Shown here: positions 1 through 64,000 of the stretch, piece by piece
Layout of the letters: every line of letters starts with the position of its first letter
Numbering within the stretch: position 1 is the first letter of the stretch
Assembly: GCF_027257175.1 (NCBI RefSeq)
Contig: NZ_JAPFGD010000008.1
Location: 124,001-188,000 of the forward strand
Direction of reading: 5' to 3'
DNA length: 64,000 bases
DNA from: Castellaniella sp. S9
GTDB taxonomy: Bacteria; Pseudomonadota; Gammaproteobacteria; Burkholderiales; Burkholderiaceae_B
Position numbers and translations under genes: made by a program
Notes under the pieces: model-generated
Told to the model about the DNA's origin: nothing
Database searches by the model: none
Seen by the model: only the letters and a program-made list of their open reading frames with translations

Positions 1-97
1 GGCCCTCCGCCACCAGGCGCCTGCACAGGTGCGCACCCAGAAAGCCCGCGCCGCCGGCCACCAGCACCGGTCCGGACTGAGTCGAATGTCTATTCAT
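1..97 (-). CDS. NAD-dependent epimerase/dehydratase, N-terminal fragment
   Basis: Only the first 32 codons lie in the window; the rest is beyond the left edge. The translation begins MNRHSTQSG and runs into a glycine-rich Rossmann loop, GGAGFLGAHL (about residues 15-24), the NAD(P)-binding signature of extended short-chain dehydrogenases such as sugar-nucleotide epimerases. The start codon lies inside the end of the upstream glycosyltransferase gene (8-base overlap), so it is the last visible member of the minus-strand glycan operon. Its substrate is probably a nucleotide sugar by context, but nothing in this fragment shows which one. Confidence 0.75.
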   Translation of the reverse strand, partial: MNRHSTQSGPVLVAGGAGFLGAHLCRRLVAEG

Positions 98-1115
98 GCC
101 ATGCTCCTTCCTGTCGTACCCCGGTCAGCAGCGCCAGGACGCCGTTCCAATCGTCGACGAAACGCTCGATGGAAAAGCGCCGCAGCGCCGTATTCCTGGC
201 GGCGAGGCCCCACTGCCGGGCCAATGCCGGATCGTCGATGAGCTGGCGCATGCAATCCACCAGCCGATCGCGGCGACTGTCGACATAGCCCTCCACGCCG
301 TTGTCGATCACGTTCGGCAACTCGGTGGCGGCGATCCCGACGATGGGCATGCCCGCCATCATGGCCTCGACCAGGGACAAGCCGAGGCTGGCGTAGCGGA
401 TGGGCGAAAAGAAAAACCGGTACTGGGCCATATACGCCGGCACCTGCATGTTGGATATTTCCCCCAGGCCGCCCATGGCTTCCGACTGCATGCCGATCAG
501 GTCCAGCGGCACTCGCCGCGCGGCCCACTCGTAGAGGTCGGCGCCCACCCTTCTGCCCCGCCGCTGCAGGTGGTTGATGGCGGTGATGCCCCGCGCCAGT
601 TCGCCGGTGTAGAGGACGCCCGGCGGCGCGACGATGCCGTGCTCGATGACGCGCGTGCACACGCCGGGTGCCTGCCACATCAGCGCGTTGTGATGGGTGA
701 CGTGCACCAGGACGCCGTGCTCGTGCCGGAAAAAGTGCATGGTGTCGGTGGGGTGCGGCTCCGGCGGATTGTGTTCGATATAGGCGCAGGGCAGCGCCTG
801 CTGCTCCGGTGTCAGCAAGAGCAGCCGGTCCCGTTCGAAAGCGGCGCGCGATTGGTAGATCACGCAATCCAGCGCCTCGTGCCGCAGCTCGCACGCCGGT
901 ACCTGGCGCACATTGAGGCCCCAGGGTATTTTCGTGCCCAACGCGCCGTAGCCGGACGGATCGTCCGGCAGCCGCGGCACCACGAAGTCATGCGGCAGGC
1001 GGGTCAGGGAATAGAGATAATTGCCGTGCACGTGCCAGGTGAGGATCCGCAGGCGGCCGCTCGCGCCGGCTGCGCGCGGCGCGGGATCCGCCGGGGTGCA
1101 TGCCGGATCATGCAT
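90..1115 (-). CDS. Glycosyltransferase family 4 (GT-B fold)
   Basis: The product is a 341-residue glycosyltransferase. The C-terminal half carries the family 4 donor-binding pattern: RYASLGLSLVEAMMAGMP followed by GIAATELPNVIDNGVEGY, where the Glu of the E-x7-E-like motif holds the sugar nucleotide. The N-terminal half begins RILTWHVHGNYLYSLTRLPHDF, as in group 1 transferases. The open frame extends upstream, but the ATG at 1115 (MHDPACTP) overlaps the stop of the preceding GT9 gene by 8 bases and is the better start. No signal peptide or membrane span is seen, so it acts in the cytoplasm. It probably adds one sugar during assembly of a surface glycan; donor and acceptor are unknown. Confidence 0.82.
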   Translation of the reverse strand: MHDPACTPADPAPRAAGASGRLRILTWHVHGNYLYSLTRLPHDFVVPRLPDDPSGYGALGTKIPWGLNVRQVPACELRHEALDCVIYQSRAAFERDRLLLLTPEQQALPCAYIEHNPPEPHPTDTMHFFRHEHGVLVHVTHHNALMWQAPGVCTRVIEHGIVAPPGVLYTGELARGITAINHLQRRGRRVGADLYEWAARRVPLDLIGMQSEAMGGLGEISNMQVPAYMAQYRFFFSPIRYASLGLSLVEAMMAGMPIVGIAATELPNVIDNGVEGYVDSRRDRLVDCMRQLIDDPALARQWGLAARNTALRRFSIERFVDDWNGVLALLTGVRQEGAWHE

Positions 1116-2169
1116 GGCCGCCCTCTTTCGCCAGTTGGATCTGCGCCGCGCGCAGGACTTGCTCGGCATCGACGCGCGTGGCGCAGGGATGCCCGAGGAC
1201 CGGGCAACGGTCATGGGCGCAAGGTCGGCACGGCATGTCGGCATGGAGGACGGTATGCCGGGCGGTGTCCAGCGGTGCCCAGCGGCCCACGTCGCTGCCC
1301 GAGGCAATGACCACGCTGCGGGCGCGCACCGCGGCGGCGACGTGCGAGATGCCGGTGTCGTTGCAGATCAGCAGGGGTGCGCGCCCCAGCAGGCTGGCCA
1401 GGGTGCCGAGCTCGGTCATGCCGCCGAGATCCAGCGCCTGACGGCCGATCCCCGCGACCACCTCCGCGGTCAGCGGGCGTTCCGCGCGGCTGCCGGTGAC
1501 GGCGATCCGCCAGCCCTGGCCGGCCAGGCGCCGGCCGACCGCCGCGAAACGCGCCGGCGGCCAGCGGCGCGAGGCCAGGCGCGCGCCCGGATGCATGAAG
1601 ACCGTGCGGGCGGGATCGAAGCCGGTGCGCACCGCCAGGTCGTCGGCCTGCGCGTGATCCTCGGCATCGACGGGAAACTCCAGGCGTGCGTCCTCCCCTG
1701 CCGGCAAGCCCAGGTACTCCAGTAGCGCCAGATAACGCATGACTTCGGGCTGCCGGTCGGGCCAGGCCATCAGCAGCGGTGTGCGGCGCAGGCGGTCGGG
1801 CACGAAGCCCGCCCATTGCAAGGCCCCCAGGGCCTGGACGATGGCGTTGGATCGAGTGCCGCTGCCGTGCATCTGCAGGGCCAGGTCGAAGTGGCGGGCG
1901 CGCATCTCCCGGTAGAAATCGGGCAGCGCCGACAGGCGCGCCGCCTGTTCGGGAAAGCCGGGATCCCCAGGAAAATCCACCAGTTCATCGACGTAGCGGC
2001 CGAATCGCCCGATGCAGGGGCGTATGCTCTCGAGTCCGATCAAGGTGATCCGCGCACGCGGAGCCGCGCGCCGCAACGCCCTCAAGGCCGGCACGGCGCA
2101 CAGGAAATCGCCCAGGTTCAACGCGCGGAAAACCGCGATCCGCCGCGGCGCGGGCGACCATACGGCCAT
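1108..2169 (-). CDS. Glycosyltransferase family 9, heptosyltransferase-like
   Basis: This 353-residue protein resembles ADP-heptose:LPS heptosyltransferases. The N-terminus has the GT9 signature FRALNLGDFLCAVPALRAL, and the C-terminal domain has CNDTGISHVAAAV, the donor-binding loop. Close to the end is a cysteine cluster of spacing C-x2-C-x4-C-x6-C (CRPCAHDRC...HPC). The second GT9 of this operon has the same spacing, and some heptosyltransferases have a similar tail. The start at 2169 (MAVWSPAPRRIAVF) lies 5 bases past the stop of the GT2 gene; a longer open frame upstream overlaps that gene and is not used. It likely transfers a heptose or heptose-like sugar in the cytoplasm. Confidence 0.84.
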   Translation of the reverse strand: MAVWSPAPRRIAVFRALNLGDFLCAVPALRALRRAAPRARITLIGLESIRPCIGRFGRYVDELVDFPGDPGFPEQAARLSALPDFYREMRARHFDLALQMHGSGTRSNAIVQALGALQWAGFVPDRLRRTPLLMAWPDRQPEVMRYLALLEYLGLPAGEDARLEFPVDAEDHAQADDLAVRTGFDPARTVFMHPGARLASRRWPPARFAAVGRRLAGQGWRIAVTGSRAERPLTAEVVAGIGRQALDLGGMTELGTLASLLGRAPLLICNDTGISHVAAAVRARSVVIASGSDVGRWAPLDTARHTVLHADMPCRPCAHDRCPVLGHPCATRVDAEQVLRAAQIQLAKEGGHA

Positions 2170-2174
2170 CGGGC

Positions 2175-3299
2175 TCACGGCATCCCCCAGCCAAAACGCA
2201 GGATGCCCGCCATGCGCCAGAAAATGGACAGCGGCGGGATGAGCAAGGACGTCAGCAGCAGATCCGCCACGTTCCTGGAGTCCAGGGACGTGCCCTTGAG
2301 CCGGTGTGCGAAGAATCCCAGGCTCAGGGCCAGCCACAGCGCGGCGCACACACCGGCGATCATCGCCTCCCCCGACAACAGGGCCAGCACCGCGGCCGCC
2401 AGGCAGGCGGTGACCAGCAGGTAGAACCAGGGCGGGTGCTTGCGGATGCGGCGCCGGTACAGGCCGCGGTGCTTGCGATACAGCAGCACATCGAACATGA
2501 CTTTGCGCTGCATGGCCAGGCCGGCGGCAAACGGCGCGGGCCTCAAGGGATGATGGACGACGGCGCGAGGCGCCCAAGCGATCCGGCAGCCTTGCTCGAT
2601 GAGGGAAAAATGCAGATCGGAATCCTCGCGCCAGGCCAATCTGAAGCGCTCGTCGAAGCCGCCCACCGCCTCGAGCGCGTCGGTGCGCACGAAGCAATTG
2701 GCGGTTGCGAATTCCGCCAGCCGCAGGCCGCCGGCGTCTCTTTGCTGGTCGCTGGGCTTGTCGGGGATGGGCATGACGATGCGTCCCGTAGCGGCCGCGA
2801 CGCCGGAGGTCATGGATTCCAGGCCGGACTCGAGCCAGCCGGGATCGGGGATGGTGTCATCGTCGGTGAAGGCGATGACGGGGGCGAGCGCGGCGCGCCA
2901 GCCGGCGTTGCGCGCGCCGGCCGGCCCCTGTGTGGCCGTGACGGGCAGGTAGCGCAGGCCGGGCAATCCGCCCTGCTCCACCCCCGCGCGGAAACCGTCG
3001 ACGACCGTGCGGGTCGGCGCGCCGGGCTCATCGTCGCACACGATGACTTCATAGCGCTCGGGGGGCAGCGACTGGGCGGCCAGGGCCGCCAGGCAACGCC
3101 TCAACATCTCGGGGCGCCGGTAGGTCGGCACCACCACCGATACGCTGGGCGGACCGAGCCCGGGCCTGGCGCCCGCGGCGGGCGGCGTCCTGTCCGGCCT
3201 GCCGGCCAATGGCAGGTCGATGAGCGGCGTTCCCGCGGACGGGGCGGTCCCCTCCTCGGAGCGATGGCGAAAGAATAGCGTAGTGTCGGTAGCGAGCAT
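2175..3299 (-). CDS. Glycosyltransferase family 2, membrane-anchored
   Basis: The 374-residue product has a GT-A domain from about residue 50: SVVVPTYRRPEMLRRCLAAL, then VIVCDDE, the segment GPAGARNAGW and the metal-binding FTDDDTIPDPGW. After the catalytic domain come two hydrophobic stretches near residues 295-335 (YLLVTACLAAAVLALLSG and following) and another near residues 345-365, so the protein is probably tethered to the inner membrane. The start at 3299 has a good ribosome-binding site (GAAAGG, about 8 bases upstream). It sits between two GT9 genes in the same operon. The exact linkage made is unknown. Confidence 0.85.
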   Translation of the reverse strand: MLATDTTLFFRHRSEEGTAPSAGTPLIDLPLAGRPDRTPPAAGARPGLGPPSVSVVVPTYRRPEMLRRCLAALAAQSLPPERYEVIVCDDEPGAPTRTVVDGFRAGVEQGGLPGLRYLPVTATQGPAGARNAGWRAALAPVIAFTDDDTIPDPGWLESGLESMTSGVAAATGRIVMPIPDKPSDQQRDAGGLRLAEFATANCFVRTDALEAVGGFDERFRLAWREDSDLHFSLIEQGCRIAWAPRAVVHHPLRPAPFAAGLAMQRKVMFDVLLYRKHRGLYRRRIRKHPPWFYLLVTACLAAAVLALLSGEAMIAGVCAALWLALSLGFFAHRLKGTSLDSRNVADLLLTSLLIPPLSIFWRMAGILRFGWGMP

Positions 3300-3317
3300 G
3301 ATGTTTTCCTTTCGGAC

Positions 3318-4424
3318 TCAGGCCACCAGCGGCCTGCGGACATCGGCGACACGGCCGTCGAGCAATTCCAGCGCCGCCGCCACGACGGCTTGTGGCGCCA
3401 CGCCATCGAGGCAGGCGTGGGTGCCCTCCTTGCAGACGCTGCTATAGCAGTTCCGGCAGGACACATCCCGATAGAGCAGCCGGTGCGGCACCTGCCACGG
3501 AGTGTGCTGCGGATTGGTGAGGGCGTAGAGGTCGACGATCGGGGTCTGCACCGCGGCTGCGATGTGGACGGGCCCGGTGTTATTGGAAATCAACAGGCCG
3601 GCGTCCTCGATGAGGCAGGCCAGTTCGCCCAGGTGCAGCTTGCCCGCCAGATCGATGACATGATTGCGGGCGGTGCATTGTGCAAGGATGCCGCGCGTCA
3701 GCGGCGCCTCGTCCGCGCTGCCCGTGAGCAGGATCGGCAGTCCGCGGGACTTCAGCAGCGAAATGGCTTGGGCGTAGCGGGCGGGGCTGTACCGCCGCGA
3801 CATGGCGCTGGCGCCACAGTGCGCGACGATCCAGCCATCCGTGCGGGTCAGTCCGTGCGCCCGCAGGACCGCATGCAGGCTGCGGCGATCCTCGGCGCGT
3901 GTCGCAAAGGACAGGCGGGTGTCGGCGGGGCCGGCCGCGCCCACTGTGGCCACGAGGTCCAGCTGGCGCCGCACCTCGTGGCGCGCGGGACTCGCGGGTT
4001 CCGGGTCCCGCACCCAGTGACTCAAAAGCCGATAGGGGTTCTCGCGCGCATGGGCCAGAGCCAGCCGGATGCCGGCCAGGCGGCACATGAGGGCCGCGGG
4101 CAGCGCGCTTTGGCTATAGACGGTAAATATGACGGCCGCATCGAACGCCTGTGCGCGCAGGATCTCGATCATCCGGCGGTCCGCCGCGGGATCGTCCGCG
4201 GCATTCTTGACCCAGGGCGCGTCGTATTCGAGCGTGTGGTCCACCTCGGGCAGGAACGGCGCCAGCGCCGCTCCCGATCCCGATGCCAGCAATGTGATGC
4301 GCCTGTCCGGCACGGCGCCACGCAGCGCCCGGATGGCGGGCGTGGTCATGAGGACGTCGCCCATATTATCGAGGCGCACGCAGAGGATGCGGCGGGCCCG
4401 GGCCCAGTCTGTCGCCATGCTCAT
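3318..4424 (-). CDS. Glycosyltransferase family 9, heptosyltransferase-like (second copy)
   Basis: The 368-residue protein has the GT9 N-terminal pattern LCVRLDNMGDVLMTTPAIRAL, a middle segment WIVAHCGASAMSRRYSPARYA, and the C-terminal donor loop SNNTGPVHIAAAV. Its end carries the cysteine cluster CRNCYSSVC...HAC with the same spacing as the other GT9 of the operon, so the two are paralogues that have diverged elsewhere. The ATG at 4424 overlaps the stop of the phosphatase gene in an ATGA junction, which fixes the start and implies coupled translation. It likely transfers an ADP-activated heptose or a related sugar in the cytoplasm. Confidence 0.85.
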   Translation of the reverse strand: MSMATDWARARRILCVRLDNMGDVLMTTPAIRALRGAVPDRRITLLASGSGAALAPFLPEVDHTLEYDAPWVKNAADDPAADRRMIEILRAQAFDAAVIFTVYSQSALPAALMCRLAGIRLALAHARENPYRLLSHWVRDPEPASPARHEVRRQLDLVATVGAAGPADTRLSFATRAEDRRSLHAVLRAHGLTRTDGWIVAHCGASAMSRRYSPARYAQAISLLKSRGLPILLTGSADEAPLTRGILAQCTARNHVIDLAGKLHLGELACLIEDAGLLISNNTGPVHIAAAVQTPIVDLYALTNPQHTPWQVPHRLLYRDVSCRNCYSSVCKEGTHACLDGVAPQAVVAAALELLDGRVADVRRPLVA

Positions 4425-5038
4425 GCGGCGCCTCCGATGTCGGCTGGCGGGCACTGCGCGCCGATCCAGCGGCTGGCGCCGTCAAGGTCCGGCTCGATCC
4501 GTTCGGGCGTGCGCCAGGCACCGCGCAGCCATTCCGTTTCATGGCCGTTGTCCAGCAGGATGGTCCTGCAGCCCGCTCGTCTGCCGGCCTCCACGTCGTC
4601 CAGAATGTCGCCGACGAACCAGGATCTGGCGAGGTCGATGCAGTGCCGCTTCGCGGCGGCGCGCAAGAGTCCGGGCGCGGGCTTGCGGCAATCGCAGGCG
4701 CATGCATATCGCGCGAGAACGGCTTGGGGATGATGGGGGCAGTAATAAAAGCCGGCCAAAACGGCATGCACGCTCAGGAACATGGACTCGAGCCGCCGGC
4801 GCACCAGCAGCAGGTCCCGTGGGCTGGCCTTGCCCAGGCCGATGCCGGGCTGGTTGCTGATGATGATCAAGGGCAAACCCAGCCGACCCAGCCGACCCAG
4901 CCGGCACAGGCCCGCGCGCGCGCCGGGCGCGAAACGCATGCGGTCCGGATCCACGTTGTACGGCTCATCCTCCAGTACCGTGCCGTCCTTGTCCAGGAAA
5001 ACGGCCGGCTGTGGCCGGGTGTCCATCAAGGTCTTCAT
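4421..5038 (-). CDS. HAD-IIIA phosphatase, GmhB-like (heptose-bisphosphate phosphatase family)
   Basis: The 205-residue product has the HAD motifs in order: FLDKDGTVLEDEPYNVDP (nucleophile Asp and acid Asp), ISNQPGIGLGK (motif II), CRKPAPG (motif III Lys) and FVGDILDDVEAGRRAGC (motif IV). Between motifs II and III is CPHHP...CACDC, the zinc-binding Cys/His insert of D-glycero-D-manno-heptose 1,7-bisphosphate 7-phosphatase. GmhB removes the 7-phosphate in the cytoplasm during ADP-heptose synthesis. Two GT9 genes beside it support a heptose-related role, but the other ADP-heptose genes are not in the window. It overlaps its neighbours through ATGA junctions on both sides. A histidinol-phosphatase-like specificity cannot be excluded. 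Confidence 0.83.
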   Translation of the reverse strand: MKTLMDTRPQPAVFLDKDGTVLEDEPYNVDPDRMRFAPGARAGLCRLGRLGRLGLPLIIISNQPGIGLGKASPRDLLLVRRRLESMFLSVHAVLAGFYYCPHHPQAVLARYACACDCRKPAPGLLRAAAKRHCIDLARSWFVGDILDDVEAGRRAGCRTILLDNGHETEWLRGAWRTPERIEPDLDGASRWIGAQCPPADIGGAA

Positions 5039-6360
5039 CCCTGGCCTTTGTGTGCCTTGCCGTCCACCTGCGGCGGTCGCTGCACGGGATGGCGGTATGC
5101 GTAAGCGCGCGGATGAACCTGCGAGGGGGCGGTCCGGTGCGCCAAGGCCTCGAAGACCTCGGCGAGTTCCTCCCCTACCCTGCGCCACGTGAAGAGCTGG
5201 TTGGCGCGTCGCGCGCCGGCCAGCCCCATGCGGCGCGCAAGCGCCGGGTCCTGCGCCAGGATGGCCAGTTTCCCGGCCAGACGGTCCGGGTCTCGCGCTG
5301 GCACTAGAAATCCGGTGTCGCCGTCCGCGACGCTATAGCGGATTCCGCCGGTATCCGAGCCGACGACCGGCGTGGCGCAAGCCATGGCCTCCACGGGGGT
5401 GATGCCGAAGGGTTCGTACCAGGGCGTGGTCACGAACGCGTCCGCGGCGCAGTAGTAGCGCCTGAGCTGGTTGCGCCCCCGCCGGCCGGTGAATTCCACA
5501 TGCTCCAGCACGCCTTCCCGCCGGGCGACGTCCCGCAGCCGCCCGAGTTCAGGGGTGTCCTGCTCGCTGGGCGTACTGCTGTTGCCGCCCACCACGCAGA
5601 GGCGGGCGTCGATGCCGTGTCTGGCGCGCAGGCGCGCCAGCGCCTCGATCACATTGTCTATGCCTTTGCGCGGGACGATGCGGCCCAGCTGCAGCAGGTA
5701 GAACGCGTCGGGCCGCCAGCCGAGGCGGCGACGCGCCTCCCGCCTGTCCATGGGCGCCATTTCTTCGCTGTCGAAGCCGCAGGGCACCATGCTGATACGC
5801 GCGGGGTCGGCGCCGTACAGCTCGATGAGATCCGTCTTGTCCTGCGGGCACTCCGCAATGATGCGGTCGGCTTCGCCCACGATGCGGCCTTCGATCGCGA
5901 AACGGCTGTCTGGAAACCGGTCCGCCTGCGCCTGATGCCGGCGCCGCACCCGTCCCAGCGCATGGAAGGTGACCGCCAGCGGGATGCCGAAGCGGCGCGC
6001 GACCGGCATGGCGGCCATGGCGGACATGAAGAAATTGGCGTGGATGATGTCGTAAGGCTCCTCGGCGTCGAAATGGGCTTGCATGTAGCGGCTGAAATCG
6101 GCCATCAGCGGCAGCAGCTCCTCTTTCGGGAGATAGCGTGCCGGCCCGGCAGGCACGTGCACGATGCGCACCCCGTCGTCCCAGTCGATGGTGGGGGGCA
6201 GCGAGGGACTGTCCAGCCGGGTAAAGACATCGACGTGGTAGCCGCGGGCGCCCAATTGGCGGGCGACGTGGGCCACATAGATGTTCTGTCCGCCGCTGTC
6301 CACGCTGCCGGCAAGCGCCAGGGGCGACGCGTGTTCGCTCACGATTGCGATTCTTTGCAT
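5035..6360 (-). CDS. Glycosyltransferase family 4, sucrose-phosphate-synthase-like
   Basis: The 441-residue product starts RIAIVSEHASPLA and has GGQNIYVAHVARQLGARGY, the N-terminal pattern of sucrose-phosphate-synthase-like GT4 enzymes. It continues with ADRIIAECPQDK, then MVPCGFD, LQLGRIVPRKGIDNVIEAL, and the donor motif YEPFGITPVEAMACATPVVGSDTGGI. The start at 6360 (MQRIAIV) has GGAGAACAGGC just upstream, which rules out a longer reading. It is the first gene of the minus-strand glycan operon, so the operon promoter should lie in 6361-6622. It is cytoplasmic with no membrane segment. The family uses NDP-glucose or GDP-mannose donors; which applies here is unknown. Confidence 0.86.
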   Translation of the reverse strand: MQRIAIVSEHASPLALAGSVDSGGQNIYVAHVARQLGARGYHVDVFTRLDSPSLPPTIDWDDGVRIVHVPAGPARYLPKEELLPLMADFSRYMQAHFDAEEPYDIIHANFFMSAMAAMPVARRFGIPLAVTFHALGRVRRRHQAQADRFPDSRFAIEGRIVGEADRIIAECPQDKTDLIELYGADPARISMVPCGFDSEEMAPMDRREARRRLGWRPDAFYLLQLGRIVPRKGIDNVIEALARLRARHGIDARLCVVGGNSSTPSEQDTPELGRLRDVARREGVLEHVEFTGRRGRNQLRRYYCAADAFVTTPWYEPFGITPVEAMACATPVVGSDTGGIRYSVADGDTGFLVPARDPDRLAGKLAILAQDPALARRMGLAGARRANQLFTWRRVGEELAEVFEALAHRTAPSQVHPRAYAYRHPVQRPPQVDGKAHKGQG

Positions 6361-6510
6361 GCCTGTTCTCCGTTCTCTTTTCTGGGCCGGAACCGCTGCT
6401 GGAATCCCTGCAGGCAAGTCTGAGCCACGGTGATGTCGGGGGGTGACTCCAGGCCTACAGCAACTCCTGTGCCGGGCTCTGGGGGGCGCTTGCGGCGCGC
6501 GCCCGGCGGC

Positions 6511-6526
6511 GGGCATGCCGATTGCT
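6511..6526 (+). promoter_or_regulatory. Candidate sigma-54 (-24/-12) promoter
   Basis: The sequence gGGCAT-N5-TTGCT matches the -24/-12 consensus TGGCAC-N5-TTGCW. The GG doublet is at 6512-6513 and the GC at 6524-6525, with exactly 10 bases between them. The first base of the consensus (T) is G here. A transcript from it would start near 6537 and have about 85 bases of leader before the chimeric gene at 6623. A 16-base match in GC-rich DNA can arise by chance, so this is a candidate only. Confidence 0.35.
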
Positions 6527-6622
6527 TCCCGCTGGTGCGGCGGCGCGGCAACGATGCCGCGGTGGCCGGCGCCCACGTGGACCGACAGCAGCCGCCGCGT
6601 CTTGATCCAGCAGGAGAACCTG

Positions 6623-7642
6623 ATGAACATTGCGATAATCGGAACGGGATATGTGGGATTGGTGACGGCTGCGTGCTTCGCCCAGACGGGACAACACGTG
6701 CTCTGCTTCGACAAGGACCTGCGGAAAATAACGATGCTGCGCGGCGGCACCGTGCCGTTTCACGAACCGGGCCTGGAGGCGCTCGTCGTCGAGGGCCAGG
6801 CCAGCGGCCACCTGGCGTTTCGCTCGTCCCTGCGGGCGGGCGAGGGACTGGAGCGCGCCGACGTGATATTCCTGGCGATCGGCACGCCCACGGGTCCGGA
6901 CGGCCGCGCCGATCTCGATGATCTGCTGGATTGCGCGGGCCGCCTGGCGCGGATCCTCACCCGGGATGCCCTGGTCGTGGTCAAGTCCACCGCGCCCGTG
7001 GGGACGTGCCAGCGCATTCAGGATGTCCTGGATGCGCAGTCGCCGCATACGCCGCGCCCCAGGTTCGTCGTGGCATCAAATCCGGAATTCCTCGCCGAGG
7101 CCCGCGCGGTGGCGGATTTCCAGCACCCCGAACGCATCGTGATCGGCTGCGAGGACGAAGACGCATGCCGCGTGCTGCAGGAGGCCCGCTGGCTGGTGCG
7201 CAACGTTGAGCAGCGCTACGCCACCATCCAGCGCGTGGCCGAGGCCATTGTGCTGCGCCAGCGACGTTTCTTCGATTACGGCGACGTGGCCTTGCGCCCG
7301 CTGATGCTGCGCGAGGTGGCCGAGGACCTGGACATTCACGAATCGACGGTCTCGCGCGCCACCGCCAACAAATACATGATCACGCCACGCGGATTGTTTG
7401 AATTCCGCCACTTCTTCTCACGCGAGCTGGGCACCGAGGCCGGCGGCTCCTGCTCGGCCAACGCAGTGCGCGCCCTCATACGCGAACTGATCGACGCCGA
7501 GAACCCCGCCCAACCGCTGTCGGACGTGGATCTGCGACAGCAACTGACGCGTCACGGCATCGTCATGGCGCGGCGGACGGTCACCAAGTACCGCGGCCAA
7601 CTGAAGATCCCGGCCGTGGAGTTGCGCAGGACGCACGGTTGA
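6623..7642 (+). CDS. Chimeric protein: UDP-glucose dehydrogenase N-terminus fused to sigma-54 DNA-binding domain
   Basis: The 339-residue reading frame joins two unrelated proteins. Residues 1 to about 185 are the NAD-binding half of UDP-glucose 6-dehydrogenase: IAIIGTGYVGLVTAACFA (Rossmann loop), HEPGLE, VIFLAIGTPTGPDG, VVVKSTAPVGT and SNPEFLAEARAVADF. The central domain with the catalytic Cys and the UDP-binding domain are absent. Residues from about 186 are the C-terminus of RpoN: QEARWLVRNVEQR, the helix-turn-helix LREVAEDLDIHESTVSRATANKY, FEFRHFFSRELGTE and the RpoN box ARRTVTKYR at 316-324. The sigma-54 activator-binding region and most of the core-binding domain are missing. The join is in frame at about 7172-7189 with no stop. 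The ATG has AGGAG six bases upstream. Dehydrogenase activity is unlikely; promoter binding is possible. A deletion product or an assembly error is the alternative. Confidence 0.8.
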   Translation: MNIAIIGTGYVGLVTAACFAQTGQHVLCFDKDLRKITMLRGGTVPFHEPGLEALVVEGQASGHLAFRSSLRAGEGLERADVIFLAIGTPTGPDGRADLDDLLDCAGRLARILTRDALVVVKSTAPVGTCQRIQDVLDAQSPHTPRPRFVVASNPEFLAEARAVADFQHPERIVIGCEDEDACRVLQEARWLVRNVEQRYATIQRVAEAIVLRQRRFFDYGDVALRPLMLREVAEDLDIHESTVSRATANKYMITPRGLFEFRHFFSRELGTEAGGSCSANAVRALIRELIDAENPAQPLSDVDLRQQLTRHGIVMARRTVTKYRGQLKIPAVELRRTHG

Positions 7643-7668
7643 GGCCGGGCCGGACCGGACGGCGCTAG

Positions 7669-7681
7669 AATTCAAAAGCAA
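7669..7681 (+). promoter_or_regulatory. Ada-box-like operator upstream of ada
   Basis: The bases AAT-TCAAAA-GCAA fit the AAT-N6-GCAA pattern to which methylated Ada binds at E. coli ada and alkA. The site lies 67 bases before the ada start and 27 bases after the chimeric gene, where a promoter would be expected. It suggests that Ada activates its own operon after self-methylation. I see no convincing -35/-10 pair next to it. Confidence 0.45.
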
Positions 7682-7747
7682 GCTTCGGAGTGCGCCCGGT
7701 GTCCCCGGGCGCTATCGTGCCAGTACCGTAACGACCGGATCTGGATC

Positions 7748-8869
7748 ATGGACACCACACAGCCCACAACACGGCGGACGCGGCCGGGCCACCGGCGCGG
7801 TGCGTGCGCCACACGCGAGGATCCCCGCTGGGCGCAGATCCTCGCACGCAGCGCCGAGGCGGACGGCCGGTTCTTTTACTCCGTCGATACGACGGGCGTG
7901 TTCTGCCGGCCGTCCTGCGGCGCCCGCACCCCGCGTCCCGAACACGTCCGCTTTCACGAAAGCGCGGCCGCCGCGCTGGCTGCCGGCTTTAGACCGTGCC
8001 GGCGCTGCCGTCCCGACCTGCCGCCCCTGGCCGAGCGCCATGCGGCACTGGTGGCCGAATCGTGCCGCCGGATCGAAGCCTCTGAAACCCCGCCCACGCT
8101 GCAGGCGCTGGCCCAGGCTTGCGGATTGAGTCCGCATCACTTGCACAGGATCTTCAAGACCGTCACGGGCCTGACCCCCAAGGCCTATGCCGCGAGCTGC
8201 CGCGCACGCCGGCTGCGCACCGCCCTCGCGCAAGACGGCGGCGCCAACTCGGTGACCGAAGCGATCTACGGGGCCGGCTACCAATCCGGCAGCCGGTTCT
8301 ATGAGGAATCGGACCGGGTGCTGGGCATGGCGCCACGCGCCTACCGGGCCGGCGGCGCGGGCATGACGATCCGCTTCGCCATCGGCGAGTGCAGCCTGGG
8401 GGCCATTCTGGTGGCGGCCACCGAGCGCGGCCTGTGCGCCATCCTGATGGGCGACGAGCCCGAACCCCTGCTGCGCGAGCTGCAGCATATGTTTCCCCAG
8501 GCGGAACTGCTGGGCGGGGACGCTGCCTTCGAGCGGCTGGTGGCCCGGGTGGTGGGGTTCATCGAGGCGCCCCAGCTGGGCCTGGATTTGCCGCTGGACA
8601 TCCGCGGGACGGCCTTCCAGCAACGGGTGTGGGCCGCCTTGAGGGACATACCGCCTGGATCGACGCTCAGTTATGCGGAACTGGCCCGCAGGATCGGCAT
8701 GCCCGCCGCCACGCGTGCCGTCGCCCGGGCCTGCGCCGGCAACCGCCTGGCCGTGGCAATCCCCTGCCACCGGGTGGTGCGCCAGGATGGGGGATTGGCG
8801 GGCTATCGGTGGGGCGTGGACCGCAAGCGCAGCCTGCTGGCGCGTGAACGCGAGGAGGATGCGGCGTGA
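7748..8869 (+). CDS. ada: Ada: DNA methylphosphotriester / O6-methylguanine methyltransferase and AraC-type activator
   Basis: The 373-residue protein has the full three-part Ada layout. The N-terminal zinc domain has Cys53, Cys57, Cys84 and Cys87 (VFCRPSC and CRRC), the first being the expected acceptor for methylphosphotriesters. An AraC-type helix-turn-helix follows at about residues 100-205 (LAQACGLSPHHLHRIFK, then SGSRFYEESDRVLGMAPRAYR). The C-terminal methyltransferase has the active site IPCHRVV with Cys340 and an FQQRVW helix. It repairs O6-alkylguanine irreversibly and, once methylated, activates transcription. It overlaps alkA in a GTGA junction, so the two are co-transcribed. An Ada-box-like site lies upstream at 7669-7681. 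Confidence 0.95.
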   Translation: MDTTQPTTRRTRPGHRRGACATREDPRWAQILARSAEADGRFFYSVDTTGVFCRPSCGARTPRPEHVRFHESAAAALAAGFRPCRRCRPDLPPLAERHAALVAESCRRIEASETPPTLQALAQACGLSPHHLHRIFKTVTGLTPKAYAASCRARRLRTALAQDGGANSVTEAIYGAGYQSGSRFYEESDRVLGMAPRAYRAGGAGMTIRFAIGECSLGAILVAATERGLCAILMGDEPEPLLRELQHMFPQAELLGGDAAFERLVARVVGFIEAPQLGLDLPLDIRGTAFQQRVWAALRDIPPGSTLSYAELARRIGMPAATRAVARACAGNRLAVAIPCHRVVRQDGGLAGYRWGVDRKRSLLAREREEDAA

Positions 8870-9783
8870 GTGGCCGGCGATTGTCGCGCACCTGGCGCCT
8901 GCCGTCCGGTTTTCGCGCTCAGGAGGTGCTGGCCTTCCATCGCCGGGACCGCGAAGGCCTGGCCGAGCGGGTCGAGGGCGATTGCATCCGCAAGGGCCTG
9001 GTCTGGCATGGCCGGCCGGCCTGCTTGTCGCTGCGTCTGAGGGGCGGGCAGGCGGCCGCCGAACTGGCTGTGGATGGCGACGCCTCGGCGCCCCGCAGTC
9101 AGGGCGAATCCGCGCAGTTCGACGCCATGGTGCGCCGCCTGCTGGGCCTGGACCAGGACATTGAAACCTTCGAAGCCCTGTACCTCGACCATCCGCTGAT
9201 CGGTCCCCTGCTCGCTCCGCGTCGGGGATTGCGCGTACCCATAGCCGCCACCCCGTTCGAGGCGCTGACCTGGGCCATTACCGGCCAGCAGATCAGCGTG
9301 GCGGTGGCCATTTCCCTGCGCCGCAAGCTCGTACGGACCGCGAACATCCGCCATTCGTCGGGCCTGTGGTGCCATCCGGATCCCGTCTCGGCGGCCGCGC
9401 TGGGCGAGGACGCCCTGCGGGCGGCGAGCTTCTCGGCCGCCAAGGCCAGGACGCTGATGGCCTTGTCCGGAGCCATTGCCCAGGGCGCGCTGCCGCTCGA
9501 GGATTGGCTGCGCGAGATGCGGATCCAGGCCATCCGCGACGGCCTGCTAGCCATCAAGGGGATCGGTCCCTGGACGGTGGATTATGCCCTGCTGCGCGGC
9601 TTTGGCTGGCTGGACGGCTCCCTGCACGGCGACGTCGCCGTACGGCGCGGCATCCAGGCACTGCTGGGCTTGACGGAACGGGTCGGCGAGGCCCAGGCGC
9701 GGGAATGGCTGCGGCCTTTCGCCCCTTGGCGAGCCTTGCTTGCGGCCCATCTGTGGGCCGCGCAGTCCGATGCGGGCTATTGA
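8866..9783 (+). CDS. alkA: AlkA: DNA-3-methyladenine glycosylase II
   Basis: The 305-residue product excises alkylated purines from DNA, giving an abasic site. It shows the HhH-GPD layout: TPFEALTWAITGQQISVAVAI, then the hairpin-helix-hairpin LLAIKGIGPWTVDYALLRGFG and the catalytic aspartate in LHGDVAVRRG (Asp256). The first 100 residues form the AlkA-type N-terminal domain. The start is a GTG at 8866 inside the ada stop codon (GTGA), so translation is probably coupled to ada. This ada-alkA operon is the standard adaptive-response arrangement. Confidence 0.93.
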   Translation: MSGRRLSRTWRLPSGFRAQEVLAFHRRDREGLAERVEGDCIRKGLVWHGRPACLSLRLRGGQAAAELAVDGDASAPRSQGESAQFDAMVRRLLGLDQDIETFEALYLDHPLIGPLLAPRRGLRVPIAATPFEALTWAITGQQISVAVAISLRRKLVRTANIRHSSGLWCHPDPVSAAALGEDALRAASFSAAKARTLMALSGAIAQGALPLEDWLREMRIQAIRDGLLAIKGIGPWTVDYALLRGFGWLDGSLHGDVAVRRGIQALLGLTERVGEAQAREWLRPFAPWRALLAAHLWAAQSDAGY

Positions 9784-9789
9784 GACCGG

Positions 9790-10086
9790 CTAAATCTGTT
9801 CGAAGCGGTCGTAGCGGCGCTGTGTCTGGACCTGATCGTGCACGACCTCGTCCACGCGCGCCGCGGGCGGACCCTGCAGCAGCCAGGACAGCATGCGGTC
9901 CAGGGCCTCGTGTTCGCCTTGCAGCAGGGCCTCGACCCGGCCGTCATCCAGATTGCGCACCCATCCCCCCAGTTTCAACTGATGGGCCTGGCGCACGGTC
10001 GCCGCCCGAAAGCCCACGCCCTGGACCTTGCCGAGGACCAGGACGGAGAGCGTCTCGACGCCGGTGTGGGAATGCAGGGATTTCAT
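9790..10086 (-). CDS. acyP: Acylphosphatase
   Basis: The 98-residue protein hydrolyses carboxyl-phosphate bonds such as acetyl phosphate. The signature is complete: VLGKVQGVGFRAATVRQA with the phosphate-binding Arg (about residue 27), and GWVRNLDDGRVEALLQG with the catalytic Asn (about residue 45). The length is usual for the family. The ATG at 10086 (MKSLHSHTG) was chosen; an in-frame ATG three codons upstream is also possible. The gene converges on alkA with only six bases between the two stop codons. Confidence 0.9.
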   Translation of the reverse strand: MKSLHSHTGVETLSVLVLGKVQGVGFRAATVRQAHQLKLGGWVRNLDDGRVEALLQGEHEALDRMLSWLLQGPPAARVDEVVHDQVQTQRRYDRFEQI

Positions 10087-10299
10087 GGGCGACATTCTAT
10101 CCGCTTTGCCTCGGCCGGCGCATCCTTGCCGCCCGCATCGTCCCAAAACCCGCATGGGACAAGGGTTTTTGATGAATCCGGTCATAAGGACATTGCCCAA
10201 CAATCGTTTTCCCCGAACGCCCGGCTGCCTAAAATGACGCGTAGCGATGCACCGTTCCGATCCCCCCATTTTTCCGGGCGCCGCGGCGCCGAGGCCATC

Positions 10300-11568
10300 A
10301 TGAGCACCCACACACCCCCCTCTCGCAAGCACACCGTGGTCATCGTCGGCGCAGGAACCGGCGGGGCCGCTGTCGCCGCGCGCCTGCGCCGCGCACGGCC
10401 CGACATCGATATCGCCGTGGTCGACCCCGCGCCCAACCACGATTACCAGCCGGCCTGGACACTGGTGGGCGGCGGCGCCTATCGCGCACCGGACACCCGC
10501 CGGGCGCTGCGCGACTGCCTGCCCCGGGGGGTACACCATATCAGCCGGGCCGTGACGGCGCTGCGGCCCGACGAGCGGCGGATCGAACTGGCCGACGGTG
10601 CGCTGCTGGCCTATGAATACCTGGTGGTGGCCGCCGGCATCCAGTTGAACTGGCATGCCATCGAGGGCCTGGCCGATGCCCTGGGCCGGGACGGCGTCAC
10701 CAGCAACTATCGCTACGACCTGGCGCCCTATACCTGGGAGCTCGTGCGCACGTTTCGTGGCGGCACGGCCGTATTCACCCAGCCGGCCGGCGCGGTCAAA
10801 TGCCCGGGGGCGCCGCAAAAGGCCCTCTACCTCGCCGCCGACCATTTCCGGCGCCGCGGCGTGCGGGTCGACAGCCTGCAGTTCCGCACGGCCGCCGCGA
10901 CGGTCTTTGGCGTCCCCTTCTATGCCCAGGCGCTGGACAAAGTCATGGCCTCGTACGGGGCCCAGCCGCGTTTCGGCCAGACCCTGGTACAGGTCCGCGG
11001 CGCCGACAAGATCGCGGTCTTCGAATCCGTGGTCGACGGCCGGCCCGTGCGCGAGGAGGTCGCCTACGACCTGCTGCACGTGGTGCCGCCGCAAAGCGCA
11101 CCCGATTTCATCCGCCATAGCCCCCTGGCCGATGCCAACGGATGGCTGGAAGTCGACAAGCATACGCTGCGCCATGCGCGCTATCCGGACGTGTTCGGCC
11201 TGGGCGACTGCACGTCCACGCCCAACAGCAAGACCGCCGCCGCCATCAAGGGCCAGGTCCCCGTCCTGGTCGGCAATCTGCTGCGGGCGCTGCGCGGCGC
11301 CAGCAACACCGAGAGCTACGACGGCTATGCCGCCTGCCCGCTGACGACCTCCGTGGGCAAGGTCCTGCTGGCCGAGTTCACCTACGGCGGCGCCGTCACG
11401 CCCAGCTTCCCGGCCGATCCCCGGGTTCCCCGCCGCTTCTACTGGTGGCTGAAGCGCTCGTTCATGCCATGGTTCTACTGGAACGTCCTGCTCAAGGGCA
11501 GGTCTTTGCCGGCCACGCACCGCGGCCGTGATTTTCCCGTCGGCGTGCCCTCCTCCATCCAGCCGTAG
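10300..11568 (+). CDS. Sulfide:quinone oxidoreductase-like FAD protein
   Basis: The 422-residue flavoprotein starts VVIVGAGTGGAAVAARLRRARP (FAD-binding loop) and has the features of type II sulfide:quinone reductases. A redox Cys lies in AVKCPGAPQKALYLA, a second FAD motif in FGLGDCTSTPNSKTAAAIKGQ, and a further Cys in YDGYAACPLTTSVGK. The family oxidises sulfide to sulfane sulfur and passes electrons to quinone at the membrane. The C-terminal FYWWLKRSFMPWFYWN is amphipathic or hydrophobic and fits membrane attachment. The open frame runs upstream across the acylphosphatase region, but ATG 10300 is where FAD-binding homology begins. No persulfide dioxygenase or rhodanese neighbour is seen, so a detoxifying role is inferred. 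Confidence 0.85.
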   Translation: MSTHTPPSRKHTVVIVGAGTGGAAVAARLRRARPDIDIAVVDPAPNHDYQPAWTLVGGGAYRAPDTRRALRDCLPRGVHHISRAVTALRPDERRIELADGALLAYEYLVVAAGIQLNWHAIEGLADALGRDGVTSNYRYDLAPYTWELVRTFRGGTAVFTQPAGAVKCPGAPQKALYLAADHFRRRGVRVDSLQFRTAAATVFGVPFYAQALDKVMASYGAQPRFGQTLVQVRGADKIAVFESVVDGRPVREEVAYDLLHVVPPQSAPDFIRHSPLADANGWLEVDKHTLRHARYPDVFGLGDCTSTPNSKTAAAIKGQVPVLVGNLLRALRGASNTESYDGYAACPLTTSVGKVLLAEFTYGGAVTPSFPADPRVPRRFYWWLKRSFMPWFYWNVLLKGRSLPATHRGRDFPVGVPSSIQP

Positions 11569-11644
11569 CGGGCGCTCGTTGGCACCCGCCGGTGGTATCG
11601 TATGGCGATGATTTCCTCGTTGACTCAAGAAAGGACTTCGCACT

Positions 11645-12400
11645 ATGGGTAGCATCGCATTGGTGACCGGCGCATCGGCCGGCTTCGGCGCAGCCATCTC
11701 CCGCAGGCTCGTGGGCCTGGGCTACACGGTGATCGGCGCGGCCCGGCGTACCGACCGGCTGCAGGCGCTGCGCGACGAACTCGGCGCCTCGTTCCATCCC
11801 CTGGCGCTGGACGTCGGCGACGCCGATTCCGTCGACCATGCCTTCGAGTGGATCCAGGCCGGCTTCCCCCACCTGGATCTGCTGGTGAACAATGCCGGCC
11901 TGGCGCTGGGCGTCGCTCCGGCCCACGAGACCCGCATGGAGGACTGGGAGCGCATGATCGCCACCAACGTCCTGGGCCTCGCCCGGGTCACGCGCAAGGC
12001 CTTGCCCGGCATGGTCGAGCGCGACAGCGGCCACATCATCAATATCGGTTCGGTGGCCGGCAATTACGCCTATCCCGGCGGCAACGTCTACGGGGCCACC
12101 AAGGCCTTCGTGCGGCAGCTCAGCCTGAACCTGCGCGCCGACCTCTGGGACACGCGGGTGCGCGTCACCAACATCGAGCCGGGCTTGTGCGGCGGCACGG
12201 AATTTTCGGTGGTCCGCCTCGAGGGCGACGCCGAACGCGCCGCGGCGGTCTACGAGGGCGTGGAATCCATCAGCGCCGAGGACATTGCCGACACCGTGGC
12301 CTGGATCGCCCAGCGTCCCGCGCATGTCAACATCAACACCATCGAGCTCATGCCCGTGGCCCAGAGCTTTGCCGGCATGAGGATACACCGGCAACAGTGA
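11645..12400 (+). CDS. Short-chain dehydrogenase (YdfG-like NADP-dependent hydroxy-acid/serine dehydrogenase)
   Basis: The 251-residue enzyme has the classical SDR sequence marks: ALVTGASAGFGAAISRRL (cofactor loop), AARRTDRL (Arg pair favouring NADP), LVNNAGLALG, the catalytic Ser in NIGSVAGNYAYPGG and the Tyr/Lys pair in VYGATKAF. The segment VRVTNIEPGLCGGTEFSVVR and the C-terminal NINTIELMPVAQSFAG are very like YdfG, which oxidises L-allo-threonine, serine and 3-hydroxypropionate. It is a lone plus-strand gene that converges on the DUF4239-like gene. The substrate is inferred from family likeness only. Confidence 0.88.
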   Translation: MGSIALVTGASAGFGAAISRRLVGLGYTVIGAARRTDRLQALRDELGASFHPLALDVGDADSVDHAFEWIQAGFPHLDLLVNNAGLALGVAPAHETRMEDWERMIATNVLGLARVTRKALPGMVERDSGHIINIGSVAGNYAYPGGNVYGATKAFVRQLSLNLRADLWDTRVRVTNIEPGLCGGTEFSVVRLEGDAERAAAVYEGVESISAEDIADTVAWIAQRPAHVNINTIELMPVAQSFAGMRIHRQQ

Positions 12401-12405
12401 CTGAG

Positions 12406-12425
12406 CGCCCGCGCGCGACCGGGCG
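12406..12425. terminator. GC-rich stem-loop between convergent genes
   Basis: CGCCCG at 12406-12411 pairs with CGGGCG at 12420-12425 around an 8-base loop, in the 32-base gap between the stops of the SDR gene and the DUF4239-like gene. Its place suits a two-way terminator, but no T-tract follows on either side, so it may only stabilise 3' ends. Confidence 0.3.
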
Positions 12426-12432
12426 GGCGGCC

Positions 12433-13218
12433 TCAATCCTTGAGCAGCATCATGGTGAGGGAGCTGGGCTCGATATTGCCCTGCACCTTGAATGGCCCAT
12501 CGTAGGCCGATATCAGGAACAAGGTCGCCCCGAAGCCCAGTGAAAACAGGCCCATCGAGACGTACAGCGGACGTTTGTGCGCGATATGCAGCTCGACCAT
12601 CACGCAGGCCGAGACGAACAGCAGCATGAGGACCGTGAACCACTTGGTGATGCTGACGTGCTGGTGCGAGACGATCAGGCGCTGGTTGCGCGCCCGCTCG
12701 ATCTCGAAGACGTAGCGCCGCAGATCTTGCGCGGCGCGGCGCTGGCCGAAATCGGGGGTGGTGGTCTCGATGCGCACCGACGCCACGACCAGCTCCTCGA
12801 GCAGGTTCTCGGCCCTTTCGCTGGCCTGGCCGTGGGCCATCAACGGCCATTCCTCGTCGATCACCTCGCGGATGTAATTATTGATGTCGGCGAGGACCGG
12901 CTCGCGGATCTCGGGATCGAAGAAACGCGTCACGCGCAGGGTGTCCGACACCGCGATGGCTTCCTGCTCGACGGCATTGCGGCCTTTGGCGTCGGTCTGC
13001 CAGACATCGGCCGCCACGAAGGCGATCACCATGCCGGTGGGCAGCAGGATCCCCGAGAGCATGGTGGTCACGAGGTTCGCCCCATGGCGTTCGGGCCAGA
13101 GGCGGCGCAGCGTGCGCATCAGAAGCAAGGCGCAGGTGCACAGGGCACCGACCTCGGCGACCGACACCAGGAATACCGCCCAATCGGGCAGGTCGTACAT
13201 GAAATCGAACAGGGGCAT
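12433..13218 (-). CDS. DUF4239-like inner-membrane protein
   Basis: The 261-residue protein has four hydrophobic segments: about residues 14-34 (WAVFLVSVAEVGALCTCALLL), 48-68 (VTTMLSGILLPTGMVIAFVAA), 191-210 (WFTVLMLLFVSACVMVEL) and 220-240 (YVSMGLFSLGFGATLFLISAY). A long soluble loop rich in charged helices lies between the second and third. This two-plus-two layout with the loop segment VEQEAIAVSDTLR is typical of DUF4239 (bestrophin-like) proteins of unknown function. It stands alone between the SDR and arsC-like genes. No catalytic motif is recognised. Confidence 0.7.
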   Translation of the reverse strand: MPLFDFMYDLPDWAVFLVSVAEVGALCTCALLLMRTLRRLWPERHGANLVTTMLSGILLPTGMVIAFVAADVWQTDAKGRNAVEQEAIAVSDTLRVTRFFDPEIREPVLADINNYIREVIDEEWPLMAHGQASERAENLLEELVVASVRIETTTPDFGQRRAAQDLRRYVFEIERARNQRLIVSHQHVSITKWFTVLMLLFVSACVMVELHIAHKRPLYVSMGLFSLGFGATLFLISAYDGPFKVQGNIEPSSLTMMLLKD

Positions 13219-13266
13219 GGCCGGGGTCCTGTGGTGTCCCCGGACGCGGCGCCCGGGGGCGTGCGG

Positions 13267-13611
13267 TCAGAGAATGTCCTGGATCCTTTCCAGGGGGCGG
13301 CACAGGCGCACGCCCTTTTCGGTGACGACGAAGGGGCGATTCAGGAGCACGGGATGCTGCTGGATCGCATCGAGCAGTTGATCGTCCGACAGCGCCGGGT
13401 CGTCCAGGCCGAGGTCCCGGTAGGCGGGTTCCTTGGCGCGCATGGCCTCGCGCACCGTAAGGCCGGCCGCCTGGATCAGCGCCCGCAACTCGTCGCGGGC
13501 CGGCAGCGCCTTGAGGTATTCGATGATCTCGACGGGCCGTCCACTGGCCTCGATGGCCTGGAGCGCGTTGCGCGAAGTACTGCAGCGTGGGTTATGGTAG
13601 ATTTTGGTCAT
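13267..13611 (-). CDS. ArsC/Spx-family thioredoxin-fold protein (putative arsenate reductase)
   Basis: The 114-residue protein begins TKIYHNPRCSTSRNALQAIE, with the single catalytic Cys at about residue 10 in the NPRCS-x-SR context of glutaredoxin-dependent arsenate reductases. It ends in LLNRPFVVTEKGVRLCRP, the usual ArsC C-terminal substrate-loop region. The length (114) is normal. No arsR, arsB or acr3 gene lies nearby, so it may be a house-keeping ArsC-like reductase such as YfgD rather than part of an arsenic operon. It is divergent from the GST gene, with 81 bases between the start codons. Confidence 0.85.
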   Translation of the reverse strand: MTKIYHNPRCSTSRNALQAIEASGRPVEIIEYLKALPARDELRALIQAAGLTVREAMRAKEPAYRDLGLDDPALSDDQLLDAIQQHPVLLNRPFVVTEKGVRLCRPLERIQDIL

Positions 13612-13692
13612 CTGGAACGTCGGTGCCTGGCGTGAGTGAATGCGCCATTATCCCCGATCATTCCGACTTGTTGAACAAGGAGTATCCCACCC

Positions 13693-14394
13693 ATGATCGA
13701 CCTTCATTACTGGACGACGCCCAATGGGCACAAGATCACCCTGTTCCTCGAGGAGACCGGCCTGCCCTACCGGATCCTGCCCGTGGACATCGGGCGCGGC
13801 GACCAGTTCCAAGCCGATTTCCTGCGGATTTCGCCCAACAACCGGATTCCGGCGATCGTCGACCATGAGCCCGAGGGCGGCGGCGAGCCCATCGCGATGT
13901 TCGAATCGGGCGCGATCCTGTTGTACCTGGCCGAAAAGACTGGGCGCTTCCTGCCCAGCGACCTGCGCGGACGCCATGAGGTCCTGCAATGGCTGTTCTG
14001 GCAGGTGTCCGGGCTTGGACCCATGGCGGGCCAGAATCACCACTTCAATGTCTACGCGCCCGACAAACTGCCCTACGCGATCGACCGGTACGTCCGCGAA
14101 ACCGCGCGCCTGTACGCCGTGCTGGACAAACGCCTGGCGGGCCGCCGCTTCATCGGCGAGGATTATTCCATCGCCGACATGGCCTGCTATCCCTGGATCG
14201 TGTCCCACGGACTCCAAAAGCAGAACCTCGACGACTTTCCGCATCTGAAGGCGTGGTACGAGCGCATCGGCCAGAGGCCGGCGACGCAGCGCGCCTATGC
14301 GCTGATCAAATCCGTCAACCCTGGCGATGGGGCGCCCAGCACCGAGGCGGCGTACCGCGTCCTGTTCGGCCAGGACGCCGGGAGCGTACGATGA
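13693..14394 (+). CDS. Glutathione S-transferase, nu class (YfcG/YghU-like)
   Basis: The 233-residue protein has a thioredoxin-fold N-terminus with WTTPNGHKITLFLEETGLPY, the Thr-Pro-Asn motif of nu-class GSTs that show disulfide-bond reductase activity. NNRIPAIVDHEP (cis-Pro) and ESGAILLYLAEKTGRFLP (glutathione-binding Glu-Ser) follow, then an all-helical C-terminal domain with FIGEDYSIADMACYPWI. It is cytoplasmic. Its stop overlaps the start of the downstream lipoprotein gene in an ATGA junction. The natural substrate is unknown. Confidence 0.9.
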   Translation: MIDLHYWTTPNGHKITLFLEETGLPYRILPVDIGRGDQFQADFLRISPNNRIPAIVDHEPEGGGEPIAMFESGAILLYLAEKTGRFLPSDLRGRHEVLQWLFWQVSGLGPMAGQNHHFNVYAPDKLPYAIDRYVRETARLYAVLDKRLAGRRFIGEDYSIADMACYPWIVSHGLQKQNLDDFPHLKAWYERIGQRPATQRAYALIKSVNPGDGAPSTEAAYRVLFGQDAGSVR

Positions 14395-15200
14395 GCGCCC
14401 TGCGGTGGATGGCCGCGCATGGGCGATCCGGCCTGGCCGCATGGGCCTGCGCGCTGCTGCTCGCGGCCTGCGCGGCGCCCAGTGACCGGATTTCGCTGAT
14501 TCCGTCCGAGCTCGACCAGCAGACCAGCCAGGATGGCCTGTTCACCCAGAAGGTCGCGTGGAGCCATGTGCGCCCGGGCTGTGAAGGCGAGTGTCCGAAA
14601 CTGGTCGTCGACTCGCTGGCCTTTCCAGGGCATCGCATGCTGACTGAACTCGTGGACCATGCGCTGGCGACGATGACCTGGCTGGACCAGGACGAGCCCG
14701 TGCCCTACTTCACCATCGCCGAGTACGAGCCCTATTTCTGGCGGACCGCGGGCCCGCGGGACGAGACCTGGCTGCAGGCGCGCACGCGCTATCGCAACCG
14801 GCACATCACCGTGGTCGAATTGGACGCCAGCCAGTATCGCACCGGCATGGCCCACGGGATCTCGGGTACGCAATTCCTGAATTGGGACAACGAGGCCCGC
14901 AAGGTGCTGGCCCTGGACGACGTGCTGGTGTCGGGCGGCCGCGCCGCCTTCGACGAGGCCCTGAGGCGCGCGCACGCCCGCTGGCTGCAGGACAACCCCG
15001 CGGCACGCGAGGATCCCCTGAACTACGACCGGCTCTGGCCTTTTCGCGCCACCGACAATTTCGCCCTGACCGACCTGGGGGTGGTGGCCAAGTATCAGTC
15101 CTACCAGATCGCGCCCTATTCCTCGGGCCATCCGGAGCTGCTGGTCCCGTACACCGAGCTGCGGGACGTCCTGCGTTCGCGCTACCTGCCGCCCAGCTGA
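14391..15200 (+). CDS. DUF3298-like (RsiV-type) lipoprotein
   Basis: The 269-residue protein has a signal sequence ending in a lipobox, ALLLAACAAP, so Cys25 should be lipidated and the protein anchored in the envelope. The mature part has the paired-domain pattern of DUF3298/RsiV proteins: QARTRYRNRHITVVELDASQY, LNWDNEARKVLALDDVL, and the end YQSYQIAPYSSGHPELLVPYTELRDVL. The family includes RsiV, which binds lysozyme, but no sigma-factor gene or anti-sigma transmembrane segment is present here. The start is fixed by the ATGA overlap with the GST gene. Function is unknown; lysozyme or peptidoglycan binding is only an analogy. Confidence 0.8.
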   Translation: MSALRWMAAHGRSGLAAWACALLLAACAAPSDRISLIPSELDQQTSQDGLFTQKVAWSHVRPGCEGECPKLVVDSLAFPGHRMLTELVDHALATMTWLDQDEPVPYFTIAEYEPYFWRTAGPRDETWLQARTRYRNRHITVVELDASQYRTGMAHGISGTQFLNWDNEARKVLALDDVLVSGGRAAFDEALRRAHARWLQDNPAAREDPLNYDRLWPFRATDNFALTDLGVVAKYQSYQIAPYSSGHPELLVPYTELRDVLRSRYLPPS

Positions 15201-15348
15201 CCGGCTTGCGGCGCCGCGCCGCCATACCGATATAGCGGGGCCGCATAATGCGCGCCCCTTATATCCATCAAGAAAACAATTCGTTCTGTCCGCGAGGGGA
15301 TGTCTTTAATCTGGTGGCTCGTCAAAACCGGAATGAAGGACCCTCGAC

Positions 15349-16359
15349 ATGCGCGCTTCAAGCTTCCTGCTTTTTCTCGCCTCGGCCAGCCTGGGCCTGG
15401 CCGGCGCGGCGCACGCCGCCGACGTGACGCTGCTCAACGTCTCGTACGATCCGACCCGCGAGCTCTACCAGGCCTTCAACCAGGCCTTCTCGAAACATTG
15501 GCAGGCGGCCACCGGCGATCGCGTGACCATCCGCCAGTCGCACGGCGGCTCGGCCAAGCAGGCGCGCTCGGTGATCGACGGCCTGCAGGCGGACGTGGTG
15601 ACGCTGGCGCTGGCGCCGGACATCGCCGCGATCGCCGCGCGCGGCGCCTTGCGCGAGGACTGGCAGCAGCAGCTGCCCCTGAACAGCGCACCCTATACCT
15701 CGACCATCGTCTTCCTGGTGCGCAAGGGCAATCCCAAGGGCATCCATGACTGGGGCGACCTGATCAAGCCCGGCGTCGAGGTGATCACGCCCAATCCCAA
15801 GACCTCCGGCGGCGCGCGCTGGAACTACCTGGCCGCCTGGGGCTATGCGCTGCGGCAGCCGGGCGGCGACGCGAGCAAGGCGCGGGACTTCGTCGCCCGG
15901 CTCTACAAGCAGGTGCCCGTGCTGGATTCGGGCGCGCGGGGCTCGACCACCACCTTCGTCGAGCGCGGCATCGGCGACGTGCTGCTGGCTTGGGAGAACG
16001 AGGCCTTTCTGGCGATCCAGGAGCTCGGCCCGGGCAAAGTCGACATCGTGGTGCCCTCGGTGAGCATCCTGGCCGAACCTCCCGTTGCGATCGTCGACAA
16101 GGTGGTCGATGCGCGCGGCACGCGCGAGGTCGCGAAAGCGTACCTCGACTACCTGTATTCCGAGGAAGGCCAGGAGATCGCCGCACGGAACTTCTACCGG
16201 CCGACCTTGAAAGCCGTGGCCGAGCGCCATGCCGGGCAGTTTCCCTCGGTGAACCTGTTCACGATCGAGGAGATCGCCTCGAACTGGACCGATGCGCAGA
16301 AAACGCATTTCGCCGATGGCGGCATTTTCGACCAGATCTACCAGCCTGGATCCCGGTAA
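15349..16359 (+). CDS. sbp: Periplasmic sulfate-binding protein
   Basis: The 336-residue protein starts with a cleavable signal peptide ([20 protein letters not shown], cut after AHA at about residue 23). The mature protein has [49 protein letters not shown] and [19 protein letters not shown], the ligand-binding signatures of the Sbp/CysP family. It captures sulfate (or thiosulfate) in the periplasm and delivers it to CysTWA, encoded next. In relatives such operons are driven by CysB under sulfur limitation; I did not identify a CysB site in 15201-15348. Confidence 0.93.
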
Positions 16360-16377
16360 GCGGGCGGCAAGACGGCG

Positions 16378-17238
16378 ATGTCCATGACGTTCTCAATCCC
16401 CGCGCCCGGCGCGGCGCGCCGGGTCCTGCCGGGACGCAATCTCACCCTCGGTTTCACGCTGGCGTACCTGGGCCTCATCGTGTTGCTGCCCTTGTCGGCG
16501 GCCTTCCTGAAAACGGCGACCCTCAGTTGGGATGCCTTCTGGCAGACCGTCTCCTCGCCGCGGGTCGTGGCCTCGCTGCGCCTGAGCTTCGGTGGCGCTT
16601 TGCTGGCCGCGGCCGTCAACATGGTGTTCGGCGGCATCGTGGCCTGGGTGCTGGTGCGCTACCGCTTTCCGGGCAAGCGCCTGGTCGACGCCCTGGTGGA
16701 CCTGCCCTTCGCGCTGCCCACGGCCGTGGCGGGGATCGCCTTGACCGCACTGTACGCGCCCAACGGCTGGATCGGACACTGGCTGGCGCCGCTGGGCCTG
16801 CAGGTGGCCTTCCAGCCGCTGGGCGTCGTCGTCGCGCTGATTTTCATCGGCCTGCCCTTCGTCGTGCGCACCGTGCAGCCGGTGCTGGAGGACATGGCCG
16901 CCGACTTCGAGGAGGCGGCCGGCAGTCTGGGCGCCTCCCGCCTGCAGACCTTCCTGCGGGTCATCTTTCCCACCATCCTCCCCGCCCTGCTGACGGGATA
17001 CGCCCTGGCCTTCGCGCGGGCCGCCGGCGAGTACGGCTCGGTGATCTTCATCGCCGGCAACATGCCGATGGTGTCCGAGATCGCGCCGCTGCTGATCGTC
17101 ACCAAGCTCGAGCAGTACGACTATGCCGGGGCGACGGCGATCGCCGTGGTGATGCTGGGCATCTCCTTCGTCCTGCTGCTGGCGATCAATCTCCTGCAGG
17201 CCTGGACGCGGCGCCGCTCGCGGGGCGAGGACACCTGA
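16378..17238 (+). CDS. cysT: Sulfate/thiosulfate ABC transporter permease CysT
   Basis: The 286-residue inner-membrane protein has about six transmembrane segments and the permease loop that docks to the ATPase: [21 protein letters not shown] (EAA motif, about residues 180-200). [47 protein letters not shown] and [15 protein letters not shown] match CysT/CysU. It forms the channel with CysW. It lies 18 bases downstream of sbp in the sbp-cysTWA operon. Confidence 0.93.
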
Positions 17239-17240
17239 CC

Positions 17241-18143
17241 ATGCATACGACCACCATCCCTCTCGATCCCTCCCGTTCCGCAGCCGCTCGTGCCCCGGCC
17301 CGGCCCGCCGCCGACGGCCGGATCGTGCGCGGGGCGCTCATGCTGACCGCCTTCGCCTTCCTGTTCCTGTTCCTGTTCGTACCCCTGGCGGCGGTCTTCC
17401 ACGAGGCCCTGGCCAAGGGCTGGGAGACGTGCGTGGCGGCGATCACGGATCCCGACGCCCTGGCCGCCATCCGCCTGACGCTGCTGGCAGCCGGCATCGC
17501 CGTGCCGCTGAACCTGGTCTTCGGAGTGTGCGCGGCCTGGGCCGTCGCCCGCTTCCAGTTTCGCGGCAAGAGCCTGCTGATCACGCTGATCGACCTGCCG
17601 TTCTCGGTGTCGCCGGTGATCGCCGGCCTGATCTACGTGCTGCTGTTCGGCGCGCAGGGCTGGTTCGGACCCTGGCTGCAGGCGCACGGCATCCAGATCC
17701 TGTTTGCCGTCCCCGGCATCGTCCTGGCGACGGTCTTCGTGACCGTGCCCTTCGTCGCACGCGAACTGATTCCCTTGATGCAAGCCCAGGGCAGCGACGA
17801 GGAAGAAGCCGCCATCGTCCTCGGCGCGTCGGGCTGGCAGGCCTTCTGGCACGTGACGCTGCCCAATATCCGCTGGGGGCTGTTCTATGGCGTGATTCTC
17901 TGCAACGCTCGCGCGATGGGCGAGTTCGGCGCCGTGTCGGTCGTCTCGGGACATATCCGCGGCTTGACCAACACCATGCCGCTGCACGTGGAGATCCTCT
18001 ACAACGAGTACAACTTCGCCGCGGCGTTTTCCGTGGCATCGCTGCTGGCCCTGCTGGCCCTGCTGACCCTGGCGCTGAAAGCCTTGGCCGAATGGCGCTT
18101 GCGCGCGCGGGCCGCCCAACCTCTATCGGAGTCGACATCATGA
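17241..18143 (+). CDS. cysW: Sulfate/thiosulfate ABC transporter permease CysW
   Basis: The 300-residue permease has a cytoplasmic N-terminal tail of about 30 residues, then about six transmembrane segments (first: [21 protein letters not shown]). [28 protein letters not shown] and the EAA loop [22 protein letters not shown] match CysW, as does [17 protein letters not shown]. The start at 17241 comes two bases after the cysT stop. The stop overlaps the cysA start in an ATGA junction, so the two are translationally coupled. Confidence 0.93.
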
Positions 18144-19210
18144 GCATCGAGGTACGCGCCATCCACAAGCGCTTTGGCGCGTTCACCGCGCTGGAGGACG
18201 TGTCGCTGGCCTTTCCCGAAGGCCGACTGACCGCCCTGCTGGGTCCGTCGGGCTGCGGCAAGACGACCTTGCTGCGCATCATCGCAGGCCTGGAGTTTCC
18301 CGACAGCGGACAGGTCTTCCTCGAGGGGGCGGACGCCTCCCGCACCCATGTGCGCCAGCGCCAGGTGGGCTTCGTATTCCAGCACTACGCGCTGTTCAAG
18401 CACATGAGCGTATTCGAGAACGTCGCCTTCGGGCTGCGCGTCAAACCCAGGGCCCAGCGCCCGAGCGAGCGGCGGATCCGGGAAAAAGTCATGGGCCTGC
18501 TGGAACTGGTCCAACTCGACTGGTTGGCCGACCGCCGCCCGGCCGCGCTGTCGGGCGGCCAGCGCCAGCGCATCGCCCTGGCGCGGGCGCTGGCCGTCGA
18601 GCCGCGCGTCCTGCTGCTGGACGAGCCCTTCGGCGCCTTGGACGCGAAAGTCCGCAAGGAATTGCGGCGCTGGCTGCGCCGCCTGCATGACGAACTGCCG
18701 GTCACCAGCATCTTCGTCACCCACGACCAGGAAGAGGCTCTCGAGGTGGCCGACGAGATCGTCATCATGAATCGCGGGCGCATCGAGCAGGCCGGCGCGC
18801 CGCAAGCCGTCTACGACCAGCCCGCCACGCCGTTCGTGTACGGGTTCCTGGGGCACGTGAACCTGTTCCACGGGCGGATCCTCCATGGCCGCCTCCAGAC
18901 CGGCGGCGCCGTCTTGGATGCCCCCGGCCACGGAGACGTGGATGCGCCGGGCACCGCCTACGTGCGGCCGCACGACATCGAGATCGAGCCGTACGCCCGG
19001 GATGCCGCCGGCGGCGGCCTGGACGTCAGTCTGCAGCGCGCCCATGCGTTCGGCCCGCTGGCGCAGCTGGAGCTGCGCCGTGCGGACAACAGCGAGATCA
19101 TCGAGGTCGTCATGCCCAGCGAACAGTACGCCCGCATCCGCGACGGCGGCCACCGGCGCTTCATCGCACGCCCGCGCCAGGCGCGCGTCTTCGTCAACCA
19201 GGCGGCCTAG
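18140..19210 (+). CDS. cysA: Sulfate/thiosulfate ABC transporter ATP-binding protein CysA
   Basis: The 356-residue ATPase has Walker [18 protein letters not shown]-loop [13 protein letters not shown], signature [15 protein letters not shown], Walker [12 protein letters not shown] and H-loop [16 protein letters not shown]-terminal regulatory domain follows ([11 protein letters not shown]...). It energises sulfate import through CysTW at the cytoplasmic face. It is the last gene of the operon; its stop lies ten bases before the palindromic element at 19221-19386, which could serve as the operon's 3' end. Confidence 0.95.
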
Positions 19211-19220
19211 GCCTGGCATT

Positions 19221-19386
19221 CTAGTGTCCTGTTTGCTTAATACTCATGCTTAAATTCGGCGTCTGCACTGCCCGGCCTGCGTTGCAAATCCTCGCGATAG
19301 CAAAGGCTATCGCTGCGGTTTGCGCCTTGTCCGGACAGCGCATCCATCCGAATTTAAATGCATGGATTAAGCAAACAGGACACTAG
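19221..19386. mobile_element. 166-bp MITE-like palindromic element
   Basis: The element is one long imperfect palindrome with perfect 21-base terminal inverted repeats: CTAGTGTCCTGTTTGCTTAAT at 19221-19241 and its complement at 19366-19386. The centre is a perfect GATAGC-AAAG-GCTATC hairpin at 19296-19311, placed exactly in the middle. The arms between are partly complementary (for example TTAAATTCGG on both sides). It codes for nothing. The outermost CTAG is self-complementary, so a TA or CTAG target duplication would be hidden in it. It lies between convergent cysA and the ankyrin gene, where the folded RNA could also act as a transcript end. Confidence 0.75.
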
Positions 19387-19393
19387 CGGGGCG

Positions 19394-20224
19394 TCACTGG
19401 CCCGCCGGCGTATCCTCGAAGCGCTCCAGATCGAAATAGCGGGAAAAAGAGCTCTGGTCCTCTGCCTTGGACGCAGCCCCTGCGGGTGGCTGCGGCGCGG
19501 GGACGGCGGCCTTGTCGCCGCCCCATTGACGGCGCAGCGCGACCTCGCGGCTCAGGGCCTGGAGCTTGTCCGCCAGCGCCGTGTGCTTGCCTCGCGCCGC
19601 CCAGTCCGCGGCGGTCTCATGCTTGGCATTGAACATGGTCGCGTCCGCGCCATGCTCGAGCAGCAGCCGGACCATGGGTTCCTTGCCCGACAGGGCGGCC
19701 ATCATCAGCGGCGTGGTGCCGTCCGGTCCGGGCGCATTGACGATGGCGCCGCGCTGGATCAGGAGCTGCGCGGTCTCGATCCGGGCCTTGGAGGCGGCGT
19801 AGTGCAAGGGGGTCCAGCCCAGGCGATTGACCTGCGCGCCCGCATCGATCAGTTCGCGCGCGCGTTCGGTCTGGCCCAGGATGCACACGTACATCAAGGG
19901 CGTTTCGTCGTAGGCGTTGGGCTGGTCGATCTCGACCCCGCGGGCGATGCGCAGGAGGTCGAACACTTTCCACGATTGTTCGCGCGCCGCCTGCGTCAGG
20001 GCCGGATTGCCGATTTCGTTGAGCGCCGCCGGGTCCGTGCCGCGCAGCAGCATGGTCTGCACCGCCGACACATCGTCGCGGCGGATGGCCGACCACCAGT
20101 CCGGCGATGGCTGGGCGGCATGCGCCGTCCCCAGCGCGGCCAGCAGCCACAGCATGAGGCACCAGGCCGCCAGCGACGGCATGCGCAGCGTGGATGGAAT
20201 GTGAAGCCTATGCTGTCCGATCAT
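19394..20224 (-). CDS. Secreted or periplasmic ankyrin-repeat protein
   Basis: The 276-residue product has an N-terminal signal sequence (LAAWCLMLWLLAALGTAHAAQ, cut near residue 37). About five ankyrin repeats follow: SAIRRDDVSAVQTMLLRG, NAYDETPLMYVCILGQTERAR, LGWTPLHYAASKARIETAQLL, DGTTPLMMAALSGKEPMVRLL and a shorter last one. The C-terminal 60 residues are low in structure. The start at 20224 follows GGAGG with a short spacer. It lies downstream of tatD, 17 bases away, and is probably the last gene of the mltG-tmk-holB-tatD operon. Ankyrin repeats bind proteins; the partner is unknown. Confidence 0.85.
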   Translation of the reverse strand: MIGQHRLHIPSTLRMPSLAAWCLMLWLLAALGTAHAAQPSPDWWSAIRRDDVSAVQTMLLRGTDPAALNEIGNPALTQAAREQSWKVFDLLRIARGVEIDQPNAYDETPLMYVCILGQTERARELIDAGAQVNRLGWTPLHYAASKARIETAQLLIQRGAIVNAPGPDGTTPLMMAALSGKEPMVRLLLEHGADATMFNAKHETAADWAARGKHTALADKLQALSREVALRRQWGGDKAAVPAPQPPAGAASKAEDQSSFSRYFDLERFEDTPAGQ

Positions 20225-20241
20225 GGGGCCTCCGAGGGCAA

Positions 20242-21024
20242 TCAGGCCGTGCGGCCGATCTTGTTGAACAGGGTAAAGAAGTTGTCGGTGCTCGCCCGGG
20301 CGATCGTCTCGACCGGTACGCCGCGCAACTGCGCGATCTTTTCGGCGACATGCACGACCTTGGATGGATCGTTCTGCTTGCCGCGGTAAGGCACGGGCGC
20401 CAGATAGGGGGAATCCGTCTCGATCAGCATGCGGTCCAGCGGCACCCTGCGGGCGACATCCTGCAGGGCGACGGCGTTCTTGAAGGTGACGATGCCCGAG
20501 AATGAAATATAGAACCCCAGCGCCATGGCCGCTTCGGCGACCTCCCAGGATTCGGTGAAGCAGTGCATGACCCCGCTGCGGGCGCCTTCCTCGCGCATGA
20601 GGCGCAAGGTGTCCTCGGCCGCCGACCGGGTATGGATGATCAGGGGCAAGCCGCTGTCCAGGCTGGCGCGGATGTGGGTGCGGAAACGGTCCCGCTGCCA
20701 ATCGAGGGGTTCGGCCAGCCGATAGTAATCGAGGCCGGTCTCGCCGATGGCGACGACCTTCGGATGCGCCGCGCGCTCCAGCAAGTCCTGCAGGCTGGGC
20801 TCGGCCTGGTCGTCGTCCTCGGCATCATTGTCCGGATGCACGCCCACCGAGGCGTGGAGATTCGGCCGCCCTTCGACCATTGCCATCAGGCCGGGCCAGT
20901 CGCGCAGGTTGACGCTGACCACCAGGGCGTGGCCGACGTCGGCGGCGCGCATGTCCTCGAGGATGGCGGGCAGGCGCGCGGCCAGATCGGGAAAATTCAA
21001 ATGGCAGTGCGAATCGACGTACAT
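20242..21024 (-). CDS. tatD: TatD-family metal-dependent deoxyribonuclease
   Basis: The 260-residue amidohydrolase-fold protein shows the metal ligands of TatD nucleases in order: VDSHCHLNF, AIGETGLDYYR, LIIHTRSAAEDT, MHCFTES and MLIETDSPYLAP. The family degrades DNA 3' to 5' and acts in repair or DNA turnover. The start at 21024 (MYVDSHCH) is the only reasonable one. It lies 16 bases after holB, and holB-tatD linkage is common in proteobacteria. The paralogues YcfH and YjjV cannot be told apart from TatD by sequence reading alone; the holB linkage points to the YcfH type. Confidence 0.9.
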   Translation of the reverse strand: MYVDSHCHLNFPDLAARLPAILEDMRAADVGHALVVSVNLRDWPGLMAMVEGRPNLHASVGVHPDNDAEDDDQAEPSLQDLLERAAHPKVVAIGETGLDYYRLAEPLDWQRDRFRTHIRASLDSGLPLIIHTRSAAEDTLRLMREEGARSGVMHCFTESWEVAEAAMALGFYISFSGIVTFKNAVALQDVARRVPLDRMLIETDSPYLAPVPYRGKQNDPSKVVHVAEKIAQLRGVPVETIARASTDNFFTLFNKIGRTA

Positions 21025-21040
21025 GGCGATGGTCCGTGTG

Positions 21041-22093
21041 TCAGGCGCCGGCCGTGGCGGGACTGCAGGCCTTGAGCAGCAGGGCCACCGCGTGATCGGC
21101 GAGAAAGCGTGGATTGAGCGCGTGGCCCGCCAGCCGGCGCTGCCGGGCGAGCCAGTGCGCCGCCTCGGCCAGGCGGCGCGCGTCCAGGCGGGCGGCCAGG
21201 GCTTCGATGCGGGCGGCCTGCGCCGGAAAGTAGCGCGAGGGCGCTGCGCCCGTGCGCAGGGACAGGTCGACCAGCAGCCGCTGGAAGCCATCGACCCAGT
21301 CGGCGATGTCCTCGTCGGCCAGGGCGTCGGCAAGCTCGCCCGCGGTCCCGCGGCCGTCGCACAGGTCCAGGAAGGCTTCGAGCCATGCCGGACACGCGCG
21401 GCCGCCGCTGCGCGCCCGCTCGCGAGCGAGCAAGGGCGCGCCGCCGCAGGCCGCGAGCCAGGCATCCGCCTGCTCGATGCCTTGCGAGGCCAGCCAGGCC
21501 TGCGCTTGATCGGCGGCCGGCACCGGCAAAGGCAGCCGGCGGCAGCGTGACACCAGGGTGGGCAGCAAGCGGTCGGGGGCCTGGCCGGCCAGCAGGAATA
21601 CCGTGTTTTCCGGCGGTTCCTCGAGAATCTTGAGCAAGGTGTTGGCCGAGATGACGTTGAGGGCCTCGGCCGGATAGAGCACGGCCACGCGCCAGCCGCC
21701 TCGATGGGTGGCCGTGTTGAACCAGGGCAGCAGGCCGCGGACCTGCTCGACGCGGATCTCGCGCGAGGCCTGCTTTTTCTTGCCCTCGGCGGTGTCGGCC
21801 TCGGCGCTTTCGCCTTCGGCCAGCGCGGTCGCCTCGGGCCGTATCCGCCGCAGATCCGGATGATTGCCCGCCGCGACCCAATTGCAGGCCTGGCACGCGC
21901 CGCAGGCCAGGCCATCGTTGGGCGACTCGCACAATAGGGCGGCTGCTCCCGCAAGGGCGAACTCGACCTGGCCGATGCCGCGCAACCCATGAATCAGCCA
22001 GGCGTGGGCGAAGCGCTCACGGCCGGCCAGCCAGGCGCGGGCCGGTTCGACCTGCCAGGGCAGGAATCCACCATCGTGCACGGGCGCGTTCAT
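21041..22093 (-). CDS. holB: DNA polymerase III delta-prime subunit
   Basis: The 350-residue protein is a clamp-loader subunit. It has HAWLIHGLRGIGQVEFALAGAAALL in the place of the P-loop (no Walker Lys, as usual for delta-prime), the zinc-module cysteines CESPNDGLACGACQAC, and the SRC-like LVSRCRRLPLPVP. VLYPAEALNVISANTLLKILEEPP is the most conserved block of the family. It works in the cytoplasm with delta and tau/gamma to open the beta clamp. The ATG at 22093 follows GGGGGCACC. The 145-base gap to tmk holds two hairpins (22157-22225). Confidence 0.9.
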   Translation of the reverse strand: MNAPVHDGGFLPWQVEPARAWLAGRERFAHAWLIHGLRGIGQVEFALAGAAALLCESPNDGLACGACQACNWVAAGNHPDLRRIRPEATALAEGESAEADTAEGKKKQASREIRVEQVRGLLPWFNTATHRGGWRVAVLYPAEALNVISANTLLKILEEPPENTVFLLAGQAPDRLLPTLVSRCRRLPLPVPAADQAQAWLASQGIEQADAWLAACGGAPLLARERARSGGRACPAWLEAFLDLCDGRGTAGELADALADEDIADWVDGFQRLLVDLSLRTGAAPSRYFPAQAARIEALAARLDARRLAEAAHWLARQRRLAGHALNPRFLADHAVALLLKACSPATAGA

Positions 22094-22156
22094 GGTGCCC
22101 CCCAGGCGCTGCGCGCCGTCCACCTCGCGGCTTGCATGCCGCTCGGATTCGACAGG

Positions 22157-22225
22157 CACAGGCCAGCCCGCAGGGGCTGCCCTGTGTCCGGCCTCATCCC
22201 CCCAAGCGGGGATTCGCGCTTGGGG
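22157..22225. repeat. Two GC-rich stem-loops between tmk and holB
   Basis: The first hairpin (22157-22186) has CACAGG-C-CAGCCC, a GCAG loop, then GGGCTG-C-CCTGTG: 12 pairs with one internal mismatch. The second (22200-22225) has CCCCAAGC and GCTTGGGG around a 10-base loop. They lie in the only real gap (22094-22238) of an otherwise close-packed operon. They could weaken or end transcription from tmk, protect mRNA, or be copies of a dispersed intergenic repeat. No T-tract follows on the minus strand. Confidence 0.5.
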
Positions 22226-22238
22226 CGGCCCGGCGCGC

Positions 22239-22895
22239 TCATAAATCCCCCGGTTCGCGGCCGTGCGCGGCCAGCAGGGCGCGCAGCTGCGCGGCCAGGG
22301 CGGCACGGACGTGTTCGATGCTCTGGGTGGCGTCGATGATCACGACGCGTGCCGGATCCGCCGCGGCCCGCGCGTGGTAGGCCGCCCGGGTGCGCTCGAA
22401 GAACGCGGCGCCTTCACGCTCGAACCGGTCCGGCGCCGCGCGCCCGCCCTCGAGACGTTGGCGCGCAACCGCCAGCGGAACATCGAACAGAAAGGTGCGA
22501 TCGGGCGAGAAGCCGTCCTGGACCCAGGCCTCGAGCGCCTCGACGGGGCCGGCGCCCAGTTCGCGTCCGCCGCCCTGGTAGGCGAAGGTCGCGTCCGTGA
22601 AACGGTCGCACAGCACCCACTGGCCGCGCGCCAAGGCGGGCAGGATGACGGCGCGCAGATGCTCGTTGCGCGCCGCGAACATCAGCAGTGTCTCGGTGCG
22701 CAGGTCCATGGGCTCGCGCAGCACCAGTTCGCGCAAGGCCTCGCCCAGCGCGGTGCCGCCCGGCTCGCGGGTACACACCAGGTCGATCCCGGCTTGGCGC
22801 AGCGCATCGGCCATCCAGTCGACGTGCGTGCTCTTGCCCGCCCCGTCCAGGCCTTCGAGCGTGATGAAGCAGGCATTGCGGCGATCGGTGCTCAT
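22239..22895 (-). CDS. tmk: Thymidylate kinase
   Basis: The 218-residue kinase phosphorylates dTMP to dTDP. It has the P-loop [18 protein letters not shown] at about residues 13-30, the DR-x motif [20 protein letters not shown] and the [18 protein letters not shown] segment with the catalytic acid and substrate-binding Arg. The length is normal. Its start overlaps the mltG stop in an ATGA junction. tmk-holB linkage is standard in proteobacteria. Confidence 0.95.
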
Positions 22896-23902
22896 TTGCG
22901 CTTGAGGATATATTTGCCCACCGCGCGGTTATGGGCGGACAGGTTCTTGGAGAATTCGCTGGTGCCGTCGCCGCGCGACACAAAATAAAAATAGTCGTGG
23001 GTCTCGGGATGCAAGGTGGCCATCAGGGCGGCCTTGCCGGGGCTGGCGATGGGCGTGGGCGGCAGGCCGGGCCGGGTATAGGTATTCCAGGGCGTATCGC
23101 GCTCGAGGTCTTTGCGGCGCAGATTGCCCTGGTAGGCGTCGCCCATGCCATAGATTACCGTCGGGTCGGTTTGCAGCGGCATGCCCCGGCGCAGGCGATT
23201 GATGAACACGCCGGCGATCCGATCGCGGTCCGCGTCGTGCCCGGTCTCCTTCTCGACGATGGATGCCAGGATCAAGGCCTCGTAGGGCGTGTTCAGCGGC
23301 AGGCCCGGATCGCGATCCTCCCAGGCGCGCTCGAGCGCCTGGCTGCCGGCCAGCGCGGCACGGCGCAGGATGTCGAAATCGCTGGTGCCCGGCGAAAAGA
23401 CGTAGGTGTCCGGATAGAACAAGCCCTCGGGCGAGGTCTCGTCCAGGCCGAGCCGCAGCAGCAGGTCGGCGTCCGTGACGCCGTCCAGCGTCTGGCGCAC
23501 GTTCGGGTCCGTGCGCAAGGCCGCGCGCATCTGCGCATAGGTCCAACCCTCGGGGAAGGTCAGCCGGACCTGCGTCATGTCGCCGTTGGCCATGCGTTCG
23601 AGCAGGCGCCAGGGCGTGTCCCCGCGGCGCGCCTCGTAGGCCCCCGCCTTGAGCTGCTTGTCCAGCCCGCTCAAGCGGGCCAGTGCGACGAAGGCGTCCG
23701 GGTGGATGCGGATCCCCGCGTCCTGCATGAGGTGCGCGATCTGGCGCGGCGTGCTGCCCGGGTCGACGACGTAGTCGGCCACCTCGCCCGCCATGGGCAC
23801 CGCCCGCCGCCACCCCCAGTAGGCCGAGCCCAGCAGGCCGGCGGCGATCGCCGCGAGCAGCAGGACGAGCCCCCAGATGAGCAGGCGTTTGAAGATTTTC
23901 AT
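22892..23902 (-). CDS. mltG: Endolytic murein transglycosylase MltG
   Basis: The 336-residue protein has one N-terminal membrane anchor (about residues 7-29, [21 protein letters not shown]), a LysM-like region (residues 45-100) and the YceG catalytic domain: [11 protein letters not shown], the catalytic Glu in [29 protein letters not shown], and [12 protein letters not shown]. It cuts nascent glycan strands at the periplasmic face and so ends peptidoglycan polymerisation. It is the first gene of the mltG-tmk-holB-tatD-ankyrin set. The divergent ygfZ lies 126 bases away. Confidence 0.93.
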
Positions 23903-24028
23903 GGCCGCCAGTTTAACCGAGGCGTCCCGTCCTTAGGCGGGCGGTCGCGGCATGACCCGGATGCCCGTCCGGGCACGCATGCGGGCGCGCGCCGGGGCGG
24001 CTATCATGTGGATGATGTCGCTACACCC

Positions 24029-24961
24029 ATGCATTCAATGAATCAACACTCGATGCCTGAATTTTCCTGCCCCGCCCGCACCCGCCTGGACGATCTGGCG
24101 GTTCTCACCATCGCGGGCCCCGATGCCGAGGCATTCCTGCACGGCCAGATCACCAATGCCGTCCAGGACATGCCGGACGAGCAGGCGCGGCCGGCCGCCT
24201 ATTGCTCCGCGCAGGGCCGGATGCTGGCCAACCTGGTGGTCTGGCGCAGCGGGCCGGAGGATCTGCGCGTGATGCTGGCGCGCGATCTCGCCCCGGCCGT
24301 CGCGCGGCGCCTGGGCATGTTCGTGCTGCGCGCCAAGGTCCGCATCCAGGTCGAGGACGGCCTGTCCGTCCTCGGTTGTTCGGGCTCCGAGGATTGTCCG
24401 GCGGCGGCCGCGGTCCCATGGACGCGCGGCCGGGATGCCGAAGGCGACTGGATTGCCGCGCCCGCCCACGGCTCCCGGATCCGGGCCTGGCGGGTGGTCG
24501 ACCGGGATCTCGACGGGGTGCCGGCGGACGATGCGGCCTGGCGCGCGGCGGACCTGGCGGCGGGCCGGCCCTGGATCCGCGCGGCCACCCAGGACCTGTT
24601 CCTGCCGACCGCCCTCGACATGGACTTGAACGGCGGCATCGACTTCGGCAAGGGCTGTTATCCCGGCCAGGAAGTCATCGCCCGCACGCACTACCGGGGC
24701 ACGGTCAAGCGGCGCATGGCCTACGGCACCGCGGCCTGGCCGGACGCACTGCCCCTGCCCTTGCCGGGTGCGGACCTCTACGAGGCCGGCGGTGCGCGGC
24801 CCGCCGGGCGCGTCATCGACCTGGTGCGCGTGGGGGACACCGTCCATGCCGCCGTCGAGATCACGTTGACGGATTGGCCGGCCATGCGCTACGCCCTGGC
24901 GGCCGCCGACGGCCCGGTGCTGAGCCTGTCGCCGCCGCGGGCCCTGGCGGCCACCGCCTGA
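24029..24961 (+). CDS. ygfZ: Folate-binding tRNA-modifying / Fe-S repair protein YgfZ
   Basis: The 310-residue protein belongs to the GcvT-like YgfZ family, which uses tetrahydrofolate and helps keep Fe-S enzymes such as MiaB working. The hallmark motif GKGCYPGQEVIAR is present at about residues 209-221, with LTIAGPDAEAFLHGQITNAVQ near the N-terminus. Start codons at 24029, 24038 and 24053 are all in frame; the first was taken, the others would shorten the protein by 3 or 8 residues. The gene is divergent from mltG, a pairing often seen in beta-proteobacteria. Its stop abuts the mmsB stop with no gap. Confidence 0.9.
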   Translation: MHSMNQHSMPEFSCPARTRLDDLAVLTIAGPDAEAFLHGQITNAVQDMPDEQARPAAYCSAQGRMLANLVVWRSGPEDLRVMLARDLAPAVARRLGMFVLRAKVRIQVEDGLSVLGCSGSEDCPAAAAVPWTRGRDAEGDWIAAPAHGSRIRAWRVVDRDLDGVPADDAAWRAADLAAGRPWIRAATQDLFLPTALDMDLNGGIDFGKGCYPGQEVIARTHYRGTVKRRMAYGTAAWPDALPLPLPGADLYEAGGARPAGRVIDLVRVGDTVHAAVEITLTDWPAMRYALAAADGPVLSLSPPRALAATA

Positions 24962-25849
24962 TCAGCGCTCGTAGAGCTTGAGCACGCTGGAAAAGTCCAG
25001 CCCGCCATGTCCGCGGGCGCTGAGCATCGCATACAGGTTGCGGGCCAGCTCGCCCAGGGGGGTGGCGCTGCGGCTGTGCATGGACGCCTCGGCCGCCAGG
25101 CCCAGATCCTTGAGCATCAGGTCCACCCCGAAACCGCCGGCGTAGCCCTTGGACGAGGGCACGTTTTCCATGACACCGGGCCAGGGATTGTAGAGTTCGG
25201 TCGCCCAGTTGCGTCCGGAACTCTTGGCGATGATGTCGGACAGCACCTTGGGATCCAGGCCGTTGGCCACGCCCAGGGCCAGCGCCTCGGCGGTGCCCGC
25301 CATCAGGATGCCCAGCAGCATGTTGTTGCAGATCTTCGCCACCTGTCCGGCCCCCGGCTCGCCCGCATGAAAGATGTTCCTGCCCATGGCTTGCAGGTAG
25401 GGCCGCGCGGCCTCCAGGTCGGCGGCCGCGCCTCCCACGATGAAGGTCAGCGTGCCCGCCGCGGCGCCGCCCGTGCCCCCGGAGACCGGTGCATCCAGCA
25501 TCCGGATGCCCGCGGCGGCGGCCGCCGCCGCGACCTTGCGCGCGGATTCCGGCGCGATGGTGCTGCATTCCAGCACCAGGGTGCCCGCCGCGATCTCGGC
25601 CAGCAGGCCTGGCTCGCCGAGGTAAAGGCCCTCGACATGGCGGCTGGCGGGCAGCATCGTGATGACCAGTTCCGCGCCATGCACGGCCTGCGCCGCCGAT
25701 GCGGTCGCCTCGGCACCCGCCTGGGCCGCGGCCTGCACCGCCGCGGGCACCAGATCGAACGCCTTGACGCGGTGGCCGGCCTTGATCAGGTTCACGGCCA
25801 TGGGTGCGCCCATGTGCCCCAGGCCGATGAATGCAATATGACTGCTCAT
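24962..25849 (-). CDS. mmsB: 3-hydroxyisobutyrate dehydrogenase
   Basis: The 295-residue NAD-dependent enzyme oxidises 3-hydroxyisobutyrate to methylmalonate semialdehyde in valine breakdown. It shows FIGLGHMGAPMAVNLIKAGH (cofactor loop), LDAPVSGGTGGAAAGTLTFIVGG (substrate loop) and the catalytic Lys in QVAKICNNMLLGI. The length is normal. It lies 54 bases after the HIBYL-CoA hydrolase gene, which makes its substrate, so pathway and gene order agree. The next enzyme, MmsA, is not in the window. Confidence 0.92.
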   Translation of the reverse strand: MSSHIAFIGLGHMGAPMAVNLIKAGHRVKAFDLVPAAVQAAAQAGAEATASAAQAVHGAELVITMLPASRHVEGLYLGEPGLLAEIAAGTLVLECSTIAPESARKVAAAAAAAGIRMLDAPVSGGTGGAAAGTLTFIVGGAAADLEAARPYLQAMGRNIFHAGEPGAGQVAKICNNMLLGILMAGTAEALALGVANGLDPKVLSDIIAKSSGRNWATELYNPWPGVMENVPSSKGYAGGFGVDLMLKDLGLAAEASMHSRSATPLGELARNLYAMLSARGHGGLDFSSVLKLYER

Positions 25850-25903
25850 GCGTGGTCTCCTCGGGTGTCGTTCATGGTGAGCGGCGTGTGGTGGTGCCCC
25901 GGT

Positions 25904-27070
25904 TCATGCCCCCAGGTCGGCCAGCGGATGGGCCTGGCCCTCGGGCCAGGGGCGGCGGAAGAATCGCCGCACCCATTGCGCATCGGCCTGCGCGTGGGTG
26001 GCGGGCCGCCAGCGCGGCGACTTGTCCTTGTCGATCAGCAGTGCGCGTATGCCTTCCCGCAGATCACCCTCGGCCGCGCAGTGCAGCGACGCCACGTATT
26101 CCTGGCGGAACACCTCGGCCAGCGATTGCAGTCGCGCGCGCTGCACCAGGGTGTAGCCCAGGCGCGCGGAACCCGGCGAGCCGGCGGCGAAAGTGGCGGC
26201 CGCCCGCGCGAGCCAGGGGTCATCATGACCATCCCAGCCCCGGATCCCCGCGCAGATCTCGTCGAAATCGGCACGATCGCAGGCCCTGCGGATGGCCTCG
26301 AAGTGGGTCTGCAACGGGCCCGGCGCGCCGGCCGCCCCGTCGGCGGACAGGCGATCGATCAGGCGGTCGACTTGAGCCCCGTGCGCCTGCGGATCGGGAT
26401 CCCAGTCGGTGGCGGCCAGGGCGGCGTGCAGTTCAGGGAGATCCGAGGACCTGCAGGCACGGTCGGCCAGGCCCAGGCGCAGGCAATCGGCCGCACCGAG
26501 CTGCGCGCCCGTCAAGGCCAGGAAGGTGCCGATGCCGCGCGGCAGCCGGCCCAGCATCCAGGTGCCGCCCACGTCCGGAAACAGGCCGATGGAAACCTCG
26601 GGCATGGCGAAGCGCGTGGTCTCGGTCACGATGCGGTGGCTGGCGCCCATCATCAGGCCGACGCCGCCGCCCATCACGATGCCGCTGCCCCAGCAGACGA
26701 GCGGCTTGCGGTAGCAGTGGATCAGGTAATCGAGCCGATATTCCACCTCGAAGAACCGGCGGGCATAGACGTTGTCCCAGGCCGCAGCGCCGGTATTGTC
26801 GAGCATGGAACGATACAGGCCATGCAGGTCGCCGCCCGCGCAGAATGCCTTGCCGCCCGCGCCGTCGAGCAGGACGGCCGCAATGGCGGGATCATCCTGC
26901 CAGGCCCGCAGGCGCGCATCCAGCGGCTCGCACATGGCCAGCGACAAGCCGTTGAGCGTGCGCGGGCTGTTCAGGGTGGCCACGCCGATGCGCCGGCCGT
27001 CGCGGCCGGGCGTCTCATGGAACAGCACCAGCGGCTGGCTGGCGGGTTCGGGTGCGGTGGATGCGCTCAT
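25904..27070 (-). CDS. 3-hydroxyisobutyryl-CoA hydrolase (crotonase superfamily)
   Basis: The 388-residue protein is longer than a simple enoyl-CoA hydratase and matches the HIBCH subgroup. KAFCAGGDLHGLYRS gives the oxyanion hole, with GIVMGGGVGLMMGASHRIVTE and then MPEVSIGLFPDVGGTWMLGRL, where the Glu and Asp are the catalytic pair. It releases free 3-hydroxyisobutyrate from its CoA ester. The order acyl-CoA dehydrogenase, hydrolase, mmsB supports valine or isobutyrate use. Its ATG overlaps the dehydrogenase stop (ATGA). Confidence 0.88.
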   Translation of the reverse strand: MSASTAPEPASQPLVLFHETPGRDGRRIGVATLNSPRTLNGLSLAMCEPLDARLRAWQDDPAIAAVLLDGAGGKAFCAGGDLHGLYRSMLDNTGAAAWDNVYARRFFEVEYRLDYLIHCYRKPLVCWGSGIVMGGGVGLMMGASHRIVTETTRFAMPEVSIGLFPDVGGTWMLGRLPRGIGTFLALTGAQLGAADCLRLGLADRACRSSDLPELHAALAATDWDPDPQAHGAQVDRLIDRLSADGAAGAPGPLQTHFEAIRRACDRADFDEICAGIRGWDGHDDPWLARAAATFAAGSPGSARLGYTLVQRARLQSLAEVFRQEYVASLHCAAEGDLREGIRALLIDKDKSPRWRPATHAQADAQWVRRFFRRPWPEGQAHPLADLGA

Positions 27071-28221
27071 CGCAGATCGGCTCCGTGGTCGAGCACCTGG
27101 CGGGCGACGATCAGGCGCATGATTTCATTGGTGCCTTCCAGGATCTGGTGCACGCGGGTGTCGCGCACCAGCCGTTCCAGCGGATAGTCCTTGAGGTAGC
27201 CGTAGCCGCCGTGGATCTGCTGCGCGTCCAGGCAGGACTGAAAGCACAGGTCGGTGGCCAGGCGCTTGGCCATCGCGCAATAGGCGGTGGCCCGCGGGTC
27301 GCCCTCGTCCAGCATGCAGGCCGCCAGGCGCACCATCTGGCGCGAGGCGACGATATTGGCCAGCAAGTCGGCCAGCTTGAACTGCAGCGCCTGGAATTCC
27401 GCCAGGGCGCGGCCGAACTGGCGCCGTTCGCCCATGTAGCGGCGCGCGGCCTCATAGGCGCCTTGTGCGGCGCCCACCGAACAGGTGGCGATGTTGATGC
27501 GCCCGCCGTCCAGGCCTTTCATCGCGAGCTTGAAGCCCTCGCCCTCCTCGCCCAGGCGGTTCTGGGCGGGGATGCGAACATTGTCGAAGGCGATCTGCCG
27601 GGTCGACTGGCTGTTCCAGCCCATTTTGTCTTCCTTGCGGCCATAGCGGATGCCCGGCGCGTCGCCGGGCACGGCAAAGGCCGAGATCCCGCCCGCTCCG
27701 GGGCCGCCGCTGCGGGCCATCACCACCAGGAGGTCGGTGTCGCCCGCCCCGGAAATGAAGGCCTTGGCGCCATGGATCACGTAGTCCCCGCCTTCGCGTT
27801 GCGCGCGCGTCGCCAGCGAGGCGGCGTCCGAACCCGAATCGGGTTCGGTCAGGCAGTACGAGGCGAGCTTTTCACCCGAGGCCAGCAGCGGTCCCCAGTG
27901 GTCGCGCACTGCGGGCGCGGCCCATTGGCCGATCATCCAGGTGGCCATGTTGTGAATGGTCAGGAACGCCGTGGTGGACGGATCGACGGCCGCCATTTCC
28001 TCGAACACCAGGGTGGCGTCCAGCCTGGGCAGGCCCAGGCCACCGATGGATTCCGGCGCATACAGGGCGCAGAACCCGAGCTCGCCCGCCTTGGCGAAGG
28101 CCTCGCGGGGGAAGATGCCGTGCGCATCCCAATGCGCGGCCTTGGGGGCCAGTTCGCCTTGCGCGAATTCGCGCGCGGCTCGCGCAAAGGCTTGTTGTTC
28201 CTCGCTGAGGCGAAAGTCCAT
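27067..28221 (-). CDS. Acyl-CoA dehydrogenase, isobutyryl-CoA type
   Basis: The 384-residue flavoenzyme starts MDFRLSEEQQAFARAAREFA and has the family signatures YCLTEPDSGSDAASLATRA, the FAD/substrate segment GYGYLKDYPLERLVRDTRVHQILEGTNEIMR with the catalytic base Glu, and GRQFGRAL-like contacts (RRQFGRALAEFQALQF). Co-location with HIBYL-CoA hydrolase and mmsB suggests isobutyryl-CoA as substrate. The start at 28221 was chosen because homology begins there; the open frame continues upstream without likeness. An enoyl-CoA hydratase for the intermediate step is not encoded beside it. Confidence 0.9.
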   Translation of the reverse strand: MDFRLSEEQQAFARAAREFAQGELAPKAAHWDAHGIFPREAFAKAGELGFCALYAPESIGGLGLPRLDATLVFEEMAAVDPSTTAFLTIHNMATWMIGQWAAPAVRDHWGPLLASGEKLASYCLTEPDSGSDAASLATRAQREGGDYVIHGAKAFISGAGDTDLLVVMARSGGPGAGGISAFAVPGDAPGIRYGRKEDKMGWNSQSTRQIAFDNVRIPAQNRLGEEGEGFKLAMKGLDGGRINIATCSVGAAQGAYEAARRYMGERRQFGRALAEFQALQFKLADLLANIVASRQMVRLAACMLDEGDPRATAYCAMAKRLATDLCFQSCLDAQQIHGGYGYLKDYPLERLVRDTRVHQILEGTNEIMRLIVARQVLDHGADLR

Positions 28222-28383
28222 GTCGCTTGTCTCCGGATCGCTGGATGGAAGGCGCGTGGCGTGCGGGCTTGTGGCTCGCACGACGCGGCGGGAACGCGGG
28301 TCGTCGGGACGCGCGTCGACCGTCGGGCTCAACTGTAGCACCGCCAGTGGCCTGATCCCAAGCCCCGTCGCATCCCTTGCGGC

Positions 28384-28668
28384 TCAAGTCGTCCGTGCGG
28401 CCTTGTGCAGCGCCCGGCGGCGGCGGGACTCCAGGGGATCGAATACCAGCGGCCGATAGATTTCGATCCGATCGCCGTCGCCCAGCGCGCGCTGCGGCGC
28501 GCAGCGTTCGCCATGGATGCCGAGCGGCGGCAGGGGCCGGGCGTATTCCGGATAGCGCCGTGCGAAGGCGCTTTGCGCCACGGCCTCGGCCACGGTGGCG
28601 CCCGCCTTCAGGTCCAGGTGCTCGCGCCAGAGGCCGTCGGGCGCCGCGAACACGAGTTCGATGCGCAT
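28384..28668 (-). CDS. rnfH: RnfH-family ubiquitin-like protein
   Basis: The 94-residue protein begins MRIELVFAAPDGLWREHLDL and has the beta-grasp pattern of RnfH: GATVAEAVAQSAFARRYPE, then PLPPLGIHGERCAPQRALGDGDRIEIYRPLVFDP. It ends in a basic tail (RRRRALHKAARTT). The function of RnfH is not settled; it is encoded with ratA in most gamma- and beta-proteobacteria, as here (5 bases apart). A 162-base gap separates it from the acyl-CoA dehydrogenase gene, in which I see no other gene. Confidence 0.9.
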   Translation of the reverse strand: MRIELVFAAPDGLWREHLDLKAGATVAEAVAQSAFARRYPEYARPLPPLGIHGERCAPQRALGDGDRIEIYRPLVFDPLESRRRRALHKAARTT

Positions 28669-28673
28669 GATGC

Positions 28674-29105
28674 TCAACCGTAGACCGTCCGCGCGCGCTG
28701 CGTGAACGAGTCGATGAAGCTGGACGCGATCCGGTTGAACACGGGGCCGATCACGGCCTCGAGCGCGCGGCTGGAAAAGGCGTATTCCATGGTGTAGAGG
28801 ACCTTGCAGCCCTCGTCGCCCAGGGCCTGGAAAGTCCAGTGGCCGGTCAGGTTGGAAAACGGACCGTCGACCAGGTGAAAAACGATGCGGTCCGGAAAAT
28901 GGTGCTCGTTGCGGGTGGTGAAGCTCTGGCGTATCCCGGCAAAGCTGATGCGCAGTGTCGCCTGCATCCCGTCGTCGTTGCGCCATTGCACCTCGGCGCC
29001 CGCGCACCAGGGCATGAATTCGGGATATCGGGCGACATCCGCCACCAGTTCGAACATCTGTTCGGGACGATAGGGAACGAGGACGGAGCGCTGTACTGTA
29101 TGCAT
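28674..29105 (-). CDS. ratA: RatA / Coq10-like START-domain protein
   Basis: The 143-residue protein is a polyketide-cyclase/START fold: [34 protein letters not shown], then [36 protein letters not shown]. In E. coli RatA was reported to hinder 70S formation, while the mitochondrial relative Coq10 binds ubiquinone, so the role is debated. It is divergent from smpB by 62 bases and followed by rnfH, the conserved order in beta-proteobacteria. Confidence 0.9.
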
Positions 29106-29167
29106 CGATGGCTGTTGGGGGATGGGATAGAATGAAAGGATTTTACCGGCCCAGGCCCGTTGGACTT

Positions 29168-29632
29168 ATGAGCATTGTAGATAATCGCAAGGCCACCCAC
29201 GACTATTTCATCGAAGATCGCTTCGAGGCGGGGCTGGTGCTCGAGGGCTGGGAAGTCAAGGCGATCCGCGCAGGGCATGTGCAGCTCAAGGAAAGCTACG
29301 TCATCGTACGCAACGGCGAACTGTGGATCATCGGCATGCACGTCAGCCCCCTGCCCACGGCCTCGACCCACATTCACCCCAACGCCACCCGTACCCGCAA
29401 GCTGCTGCTGAAGGCCGATGAAATCAGCAAGCTGATCGGCAAGGTCGAACAGCGCGGATACACCCTGGTGCCCTTGAACCTGCACTATAAGAACGGCCGC
29501 ATCAAGCTGGATTTCGGCCTGGGGCGCGGCAAGAAACTGCACGACAAGCGCGACTCCGCACGTGACAAGGACTGGGCCCGCGAAAAAGAACGGCTGATGA
29601 AGCACGATACGCGGCGCGGCCGTCCGGACTGA
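29168..29632 (+). CDS. smpB: SsrA-binding protein SmpB
   Basis: The 154-residue protein binds tmRNA and brings it to stalled ribosomes. It starts [24 protein letters not shown] and has [33 protein letters not shown] and the basic C-terminal tail ([19 protein letters not shown]) that enters the mRNA channel. The ATG at 29168 was preferred to one 20 codons upstream because family homology begins there. The ssrA RNA itself is not in the window. Confidence 0.95.
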
Positions 29633-29662
29633 ATCCGGGCGCGGCCGGCCCCGTCCGCCGCA

Positions 29663-31276
29663 TCACGCCGCTCGCAGACGCTGCGCCAGGTGCCCGCCCA
29701 GCCGGTGCGCCAGCGCCATGATGGTCAGGGTCAGGTGCTTGTCGGGCAGCACGGGAACCACCCCGCCGTCGCACACATACAGATTGTCCAGACCATGGGC
29801 CTTCAGGTCGGCGTCGACCACGCCGGCGTGCGCGCCGCTCGACATGGCGGTCGTGCCGGCATAGTGGATGCCGGTGCCGCTGTTGTCGCGGGTGGTGTGA
29901 TACAGCGTTGCCGAAGCGCGGCGCAGCACCTTGCGGCCCCAGTCCATCATGGCGTCCATCTGCTGGTGGGCGCGGCCGGGGATGGCAAAGTCGATGTCGA
30001 CCTGGGGCACGCCCCAGGCATCCAAAGTGTCGCCCGGCCTGACGCGGTTGCCGGGCACGGGGTCGCCCGCACAGAACAGCCCGAGCGTCAGGTAGCTGTG
30101 GAACATGGCCCGCGAGAGCCGGTCCTTCAGGCCGGTGCTGAACAGGCGCATCGAGCCGAGGTAGTGCGGCGTCGTGGGGATGCCATGGATCGCATGGCCG
30201 ATGAACGGGAACTCCGAACCGTCCGGCAGCCGGCCGCGCGACAGCAGGATCAGCAGGTCGCCGTAGCCGATGTCGTAGTCACGGTGCTTGCCCCAGAGCT
30301 TGTAGAGCGAGGTCGACAGCACGACTTTGGGATTGTCCTGCAGGCGGCGGCCCAACTGGTCCCCGTGGTTCGCCAACCCGCCGGGATGGCGGTCGTCGGC
30401 CGAGTTGAACAGGATGCGCGGCGTCTCGACGGCGCCGGCCGCCAGGACGACGTACCGTGCCCTCAGCCGATGGCGTTCGCCGCGGGCGACGTCCAGGTAC
30501 TCGACCGCCGTCACGCGTGCGCCGTCGTCCTCGGCCAGCAGGCGCACGACTTTGGTGCCCGTGCGCAGGCGATAGTTGGGCCGTCCGGCGATGGTCGGCA
30601 GCAGGCGCACGGAGAACTTGTAGACGGCGCCCACCGGGCAGCCCGAGGTGCAAATGCCGGTCGAGACGCAGCTGTGCGGCGTGCCCGCGCGCGTGTTGAT
30701 CGCCTTGCGGTTGGGGATCGCGTGGGAATGCGGCTCGCGCAGCGAGCGCACCGCGTCGACGATGATCCGGTCGGCCGGCCGCAGGGGCTTGGGCGGCACG
30801 TAGTGCCCGTCGGGGAGTTCCGGCAGGTTCTCGCGGGTGCCGCAGACGGTGATGAGTTCCTCGACGGCGCCGTAATGCGGCTCGAGCGTGGCGTAGTCGA
30901 TGGGCCAGCCGCGCATGTCCTCGGGCGAAAAGCGCACGCTGACGCCGTTCCAGAGGTTTTGCAGCCCATTGAGCGCAAGAATCTGGAAATGCTGGAAAGC
31001 GCCCGGACGCCGCGCCGTGGACCCCGCCCGGCCATCCGCGAACAAGGGATGGATGAACAGGCTGTCGTGGGGATCGCTGGGCCAGACGGTGTCCGGGCCG
31101 ATGCCCAGCGTATCGCCGCCGTCGGGTGGCGTGAGGCGGGTGAACTGGTCATCGGGCAGCGCGGGGCCTTGCTCGAGGGACACCACGTCGATGCCCGCCA
31201 TCGCCAGCGTATGGGCAAGAATGCCGCCGCCGGCGCCGGTGCCGACGACGCAGACCTCGCAATCGTACTCAGCCAT
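29663..31276 (-). CDS. GMC-family FAD oxidoreductase (sugar/polyol dehydrogenase type)
   Basis: The 537-residue protein has the N-terminal FAD loop VVGTGAGGGILAHTLAMAG, the phosphate-binding VVLAAGAVETPRILF and the C-terminal active-site region GIHYAGTTAMSSGAHAGVVD and GGVVPVLPDKHLTLTIMALA. In this last motif His stands where many relatives have Asn (NPTLT). The Cys-rich GICTSGCPVGAVYK at about residue 208 is like that of membrane-linked gluconate, fructose and glucoside dehydrogenases. These oxidise a sugar or cyclitol hydroxyl and pass electrons to a partner. No signal peptide is seen. Its start overlaps the end of the MFS gene by 8 bases. The aminotransferase upstream suggests the ketone formed is then aminated. 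Confidence 0.87.
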   Translation of the reverse strand: MAEYDCEVCVVGTGAGGGILAHTLAMAGIDVVSLEQGPALPDDQFTRLTPPDGGDTLGIGPDTVWPSDPHDSLFIHPLFADGRAGSTARRPGAFQHFQILALNGLQNLWNGVSVRFSPEDMRGWPIDYATLEPHYGAVEELITVCGTRENLPELPDGHYVPPKPLRPADRIIVDAVRSLREPHSHAIPNRKAINTRAGTPHSCVSTGICTSGCPVGAVYKFSVRLLPTIAGRPNYRLRTGTKVVRLLAEDDGARVTAVEYLDVARGERHRLRARYVVLAAGAVETPRILFNSADDRHPGGLANHGDQLGRRLQDNPKVVLSTSLYKLWGKHRDYDIGYGDLLILLSRGRLPDGSEFPFIGHAIHGIPTTPHYLGSMRLFSTGLKDRLSRAMFHSYLTLGLFCAGDPVPGNRVRPGDTLDAWGVPQVDIDFAIPGRAHQQMDAMMDWGRKVLRRASATLYHTTRDNSGTGIHYAGTTAMSSGAHAGVVDADLKAHGLDNLYVCDGGVVPVLPDKHLTLTIMALAHRLGGHLAQRLRAA

Positions 31277-32970
31277 GGATCACCCCCGCCGTCCGCGTGC
31301 CCTCGCCGACCGACGCCAGGAAGGCGGGCGAGGCGTAGCGCACGTGCTCGAGGAACATCGTCAGCACGCGGGCTTCCGCACCCAGGGCGCGCCGGGTTCG
31401 GCGCACCCTGGCCAACGCGCAGCCAGACGGCGTGCAGGGCCACGCGGACCTGGTGATTGTCGTAGGCCAGCGCAGCCACCTGCGCCGCCATGGGCAGCAA
31501 ATCCTGGCGGTAGGGACTCATGCCGATCAAGGCGCGCACCAGCGCCTCGGCCTGTTCGCGCGGCAGCCCGAGGCTGGCCTCGATGGCCCGCGCATCCGGC
31601 GCGGGCGCCGTCAGCCCGGGACGCAGCAGGCGCAGGGGCCGCCCGGCGGCCAGGTGGGCCTCGATGGCCTCCAGCGGCACGCCGTTGGTCTCGGGCACGT
31701 AGCGGCGCGTGAAAAACAGGCCCGCCACGCAAATCAGGGAATAGAAGGCAAAGACCCCGCCCAGCCCGAACGCGGCGACCAGGATCGGAAATGAGAAGAC
31801 CACCACGAAATTCAGGCCCCAATTGGCGAGGGTCGCCATGCTCATGCCCAGGGCGCGGACGTGGCGCGGGTACACCTCGGACATCATGACGTAGGGCAAG
31901 GGACCCAGGCTGGCCGCGAAGGCCGCGATGTACAGCACCATGCCGAGGATCGCGATGACGTCGAGCCATTGCGCCTGGGTCCAGGCTCCCAGCGAGATCA
32001 TGGCCAGGCTCACCGCGGCGCCGGCAAAGCCGATGTACAGCAGCGGCTTGCGGCCGATGCGGTCGATCAAGGCCATGCCGACGAGCGTCATGAGAACGTT
32101 GACGACGCCGATGCCCATGGTGGCCAGGATCTGGATGTCGTGCGAATCGAACCCGGCCTCCTTGAAGACGGTCGGCGCATAGTAGATGACGGCATTGATG
32201 CCGCTGAACTGCTGCAGCGCGAACAGGCCGACGCCCACCACCAGGGCCGGACGCACGCTCTCGGCCAGCAGGTCGCGCCATTTTGCCGCGGGTCCGTCTT
32301 GCGCCTCGGCATCGGCGGCCAGGATCTGGCCGAGTTCGCGCTCGATGCCGGGATCCGCGGGCGATACGCCACGCAAGCGCGCCAGCGCCTCGTGCGCCGC
32401 CTCGCCGCCGCGATGGGCCGCCAGCCAGCGCGGCGTATCGGTGAGGAACAGCATGCCCACGAACAGGGCCAGGCCGGGCACCGCCCCCAGGAGGAACATC
32501 GTGCGCCAGTCGTCGCCGAGGACGTAGTTGACGATGTACGCGCCCAGGATGCCCAGCGTCACGGCCAACTGGTAGATCGAGACCAGCATGCCGCGCTGGC
32601 GCGCGGGGGCGCTCTCGGCAATGTACAGGGGCGCCACGAGCGCGGCGATCCCGACGGCGAAACCGAGCAACAGGCGCGCGGCGCTGAGCATCCAGACGGC
32701 CGAGATCAGGCTGGACGCCACCGCCCCGAGAATGAACAGCACGGCCGCGGCCAGCAGCGAGGCGCGCCGGCCGAGGCGCTCGGCGGCATAGCCCGCGGCG
32801 ACCGCGCCGAACAGCGCGCCCAGCGGCACGGCGGCCGTCATCAGCCCCTCGGCGCCGGGCGCGATGGCGAATGTGTCGCGCAGGAAGCCGAGCGCGCCGG
32901 CGATGACCCCTTCGTCGAATCCGAACAGGATGCCGGCCAGCCCCGCGATGACCGCGACGAAGTAGATCAT
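31269..32970 (-). CDS. Sugar-porter MFS transporter with C-terminal extension; frameshifted near 31410-31420
   Basis: The first 460 or so residues are a complete 12-helix sugar porter: GLAGILFGFDEGVIAGALGF, GYAAERLGRRAS, FLTDTPRWLAAHRG, LQQFSGINAVIYYAPTVF and YVPETNGVPLEAIE. The frame then goes on for about 95 helical residues (SLGLPREQAEALVRALIGMSP...) to HAVWLRVG near 31412. There it loses coding character, while the next frame picks up RRALGAEARVLTMFLEHVRYASPAFLASVGEG and stops at 31269, overlapping the GMC start. A single extra base (for example G in CGCGTTGG) would explain this. Without a shift the frame would run to 30511 across the whole first half of the GMC gene, which is implausible. 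The extension could be a fused small subunit for the dehydrogenase; I do not recognise it. The start overlaps the aminotransferase stop (ATGA). Confidence 0.72.
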
Positions 32971-34301
32971 GACAGGACCCCGGCCGCGACCTTGCGCATC
33001 GCGCGGACGATGTCGTCGACATCCTCGTCCGTGAGGCAGGACGCGATGGTCAGCAACGCCCCGTTCGCATGCAGGGCGTCGCAGCGCGGCAGCGCGCCGG
33101 CCCGGTAGTCGTAGTCCTGGGCGAAGGCGTTGGCCGGGTGGGTCCAGGGATGGCCGTCGCGGCTGTTGGAGCGCCGGTTCACCAGGCTGGGGATGTTGGA
33201 ATACCAGTGTAGGCCCCACTCGCGCATGGTGAGGCAGGCGAGGCTGCCGGCCGGCCCGGCGATGCCCTCGGCGCGCAGCGCGGCGACGAAGCGCGCGGCC
33301 AGCGCCTCGTCGGGCAGGGCCATCAAGAGGAACGGCCCGGCGTCCCCCTGCGGATCGAGGACATTGCGGAACGTCAGGCCCCGGGTGCCTTCGAGCGCCT
33401 CGCGAATGCGCCATTTGGCCGAGCGCATGGCGCCGGTGATGCGCGGCAGCTTGCGCAATTGCGCCAGAAGCATGGCGCCGGTGAGTTCGTTCATGCGCGC
33501 GCCCATGCCCCACAACTGGATGCCCGGGTCGCTGGTGTCGAGCCGGCCCGCCGGCGTGCGCGGATAGCCCAGGTCGTGCAGGGCCACGACACGGCGAAAC
33601 AATGTATCGTCATCGCAAACGACCATGCCGCCGTCGCCCGCCGTCATGTTCTTGTTCAACTGGAAGCTGAAGATGCCGATGTCGCCGAACCGGCCCACCG
33701 GCGTGCCCTGGAAGCTGGCGCCGGCGGTCTGGGCGCAATCCTCGATCAGGGCCAGCCCGCGGGCTCGGCACAAGGCCGCGATGCGGTCGATCCGCCCCGG
33801 TGCGCCGCTCATGTGCACGCACAGCACGGCGCGCGTATGCGGCCCGATCTTGCGTTCAAGGTCCTCGGGGTCCAGGCAGAAGGTATCGTCGATGTCGACC
33901 AGCCGGGGAATCGCGCCGGCGCGCACGATCGCCGACACGCAGCTGACCCACAGATAGCCTGGCACCATGACCTCGTCACCCGGGCCGATGTCCAGGGCGG
34001 ACATGGCGATGCCGAGAGCGGCGGTGCCCGACGAAACGCCCAGCGCGTGCCGATGCCCGAAGGCCGCCTTCCATTCCGCCTCGAGCGTGTCCACCATCCC
34101 CTGGAGGTCGGGGCCGTAGAAGCGGAACGGACTGCGGGCCAGCACCACGCGCTCGACGAGTTCGCGTTCCTCCTCGCCGATCCAATGGGCGCCCGGAAGC
34201 TCCCAGGGCAAGGGCCGGGAGCGAACCGGGGTGCCGCCGTCGATGGCCAGGCGGCCGGCGTCCAATTGAGTGCCTTTCTGTGCCACGTCTGCGCTGCTCA
34301 T
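32967..34301 (-). CDS. DegT/DnrJ/EryC1-family PLP aminotransferase
   Basis: The 444-residue protein belongs to the sugar aminotransferases. It shows ALGVSSGTAALGIAMSAL, GDEVMVPGYLWVSCVSAIVRAGA, VHMSGAPGRID, LIEDCAQTAGASFQGTPVG (PLP-binding Asp) and FSFQLNKNMTAGDGGMVVCDD with the Schiff-base Lys. The N-terminal LAIDGGTPVRSRPLPWE is typical of the scyllo-inosose/3-keto-sugar branch. It would transfer an amino group, often from Gln or Glu, to a keto sugar or keto cyclitol. It is first in an operon with the MFS porter and GMC dehydrogenase, which could supply the keto substrate. Exact substrate unknown. Confidence 0.87.
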   Translation of the reverse strand: MSSADVAQKGTQLDAGRLAIDGGTPVRSRPLPWELPGAHWIGEEERELVERVVLARSPFRFYGPDLQGMVDTLEAEWKAAFGHRHALGVSSGTAALGIAMSALDIGPGDEVMVPGYLWVSCVSAIVRAGAIPRLVDIDDTFCLDPEDLERKIGPHTRAVLCVHMSGAPGRIDRIAALCRARGLALIEDCAQTAGASFQGTPVGRFGDIGIFSFQLNKNMTAGDGGMVVCDDDTLFRRVVALHDLGYPRTPAGRLDTSDPGIQLWGMGARMNELTGAMLLAQLRKLPRITGAMRSAKWRIREALEGTRGLTFRNVLDPQGDAGPFLLMALPDEALAARFVAALRAEGIAGPAGSLACLTMREWGLHWYSNIPSLVNRRSNSRDGHPWTHPANAFAQDYDYRAGALPRCDALHANGALLTIASCLTDEDVDDIVRAMRKVAAGVLS

Positions 34302-34432
34302 GGAAAGCTCCTGTGGGTGTGTCAGGTCCGGAGCGGCGCGCCTAGCATGTATAGCCTATGAAGACTCGTCGTAAGACACCGACTTCAGTGGATAATTCAG
34401 CAAGAATCTATAGCGAGGGTAAATGATTTAAG

Positions 34433-34438
34433 TATAAT
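34433..34438 (+). promoter_or_regulatory. Possible -10 box (TATAAT) in an AT-rich divergent intergenic region
   Basis: A perfect TATAAT occurs in the AT-rich stretch 34361-34460 between the divergent aminotransferase and second MFS genes, unlike the GC-rich surroundings. No good -35 hexamer is seen 16-18 bases upstream. Transcription to the right would reach the MFS start at 34545 after about 100 bases. Confidence 0.3.
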
Positions 34439-34544
34439 TTGGTCCAGTTGTAAAGAAATTTGAATGACTGCGGATCCTGCCGATCCCTGCCCTTGCGCCG
34501 CTGTCGCGCAAGCCCGAATTTCCATTTGCGCCGGGCGCTTTTTC

Positions 34545-35951
34545 ATGCCGAATCCCACACTGCGGATTGCCTTCCTGGTCTCCTGCGCGGGCGTCCTGTT
34601 TGGCTACGGCATCACCTCCATCGCCGGCGTGCTCGATACCTTGGGTCCCCTGTTCACCCTGGACCTGCACCAGACTCAATTCCTGGTGTTCATCCTGGTG
34701 GCCGCCTGCTTTGCCGGCGCGGCGGCTGCCGGCCCGCTATCGCTGCGCTGGGGCCGCCGGCCGACCATGGCCGCGGCCACGCTGGCCTCGGCCTGCGCCT
34801 ACGCCTTCCTGCTGACCGCACCCACGCTGGGGGGCCTGATCGCTGCGCGTGTGCTGGCCGGCCTGTCCATCGGCCTGTACTCCATGGTGGTGCCGATGTT
34901 TGCGGCCGAAACCGCCCGGACGGCCCGGCGCGGGGCCGTCGTGGCCTTGTTCCAGTTGGCCATCACCGGTGGCATCCTGCTGTCCTACGGCCTGGCCTTG
35001 TGGTTCGACGCCCCCGATCAGTGGCAGTTCGTGCTGGGCGCGGGCCTGGCTCCGACCGTGCTGGCCACCCTGGCGCTGGCCGCACTGCCCGAGAGCCCGC
35101 GCTGGCTCGCCATGCGCGGCCGCCACGGCGAGGCGGACGAGGCCATCCTGCGTCTCGGGCTGCTGGACGAATGGCGGGCGATCGCCGAACCGCCGGCCGG
35201 GGCTGCCGCGCGGCCAGGCCTGCGCCAGGGGCGGGTGCTGGGCGTGCTGCTGCTGTGCAGCGCGCTGTTCGTGCTGCAGAATCTCAGCGGCATCGACGGG
35301 ATCCTGTACTACGCGCCGCAGATCTTCAAGGGCCTGGGTTTCTCGGCGGGCACCGCGGCGCTGGGCGCCACGTTCGGCCTGGGCGTGGCCAATTTCCTGG
35401 CGACCATCGCCAGCGTCGCCCTGGTCGACCGCCTCGGACGGCGCCGGCTGTGGATCGGCGGCTCGGCCGCCATGGCCGTGGGACTGGCCGCGGTGATACT
35501 CGCCGCCCGCGACAGCGCGCCCTGGCTCGGGCTGTTCGGCCTGTGCCTCTACATCCTGGCCTTCGCCGTCAGCCTGGGGCCCCTGCCCTACGTCCTCATG
35601 TCGGAGCTTTTTCCCGCGGCGCTGCGGGAAAAGGGCATCGCGGCCGCCTCGGCCGTCAGCTGGCTGTTCAACGCCCTGATCGCCCTCACCTTCCTGTCCA
35701 TCGTCGAGGCCGTGGGCCTGGACGGCGCCATGACGCTGTTCCTGGCGGTCTGCCTGCTGTCCCTGGCGCTGGGAATCTGGTTGTTGCCCGAGACCCGCCA
35801 GGTGTCGCTGGAGGACATCGAATCGCGCGTGCTGGCGGGCCTGCCGCTGCGCGAACTGGGCGTCGGCAGGCCTACCGGCCCTGGACCGGCACGAAGCCCT
35901 CGATCTGCAGCAGCCGGACCTTGCGCTCCAGGCCGCCGCCATAGCCGTTGA
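34545..35951 (+). CDS. Sugar-porter MFS transporter (second copy)
   Basis: The 468-residue protein has 12 hydrophobic segments and sugar-porter motifs: CAGVLFGYGITSIAGVLDTLG, SLRWGRRPTMA, ALPESPRWLAMRG, LQNLSGIDGILYYAPQIF and WLLPETRQVSLEDIE. It imports or exports a sugar or polyol by proton symport, by family. A start 27 codons upstream (34464) is open, but the ATG at 34545 directly precedes the first helix. The last 27 codons overlap the convergent methyltransferase gene by 80 bases. It is only about half identical by eye to the first porter, so this is not a recent tandem copy. Confidence 0.87.
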   Translation: MPNPTLRIAFLVSCAGVLFGYGITSIAGVLDTLGPLFTLDLHQTQFLVFILVAACFAGAAAAGPLSLRWGRRPTMAAATLASACAYAFLLTAPTLGGLIAARVLAGLSIGLYSMVVPMFAAETARTARRGAVVALFQLAITGGILLSYGLALWFDAPDQWQFVLGAGLAPTVLATLALAALPESPRWLAMRGRHGEADEAILRLGLLDEWRAIAEPPAGAAARPGLRQGRVLGVLLLCSALFVLQNLSGIDGILYYAPQIFKGLGFSAGTAALGATFGLGVANFLATIASVALVDRLGRRRLWIGGSAAMAVGLAAVILAARDSAPWLGLFGLCLYILAFAVSLGPLPYVLMSELFPAALREKGIAAASAVSWLFNALIALTFLSIVEAVGLDGAMTLFLAVCLLSLALGIWLLPETRQVSLEDIESRVLAGLPLRELGVGRPTGPGPARSPRSAAAGPCAPGRRHSR

Positions 35952-36564
35952 GCGTGCCGTTGCGGGCCAGGATGCGATGGCAGGGAATGATGATGCTGAC
36001 GGGGTTGCTGCCCACGGCCGTGCCCACCGCCCGGCCGTGGCCGGCGCCCATGCCGGTGGCAAGGGCCAGTTCGCCATAGGACAGGGTATCGCCCCAGGCG
36101 ACGTCCAGCAGCGCCCGCCAGACTTTGTGCTGGAAGGCCGTGCCCCGCGGGGCCAGCGGCACGTCGAACACCCGGCGCGCGCCGCGCCAGTATTCGTCCA
36201 GTTCCCGCTGCGTCTGTTGCAGGACGCCCAGGGCGTGCGCGGGGGTGTCGGCCTGCAGCAGGCGCATGGGCGCCCCGGCCTCGGCACCGCCCTGCCGGCC
36301 GGCCGCCGCCGGGGGCGCGCCGCCGTTCGCAAACAGATCGCCGCTTGCGGCCGCTGGTTTCCGCACGACCTTGAACGTGCGCAGCGCCCGGCCGCCCTGC
36401 ATGCCCGCCGTGGGGTCGGACACCACCAGCCCGTCCCCCGCCGCCATGCCCGGCACGCGGGGCAAGTCCCGCTGGTCCGTGAAATACAGGCCCGTCAGGC
36501 CCGCCTCATCGGATTCCAGGAGGACGGGCCCCAGCGGCGACGGAACCAGGGCGCGGAACGGCAC
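35872..36564 (-). CDS. ogt: Methylated-DNA-protein-cysteine methyltransferase (Ogt type) with N-terminal insert
   Basis: The 230-residue protein ends with a normal methyltransferase domain: GTAFQHKVWRALLDVAWGDTLSYGELA (DNA-binding helix), RAVGTAVGSNPVSIIIPCHRILARNG with acceptor Cys195, and GYGGGLERKVRLLQ. The N-terminal strand VPSPLGPVLLESDEAGLTGLYF is also usual. Between them, about residues 38-105 hold an Ala/Gly/Pro-rich insert not found in the about 170-residue E. coli Ogt. It removes alkyl groups from O6 of guanine once per molecule. It follows ppsA by only 7 bases and overlaps the MFS gene tail by 80 bases. Confidence 0.88.
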   Translation of the reverse strand: MPFRALVPSPLGPVLLESDEAGLTGLYFTDQRDLPRVPGMAAGDGLVVSDPTAGMQGGRALRTFKVVRKPAAASGDLFANGGAPPAAAGRQGGAEAGAPMRLLQADTPAHALGVLQQTQRELDEYWRGARRVFDVPLAPRGTAFQHKVWRALLDVAWGDTLSYGELALATGMGAGHGRAVGTAVGSNPVSIIIPCHRILARNGTLNGYGGGLERKVRLLQIEGFVPVQGR

Positions 36565-36571
36565 GCTTGCC

Positions 36572-38950
36572 TCAGGCGGCCGCCGGGGTGTCGGCCAGGC
36601 GCTGCCAGGTATCGACCACCGTGTCCGGATTCAGGGAGATCGAGAGGATGCCCTCGTCGCGCAGCCACAGTGCCAGGTCGGGATGATCGCTGGGCCCCTG
36701 CCCGCAGATGCCGACGTACTTGCCGGCTTTCAGGCAGGCCTGGATGGCGCGGCGCAACATGAACCGCACCGCTTCGTCGCGCTCGTCGAAATCCACCGCC
36801 AGCAGTTCGAGCCCGGAATCGCGGTCCAAGCCCAGGGTCAGCTGGGTCATGTCGTTCGAGCCGATCGAGAAGCCGTCGAAGTACTGCAGGAACTGGTCGG
36901 CCAGGATGGCGTTGGACGGCACCTCGCACATCATCACCAGGCGCAGGCCGTTCTCGCCGCGCTTCAGACCGTGCGAGGCCAGCAGGTCCGCCACGCGGCG
37001 GGCCTGGTCGACGGTGCGCACGAAAGGCACCATGATCTCGACGTTGGTCAGGCCCATGTCGTCGCGGACTTTCTTGAGGGCCTCGCATTCCATGCGGAAG
37101 CACTCGTCGAAATCCTCGGAGACGTAGCGCGAGGCCCCGCGAAAGCCCAGCATCGGGTTTTCTTCCTCGGGCTCGTAGCGCGAACCGCCGACCAGCTTGC
37201 GGTACTCGTTGGACTTGAAATCCGACAGGCGCACGATGACCGGCTTCGGATAGAAGGCCGCGCCGATGGTGGCCACGCCCTCGGCGAGCTTCTCGACGAA
37301 GAAGGCGCGCGGGCTGGCATAGCCGCGCGCGGCCGACTCGACGGCCTTTTTCAGGTCGGCGTCCACGTTCGGGTAGTCGAGAACCGCCTTGGGATGCACG
37401 TTGATGTTGTTGTTGATGATGAATTCCAGGCGCGCCAGGCCCACGCCGGCGTTCGGGATCTGCGAGAAATCGAAGGCGAGCTGCGGATTGCCGACGTTCA
37501 TCATGATCTTGACGCCGATGTCGGGCATCTCGCCCCAGCGGACCTCCTCGATCTCGGTCTCGATCAGCCCGTCGTAGATGCGGCCCTCATCGCCCTCGGC
37601 GCACGACACGGTGACCTCGCGCCCATTGGCCAGCACGTCGGTGGCGGTGGCGCAGCCGACGACGGCGGGGATGCCGAGCTCGCGCGCGATGATGGCGGCG
37701 TGGCAGGTGCGTCCGCCGCGGTTGGTGACGATCGCGGCGGCCATCTTCATGACGGGTTCCCAATTGGGATCCGTCATGTCGGTGACGAGGATGTCGCCGG
37801 GACGGACCTGGTCCATTTCCGTGACGTCGGCGACCACCCGCACGGTGCCCGAGCCGATCTTCTGGCCGATCGCGCGGCCGGTGATCAGGACCTCGCCGGT
37901 GGCCTTGAGGCGGTAGCGTTCCTGGACGTCGTGGTGGCCCTGCTGGGATTTAACGGTCTCGGGGCGTGCCTGGAGGATGTAAAGTTTGCCGTCGATGCCG
38001 TCGCGGCCCCATTCGATGTCCATCGGACGCTGATAGTGGTCCTCGATGATGGCGGCGTAGCGGGCGAGCTCGATGATCTCGTCATCCGTCAGCGAATAGC
38101 GGTTGCGCTCGGAGGCGGGCACCTCGACGGTGCGCACCGCGTGCCCCGAGGCGCGCTGCTCGTCGAATTCCATCTTGATGAGCTTGGAGCCGATGCGGCG
38201 GCTGATGATGGGATAGTGGCCCGAGGCGAGCATGGGCTTGAAGACGTAGAATTCGTCGGGATTCACCGCGCCCTGGACGACGGTTTCACCCAGGCCGTAG
38301 GATGAGGTGATGAACACCACGTCCTTGAAGCCGGACTCGGTGTCCAGCGTGAACATGACGCCGGCGCTGCCCTTGTCGGAGCGCACCATGCGCTGGATGC
38401 CCGCCGACAGGGCCACCTCGGCGTGGGCATAGCCCTTGTGCACGCGGTACGAGATCGCGCGGTCGTTGTACAGCGAGGCGAACACGTGGCGGACCTTGTC
38501 GAGCACGTCCTCGATGCCGACCACGTTCAGGTAGGTTTCCTGCTGGCCGGCGAACGACGCGTCGGGCAGGTCCTCGGCGGTGGCCGAGGAGCGCACGGCA
38601 AAGGAGCCCTTGCCGTCGGCATCCAGCACCGCGAACGCGCTGCGGATGGCCTGCTCGAAGTCCGCCGGAAACGGCGTGTCGATGATCCATTGGCGGATCT
38701 GTGCGCCCGCCTCGGCGAGTTCGCGCACGTCGTCGGCATCGAGCACGTCCAGGCGCTGGTTGATGCGGGCGTCCAGCCCGGTCGATTTGAGGAAATCGCG
38801 GAAGGCGTCGGCCGTGGTCGCGAACCCGCCCGGCACCCGGACACCGGCGCCGGCGAGCTGGCTGATCATTTCACCAAGCGATGCGTTCTTGCCTCCTACC
38901 GAGTCCACGTCCGTCATGCGGAGCTGCTCGAAAGATACGACGTACGACAT
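36572..38950 (-). CDS. ppsA: Phosphoenolpyruvate synthase
   Basis: The 792-residue enzyme converts pyruvate and ATP to PEP, AMP and phosphate, the entry step of gluconeogenesis from C3 acids. The N-terminal ATP-grasp part has [15 protein letters not shown] and [24 protein letters not shown]. The phospho-His is in [23 protein letters not shown], and the PEP-binding barrel ends in the Cys-containing [14 protein letters not shown]. The ATG at 38950 has AGGTGA upstream. The divergent ppsR, its kinase/phosphorylase, acts on the Thr next to the active His (TCH). Regulation may involve the inverted repeat at 38980-39054. Confidence 0.96.
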
Positions 38951-38979
38951 AGAGTCACCTTTAAAGATAGAGAAAGCGT

Positions 38980-39054
38980 GTTTGCCCGGCGCACACGATC
39001 CCAGGATTGCAGGCAGCATGGTTTTGTGCCCTGCAATATGTGCGCCCGGCAAAC
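38980..39054. repeat. Nested inverted repeat in the ppsA/ppsR intergenic region
   Basis: GTTTGCCCGGCGCACA (38980-38995) is matched by TGTGCGCCCGGCAAAC (39039-39054), 15 of 16 pairs. Inside it ATTGCAGG (39006-39013) pairs with CCTGCAAT (39030-39037). The whole lies in the 179-base gap between the two divergent starts, 30 bases from ppsA and 75 from ppsR. It could be a shared operator or fold as a leader hairpin in the ppsA transcript. Confidence 0.6.
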
Positions 39055-39129
39055 CAGCCTTGCTTGCTGGTCGGGTGACTGTTAATCTTTGCGGATTGTA
39101 CCGTTTCTGGCGCCTGCCGGTTCAAATTC

Positions 39130-39963
39130 ATGGCTGATTCCCCGATCGAACGCACCGTCTTCATCGTCTCCGACAGCACCGGGATCACGGCCGAAACCTT
39201 CAGCCATGCAGTGCTTTCGCAATTCGAACAGATTCAGTTCGAGGCGGTGCGCCTGCCCTTCATCGACTCGGTCGAAAAGGCCGATGCTGCGGCGCAGCGA
39301 ATCGCCCACAAGGCCAGCCACGACGCCCTGCCGCCGCTGGTGTTCAGCACCCTCGTCGATTCCGAGATCGCCGACAGGATCCGCGAGGTGCCCTGCATAT
39401 TCCTCGACCTGTTCGGCGCCTTCGTCCAGCACCTCGAGGAAGCCCTCGGCATGAAATCCAACCGTTCGGTGGGCCGCTCGCACACCAACGGCTTGTCCAA
39501 GCAATACAACAAGCGCATCGAGGCGATCAATTTCAGCCTGGCCCATGACGACGGCCAGTTCGTCAATGGGCTCGAGCAGGCCGACGTGATCCTGGTGGGC
39601 GTCTCGCGCTGCGGCAAGACCCCCACCAGCCTGTACCTGGCGATGCAATACGCGGTCAAGGCGGCCAACTTTCCGCTGATCCCCGAGGATTTCGACCGTG
39701 GCGCCCTGCCCCACACCCTGCACCCCTACCGCCGTAAACTGTTCGGCCTGTCGATCCACCCCGAACGCCTCGCCGAGGTGCGCCACGAGCGCCGGCCCAA
39801 CAGCACCTACGCCTCCTTGCGTCAGTGCCGCCAGGAAGTCGCCGACGCCGAGCGCCTCATGCGCATGGAAAACATCCCCTGGCTGTCGACCACGACGCGC
39901 TCGATCGAGGAAATCTCGACCAAGATCCTCGACGAGGTCGGCCTGGATCGCCTGACGTACTAA
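39130..39963 (+). CDS. ppsR: PEP synthase regulatory protein (bifunctional kinase/pyrophosphorylase)
   Basis: The 277-residue DUF299 protein inactivates PEP synthase by ADP-dependent phosphorylation of the active-site Thr and reactivates it with inorganic phosphate. It begins RTVFIVSDSTGITAETFSHAVLSQF, has a P-loop-like ILVGVSRCGKTPTSLYLA at about residues 154-171, and RSVGRSHTNGLSKQYNKRIEAINF, all conserved in the family. It is divergent from ppsA, its substrate's gene. Confidence 0.96.
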   Translation: MADSPIERTVFIVSDSTGITAETFSHAVLSQFEQIQFEAVRLPFIDSVEKADAAAQRIAHKASHDALPPLVFSTLVDSEIADRIREVPCIFLDLFGAFVQHLEEALGMKSNRSVGRSHTNGLSKQYNKRIEAINFSLAHDDGQFVNGLEQADVILVGVSRCGKTPTSLYLAMQYAVKAANFPLIPEDFDRGALPHTLHPYRRKLFGLSIHPERLAEVRHERRPNSTYASLRQCRQEVADAERLMRMENIPWLSTTTRSIEEISTKILDEVGLDRLTY

Positions 39964-40017
39964 GGACGCCGCGCGGGTGCCGCGGCCCGCGCGCCTATCC
40001 GGCCCGGCCGCGCCGGA

Positions 40018-41319
40018 TCATCCACCGTAGCCGAACATGCGGGGCAGCCACAGCGACAGGTCGGGGAACGCGATCAGCAAGCCCAGGCAGACCACCAGCC
40101 AAAACAGGAACGGCAGCACGTCGCGCACGATGTCGCGCAGCGGCGCCTCGGCGATCCGCGTCATGATGAACAGCAGCAGGCCATAAGGCGGCGTGACGAG
40201 GCCCAGCATGATGTTGACCACGCAGACGACGCCAAAGTACACCAGATCGATGCCCAGGGCATTGGCCGTCGGGATGAGCACCGGCAGGATGACGAGGATG
40301 ATGGTGGTGCCCTCGAGGATGCAGCCCAGCAGCAGCAGGATCACGTTGACGAGAATCAGGAAACCGATGGGCGAGAGGTCCCAGCCGGTCAGGAAGACCC
40401 GCAGCGTTTCCGGGATGTTCTCGACCGTCACCACGTAATTGAAGACCAGGGCGCCCGCGATCAGCATGCCGATGGAGGCGCTGGTGCGCGCGCTGGCCAG
40501 CACGGAGTGATAGAACTCGGCAAAGGTGACGCTGCGGTAGAGGCCCGCGGCGATGAGCAGCGCATAGCCGGCGGCGACCGCGGCGGCCTCGGTGGGCGTG
40601 GTGATGCCGGAATAGATGCCGCCCAGGAGCACCACCGGCATCATCAGCGCCGGAAACGCCTCGACGGTGATGCGCGGCAGCTCGCGCAGCGGCGTCGGCG
40701 GCTCGACCGGGAATTGCCGGCGCCTGGCCTGATAAGCCACCTGTACCATGAGGAGCAGCGTCATCAGCAGACCCGGCACGACGCCCGCCAGAAACAGGTA
40801 GCCGATCGACGTGTCCGAGACAAAGGCGTAGATGATCATCGGGATCGACGGCGGGATGATGGGACCGATCACCGCGGTCACCGCGGTCAGGGCCGCCGCG
40901 TAGCTGGCGGGATAGCGGTCACCGTCGGTCATGAGCTTTTGCATGACCTTGCCCGAACCCGCGGCATCGGCGATCGCCGATCCCGACATGCCGGCGAAAA
41001 TCAGGCTTTGCAGCACATTGACCTGGGCCAGGCCGCCCCGGAAACGGCCGACCAGGGCGTTGCAGAACCTGAGCAGGCGGTCGGTCATCGAACCGATGTT
41101 CATCAATTCCGCCGCCAGGATGAACAAGGGCACCGCCAGGATGATGTAGTTGGACATCATCCCGTTGAGGAACTGTTCGGCGGCCGTGCCCATGTCCAGG
41201 CCCGCCAGCCCGAGGTACAGGATCGAGCCCGCGATCATCGCATGCCCGACCGGCAGGCCCAGGAAGGCCAGCGCGGTGATGGCGACCAGCGCGATGGAAA
41301 AAGGACTGGCGACATTCAT
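40018..41319 (-). CDS. dctM: TRAP transporter large permease
   Basis: The 433-residue inner-membrane protein has about 12 transmembrane segments and the DctM features: LGLPVGHAMIAGSILYLGLAG, VPLFILAAELMNIGSMTDRL, FAGMSGSAIADAAGSGKVM and IPPSIPMIIYAFVSDTSIGYLFLAGVVPG. GITTPTEAAAVAAGYAL is the second half of the pseudo-repeat. It forms the sodium-driven channel for an organic acid. Its start overlaps the small-permease stop (ATGA). Confidence 0.93.
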   Translation of the reverse strand: MNVASPFSIALVAITALAFLGLPVGHAMIAGSILYLGLAGLDMGTAAEQFLNGMMSNYIILAVPLFILAAELMNIGSMTDRLLRFCNALVGRFRGGLAQVNVLQSLIFAGMSGSAIADAAGSGKVMQKLMTDGDRYPASYAAALTAVTAVIGPIIPPSIPMIIYAFVSDTSIGYLFLAGVVPGLLMTLLLMVQVAYQARRRQFPVEPPTPLRELPRITVEAFPALMMPVVLLGGIYSGITTPTEAAAVAAGYALLIAAGLYRSVTFAEFYHSVLASARTSASIGMLIAGALVFNYVVTVENIPETLRVFLTGWDLSPIGFLILVNVILLLLGCILEGTTIILVILPVLIPTANALGIDLVYFGVVCVVNIMLGLVTPPYGLLLFIMTRIAEAPLRDIVRDVLPFLFWLVVCLGLLIAFPDLSLWLPRMFGYGG

Positions 41320-41834
41320 ACGCCCGACCCCGCCTTGGTGGGATCGTAGCGGTCGCGGTCATGGCCGCGCAGCACGCGCCACGACAGCCAGACATAGCGG
41401 ACGATGATGGCGACCACGAACACAATGTAGATCGAATAGAGCCAGTCCATGCGGATATTCAGGTACGAGCTCTTTTCGACCTTCATGAAGGTCACGTAGT
41501 CCACCACGGCGGGAAAGGATATGCCGTACAACAGGACGATCGATACGGCGGTGATCAGGAACATCGCGCCGCGGACCCGCGGCCCCGCGGCCGACAGAAG
41601 CAGGTCGAAGCGCATTTCTTCTTCTTCGCGCACGACGAAGGCCGCCCCCCAGAGCACGATCCAGATCCACAGGACGGAGCTGAGTTCGCTGGACCAGCCG
41701 CTGGGCCAGCTGAGGACATAGCGGAAGAATACCTGGACGAGAAAGGCGAAGAACATCGTCGCGAGCATGAGTGCAAGGACGTTCTCGGCGCGGCGGTAGA
41801 GCCAAGCGCCCATGGCGCGCAGACTGGGGGACAT
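41316..41834 (-). CDS. dctQ: TRAP transporter small permease
   Basis: The 172-residue protein has four transmembrane segments (about residues 17-38, 48-66, 88-110 and 128-148). The loop FVVREEEEMRFDLLLSAAGP and WSSELSSVLWIWIVLWGAAF are typical of DctQ. It packs with DctM in the inner membrane. It is preceded by dctP (91-base gap) and coupled to dctM. Confidence 0.9.
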   Translation of the reverse strand: MSPSLRAMGAWLYRRAENVLALMLATMFFAFLVQVFFRYVLSWPSGWSSELSSVLWIWIVLWGAAFVVREEEEMRFDLLLSAAGPRVRGAMFLITAVSIVLLYGISFPAVVDYVTFMKVEKSSYLNIRMDWLYSIYIVFVVAIIVRYVWLSWRVLRGHDRDRYDPTKAGSGV

Positions 41835-41925
41835 CTGGGGCTTTCCTTGAGCAGTGGTGGGCGGCCGGGCCGCCGGCCGGCGGATATGCCGACCGGCGGG
41901 AAGCCCGGTACCGCGCGGATGCGGA

Positions 41926-42912
41926 TCAGAGCGCGTTGATCTTGTCGATCATGCCGGGGATCCAGTCCTTGGAAAGATCGGATGCCAGGTATTCCTTCTG
42001 GACGTGTGTCCGGAAAGCGTCCAGATCGGGCGTGTAGATCTTCAGGCCCTTGCTCGAGAAGAATTCAGCGAGTTCCTTTTCCCGCGCCAGGTGCTGCTGG
42101 GTCGAGAAGTCGATGGCCGAGTCGGCCGCCGCCTGGACTTTCGCCTGCGTGGCCGGATCCATTCCGTTCCAGACCTTCGTCGACATCGCGAGCAGGTCGA
42201 AAGCCACCAGGTGGGACGTCAGGGCGATCTGGCTCATGACCTCGTAGAACTTCATGTTCTCGACGTTGGGCAAGGGATTGTCCTGCCCGTCGATGGCTCC
42301 GGTCTGCAGGCCCGTATACACCTCGGCATAGGCCATCGGCGTCGGATCCGCGCCCAACGCCCTGCCCAGGAACTGCCAGGCGTCGCCGCCGGGCATGCGC
42401 AGCTTGATGCCCTTGAGGTCGGCCGGCGTCGAGATTTTCCGGTCCGGCTTCAGGCCCAGCTGGCGCACCCCGTAATAGGTGGGCCCCAGGACCTTGATCC
42501 CGAGCTTGTCCTCGGACATTTGCTTGAGCTCGGCCGCCTCCGGGCTGCGAAAGAATTTATTGACGTGCGCTGCGTCGCGAAACAGATAGCCGGCCGTCAC
42601 GATGGACCAGGCGGGAAGCTGCTTGGACATGTCCTGCGGCGCGATGTTGCTCATTTCGAGGTTGCCGCGCTGCACGGCGACGAGCTCGGTGCCCTGCTTG
42701 AACAGCGTGCCGCCGTAATAGCCCTCAAAGACGAAATCGTCCTTGATCGCATCGGCGAACTTCTTCATCATTTGCGCGCGGATATCCTGGTCCGAGAATA
42801 CGGCCGAGAAGCGCAATTTCGGTTTGTCTTGGGCGATCGCGGGCAAGGCGGCCGTGGCTGCGAACAGTCCGGTACCGATCAGAACTTGGCGGCGCTTGGT
42901 GCTTGGTGTCAT
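41926..42912 (-). CDS. dctP: TRAP transporter periplasmic solute-binding protein
   Basis: The 328-residue protein has an N-terminal signal with an Arg pair before the hydrophobic core (TKRRQVLIGTGLFAATAALPAIAQ). This may be a Tat or a Sec signal. The mature part has LVAVQRGNLEMSNIAPQDMS, the conserved Arg region ADLKGIKLRMPGGDAWQ that binds the ligand carboxylate, and YAEVYTGLQTGAIDGQDNPL. The start at 42912 follows CAGGAGGAAGAC. It is first in dctPQM. The substrate is probably a carboxylate or sugar acid; no catabolic gene adjoins to narrow it. Confidence 0.92.
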   Translation of the reverse strand: MTPSTKRRQVLIGTGLFAATAALPAIAQDKPKLRFSAVFSDQDIRAQMMKKFADAIKDDFVFEGYYGGTLFKQGTELVAVQRGNLEMSNIAPQDMSKQLPAWSIVTAGYLFRDAAHVNKFFRSPEAAELKQMSEDKLGIKVLGPTYYGVRQLGLKPDRKISTPADLKGIKLRMPGGDAWQFLGRALGADPTPMAYAEVYTGLQTGAIDGQDNPLPNVENMKFYEVMSQIALTSHLVAFDLLAMSTKVWNGMDPATQAKVQAAADSAIDFSTQQHLAREKELAEFFSSKGLKIYTPDLDAFRTHVQKEYLASDLSKDWIPGMIDKINAL

Positions 42913-43061
42913 GTCTTCCTCCTGTGGCGAAATGGATCTGGACGTCCACGGTGTCTGGCATCCGCCTTCAGGCTGCACGCCGGCGAATTAACCAAACGGT
43001 ACATCACGTTCGCACAGTGTATCTCAAGCAAAAGCGCAAAAAACAAAAATTCTGGTTACCC

Positions 43062-43868
43062 CTAATAAGGCCCACCGGGCGGCTGCTTGCCGGCGACCAG
43101 TTGCTGGCGCCGTTGCTCGAACAGGCAGACCGCCGCCGCCGCGGCCACATTCAAGGATTCGACCGCATCGGTTTGCGCGATCCGGACCCGCAGCGCCGCC
43201 GCATCCACCAATACGGGATCGACGCCCTCGCCCTCGTTCCCAAACACCCAGGCGCAGGGTCCGCGCAAGTCGAGGGCGTACAGGTCCTGCGTCCCATCGA
43301 GGGCTGTCGCCGCCAGGGGAAGCTCCAGCCGCGCGAGGGCGGCACGCAGGTCCACGCGCTCGTGGATGCGCAGCGCGAAGTGGGCGCCCTGCCCCCCGCG
43401 CAAGACCTTGGGCGACCAGGCCGAGGCGCAACCCGTCGACAGGTAGGCGGCGTGCAAGCCCGCCGCCGCCGCCGTACGCAGCAGCGCGCCGAGGTTTCCC
43501 GGGTCCTGGACCCGGTCGAGCCACAGGCAGGATTCGGCGATCCGCGCAGGCGGCGGGGGGCACGGCGGCTGGACCAGCAGGAACAGCCCCGGCGGCCCGT
43601 GTGCGACCTGGGTCAGGGCCTCGCTCAAGGTGGACTGCAGCAAGACGCAGCGCCGGCCGCCCGCGCCCATCAGCCAGCGGCCTGCGGCGGTGTCCGCGGC
43701 CCGCTCGTCCAGGATGGCCAGGGGTGCCGGCCCATGGTGCGCGACCCAGGCGCGGCACAGGTGTTCGCCTTCGAGCAGGACGCGTGACTCGCCGCGCGGT
43801 CCGCGACCCTGAGCCAGCCGCAGCCACAGGCGGAAATCGGGATTGTCGCGAGACGCAATGTGACGCAT
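43062..43868 (-). CDS. TrmH/SpoU-family RNA 2'-O-methyltransferase
   Basis: The 268-residue protein starts RHIASRDNPDFRLWLRLAQGR (substrate-binding N-domain, L30e-like). Its C-terminal SPOUT domain has the three family motifs: LDRVQDPGNLGALLRTAAAAG, CAWVFGNEGEGVDP and VRIAQTDAVESLNVAAAAAVCLFE. It uses S-adenosylmethionine to methylate a ribose in rRNA or tRNA. RlmB-like 23S modification is likely but not proven. The start at 43868 lies 14 bases after the rnhB stop, continuing the lpx-rnhB operon. Confidence 0.88.
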   Translation of the reverse strand: MRHIASRDNPDFRLWLRLAQGRGPRGESRVLLEGEHLCRAWVAHHGPAPLAILDERAADTAAGRWLMGAGGRRCVLLQSTLSEALTQVAHGPPGLFLLVQPPCPPPPARIAESCLWLDRVQDPGNLGALLRTAAAAGLHAAYLSTGCASAWSPKVLRGGQGAHFALRIHERVDLRAALARLELPLAATALDGTQDLYALDLRGPCAWVFGNEGEGVDPVLVDAAALRVRIAQTDAVESLNVAAAAAVCLFEQRRQQLVAGKQPPGGPY

Positions 43869-43882
43869 GGCGGCCCCGCGCC

Positions 43883-44497
43883 TCATCGGTCCTGCAAGCT
43901 GCGGCGCACGGGCGCGAAGCTGCGCCGATGCTCCGGACAGGGCCCGTGCTCGGCCAGGCGATCAAGGTGCAGCGCGGTGCCGTAGCCCTTGTGGCGATCG
44001 AAGGCATACAGCGGGTAGCGCGTGTGCAGCGCCAGGCACCAGGCGTCGCGCGCAGTCTTGGCCAGGATCGAGGCCGCCGAGATCGCCGGTTCGCGGGCAT
44101 CGCCGCCGATGAGGGCGTGCGCCTCGCACGGCAGGCCCGTGGGCAGGCGGTTGCCGTCGACCAGGATCAGACCCGGCGGCACGGCCAAGCCCCGGCAGGC
44201 CTCGCGCATGGCCGCCAGCGTCGCCTGCAGGATATTGACGCGGTCGATTTCGGCCGCCGCCGACCAGGTGATGCGCCAGGCGACGGCCTGGGCCTTGATT
44301 TGCAGGGCCAGGGCCTCGCGGCGGCCGGCGGTCAGCTTCTTGGAGTCATCCAGGCCCGCGATGGGCCGGCGCGCGTCCAGGATCACGGCGGCGGCGAATA
44401 CCGGGCCCGCGAGCGGCCCACGCCCGGCCTCGTCCACACCGGCCACGAGCATGCCCTCGAGCGGCGGGCGATCGAACAGATCAGGCTGCACGGTCAC
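43883..44497 (-). CDS. rnhB: Ribonuclease HII
   Basis: The 204-residue enzyme nicks RNA in RNA:DNA hybrids and at single ribonucleotides. The acidic active site is seen in [24 protein letters not shown] (Asp, Glu), [19 protein letters not shown] (Asp) and [13 protein letters not shown] (Asp). No ATG lies near the 5' end except one inside the conserved start of the domain. A GTG at 44497 has GGAGG six bases upstream and was chosen; GTG 44491 is an alternative. This start overlaps lpxB by 17 bases. Confidence 0.9.
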
Positions 44498-45698
44498 CGC
44501 AAACCTCCAGGATCGCCTGGGCGGCCAAGCCGCGCGTATCCCGGCGCAGCGACTCGTGGATCTCCAGGAAGCGGCGCGCGACCGCCTCGCCGTGTGCCCG
44601 GTCGCTGAGCGCCCGCCAGGCATGGGCGGCCAGCGCCTCGGGCGTGGCGGCCTCCTGCAGCAGCTCGGGCGCGACGAAATCCCGCGCCAGCACATTGGGC
44701 AGGCCGACCCAGGGGACGCTGGGCGCATCCTGGCCGGACTTCCACGCCATGATGCGTCGCATCCAGGGCGAAATCACGTAGGAAATCACCAGGGGCCGCT
44801 TGAACAAGGCGGCCTCGAGGGTGGCCGTGCCGCTGGCCGCCAGCACCGCGTCCGCCGCCTCCATCACATGCCAGGCCACCGGCCAGGCGGCCGTCCGGGC
44901 ATCGGCCGGATCGTCCGACGGCGGCACGGCGTCCAGCACTCGGCACGCGGGCAGCGGATGCGCGCGCAGCACCGCCTCGAACTGGGTGCGGCGCTGGGGA
45001 TTCACCATGGGCACGAGAATCAACAGTCGGGGGTCTTCGCGCATCAGGCGGCGCGCCGCCTCGAGAAAGCGCGGGGCCAGCAGCCGGATCTCGGATTCAC
45101 GGCTGCCGGGCAGCAGGCCCAGCACGCGGCGCCCGGGCTCGATGCCCAATCGGCGGCGCGCCGCCTCGCGGTCGGGTTGCAGCGGAATCAGCTCGGCCAG
45201 CGGATGGCCGACATAGGTCACCGGTATGTCATGCGCGCGATAGATGTCGACCTCGAAGGGAAACAGCACCAGCATGTGCGACACGGCGCGCTTGATCGCA
45301 TGGATGCGCTCGAAGCGCCAGGCCCAGATCGAGGGGCCCACGAAATGCACGGTCGGGATGCCCGCGGCCCGCAGTTGCCCCTCGAGACGCAAATTGAAAT
45401 CCGGCGCATCCACGCCGACGAACACGTCGGGGCGCTGCGCCAGCAGGCGGCTGCGGGTGTCGCGATAGGTCCGCAACAGGCGCGGCGCGCGGCGCAAGGC
45501 ATCCACGTAGCCGAACACGGACAGCGCATCCATGGGATGCCAGGCCTCGAATCCGGCCCGCGCCATGGCGGGGCCGCCGATGCCCATCAGGCGGGCATCC
45601 GGGACCCGGTCCCGCACCCCCTGGATCATGCGCGCGGCCAGCAGATCGCCGGAGGGTTCGCCGGCCACCACGCCCACACGCACCCCCGAAGCGCTCAT
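44481..45698 (-). CDS. lpxB: Lipid-A-disaccharide synthase
   Basis: The 405-residue GT19 enzyme joins UDP-diacylglucosamine and lipid X at the inner face of the inner membrane. [19 protein letters not shown] at the N-terminus, [34 protein letters not shown] and [17 protein letters not shown] are the family's signatures, with [21 protein letters not shown] as the donor site. It overlaps lpxA by 4 bases and is followed by rnhB. Confidence 0.96.
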
Positions 45699-46489
45699 GG
45701 ACGCACGATGCCCCGGCTGGATGCCAGGAGGAAATCCAATAGGGTCTGGACGGCGGGTGCTTCGCCGGGTTGGGTGGATTGCAGTTCGCCCAGGGCCTCG
45801 ATGGCCTGCTCGACGTTGAGCTTGCGCCGGTAGAGGATCTTGTAGGCCTCTTTCAGCGCGAGGATGTCGGCGGGCGTGAAGCCGCGCCGGCCCAGGCCCT
45901 CGGAATTGATGCCGACCGGACGGAAAGGGTCGCCCGCGCCGATCATGTAGGGCGGCACGTCCTGGCGCACCGAGCTGGTGCCGCCGATCATCGCATGGGC
46001 GCCGATGCGCACGAACTGGTGCACGGCCGACAGCCCGCCCAGAATGGCCCAGTCGCCGATGTGGATGTGGCCGGCGAGCTGGACGCTGTTGGCGATCACC
46101 ACGTGGCTGCCGACCTGGCAGTCATGGGCGATGTGGACGTAGGCCATGATCCAGTTGTCGTCGCCCAGGCGCGTGGTGCCGATGTCCTGCCGGGTCCCGA
46201 GGTTGACGGTCACGTACTCGCGGAACGTATTGCCCGCGCCGATCTCGAGGCGGGTGGGTTCGCCCTGGTACTTCTTGTCCTGCGGAATGCCGCCGATCGA
46301 GCAGAACCGGTAGAAATGATTGCCCGGCCCGATCGTGGTGCGCCCGTCGATCACGCAGTGCGGGCCGACGCGGGTGTCCGCGCCGATGCTCACGTGCTCG
46401 CCGATGATGCTGTAGGGGCCGATGCTGACGCCTTCGTCCAGCCGGGCTCCCGGCGCCACGATGGCCGTGGGGTGGATCTGCGCCCCCAT
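45695..46489 (-). CDS. lpxA: UDP-N-acetylglucosamine acyltransferase
   Basis: The 264-residue protein is a left-handed beta-helix of hexapeptide repeats (IHPTAIVAPGARLDEGVSIGPYSII...). The catalytic His is in VHIAHDCQVG, and the helical C-terminus follows (ALKEAYKILYRRKLNVEQAIEAL). It makes the first acyl transfer of lipid A synthesis in the cytoplasm. The ATG at 46489 shares one base with the fabZ stop (TAATG), which decides the start. Confidence 0.96.
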   Translation of the reverse strand: MGAQIHPTAIVAPGARLDEGVSIGPYSIIGEHVSIGADTRVGPHCVIDGRTTIGPGNHFYRFCSIGGIPQDKKYQGEPTRLEIGAGNTFREYVTVNLGTRQDIGTTRLGDDNWIMAYVHIAHDCQVGSHVVIANSVQLAGHIHIGDWAILGGLSAVHQFVRIGAHAMIGGTSSVRQDVPPYMIGAGDPFRPVGINSEGLGRRGFTPADILALKEAYKILYRRKLNVEQAIEALGELQSTQPGEAPAVQTLLDFLLASSRGIVRP

Positions 46490-46941
46490 TATTCCTCCAG
46501 GATGCGGACCGCGCACATGATCTTGGCCTCGGCCGCGATCTGGTCGTCGACCTTGGCCACCGCCGTGTACTTGCAGATCGAGCGGCTGAGCTTGTCGGCG
46601 CTGACCTCCATGCGCAGCTGGTCGCCGGGGACCACCGGCCGCCGGAAACGCGCGCCGTCCACCCCCACCAGGTAATAGGCGATCTTGGTGCTGGCGAGGT
46701 TGGGGGCGCCCGCGTCGGCGAAGGAAAACAGCGCCGCGGCCTGTGCGAGGGCCTCGATGATGAGCACCCCCGGCATCACCGGGTGATGGGTGAAATGACC
46801 CTGGAAAAAAGGCTCGTTGTAGGTGACGTTCTTGATCGCCACGATGCTTTTTCCGGGGTCCATCTCGAGCACGCGGTCGACCAGCAGCATCGGTTGCCGA
46901 TGCGGCAAGCGCTCCATGATGTCTTTGATATCAAGTTCCAT
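46489..46941 (-). CDS. fabZ: 3-hydroxyacyl-ACP dehydratase FabZ
   Basis: The 150-residue hot-dog-fold enzyme dehydrates 3-hydroxyacyl-ACP in fatty-acid synthesis and competes with LpxA/LpxD for that pool. The active-site block [24 protein letters not shown] holds the catalytic His and Glu; [15 protein letters not shown] is the usual N-terminus. The ATG at 46941 was preferred to an upstream in-frame start without homology. Position between lpxD and lpxA is the common order. Confidence 0.95.
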
Positions 46942-47004
46942 CTTTTTTCTTGTCCTGCTAACAATTCGCAATCAAAGCGTCCATATCGACGTCCCGCAGA
47001 GGAA

Positions 47005-48114
47005 TCAGCCCTGCCCTTGGCGCTCGATGGCCCGCAGTCGCTTGCGCAATTGCGCGAGCTGCCCGATGACCGCCGCGTTGCGCTGCCAGTCGGCATGCCC
47101 GGCAGCGGGAAAGACCCCGGTGTATCGGCCCGGCTGGAGAATGTCACCGGTGACGGCGGTGCCGCCCGAGATGTGCACGTCGTCGCCCAGTGTCAAGTGC
47201 CCCGCGAACATCGCGGCGCCGCCGATGATGCAGCGCTTGCCCATCGTGGTCGACCCGGCGACACCCACGCAGGCGGCCATGGCGGTGTGGTCGCCGATGA
47301 GGCAATTATGGCCGATCATGATCTGATTATCGAGCTTGACGCCGTTGCCCAGGACCGTGTCCTCGATGGCGCCGCGATCCACCGTGGTGTTGGCGCCGAT
47401 CTCGACGTCGTCGCCCAGCAGCACGCCGCCCAGCTGCGCGATCTTGGACCAGGCGCCGGTGTCCTTGCTGGGATCAGGCGCGAATCCGAATCCGTCGGCC
47501 CCGAGGACGACCCCCGAATGCAGAATGGCGCGGTCGCCGATGCGCACCCCATGGTAAAGGGTCACGCGGGCGTGCAGAATGGCGTCGCGGCCGATGGTGC
47601 TGCCCGCGCCGATCACGCAGCCCGCACCGATGCGCGTGCCGGCGCCGACGCGCACGCCTGCATCGATGACGGTGAGCGGCCCGATATGGACCCCCGGCGC
47701 GATCTCCGCATCCACGGCGATCACGGCCGAGGGGTGCACGCCCGTCGGCAGGCCCGCCATGCGCCGCTGGTCGAACCATTGGGCCAGCAAGGCATACAGC
47801 AGGTAGGGCTGGCTGCACAGGACCGCGGTCCAGCCAGGCGCCGCACCGCCCTCATCCGCCCGGAAGGCTTCCCAGTCCTGCGGGCGCAGGATCACGGCGG
47901 CCGCCCGCGAGGCGGCCAGCCGGCCGGCCAGTTTGGGGTTGGAGAGAAAGCTGATTTCCTGGGCACCGGCGGCGGACAGGGATCCGATGCCGGCGATCCG
48001 GATGCCGCGCCCGTCGCCCGGGCCGGCCAGCGACCAGTCCAGGCCTACAGTATTGGCCGCACCGAGGAGTTCAGGCAAGTCCGGCGCCTGATCCGGCGCG
48101 AGCAATACCGGCAT
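47005..48114 (-). CDS. lpxD: UDP-3-O-(3-hydroxyacyl)glucosamine N-acyltransferase
   Basis: The 369-residue enzyme makes the third step of lipid A synthesis. The N-terminal uridine-binding domain (residues 1-110) holds EISFLSNPKLAGRLAASRAAAVIL. A hexapeptide-repeat beta-helix follows with FGFAPDPSKDTGAWSKIAQLGGVLLGDDVEIGANTT in pieces and the catalytic His region IGHNCLIGDHTAMAA. The C-terminal helix QRNAAVIGQLAQLRKRLRAIE completes it. It follows skp by 6 bases. Confidence 0.96.
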   Translation of the reverse strand: MPVLLAPDQAPDLPELLGAANTVGLDWSLAGPGDGRGIRIAGIGSLSAAGAQEISFLSNPKLAGRLAASRAAAVILRPQDWEAFRADEGGAAPGWTAVLCSQPYLLYALLAQWFDQRRMAGLPTGVHPSAVIAVDAEIAPGVHIGPLTVIDAGVRVGAGTRIGAGCVIGAGSTIGRDAILHARVTLYHGVRIGDRAILHSGVVLGADGFGFAPDPSKDTGAWSKIAQLGGVLLGDDVEIGANTTVDRGAIEDTVLGNGVKLDNQIMIGHNCLIGDHTAMAACVGVAGSTTMGKRCIIGGAAMFAGHLTLGDDVHISGGTAVTGDILQPGRYTGVFPAAGHADWQRNAAVIGQLAQLRKRLRAIERQGQG

Positions 48115-48120
48115 CGCAAA

Positions 48121-48672
48121 TCAGCCGCCCAGCGCCTGGATGACCTGGTCGGTGATGTCCACGCGAGGGCTGACGGTGACGGCGTCCTGGATGATCAGGT
48201 CGTAATTCTGTTGCTCGGCGATCGTCTTGATGGCGGCATCGGCTTTTTCGACGATGGCGGAGAATTCCTCGTTGCGGCGGCGGTTGAAGTCCTCTTGGAA
48301 CTCGCGGCGCTTGCGCTGCAGGTCGGAATCCAGGTCGGCGAGTTGGCGCTGGCGCTTGATGCGCTCGCTCTCGGAGAGGACCGGCGCGTCCTTGTCGAGC
48401 TTTTGAGCCTGGGCGCGCAGGTTGTTGGCGAGTTTCTGCAATTCCTCGTCGCGACGCTTGAACTCGGATTCGATCTTGGCCTGCGCGGCCTTGGCCGGCT
48501 TGGAATCGCGCAGAATGCGCTCGGTGCTGACAAAGCCGATCTTGGTGCCTTGCGCATACGACGGCGCGACGAACAAGGCCCCCATCCCCAGCACAGCGGC
48601 AATGGCCAGCGTCCGGTGGCCGCGTACGGCCTGCCCGATCAATCCTGAAAAACTCAAACCTGAAAGGAACAT
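48121..48672 (-). CDS. skp: Periplasmic chaperone Skp/OmpH
   Basis: The 183-residue protein has a signal peptide (TLAIAAVLGMGALFVAPSYAQ, cut near residue 40) and a long coiled-coil middle rich in Lys, Arg, Glu and Gln (SEFKRRDEELQKLANNLRAQ and on), the tentacles of the Skp trimer. KIGFVSTERILRDSKPAKAAQ opens the body domain. It carries unfolded outer-membrane proteins to BamA, encoded just upstream. The ATG at 48672 was chosen over a TTG six codons earlier. Confidence 0.93.
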   Translation of the reverse strand: MFLSGLSFSGLIGQAVRGHRTLAIAAVLGMGALFVAPSYAQGTKIGFVSTERILRDSKPAKAAQAKIESEFKRRDEELQKLANNLRAQAQKLDKDAPVLSESERIKRQRQLADLDSDLQRKRREFQEDFNRRRNEEFSAIVEKADAAIKTIAEQQNYDLIIQDAVTVSPRVDITDQVIQALGG

Positions 48673-48734
48673 GAAGGGTCTACCTTGCAAAGAATGCGAT
48701 GCGAAATAGTTATTGTGCCATCAAACGGCGCGAA

Positions 48735-51092
48735 TCAGAAACCGGTGCCGATCTGGAATTGAAACACCTGTTTCCGATCGCCTTCCTTCGCGTTCAGCGG
48801 CCGGGCGATCGACAGTTGCAGGGGACCCAACGGCGATTCCCAGGACAGGCCCAGGCCCGCGGAGTACTTCCAGCCGCAGGGGTCCTCGACACTGCCGCCG
48901 ATGCCGCGGGCGCACTCGGATCCGTCGGTGTTCGCGATCTGGCCGATGTCCGTGAACATGAACCAGCGCAGGGTCCTGTCGCGGGAGGCGCCCGGGAACG
49001 GCAGATAGAGCTGGACATTGGCGTACATGCGCCGCGAGCCGCCCAGGAAGGTGTCGGTGAGGGTGTCGCGCGGGCCCAGGGATGCGCCCTCGTAGCCCCG
49101 CACCGAGCCGATGCCGCCGGCATACATGTTTTTGATCACCGGGAAGGTCTTGCCGCCGTAGGCCCTGGCCCAGTCGACCTGGCCGTTCACCGCGAAGGTG
49201 TAGGACCGGCCCAGCGGCCAGTAGTATTGCTGCTGCCCCGAGAGCTTGTAGTACTGCAGGTCCATCGTCGAGAAATCGGCCGACAGGCGCGTGTAGCCGC
49301 CCTTGTGGGGTGCCAGCGCGCTGTCGCGGGTGTCCTTGGACCAGCCCACGGTGAAGATCCCGGCATTGGTGGTCTCGCCGTACTCGTCGACGAAGTTCTG
49401 GTAGGCCTGCGGCGCGGGATTGTCGCCGGTGCGGCGGATGTCCCGGAGCGAATTGCGCTCGAAGGTGAGGCCGGCGAAGATCCGGTCGACCTCGGAAATC
49501 GGCACGCCGAAATTCAAGCCCAGCCCCATGGATTCGATCTTGTACCAACCGAGGGAGTCGGTATCCGAGACGTCGTACGGCGTAATGCGGCGATAGTAGA
49601 GGGACGTGGTCTTGCTGATGCCGTCCTGCGTCCAGTACGGGTTCGTGTGGCTGATCACGGCCGCGCGATTGGATTTGCTGGTGTTGACCTGCAAGGACAG
49701 CGAATTGCCGCTGCCAAAGACATTATCCTGGCTGATGCCGGCCGACAGCATGAGCTTTTCGGTCGAGCCGTAGCCCACGCCGAGGTTGATCATGCCGGTG
49801 GGCTTTTCCTTGACGTCGACGTTGACGTCCACCTGGTCCGGGGAACCCGGCACCGGCGCGGTGTCGATGTTGACCTCGTTGAAATAGCCCAGCCGATCGA
49901 TGCGGTCGCGCGAGGTCTTGATGCTGCCGGCATCGTACCAGGCGGCCTCCTGCTGGCGCATCTCGCGGCGCACCACTTCGTCGCGCGTGCGCGTGTTGCC
50001 GCCGATCTGGATCCGGCGCACATAGACCCGGCGGCCCGGGTCGACGTAGAAGGTCAGCTTGGCGACGTGGTTTTCGCGGTCGAGCTCCGGGTTCGGGTTG
50101 GCGTTGGCAAAGGCATATCCGAGACCGCCCAGATAGTCGGTGATCGACTTGGCCACGGCGTTGGTCTTTTCGGCGGAGAACACCTCGCCTTCCTTGATGG
50201 TCACCAAGGGTTGGAGCTTGTCGTCCAGGCCCAGCAGGTCGCCCGCCAGCTGGACGGGCCCGAGGGTATAGGGGTCGCCCTCGTGGACGGTCATGGTGAT
50301 GTAGATCTCGCGCCGGTCGGGCGAGATGCTGACCTGGGGCGGCTCGATGGCGAATTCCAGGTAGCCGCGGTCCAGGTAGTACGACCGGATGCGCTCGACG
50401 TCGCCCTCGAGTTTCTCGCGCGAGTATTTGTCGGTGCCGGTGTACCAGGTCATCATGCCCGACGTGGTGAGCTCCATCTGGTCGGCCAGCGTACTCGATG
50501 AAAACGCCTTGTTGCCGATGAAGTCGATGCGGGCGATCTTTGCCACGTCGCCTTCGAAGATGTCGAAGGCGACGCCCACGCGGTTGCGCGGCAGCGGCGT
50601 GATGATCGGGCTGACCTCGACGCCGTACTTGCCCTTGGACAGATATTGCTGCTTGAGTTCGAAGACCGCGCGCTCGAGCATGGCCTGGTCGAAGATCCGG
50701 CCCTGGCCGAAGCCGACCTGCGAGAGTGATTTGGTCAGCGCCTTGGCATCGAATTCGCGCATCCCGTTGAAGCTGATGGACGCGATCGTGGGGCGTTCCT
50801 CGACGGTGACGACCAGCACGTCGCCCTGCGCGTCGATCTTGACGTCGTTGAAGAAGCCCGTGCCGTAGAGTTTCTGGATGGCCTCGCCCGCCTGGTCCTC
50901 GGTGAAGGTCTGGCCGATCTTGACGGGCAGGTACGTGAAAATCGTGCCTGGATCGACGCGTTCGATGCCCTTGACCTGGATGTCCCGCACCACGAAAGGC
51001 GTGAAGGCGGCGGCGACGGCCGGGGTCATCAGCGCGGCCAGGACGAGCGGCAAAATGCGTTTTGCGAGACGGGACTGCGGGCGAGACGACAT
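48735..51092 (-). CDS. bamA: Outer-membrane protein assembly factor BamA
   Basis: The 785-residue protein has a signal peptide (LPLVLAALMTPAVAAAF), five POTRA domains (first: FVVRDIQVKGIERVDPGTIF) to about residue 425, and a 16-strand Omp85 barrel. The barrel holds the loop-6 motif GSVRGYEGASLGPRD and ends QVFQFQIGTGF with the terminal Phe signal. It folds and inserts outer-membrane proteins. It lies between rseP and skp as in most proteobacteria. Loop 6 has VRGY where VRGF is more common, a change also seen elsewhere. Confidence 0.96.
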   Translation of the reverse strand: MSSRPQSRLAKRILPLVLAALMTPAVAAAFTPFVVRDIQVKGIERVDPGTIFTYLPVKIGQTFTEDQAGEAIQKLYGTGFFNDVKIDAQGDVLVVTVEERPTIASISFNGMREFDAKALTKSLSQVGFGQGRIFDQAMLERAVFELKQQYLSKGKYGVEVSPIITPLPRNRVGVAFDIFEGDVAKIARIDFIGNKAFSSSTLADQMELTTSGMMTWYTGTDKYSREKLEGDVERIRSYYLDRGYLEFAIEPPQVSISPDRREIYITMTVHEGDPYTLGPVQLAGDLLGLDDKLQPLVTIKEGEVFSAEKTNAVAKSITDYLGGLGYAFANANPNPELDRENHVAKLTFYVDPGRRVYVRRIQIGGNTRTRDEVVRREMRQQEAAWYDAGSIKTSRDRIDRLGYFNEVNIDTAPVPGSPDQVDVNVDVKEKPTGMINLGVGYGSTEKLMLSAGISQDNVFGSGNSLSLQVNTSKSNRAAVISHTNPYWTQDGISKTTSLYYRRITPYDVSDTDSLGWYKIESMGLGLNFGVPISEVDRIFAGLTFERNSLRDIRRTGDNPAPQAYQNFVDEYGETTNAGIFTVGWSKDTRDSALAPHKGGYTRLSADFSTMDLQYYKLSGQQQYYWPLGRSYTFAVNGQVDWARAYGGKTFPVIKNMYAGGIGSVRGYEGASLGPRDTLTDTFLGGSRRMYANVQLYLPFPGASRDRTLRWFMFTDIGQIANTDGSECARGIGGSVEDPCGWKYSAGLGLSWESPLGPLQLSIARPLNAKEGDRKQVFQFQIGTGF

Positions 51093-51163
51093 CCTGGTGA
51101 ATCCTTGGTCAGCCGTGAAAGGGACAACGCGCAAGCGATGCGGGATTGTAAGACACAACGGCG

Positions 51164-52501
51164 CTAACTGAAAAGGCGAACCAGATCGTTGAAAAAGGCC
51201 AGGGACATCAGCCCGAACAGCAGTGCGACGCCCACGCGCTGGCCGGCCTCGCGCATTCGGTCGGGCACTGCCCGCCCACGGATCGCCTCGATCAGGTAGA
51301 ACAGCAGATGCCCGCCGTCTAGCATGGGGATGGGCAGGAGGTTCAGCACGCCGATGCTGATGCTGATCAGGGCCAGGAACCCGATATAGGGCTCCAGGCC
51401 CTGGCGCGCGGTCTGGCCCGCGTAGTCCGCGATCGTCACCGGCCCGCTGATGTTCCGGAGAGACACGTCGCCCAGGACCATGCGTCCCATCATGCGCAGG
51501 CTGAAGCCGGTCATGTCCACGGTGCGCACCACCCCTTGTCGCAGACTGTCCAGGAGCCCCAGGCGCGCCTCGACCATGGGGCGCTCGCCCTGCACCAGGA
51601 CGCCGATACGGCCGACGGGGGCGCCCTCCCCGTCCGGCTGGATGCGCGGCGTGACCGACAGCGACAGCTCGGCGCCGTCGCGGCGCACGCGCACCGGCAG
51701 GGCCTGGCCGGGATGGGCGCTGATGATGTCGACCATGGCCGACACGCTGGGCTGCTCGACGCCGCCGATGGCCTCCACCAGATCTCCCGCTCGCAGTCCG
51801 GCCTCCTCGGCGGCGCCTCCGGGAATGAGCTCCCCCAGCATGGGCCGGGGTTCGACAAGCCCCAGGCCGGCCTCGGCGAGCGGATCCGGGCCGTCCGGCG
51901 CGGCGTCGCCGCCGCGTACGCGCAACTGCAGCGTACGCGGTGCACCGCCGCCGGCCGGGCGTACGTCCAGCGCGATGTCGCCGCCGCGCACCAAGGGATC
52001 CAGCAGACGCCAGCGCGCATCGGTCCATGAGCGCACCGGCACGCCGTCGACGCGCAGCAATTCGTCCCCCCCGGCAAGGCCGGCCCGGGCCGCGGGCGTG
52101 CCGGCGGCGGGCGTCGAGAGGATGGCCGCGGGCTCGAGCGTCCCCATCAGCCCCAGGCTGGCATACAGCAAGATGGCCAGCAGCAGATTCGCGAGGGGGC
52201 CGGCCAGGACGATGGCGCTGCGCTGGCCCAGGCTCTTGCGGTTGAATGCCTCGCGGCTGGCGGCCTCGTCCGCACCGGCGGGCGGCTCGTCGAGCATTTT
52301 GACGTAGCCGCCCAGGGGGATGGCCGACAGGGCCCATTGCGTGCCGTGGCGGTCGGTGCGCTGCCACAGGATCCGGCCGAAACCCACGGAAAAGCGCAGC
52401 ACCCGGACCCCGCAGCGTCGTGCCACCCAGTAATGGCCGAACTCGTGGAAGGTCACGAGCAGGCCCAGGGCGAAGGCAAAGGCGAGCAGGGTCAGCACCA
52501 T
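51164..52501 (-). CDS. rseP: Site-2 intramembrane metalloprotease RseP
   Basis: The 445-residue inner-membrane protease has the zinc motif VTFHEFGHYWVARRCGV in the first helix, and the third ligand Asp in LLPIPMLDGGHLLFYLIE near residue 390. Two periplasmic PDZ domains lie between (around residues 115-205 and 210-290). It cleaves the anti-sigma factor RseA after DegS in the envelope-stress response, and clears signal peptides. Four transmembrane segments are visible. It lies between dxr and bamA. Confidence 0.95.
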   Translation of the reverse strand: MVLTLLAFAFALGLLVTFHEFGHYWVARRCGVRVLRFSVGFGRILWQRTDRHGTQWALSAIPLGGYVKMLDEPPAGADEAASREAFNRKSLGQRSAIVLAGPLANLLLAILLYASLGLMGTLEPAAILSTPAAGTPAARAGLAGGDELLRVDGVPVRSWTDARWRLLDPLVRGGDIALDVRPAGGGAPRTLQLRVRGGDAAPDGPDPLAEAGLGLVEPRPMLGELIPGGAAEEAGLRAGDLVEAIGGVEQPSVSAMVDIISAHPGQALPVRVRRDGAELSLSVTPRIQPDGEGAPVGRIGVLVQGERPMVEARLGLLDSLRQGVVRTVDMTGFSLRMMGRMVLGDVSLRNISGPVTIADYAGQTARQGLEPYIGFLALISISIGVLNLLPIPMLDGGHLLFYLIEAIRGRAVPDRMREAGQRVGVALLFGLMSLAFFNDLVRLFS

Positions 52502-52511
52502 GGGGCGCCCC

Positions 52512-53720
52512 TCAATCCGCGGCGTGGCACAGATCCGCGGCCACGCGCCGCGTGCGGGCGTCCAGCGCGAGGATGTCGTCCAGCGTGCCCGGGTCGGAGC
52601 CGGCCCGGGCGGCCGAATCGTCCAGGCAGCGCTCGATGATGTGGGGAATCTGCGTATAGCGGATGCGGCCGTTGAGGAAGCCGTCCACCGCGATCTCGTT
52701 GGCCGCGTTCAGGGCGATGCAGGCGGCCTGGCCGCTGCCCAGGGCGTCGAGCGACAAGCGCAGGCAGGGGAAGCGCCGCAGGTCGGGCTCCTCGAAATCC
52801 AGGCGCCCGAGCCGCGAGAGCTCGAGCAGGCCGACGCCGCTGTCGATGCGCTCGGGGAAGCCCAGGCCGTAGGCAATGGGCGTGCGCATGTCGGGCTGGC
52901 CGAGCTGCGCCAGGATGGAGCCGTCCTCGTACTCGACCATGGAATGGACGACGCTTTGCGGATGGATCACCACCTGGATGCGGTCCAGGGGCATGGAAAA
53001 CAGCCAGTGCGCCTCGATGACCTCCAGGCCTTTGTTGAGCATGGTGGCCGAGTCGACGGAGATCTTGCGGCCCATGCGCCAATTCGGATGGGCGCAGGCC
53101 TGCTCGGGCGTGACCTGCTCGAGCTGGTCCAGCGCCACGCAGCGAAACGGGCCGCCCGAGGCGGTCAGCAGCAGCCGCCGCACGCCGGCCGCCGGCTGGG
53201 CGGGCGCGTGCGCATGCCCCGTGCCGCGCGGGAGGCACTGGAAAATCGCGTTGTGCTCGCTGTCGATGGGCAGCAGTTCGGCGCCGGCCTCGCGCACGGC
53301 CCGCATGAACAGGCTCCCAGCGGCCACCAGGGCTTCCTTGTTGGCCAGCAGCACGCGCTTGCCGGCGCGGGCCGCCGCCAGCGCGCCGGGCAGGCCGGCG
53401 GCGCCCACGATGGCCGCCATGACGGCCGTGACCTCGGGGTCGGCCGCCGTATCGGCCAGCGCCTGCGGCCCCTGGCGCAGTTCGGGTGGCGGCCGGCCCG
53501 CCGGCCAGGCCGCCATGAAGCGTGCGCGCGCGGCGTCGTCCGGCACGACCACGACACGCGCGCCGGTCCGGCAGGCCTGTTCGGCCAGGGCTTCGATGCG
53601 GCTGTGGGCGCTGAGCGCATGAACCTGGAAGCGGTCCGGGTGGCGCGCAACGACGTCCAGCGTGCTGACGCCGATCGAGCCGGTCGAACCCAGGATGCAG
53701 AGGCGATGCGTGGCGTGCAT
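52512..53720 (-). CDS. dxr: 1-deoxy-D-xylulose 5-phosphate reductoisomerase
   Basis: The 402-residue enzyme makes MEP from DXP with NADPH, the second step of the non-mevalonate isoprenoid pathway. [25 protein letters not shown] is the NADPH site. [25 protein letters not shown] (metal ligands), TASGGPFR and [29 protein letters not shown] follow as in the family. It is separated by two bases from cdsA. Confidence 0.96.
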
Positions 53721-53722
53721 GA

Positions 53723-54571
53723 TCAGAATGCCAGGAGCAGCAAGGCGGCGGGCGCCACGGGCAGGACGGCGTCGATCCGGTCATACACCCCACCGTGCCC
53801 CGGCAGCAGGCGGCTGGAGTCCTTGACCCCGGCGCGCCGCTTGAGCAGGGACTCGAACAGGTCGCCGATGATCGACCAGGCCGCCAGCAGGATGCCCGCG
53901 GCGATCACCCAGGCCGTGGAACCGGTCTCGAGCAGGCGCGCGCCATAGCTCTGGGGCCACCACCAGGCGGTGGCGACCAGCCATGCGGTCGCCGCCGCGA
54001 CGCCCCCCGCGGCGCCTTCCCAGGTCTTGCCGGGGCTGACGCGCGGCGCGAGCTTGCGGCGCCCGAGGGCGCGGCCGGTAAAGTACGCCGCGATGTCGGC
54101 GCACCAGATGAGTGCCAGCAGGCTCACCAGGCACTGGGCGCCGAATTCGAGATAGATCCGCGCCAGCGCATACCAGACCGCCAGCAGCGCGAGCACGGCG
54201 CAGCCCGCGAGGACCCGCGGACCGAAGAACGACAGCGGCTGGACGCGCAGCACCATGGCGGGCGCCGGCAGCGCCCAGAACAGCACGGCCAGGGGCACCA
54301 GGCCGCGCTGGAACCACGCCGTCCAGGCAGGCGCCTGCCCGGGGCCGGCCTGCAGCCACGACGCCGACAGCCCCAGCATCAGCAGGACGCCCAGCAGCGG
54401 CACCAGCCGTCTTGGCCATGCCGAGCTCAGGACCAGCCGGATCCATTCCCACAGTGCGCAGCCCGCGGCCGCGGCCAGCAGAAGCAGGACCGGCCAGGGG
54501 CTGGGCGCGGCGAGCGCGCCCGCCACGATGAGCAGCAGAACGATCGCGGTGAGGATACGCTGTCCGAGCAT
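53723..54571 (-). CDS. cdsA: Phosphatidate cytidylyltransferase
   Basis: The 282-residue integral membrane enzyme makes CDP-diacylglycerol from phosphatidic acid and CTP. About eight hydrophobic segments are seen, and the C-terminal signature is complete: [18 protein letters not shown] and [35 protein letters not shown] in two parts, with the metal-binding Asp residues. It stands between uppS and dxr, the usual order. Confidence 0.95.
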
Positions 54572-54595
54572 GCCGTTCCCTAGGGTCGGTCGACG

Positions 54596-55360
<765 letters not shown>

Positions 55361-55386
55361 GGCCGGTGGCCTGGATCGAGCCCGCC

Positions 55387-55947
55387 TCAGACGGTCATGA
55401 TCTCGGCTTCTTTCTGGCTGACGAGCTTGTCGACCTCGGCGACATAACGATCGGTGAGCTTCTGCACCTCGTCCTGGCTGCGGCGCTCGTCGTCCTCGGA
55501 GATGTCCTTGTCCTTGACGAGCTTCTTGAGGGCGTCGTTGGCCTCGCGGCGCAGATTGCGTATGGCCACCTTGGCATCCTCGCCCTCGCCGCGCACGACC
55601 TTGGTGAGGTCGCGGCGACGCTCCTCGGTGAGCGCGGGCATCGGCACGCGGATGTTGTCGCCCATGGCGATCGGGTTGAGCCCCAGGTCCGATTCGCGGA
55701 TCGCCTTTTCGACGGGCCCGGCCATGGTCTTTTCCCAGACCTGGACGCTGAGGGTACGCGCATCGACCAGGTTCACGTTCGCGACCTGGCTCACGGGCAC
55801 CGGCGAGCCGTAGTACTCGACCATCACGTGATCGAGAATGCCCGCGTGGGCGCGTCCGGTGCGGATCTTGGACAGGCCCGCCTTGAGCGACTCGATGGAC
55901 TTGGCCATGCGTGCGTCGGCGGAACTGCGGATTTCGGATGTGCTCAT
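55387..55947 (-). CDS. frr: Ribosome-recycling factor
   Basis: The 186-residue protein splits post-termination ribosomes with [45 protein letters not shown] (in parts) and the hinge to the C-terminal coiled helix [30 protein letters not shown] are diagnostic. The length is exactly usual. It lies 9 bases after pyrH. Confidence 0.97.
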
Positions 55948-55956
55948 GATGACTCC

Positions 55957-56673
55957 TTACACCTGGACCAGGGTACCTTCGTCCTCGCCGCAGACGACGC
56001 GCCGCAGGGCTCCCGGTTTATTGATCGAAAAAACCCTGATGGGCAGTTTCTGGTCGCGGCACAGCGCGAACGCCGTGGCGTCCATGACCTCGAGGCGCCG
56101 GACGATCGCCTCGTCGAAGCTGATGCTCGAGTAGCGCGTGGCGTTGGGGTCCTTGTTGGGATCGGCGCTGTAGATGCCGTCGACCTTGGTGGCCTTCAGG
56201 ACGACTTCGGCGCCGATCTCGGCGCCGCGCAACGCGGCCGCCGTGTCGGTGGTGAAGAACGGGTTGCCGGTGCCGGCCGCGAACACCACGACCTTGCCTT
56301 CTTCGAGATAGCGCAGCGCCTTGGGCCGGATGTAGCGCTCGACCACCTGGTCGATGTTCAAGGCCGACTGCACCCGCGTCTCGACGCCGTGATTCTTGAG
56401 CGCATCCTGCAAGGCCAGGCCGTTCATCACGGTCGCCAGCATGCCCATGTAGTCCGCCGTCGCCCGGTCCATGCCCTGCGCACCGGGCGCCACGCCGCGA
56501 AAGATGTTGCCTCCGCCGATCACCACCGCGAGCTGCACGCCCAGCGAGACGATGCCGTGGATCTCCTCGGTCATGCGCAGGATGGTGGCGCGGTTGATGC
56601 CGTAGGCGTCGCTGCCCATCAGGGCTTCGCCAGATAGCTTGAGCAGCACGCGCCGATAGGCCGGATTCGACAT
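55957..56673 (-). CDS. pyrH: UMP kinase
   Basis: The 238-residue hexameric kinase phosphorylates [56 protein letters not shown] and [21 protein letters not shown] are the family blocks, with [19 protein letters not shown] near the C-terminus. The start at 56673 (MSNPAYRR) is set by homology; the frame is open upstream. A strong hairpin (56781-56809) lies in the gap to tsf. Confidence 0.96.
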
Positions 56674-56780
56674 GGACCTGATTCCCGGAAAAATGGATCG
56701 AAAGGATGTGCCCGTCAGTGCCGCGCCCCGCCGATTCGCCGCCGCGGCGCAGGCGCGCGGGGCTGGGTGACGAACGTGGA

Positions 56781-56809
56781 ATGGCATCGCGCGGGCAGCG
56801 CGATGCCAT
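56781..56809. terminator. Perfect 12-bp hairpin between tsf and pyrH
   Basis: ATGGCATCGCGC (56781-56792) and GCGCGATGCCAT (56798-56809) pair fully around a 5-base loop, 21 bases past the tsf stop on the minus strand. The bases after it (TCCACGTTCG) hold no T-run, so it is either a weak or Rho-assisted terminator or a processing/stability hairpin setting tsf and pyrH levels apart. Confidence 0.6.
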
Positions 56810-56830
56810 CGTACCCGAAATTGATGCGGA

Positions 56831-57706
56831 TCAGGAACCGCTGACGGCGGCGGCCACCTCGGCGGCGAAATCGGATGATTTCTTTTCGATGCCCTCGCCG
56901 ACCACGAACAGGGCGTAGCGATTGATGCGCGCACCTTTTTCCTTGAGCATCTGCTCGACGGACTGCTTGTCGTTCTTGACGAAGGGCTGCGACAACAGCG
57001 TGACCTCCTTGAGGTATTTCTGGACTGCGCCCTCGACCATCTTGGTGACGATCTCGGCGGGCTTGCCGGACTCGGCTGCCTTTTGCTGAGCGACGGAACG
57101 CTCGGTGGCGATGTCCTCGGGAGACACGCCGCCGGCGTCCAGCGCACGGGGCTTGGTGGCGGCGATGTGCATCGCCAGATCCTTGCCGGTGTCCTCGGCG
57201 CCCGCGAAATCGACCATCACGCCGATCTTGCCGCCATGCACGTAGCTCGACAGCACGTCATTGGTCTCGAAGCGCTGGAAGCGGCGCACGGAGATGTTCT
57301 CGCCGATCTTGCCCACCAGCGCCGAGCGCGTGGTCTCGACCGTGCCCTCGCCCATCGGCAGCGCGTTCAGGGCCTCGAGGTCGGCCGGCGCACGTTCGGC
57401 CGCGAGTACCGCGACCTGGTTCACGAAGCCGATGAAGTCCTCGTTCTTGGCGACGAAATCGGTTTCGCAATTGACCTCGACCACGGCGCCGACCTTGGCG
57501 CCGACGGCGATGTGCAAGCCGATCAGGCCTTCGGCGGTCACGCGGCTGGCGGCCTTGCTGGCCTTGCTGCCGAGCTTGACGCGCAGCAGTTCCTCGGCGC
57601 GCGCCAAGTCGCCCTCGGCCTCGATCAAGGCCTTTTTGCATTCCATCATGGGAGCATCGGTCTTTTCGCGTAGTTCCTTGACCATCGATGCAGTGATTTG
57701 TGCCAT
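56831..57706 (-). CDS. tsf: Translation elongation factor Ts
   Basis: The 291-residue factor exchanges GDP on EF-Tu. The N-terminal [29 protein letters not shown] has the UBA-like domain and the TD-x-PMM motif, and [17 protein letters not shown] and [15 protein letters not shown] (core) follow; the C-terminal subdomain includes [19 protein letters not shown]. It lies 18 bases after rpsB, with which it is co-transcribed. Confidence 0.97.
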
Positions 57707-57724
57707 TGTGATTCTCCCGATTGC

Positions 57725-58477
57725 TTATTCCTGATCCTGGTCCTGCTCGACTTCGACGAATTCCTCGCCCTCGGCGAGCTCCTCGACCAGGCCGTTGATG
57801 CTCTGTTCGCGGCCGGCCAGCACGGCGTCGGCCATGCCGCGGGCGTACAGCGCGATCGCCTTGGCGGAGTCGTCGTTGCCCGGGATCACATGGTCGATGC
57901 CCTCGGGCGAGTGGTTGGTGTCGACCACGCCGACCACCGGAATCCCCAGGGTGCGCGCCTCGGCCACGGCGATCTTGTGATAGCCCACGTCGATGACGAA
58001 CAAGGCGTCGGGCAGGGTGTTCATGTCCTTGATGCCGCCGATCGACTTGTTGAGCTTGTCGAGCTCGCGCTCGAACATGAGGGCTTCCTTCTTGGTCATG
58101 TGCTCGGTCGCACCTTCGGCCTGCTGAGCCTCCATGTCCTTGAGGCGCTTGATCGAGGTCTTGACCGTCTTGAAGTTGGTCATCATGCCGCCCAGCCAGC
58201 GGTTGTCGACGTAGGGCATGCCGCAGCGCTGAGCCTCGGCGGCCACGAGTTCGCGCGCCGCGCGCTTGGTGCCGACAAACAGGATGCTGCCGCCGCGGGC
58301 CGCGAGCTGACGGGCAAACTGGCTGGCCTCGATGTATTTTTCGACGGTCTTTTCCAGGTTGACGATGTGGATCTTGTTGCGCTGGCCAAAGATGTACTGG
58401 GCCATCCGCGGGTTCCAGTAACGGGTCTGGTGGCCAAAGTGCACACCGGCTTCCAGCATTTCACGCATGAGGGACAT
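57725..58477 (-). CDS. rpsB: 30S ribosomal protein S2
   Basis: The 250-residue protein begins [24 protein letters not shown] and has [47 protein letters not shown] and [25 protein letters not shown], all standard. The C-terminus is acidic. The ATG follows AGGAGAACC. The leader (58478-58736) has direct repeats; S2 represses its own operon in E. coli through the mRNA leader, so similar control may apply. Confidence 0.97.
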
Positions 58478-58538
58478 GAGGTTCTCCTGAGGGTTGGGTC
58501 CTGTACATGGCCAGTATCCGGGACTAACATGAAAAAGA

Positions 58539-58648
58539 CGGTTCTCTTCGGTTCTCTTTCATGCGCCGGGCACCCTGGAAGGCCATGCACGCGATTCTTC
58601 GAATTGGGCAGATATCCGTCAAACCGATTGGGCAGATATTCGTCAACC
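58539..58648. repeat. Direct repeats in the rpsB leader / rpsB-map intergenic region
   Basis: Two tandem pairs are seen. CGGTTCTCTT occurs at 58539-58548 and 58549-58558, back to back. ATTGGGCAGATAT-x-CGTCAA occurs at 58603-58622 and 58627-58646, 24 bases apart and differing at one base. Both lie between the divergent rpsB and map starts, on the side that would be the rpsB 5' leader. They are candidates for leader RNA structure or factor binding; no known element was recognised. Confidence 0.6.
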
Positions 58649-58736
58649 ATTCGGCAAACCGAATCCGGATGAATCTGGGCAAATTCGAAGTAAGCCTATA
58701 ATTCTACTATTTATTCCATAAGCACAGCAAGTTTCC

Positions 58737-59552
58737 ATGAGCCAACTCATCACCGACACCGCCGAACTCGACCAGATGCGCGCCGCCTGCCAGGCGGCGG
58801 CCAGCGTACTCGATTACCTCGCGCCGCACGTGCGCGCCGGCGTGACGACGGGCGAGCTGGACCGCCTGTGCCTGGACTACATCAGCCAGGAACTGCAGGT
58901 CGAGTCCGCCACGGTCGGCTACGCCCCGCCCGGCTACCCGCCCTTCCCGGGTTCGATCTGCACGTCGGTCAACCACGTCATCTGCCACGGCATCCCGGGC
59001 GACAAGGTCCTCAAGAACGGCGACATCATGAACATCGACGTCACCGTCATCAAGGACGGATGGTTCGGCGACACCAGCCGCATGTATTGCGTAGGCGAGC
59101 CCTCCATCCTGGCGCGGCGGCTGATCGACACCACCTACGAATGCATGTGGCTGGGCATCCAGCAGGTCCGCCCGGGCGCGACGCTGGGCGACATCGGCCA
59201 TGCCATCCAGCGGCATGCCGAGGGCGCGGGATTCTCGGTCGTGCGCGAATACTGCGGCCACGGCGTGGGGCGCAAGTTCCACCAGGACCCCCAGGTCCTG
59301 CATTACGGCAAGCCCGGCACCGGCGTGCGCCTGGAACCGGGCATGATCTTTACCATCGAGCCCATGATCAACGCCGGCCGGCGCGAGATCCGCACGCTGG
59401 CCGACGGCTGGACCGTCGTCACCCGCGATCACAGCCTCTCGGCCCAGTGGGAGCACAGCATCCTCGTGACCGATACGGGCCACGAGGTTCTCACCGTGTC
59501 GCCGGGCATGCCGCAACCTCCCGCATTCGCCAAAGCGGCCCAGCCCGCATGA
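58737..59552 (+). CDS. map: Methionine aminopeptidase, type I
   Basis: The 271-residue enzyme removes the initiator Met. Metal ligands appear in NHVICHGIPGDKVLKNGDIMNIDVTVIKDGWFGDTSRMY (in parts: His, Asp, Asp), EYCGHGVGRKFHQDPQVLHYG (His) and FTIEPMINAG (Glu), then SAQWEHSILVTDTG (Glu). It is divergent from rpsB, a common arrangement. Its stop overlaps the glnD start (ATGA). Confidence 0.97.
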   Translation: MSQLITDTAELDQMRAACQAAASVLDYLAPHVRAGVTTGELDRLCLDYISQELQVESATVGYAPPGYPPFPGSICTSVNHVICHGIPGDKVLKNGDIMNIDVTVIKDGWFGDTSRMYCVGEPSILARRLIDTTYECMWLGIQQVRPGATLGDIGHAIQRHAEGAGFSVVREYCGHGVGRKFHQDPQVLHYGKPGTGVRLEPGMIFTIEPMINAGRREIRTLADGWTVVTRDHSLSAQWEHSILVTDTGHEVLTVSPGMPQPPAFAKAAQPA

Positions 59553-62173
59553 ACCCGGGGCACGCGGGGCTGGGCGCCCTGCGCGCCCGCCACGCCGAGC
59601 TGCGCGCGCAAGCCGTGGCGGCCTACCGCAGGCATTTGCGCGCCGAAACCCTGCTGACCGCGCTGCGGCGCATCGCCGACGAGCTCCTGGGCGAGCTGAT
59701 CCTGCTGTTTCCGATCCCCGAAGGCGCGGCCCTGGCCGCCGTCGGCGGCTACGGGCGCGGCGAACTCTACCCGCATTCCGACATCGACGTCCTGATCCTG
59801 CTGGAACGCGCGCCCGATGCGTCCGAGCGCAGCCGGATCGAGGCGCTCATCGCCGCCATGTGGGACGTCGGCCTCGAGCCGGGCCACAGCGTGCGCACCA
59901 TCGAGGAATGCCGCAACGAGGCGGCGGGCGACATCACCGTCCGCACCTCGCTGCTGGAGGCGCGCCGGCTCACCGGCAGCAAGACGCTGTTCGGCCACCT
60001 GCAGGAGCGGATGCGCGAGGACCTGGACCCCCAGGCGTTCTTCCTGGCCAAGCGTGCCGAGATGCATCAGCGCCACGCGCGCCACCAGGACACGCCCTAC
60101 GCCCTCGAGCCCAACTGCAAGGAGTCCCCGGGCGGCCTGCGCGATTTGCAGGTGCTGCTGTGGCTGGCGCGCGCCGCCGGCCTGGGATCGAGCTGGCCCC
60201 AAGTCGCGCGCACCGATCTGCTGACCGCCACCGAGTTCCGGGCATTGCGCCGCGCCGAGCTCGCCTTCAAGCGGCTGCGGATCGAATTGCACCTGCTGAC
60301 GGGCCGGCGCGAGGATCGCCTGCTCTTCGACCTGCAGCCCCGGCTGGCAAAAGTCTATGGCTTCGCCCCCCAGGCCAACCGCCTGGCCAGCGAATTGCTG
60401 ATGCAGCGCTATTACTGGGCCGCGCGCGTGGTCTGCCAAATGAACCGGCTGCTGATGCAAAGCCTGGAGGAAACGATCTTTCCCCAGCCGCCCAGCGCCG
60501 CCGAACCGATAGACGACCACTTCTGCGTCCGCCGCCAGCGGCTGTGCCTGGTGCGCGAGGACGGCTTCGAGCGCAACCCCGCCCTGCTGCTGCGCGTCTT
60601 CCTCGTGATGCAGGAGCACCCCGAATTGCACGGGATGTCCGCCAGCCTGCTGCGGGCCATCTGGCATGCGCGGCGCCTGATCGACAAGCAGTTCCGCGAC
60701 AATCCCGTCAACCGCCACCAGTTCATCCAGATCCTCAAGCAGCCCCGCGGCATCGTCCACGCCCTGCGCGACATGACGATGCTCAACATCCTGCCGCGCT
60801 ACCTGCCCGCGTTCAGGCGCATCGTCGGCCAGATGCAGCACGACCTGTTCCACGTCTACACGGTGGACCAGCACATCCTCATGGTCGTGCGCAACCTGCG
60901 CCGCTTCACCATGCCGGAACATGCGCAGGAGTACCCCCTGGCCAGTCAACTGATCGCCGACCTGGACCGGCATTGGCTGCTGTACATCGCCGCCCTGTTC
61001 CACGACATCGCCAAGGGCCGCGGCGGCGACCATTCCGCCCTGGGCGCGGTCGAGGTCCGCAAATTCGCCGTGGCCCACAGCCTGGGCGCCGAAGACACGA
61101 ACCTGCTCGAGTTCCTGGTGCGCGAACACCTGACCATGTCGCAAGTGGCCCAGAAGCGCGACCTGAGCGATCCCCAGGTGATCCACGATTTCGCCATCCG
61201 CGTAGGCTCGCAGCGCACCCTGGCGGCCCTGTACCTGCTGACCGTCGCCGACATCCGCGGCACCAGCCCCAAGGTCTGGAACGCCTGGAAGGGCAAGCTG
61301 CTCGAGGACCTGTACCATCAGACCCTCGCGGCCCTGGGCGGCGAGCGCCCCGACACGCACACCATCCTCACCCAGCGCAAGGAGGCGGCGGCGGCGGAGA
61401 TCCGCCGCATGGGGCTGCGCGACGACAGCCGCGAGGCCTTCTGGTCCCAGTTGGACGTGGCCTATTTCCTGCGCCACGACGCCCACGAGATCGCCTGGCA
61501 TACGCGGCACCTGTACCATCGCCGCGACGAAGCCGATCCGGTGGTGAAGGCCCGCGTCGTGGGCCAGAACGAGGCCTTGCAGATCCTCGCCCATGCCCCG
61601 GATCGCGACGATCTGTTCGTGACGATCTGCGCGTATTTCGATGCCCACGGCCTCAGCGTGCAGGATGCGCGCATCCATACCACCCGCAAGGGCTGGGCGC
61701 TGGACAGTTTCATCGTGCTGCTGCCCGACCATGAAAAGGACTACCGTTCCCACGCCACGCTGGTCGAGCACGAATTGCGCGACGAACTGGCCGGAAACGG
61801 CACGCCACGCACCGCGCGCCAGGCCCCGCGGCCGGGATCGCGGCGCTCGCGCGCCTTCCCCATCATGCCCAGCATCACCTTGCAGGCGGACGACAACCAC
61901 CGCAGTTGGCGCCTGCTGGTGACCACGGCCGACCGGGTGGGCCTGCTGCACGATCTGGCGCAGGTCTTCGTGCGGCATGGCATCGACCTCAAGATGGCCA
62001 AGATCATGACGCTGGGGGACCGGGTCGAGGACATCTTCATCCTCGAGGGTCCGGCCCTGGATCATCCGCGGGGACAGATGCGGTTCGAACAGGACGTCCT
62101 GAGCGTCCTGGGCGGCGGGGCCTTGGCCGATGCGCGCGATCCCGCCGCGCCGGGCACCGTGCCTGCGGTATAG
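59549..62173 (+). CDS. glnD: PII uridylyltransferase / uridylyl-removing enzyme
   Basis: The 874-residue enzyme senses glutamine and modifies PII (GlnB/GlnK). Domains in order: nucleotidyltransferase with AAVGGYGRGELYPHSDIDVLIL (about residues 64-85), the GlnD linker, an HD domain with AALFHDIAKGRGGDHSALGAVE (about 487-508), and two C-terminal ACT domains that bind glutamine. The second ACT domain is seen as RSWRLLVTTADRVGLLHDLAQVFVRHG. The start at 59549 is in an ATGA overlap with map. No truncation or loss of motif is seen. Confidence 0.96.
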   Translation: MNPGHAGLGALRARHAELRAQAVAAYRRHLRAETLLTALRRIADELLGELILLFPIPEGAALAAVGGYGRGELYPHSDIDVLILLERAPDASERSRIEALIAAMWDVGLEPGHSVRTIEECRNEAAGDITVRTSLLEARRLTGSKTLFGHLQERMREDLDPQAFFLAKRAEMHQRHARHQDTPYALEPNCKESPGGLRDLQVLLWLARAAGLGSSWPQVARTDLLTATEFRALRRAELAFKRLRIELHLLTGRREDRLLFDLQPRLAKVYGFAPQANRLASELLMQRYYWAARVVCQMNRLLMQSLEETIFPQPPSAAEPIDDHFCVRRQRLCLVREDGFERNPALLLRVFLVMQEHPELHGMSASLLRAIWHARRLIDKQFRDNPVNRHQFIQILKQPRGIVHALRDMTMLNILPRYLPAFRRIVGQMQHDLFHVYTVDQHILMVVRNLRRFTMPEHAQEYPLASQLIADLDRHWLLYIAALFHDIAKGRGGDHSALGAVEVRKFAVAHSLGAEDTNLLEFLVREHLTMSQVAQKRDLSDPQVIHDFAIRVGSQRTLAALYLLTVADIRGTSPKVWNAWKGKLLEDLYHQTLAALGGERPDTHTILTQRKEAAAAEIRRMGLRDDSREAFWSQLDVAYFLRHDAHEIAWHTRHLYHRRDEADPVVKARVVGQNEALQILAHAPDRDDLFVTICAYFDAHGLSVQDARIHTTRKGWALDSFIVLLPDHEKDYRSHATLVEHELRDELAGNGTPRTARQAPRPGSRRSRAFPIMPSITLQADDNHRSWRLLVTTADRVGLLHDLAQVFVRHGIDLKMAKIMTLGDRVEDIFILEGPALDHPRGQMRFEQDVLSVLGGGALADARDPAAPGTVPAV

Positions 62174-62204
62174 TCACCCCTCATCCGCCCTCGCTTTCTC
62201 ATTC

Positions 62205-62696
62205 ATGATGAAGAACCCATCCTCGGAATCCATCCTGCGCGGCATCGCGCTGCTGTGCCTGGCGGGCGTCGGCGTCGCCCTGGTCTCGCAATACGTGTTC
62301 GACATGCAGCCCTGCGCCTGGTGCGTGCTGCAGCGCCTGATTCTGCTGGCCGTGGCGGCGGTCTGCGGGCTGGCCACGGCGGGCTGGCGCTCGGCGCGCA
62401 TCCATGCCCTGGGCGCGGCGCTCGCGGCGATCCTGTCGGCCTGCGGGATCGCAGCCGCCTGGTATCAATACACGGTCGCCGCCCACCTGTTTTCCTGCGA
62501 CCAGACCTTTGCCGACAAGTTCATCGCCGGCAGCGGGCTGGACGCCGCCCTGCCCTGGCTGTTCGGCATCTATGCGACCTGCATGGACGCGCGCGTGAGC
62601 GTGCTGGGCATCGAGTACGCGCTATGGGCGCTGGCCTTGTTCGCCGTGTGCCTGGCGCTGGCGGCGTGGGCCTTGCGCCGCGCGCGCCGCGGCTGA
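62205..62696 (+). CDS. dsbB: Disulfide bond formation protein B
   Basis: The 163-residue inner-membrane protein reoxidises DsbA and passes electrons to quinone. Four transmembrane segments are visible. The first redox pair is CAWC in QPCAWCVLQRL (about residues 36-39); the second is formed by Cys in LFSCDQTFAD and in YATCMDARV in the second periplasmic loop. Two ATGs in tandem (62205, 62208) could start it. The gene converges on purF with an 18-base gap. Confidence 0.93.
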   Translation: MMKNPSSESILRGIALLCLAGVGVALVSQYVFDMQPCAWCVLQRLILLAVAAVCGLATAGWRSARIHALGAALAAILSACGIAAAWYQYTVAAHLFSCDQTFADKFIAGSGLDAALPWLFGIYATCMDARVSVLGIEYALWALALFAVCLALAAWALRRARRG

Positions 62697-62714
62697 AGGA
62701 TCGCCCCGCGGGGA

Positions 62715-64000
62715 TCAGCCGTCCTCGCCCTCGGCGGCCATGGCGCCGGAGCACGCCGGCATGCCGCGGCTGAGGCTGAGGCGCTGGAGGTAGGCGGCAT
62801 CGATGTCGCCGGTGACATATTCCCCGTTGAAGCACGAGGACTCGAACCGCTGCATGGCCGGGTTCAGGTCCCGCAGGGCCTGCTCCAGGTCGCTCAGCGC
62901 CTGGTAGACCAGGCCGTCGGCGCCGATCTCGCGCGCGACCTGCCCGGTGTCGCGTCCCGTCGCGATCAGTTCCGACTGGGTCGGCATGTCGATGCCGTAG
63001 ACGTTGGGATAGCGCACCGCCGGGGCCGCCGAGGCAAAGAACACCTTGTGCGCCCCCGCCGCGCGCGCCATGTCGACGATTTCGCGGCTGGTGGTCCCGC
63101 GCACGATGGAATCGTCGACCAGGAGGACGTTCTTGCCACGGAACTCGAGGTCGATGGCGCTGAGCTTCTGGCGCACGGATTTCTTGCGCACGGCCTGGCC
63201 CGGCATGATGAAGGTGCGGCCCACGTAGCGGTTCTTGATGAAGCCCTCGCGATAGCAGAGGTTCAGCCGGGCGGCCAACTGCATCGCAGAGGGCCGTGAC
63301 GAATCGGGGATCGGCATGACCACGTCGATGTCGCCCAGGCGCAGGGACTTGGCCACGTTGTCGGCCAGGTATTCGCCCATGTGCAGCCGGGCGTCGTAGA
63401 TCGATACGCCGTCCATCACCGAGTCGGGCCTGGCGAAATACACGTACTCGAATACGCAGGGCGTGTGTTCGCGGCCGTCCTCGGCACAGGCGCGGCTGCT
63501 GACCCGGCCGTCCTCGGTGATCACGATGGCTTCGCCCGGCGCGACGTCGCGCACCAGGTTGAAGCCGCAGCCGGTGATCGCCACCGATTCGGAGGTCAGC
63601 ATCCATTCTGTGCCCGCGTCGGTGTCGTGGCGCCCCAGGCACAGCGGGCGGATGCCGTGGGGATCGCGAAACGCCACCATGCCGAAGCTGGAGATGTGGG
63701 CGATCACCGCATAGGCGCCCTTGGCCCGGCGATGCACCGCCCGCACCGCCTCGAAGGCGGCATGCTCGTCCAGAGTCACGCCGTTGGAGGCTTGCTGCAA
63801 CTCGTGCGCAAAGACATTGAGCAGCACCTCGGAGTCGGAATTGGTATTGATGTGCCGCCGGTCGTGCTTGAACAGCGCCTCGCGCAGTTCACGCCAGTTG
63901 GTCAGGTTGCCGTTGTGCACGAAGGTGATGCCGAACGGCGCGTTCACGTAGAAAGGCTGGGCCTCGTCGACGCTGGCGCTGGAGCCGGCCGTCGGATAGC
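62715..64000 (-). CDS. purF: Amidophosphoribosyltransferase, 5'-truncated by the window edge
   Basis: At least 427 C-terminal residues are present; the start with the catalytic N-terminal Cys lies beyond 64000. The frame is open to the very edge (YPTAGSSASVDEAQPFYVN...), so the ATG at 63947 (MNAPFGITF; GTG/AAC context) is internal. The glutaminase part has FVHNGNLTNWRELRE and NTNSDSEVLLNVFAHEL. The phosphoribosyl-transfer part has VLLVDDSIVRGTTSREIVDMAR, the PRPP-binding loop. It catalyses the first step of purine synthesis in the cytoplasm. Confidence 0.95.
   Translation of the reverse strand, partial: YPTAGSSASVDEAQPFYVNAPFGITFVHNGNLTNWRELREALFKHDRRHINTNSDSEVLLNVFAHELQQASNGVTLDEHAAFEAVRAVHRRAKGAYAVIAHISSFGMVAFRDPHGIRPLCLGRHDTDAGTEWMLTSESVAITGCGFNLVRDVAPGEAIVITEDGRVSSRACAEDGREHTPCVFEYVYFARPDSVMDGVSIYDARLHMGEYLADNVAKSLRLGDIDVVMPIPDSSRPSAMQLAARLNLCYREGFIKNRYVGRTFIMPGQAVRKKSVRQKLSAIDLEFRGKNVLLVDDSIVRGTTSREIVDMARAAGAHKVFFASAAPAVRYPNVYGIDMPTQSELIATGRDTGQVAREIGADGLVYQALSDLEQALRDLNPAMQRFESSCFNGEYVTGDIDAAYLQRLSLSRGMPACSGAMAAEGEDG

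Follow-up and report, generated by a model that had tools for sequence, protein, structure and literature searches.

How did half of a UDP-glucose dehydrogenase come to share one reading frame with half of a sigma-54 factor, and does the resulting protein have a role? The gene in question, ugd'-'rpoN2, lies in a 64,000-nt stretch of Castellaniella sp. S9 DNA, here called the window, and a first-pass annotation made from the letters alone described it as one open frame joining the NAD-binding half of Ugd to the DNA-binding half of sigma-54. Frame and domain analyses bore this out. The ATG at 6623 opens an uninterrupted 339-codon frame that runs to 7642; the upstream limit of the same open frame is a GTG at 6443, but protein-level homology with Ugd of the congener G001 is close only from the ATG onward, not from the GTG. 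Pfam assigned residues 1–185 to UDPG_MGDP_dh_N (PF03721, E 1.3e-50, profile positions 1–184 of 187) and residues 184–336 to Sigma54_DBD (PF04552, E 5.4e-59, profile positions 7–159 of 160), with no third domain at E ≤ 0.001. The RpoN2 half (residues 185–339) shows 94% identity to the copy in Bordetella hinzii and 89% to that in G001, and the RpoN box ARRTVTKYR is present as claimed (Table 1).

The protein nevertheless falls short of both parental families. It has the NAD-binding domain of UDP-glucose/GDP-mannose dehydrogenases but gave no Pfam match to the central (PF00984) and UDP-binding (PF03720) domains, both of which are present in G001 Ugd; it has the sigma-54 DNA-binding domain with its helix-turn-helix and RpoN box but gave no Pfam match to region I and the core-binding domain. 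NCBIfam recovered the same two halves, with every sigma-54 and dehydrogenase model under its cut-off (the sigma-54 model TIGR02395 scores 212 against a cut-off of 277). The domain content of the predicted protein rules out function as a dehydrogenase or as a sigma factor, in agreement with the annotation, which had excluded a working form of either. A further suggestion, that the Rossmann half senses NAD, was set aside, an intact-looking motif being its sole evidence.

Table 1. Features of the chimeric locus, in window coordinates.
Feature	Position	Strand	Basis or remark
Rest of glycosyltransferase cluster: HAD hydrolase, two GT9 (heptosyltransferase-type), one GT2, one GT1	90..5053	-	collinear with G001
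First gene of divergent glycosyltransferase cluster, GT4/GT1 family	5035..6360	-	open frame
Sigma-54 element CGGCACAGGAGTTGCT	6459..6474	-	faces divergent glycosyltransferase gene; 13/16 bases as in G001
Sigma-54 (-24/-12) element GGGCATGCCGATTGCT	6511..6526	+	112 bp upstream of chimera ATG; 14/16 bases as in G001
AGGAG, probable ribosome-binding site of chimera	6612..6616	+	sequence
Chimeric gene ugd'-'rpoN2	6623..7642	+	339 codons, in frame; Pfam and open frame
Ugd NAD-binding (Rossmann) half	6623..7177	+	72% identity to residues 1–187 of intact G001 Ugd
Join	7169..7178	+	overlap of blastn segments; G001 parents share GCTGC in register
RpoN2 DNA-binding half	7175..7642	+	helix-turn-helix and RpoN-box sequences present
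HESTVSRAT	7337..7363	+	sequence; taken by us to be the helix-turn-helix region
RpoN box ARRTVTKYR	7568..7594	+	motif named in the available part of PMC6755734

The source genome holds neither an intact ugd nor a second intact rpoN, the two genes whose presence the annotation had named as bearing on its reading. It contains one further rpoN, the primary gene, which matches the chimera at 39% identity in its C-terminal part, as well as one distant NDP-sugar dehydrogenase (33%). Queried with G001 RpoN2, the genome returned only residues 323–486, in the chimera, and the primary rpoN (40%); queried with G001 Ugd, it returned only residues 1–193, in the chimera, and a 28% relative. The missing halves of both proteins were thus not found elsewhere in the genome with the G001 protein queries. 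The reciprocal fusion rpoN2'-'ugd was not found in it either, and an origin by inversion or translocation was rejected because that product is absent.

Comparison with congeners pointed to a deletion. Both parents are intact in G001, where ugd (C5 75660–77045, all three Pfam domains) and rpoN2 (C5 41090–42553, a full-length 487-aa frame) lie on the minus strand of one contig, 35 kb apart. By blastn, the sequence from window position -849 to 7178 aligns collinearly with G001 contig 5 84565–76475 at 73–81% identity, and window 7169–7666 resumes at 41563–41064 on the same strand at 83%, a step of 34.9 kb in G001 from ugd to rpoN2. The two segments overlap at about 7169–7178, matching the join that the annotation had placed near 7172–7189, and the only sequence common to the G001 parents there in register is the 5-bp GCTGC. 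G001 DNA beyond rpoN2 has no match to the window right of the chimera; the right flank, from the acylphosphatase gene to window 23707, is instead collinear with the rpoN2 locus of the congener G003, on the other side of which lie relatives of the activator gene of the G001 interval and phospholipase-D-type genes. One flank of the chimera is anchored by G001 and the other by G003. Of the interval itself, the part searched for (G001 45.0–75.6 kb) has no counterpart in the source genome: it gave scattered short matches only, 14 in one search and 2 in another, the best of the 14 being a 453-bp piece of the activator gene at 68%.

A relative with intact same-strand parents, a missing interval and short homology at the join are together what a deletion scar would leave, and the annotation's proposal that a short homology mediated the loss of the DNA between ugd and a second rpoN agrees with the G001 collinearity, the G003 flank and the GCTGC. 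Leaving any role aside, we consider a deletion origin very probable on these comparisons, with the ancestral ugd...rpoN2 arrangement resting on one genome, since only G001 among the nine congeners has both parents so ordered. A single deletion would have removed the DNA between ugd codon ~184 and rpoN2 codon ~334, both genes reading in the same direction, and joined the ends in frame at the 5-bp shared sequence. That two nearly end-to-end Pfam domains meet at the join speaks for such a scar, although a join at a domain boundary in both parents would equally suit a selected fusion.

Because the assembly is a 33-contig draft (99.99% complete, 3.2% estimated contamination), the possibility that misassembly or a chimeric read had put two separate genes together had to be weighed. 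Such an artefact appears highly improbable. Both flanks are syntenic with congeners, the G001 parents stand on one contig and one strand, and the 5 bp that they share in register is too little for a de Bruijn mis-join. Exact matches of the join region (7120–7259) to the loci of the primary rpoN and the NDP-sugar dehydrogenase reach 13 bp at most, and the other halves occur nowhere else in an assembly of this completeness.

Ada-type methyltransferase/regulator and AlkA-type glycosylase genes (window 7748–9783) lie between the chimera and the acylphosphatase gene; in G003 the gap between rpoN2 and the acylphosphatase gene is only ~1 kb, and the G001 counterpart of window 8036–8844, within the Ada/AlkA region, sits elsewhere, on C2. 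A pyridine-nucleotide-disulphide oxidoreductase-family gene (window 10078–11568) stands between the acylphosphatase gene and the next gene, two genes that are adjacent in G003. On the left, six genes of the glycosyltransferase cluster (window 90–6360) are still open despite the loss of the close ugd.

Next, we considered how widely the fusion and its parents occur. An rpoN2-type gene was found in two of nine congeners, G001 (86%) and G003 (66%), a close ugd in G001 only, and the chimera in none of the nine. A search of 268 genomes of the family, which includes Bordetella, with the source genome among them, scored at most 8 candidates per genome and took the best E-value seen for each; the fusion was seen in no genome but its own, whose match scored 752.6 bits, and the next among the matches listed scored 308.3 bits and covered the DNA-binding half only. 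In a tree, the RpoN2 half groups with B. hinzii and not with G001 (support 77), and that half may therefore have a separate history. A plasmid origin was set aside: all 746 plasmid records matched at below 60% identity, and the best 20 of the 746 mostly carry Ugd-type annotations.

In two genomes of other genera, G026 and G237, rpoN2 immediately precedes ugd on one strand, with ~140 and ~70 bp between the genes, respectively, and at these two loci (L027 1–2262 and L077 5653–8516) the pair adjoins the same glycosyltransferase cluster. The order in G026 and G237 counts against a deletion scar, as rpoN2 followed by ugd could not give the fusion by simple deletion. From such a neighbouring pair, the chimera could instead have come by tandem duplication at a short junction followed by loss of the outer copies, the duplication mechanism being known for nusG'-'sigH and rplK'-'sigH of S. 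aureus, as described in the available part of PMC3486894. We rate this route as very unlikely: it requires further losses, and the intergenic DNA to the left of the chimera, with both sigma-54 elements and the divergent glycosyltransferase gene, follows the G001 pattern, in which ugd, not rpoN2, adjoins that gene.

What the proposed deletion would have taken can be read from G001. We read its interval as 18 translated stretches, of which 2 have no family and 1 is ugd itself, closing the interval. Pfam identified a hybrid histidine kinase with GAF and PAS domains, a response regulator with a sigma-54 activation domain, two alpha-amylase-family proteins, a starch/glycogen-synthase-type protein and a GT2, together with BON, PRC-barrel, DUF421, DUF3182, PLD, ferritin-like, PGI-type and exo/endonuclease/phosphatase proteins, which we take to be a stress/desiccation and storage-sugar island. 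The deleted DNA would thus correspond in G001 to 34.9 kb of a stress/polysaccharide island that encodes both a sensor kinase and an NtrC-type activator of its own. The island, flanked by ugd and rpoN2 (L023–L025, C5 41.0–77.4 kb), is rich in sigma-54 elements: with GG and GC fixed, 11 sites fall within 41.0–77.4 kb and 0 in the other 38.6 kb of G001 that was read, and the reversed pattern, used as a control in G001, gave no sites. Some of the 11 may not be promoters, since at least one is located within rpoN2 itself.

Two such elements lie at the chimera itself. Scanning the window with TGGCAYRN4TTGCW, we found both of its sites at ≤1 mismatch in the 262-bp spacer that separates the chimera from the divergent glycosyltransferase gene, each pointing outward at its neighbour gene. 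Two sites is the chance level (mean 2.04, reached by 61 of 100 shuffles), and at ≤2 mismatches there were fewer than expected (7 against 12.9); the argument for the elements consequently rests on their place, facing and conservation. That both sites fall in one intergenic region and both are alike in G001 is, on this sequence comparison, not expected by chance. The plus-strand element does not align with its counterpart in an alignment of the whole G001 intergenic region, because the element stands 112 bp from the ATG in the window against 71 bp in G001.

Similar elements recur at rpoN2 loci elsewhere. In 44 of 51 loci an element precedes the projected rpoN2 start by less than ~200 bp, at a distance of about 43–103 bp, those of the family including L004–L018 and L049–L077; the seven rpoN2-type loci that lack one are L019–L022, outside the family, and L041, L042 and L044. 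All 455,704 strand-bases of the 51 loci contain 83 elements, the 44 upstream ones included. Six of eight genomes have an element upstream of ugd (the exceptions are G107 and G228), and as a control none of the three primary-rpoN loci that could be scored, out of seven, has one. From this distribution we infer that RpoN2 is probably autoregulated and drives ugd and the island, which in G001 apparently forms a self-contained RpoN2 regulon with sigma factor, kinase, activator, targets and autoregulatory element. The available part of a sigma-54 regulon survey reports that in several classes rpoN genes are enriched among sigma-54-transcribed genes (PMC12316311), so rpoN autoregulation as such is not new; a self-contained RpoN2 regulon across Bordetella-related genomes was not described in the literature searched. 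The chimera exposes what seems to be such a regulon in many of these genomes.

The deletion would have left the chimera with the start, ribosome-binding site and sigma-54-type promoter element of ugd. A sigma-54 DNA-binding domain therefore sits behind a likely sigma-54 promoter. Loss of the island's own activator would make expression from it weak; the best relative of that activator in the source genome is 41% identical. This relative (C32 74885–76039) lies ~2.4 kb from a perfect sigma-54 element at C32:72420–72435 and is a possible cross-activator.

Whether the product is under selection was approached through substitution rates in triplets. On the chimera branch, the DNA-binding half has dN of 0.017–0.030 against dS of 0.31–0.44 (four triplets), not different from its sisters, and its replacements, if all neutral, would fill only ~4–7% of the branch. 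For the Ugd half, only dN was used because its dS is saturated, erratic and even negative; dN was 0.068–0.092 against 0.095–0.123 for intact G001 Ugd, and no higher in 4 of 4 triplets. As these rates showed relaxed constraint in neither half, either the fusion arose recently or selection maintains both of its parts.

A rival reading makes the chimera a working repressor. The annotation had suggested a decoy or repressor, and the sigma-54-like element in front of the chimera, which it did not mention, adds something to that idea. The chimera might occupy -24/-12 elements without core polymerase, as a natural roadblock, with the elements at 6459–6526 as its first targets, so that its own gene and the glycosyltransferase cluster would be shut off. 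Such a role would fit a DNA-binding half that is complete and constrained and two elements that are kept in G001 and face outward to both genes, and it has a precedent in P. aeruginosa, where a 60-aa C-terminal RpoN peptide represses sigma-54 promoters (PMC5626770, as far as the available part goes). The constraint may, however, predate the fusion. Expression may be low, since the promoter depends on an activator and that of the island is missing, and the fusion is known from one genome only. We regard this role as unlikely, and hold in similar doubt the fuller scenario in which loss of the RpoN2 island produced a self-regulating, Rossmann-fused repressor under a regulon-type promoter that silences the orphaned glycosyltransferase cluster and possibly competes with the primary sigma-54 elsewhere. 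If the chimera does work in this way, nature would offer a parallel to the engineered RpoN*, and a deletion would have made a repressor out of a sigma factor in a simple manner.

We favour the reading that one deletion made the chimera, which is now a recent, weakly expressed scar with no selected role, and give it a probability of roughly 0.7. The sequences establish that there are two domains, that both sides are collinear with congeners, that the other halves are absent and that the elements are conserved; that a single event was responsible, and that its product is recent and has no selected role, we infer, a young scar being favoured with each species represented by one genome and the activator missing. 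Even as a scar, the gene would be a clean example of how the loss of an island can create in-frame chimeras.

Sigma-factor chimeras at short repeats and rpoN remnants are already known, as the available parts of PMC3486894, PMC2784325 and PMC6755734 show. With Ugd, the chimera has the start and the NAD-binding domain in common, whereas the central and UDP-binding domains are missing from it. The inactive or truncated rpoN of pathogenic Neisseria resembles it as an rpoN remnant in one lineage; there, however, the N-terminal part stays and the DNA-binding parts are lost, the reverse of the chimera, which, unlike the Neisseria case, is the remnant of a second rpoN with the primary rpoN still in place (PMC2784325 and PMC6755734, in the parts available). 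The nusG'-'sigH and rplK'-'sigH genes of S. aureus are likewise in-frame sigma-factor fusions that have taken over the start signals of a partner and, according to the part of PMC3486894 available, join at a 7–8-bp repeat; they differ in having arisen by tandem duplication, with intact copies kept and SigH active, whereas the chimera would have arisen by deletion, with its parents gone and no sigma factor formed. In the available part of PMC5626770, a peptide of 60 residues from the C-terminus of sigma-54 is described as binding the -24 element, and its engineered version lowers transcription from sigma-54 promoters. This RpoN* roadblock is, like the chimera, a sigma-54 DNA-binding end without region I or the core-binding domain, but it is a designed 60-aa peptide from Aquifex, whereas the chimera is a natural gene that carries ~155 such residues behind a Rossmann half and whose repression is putative.
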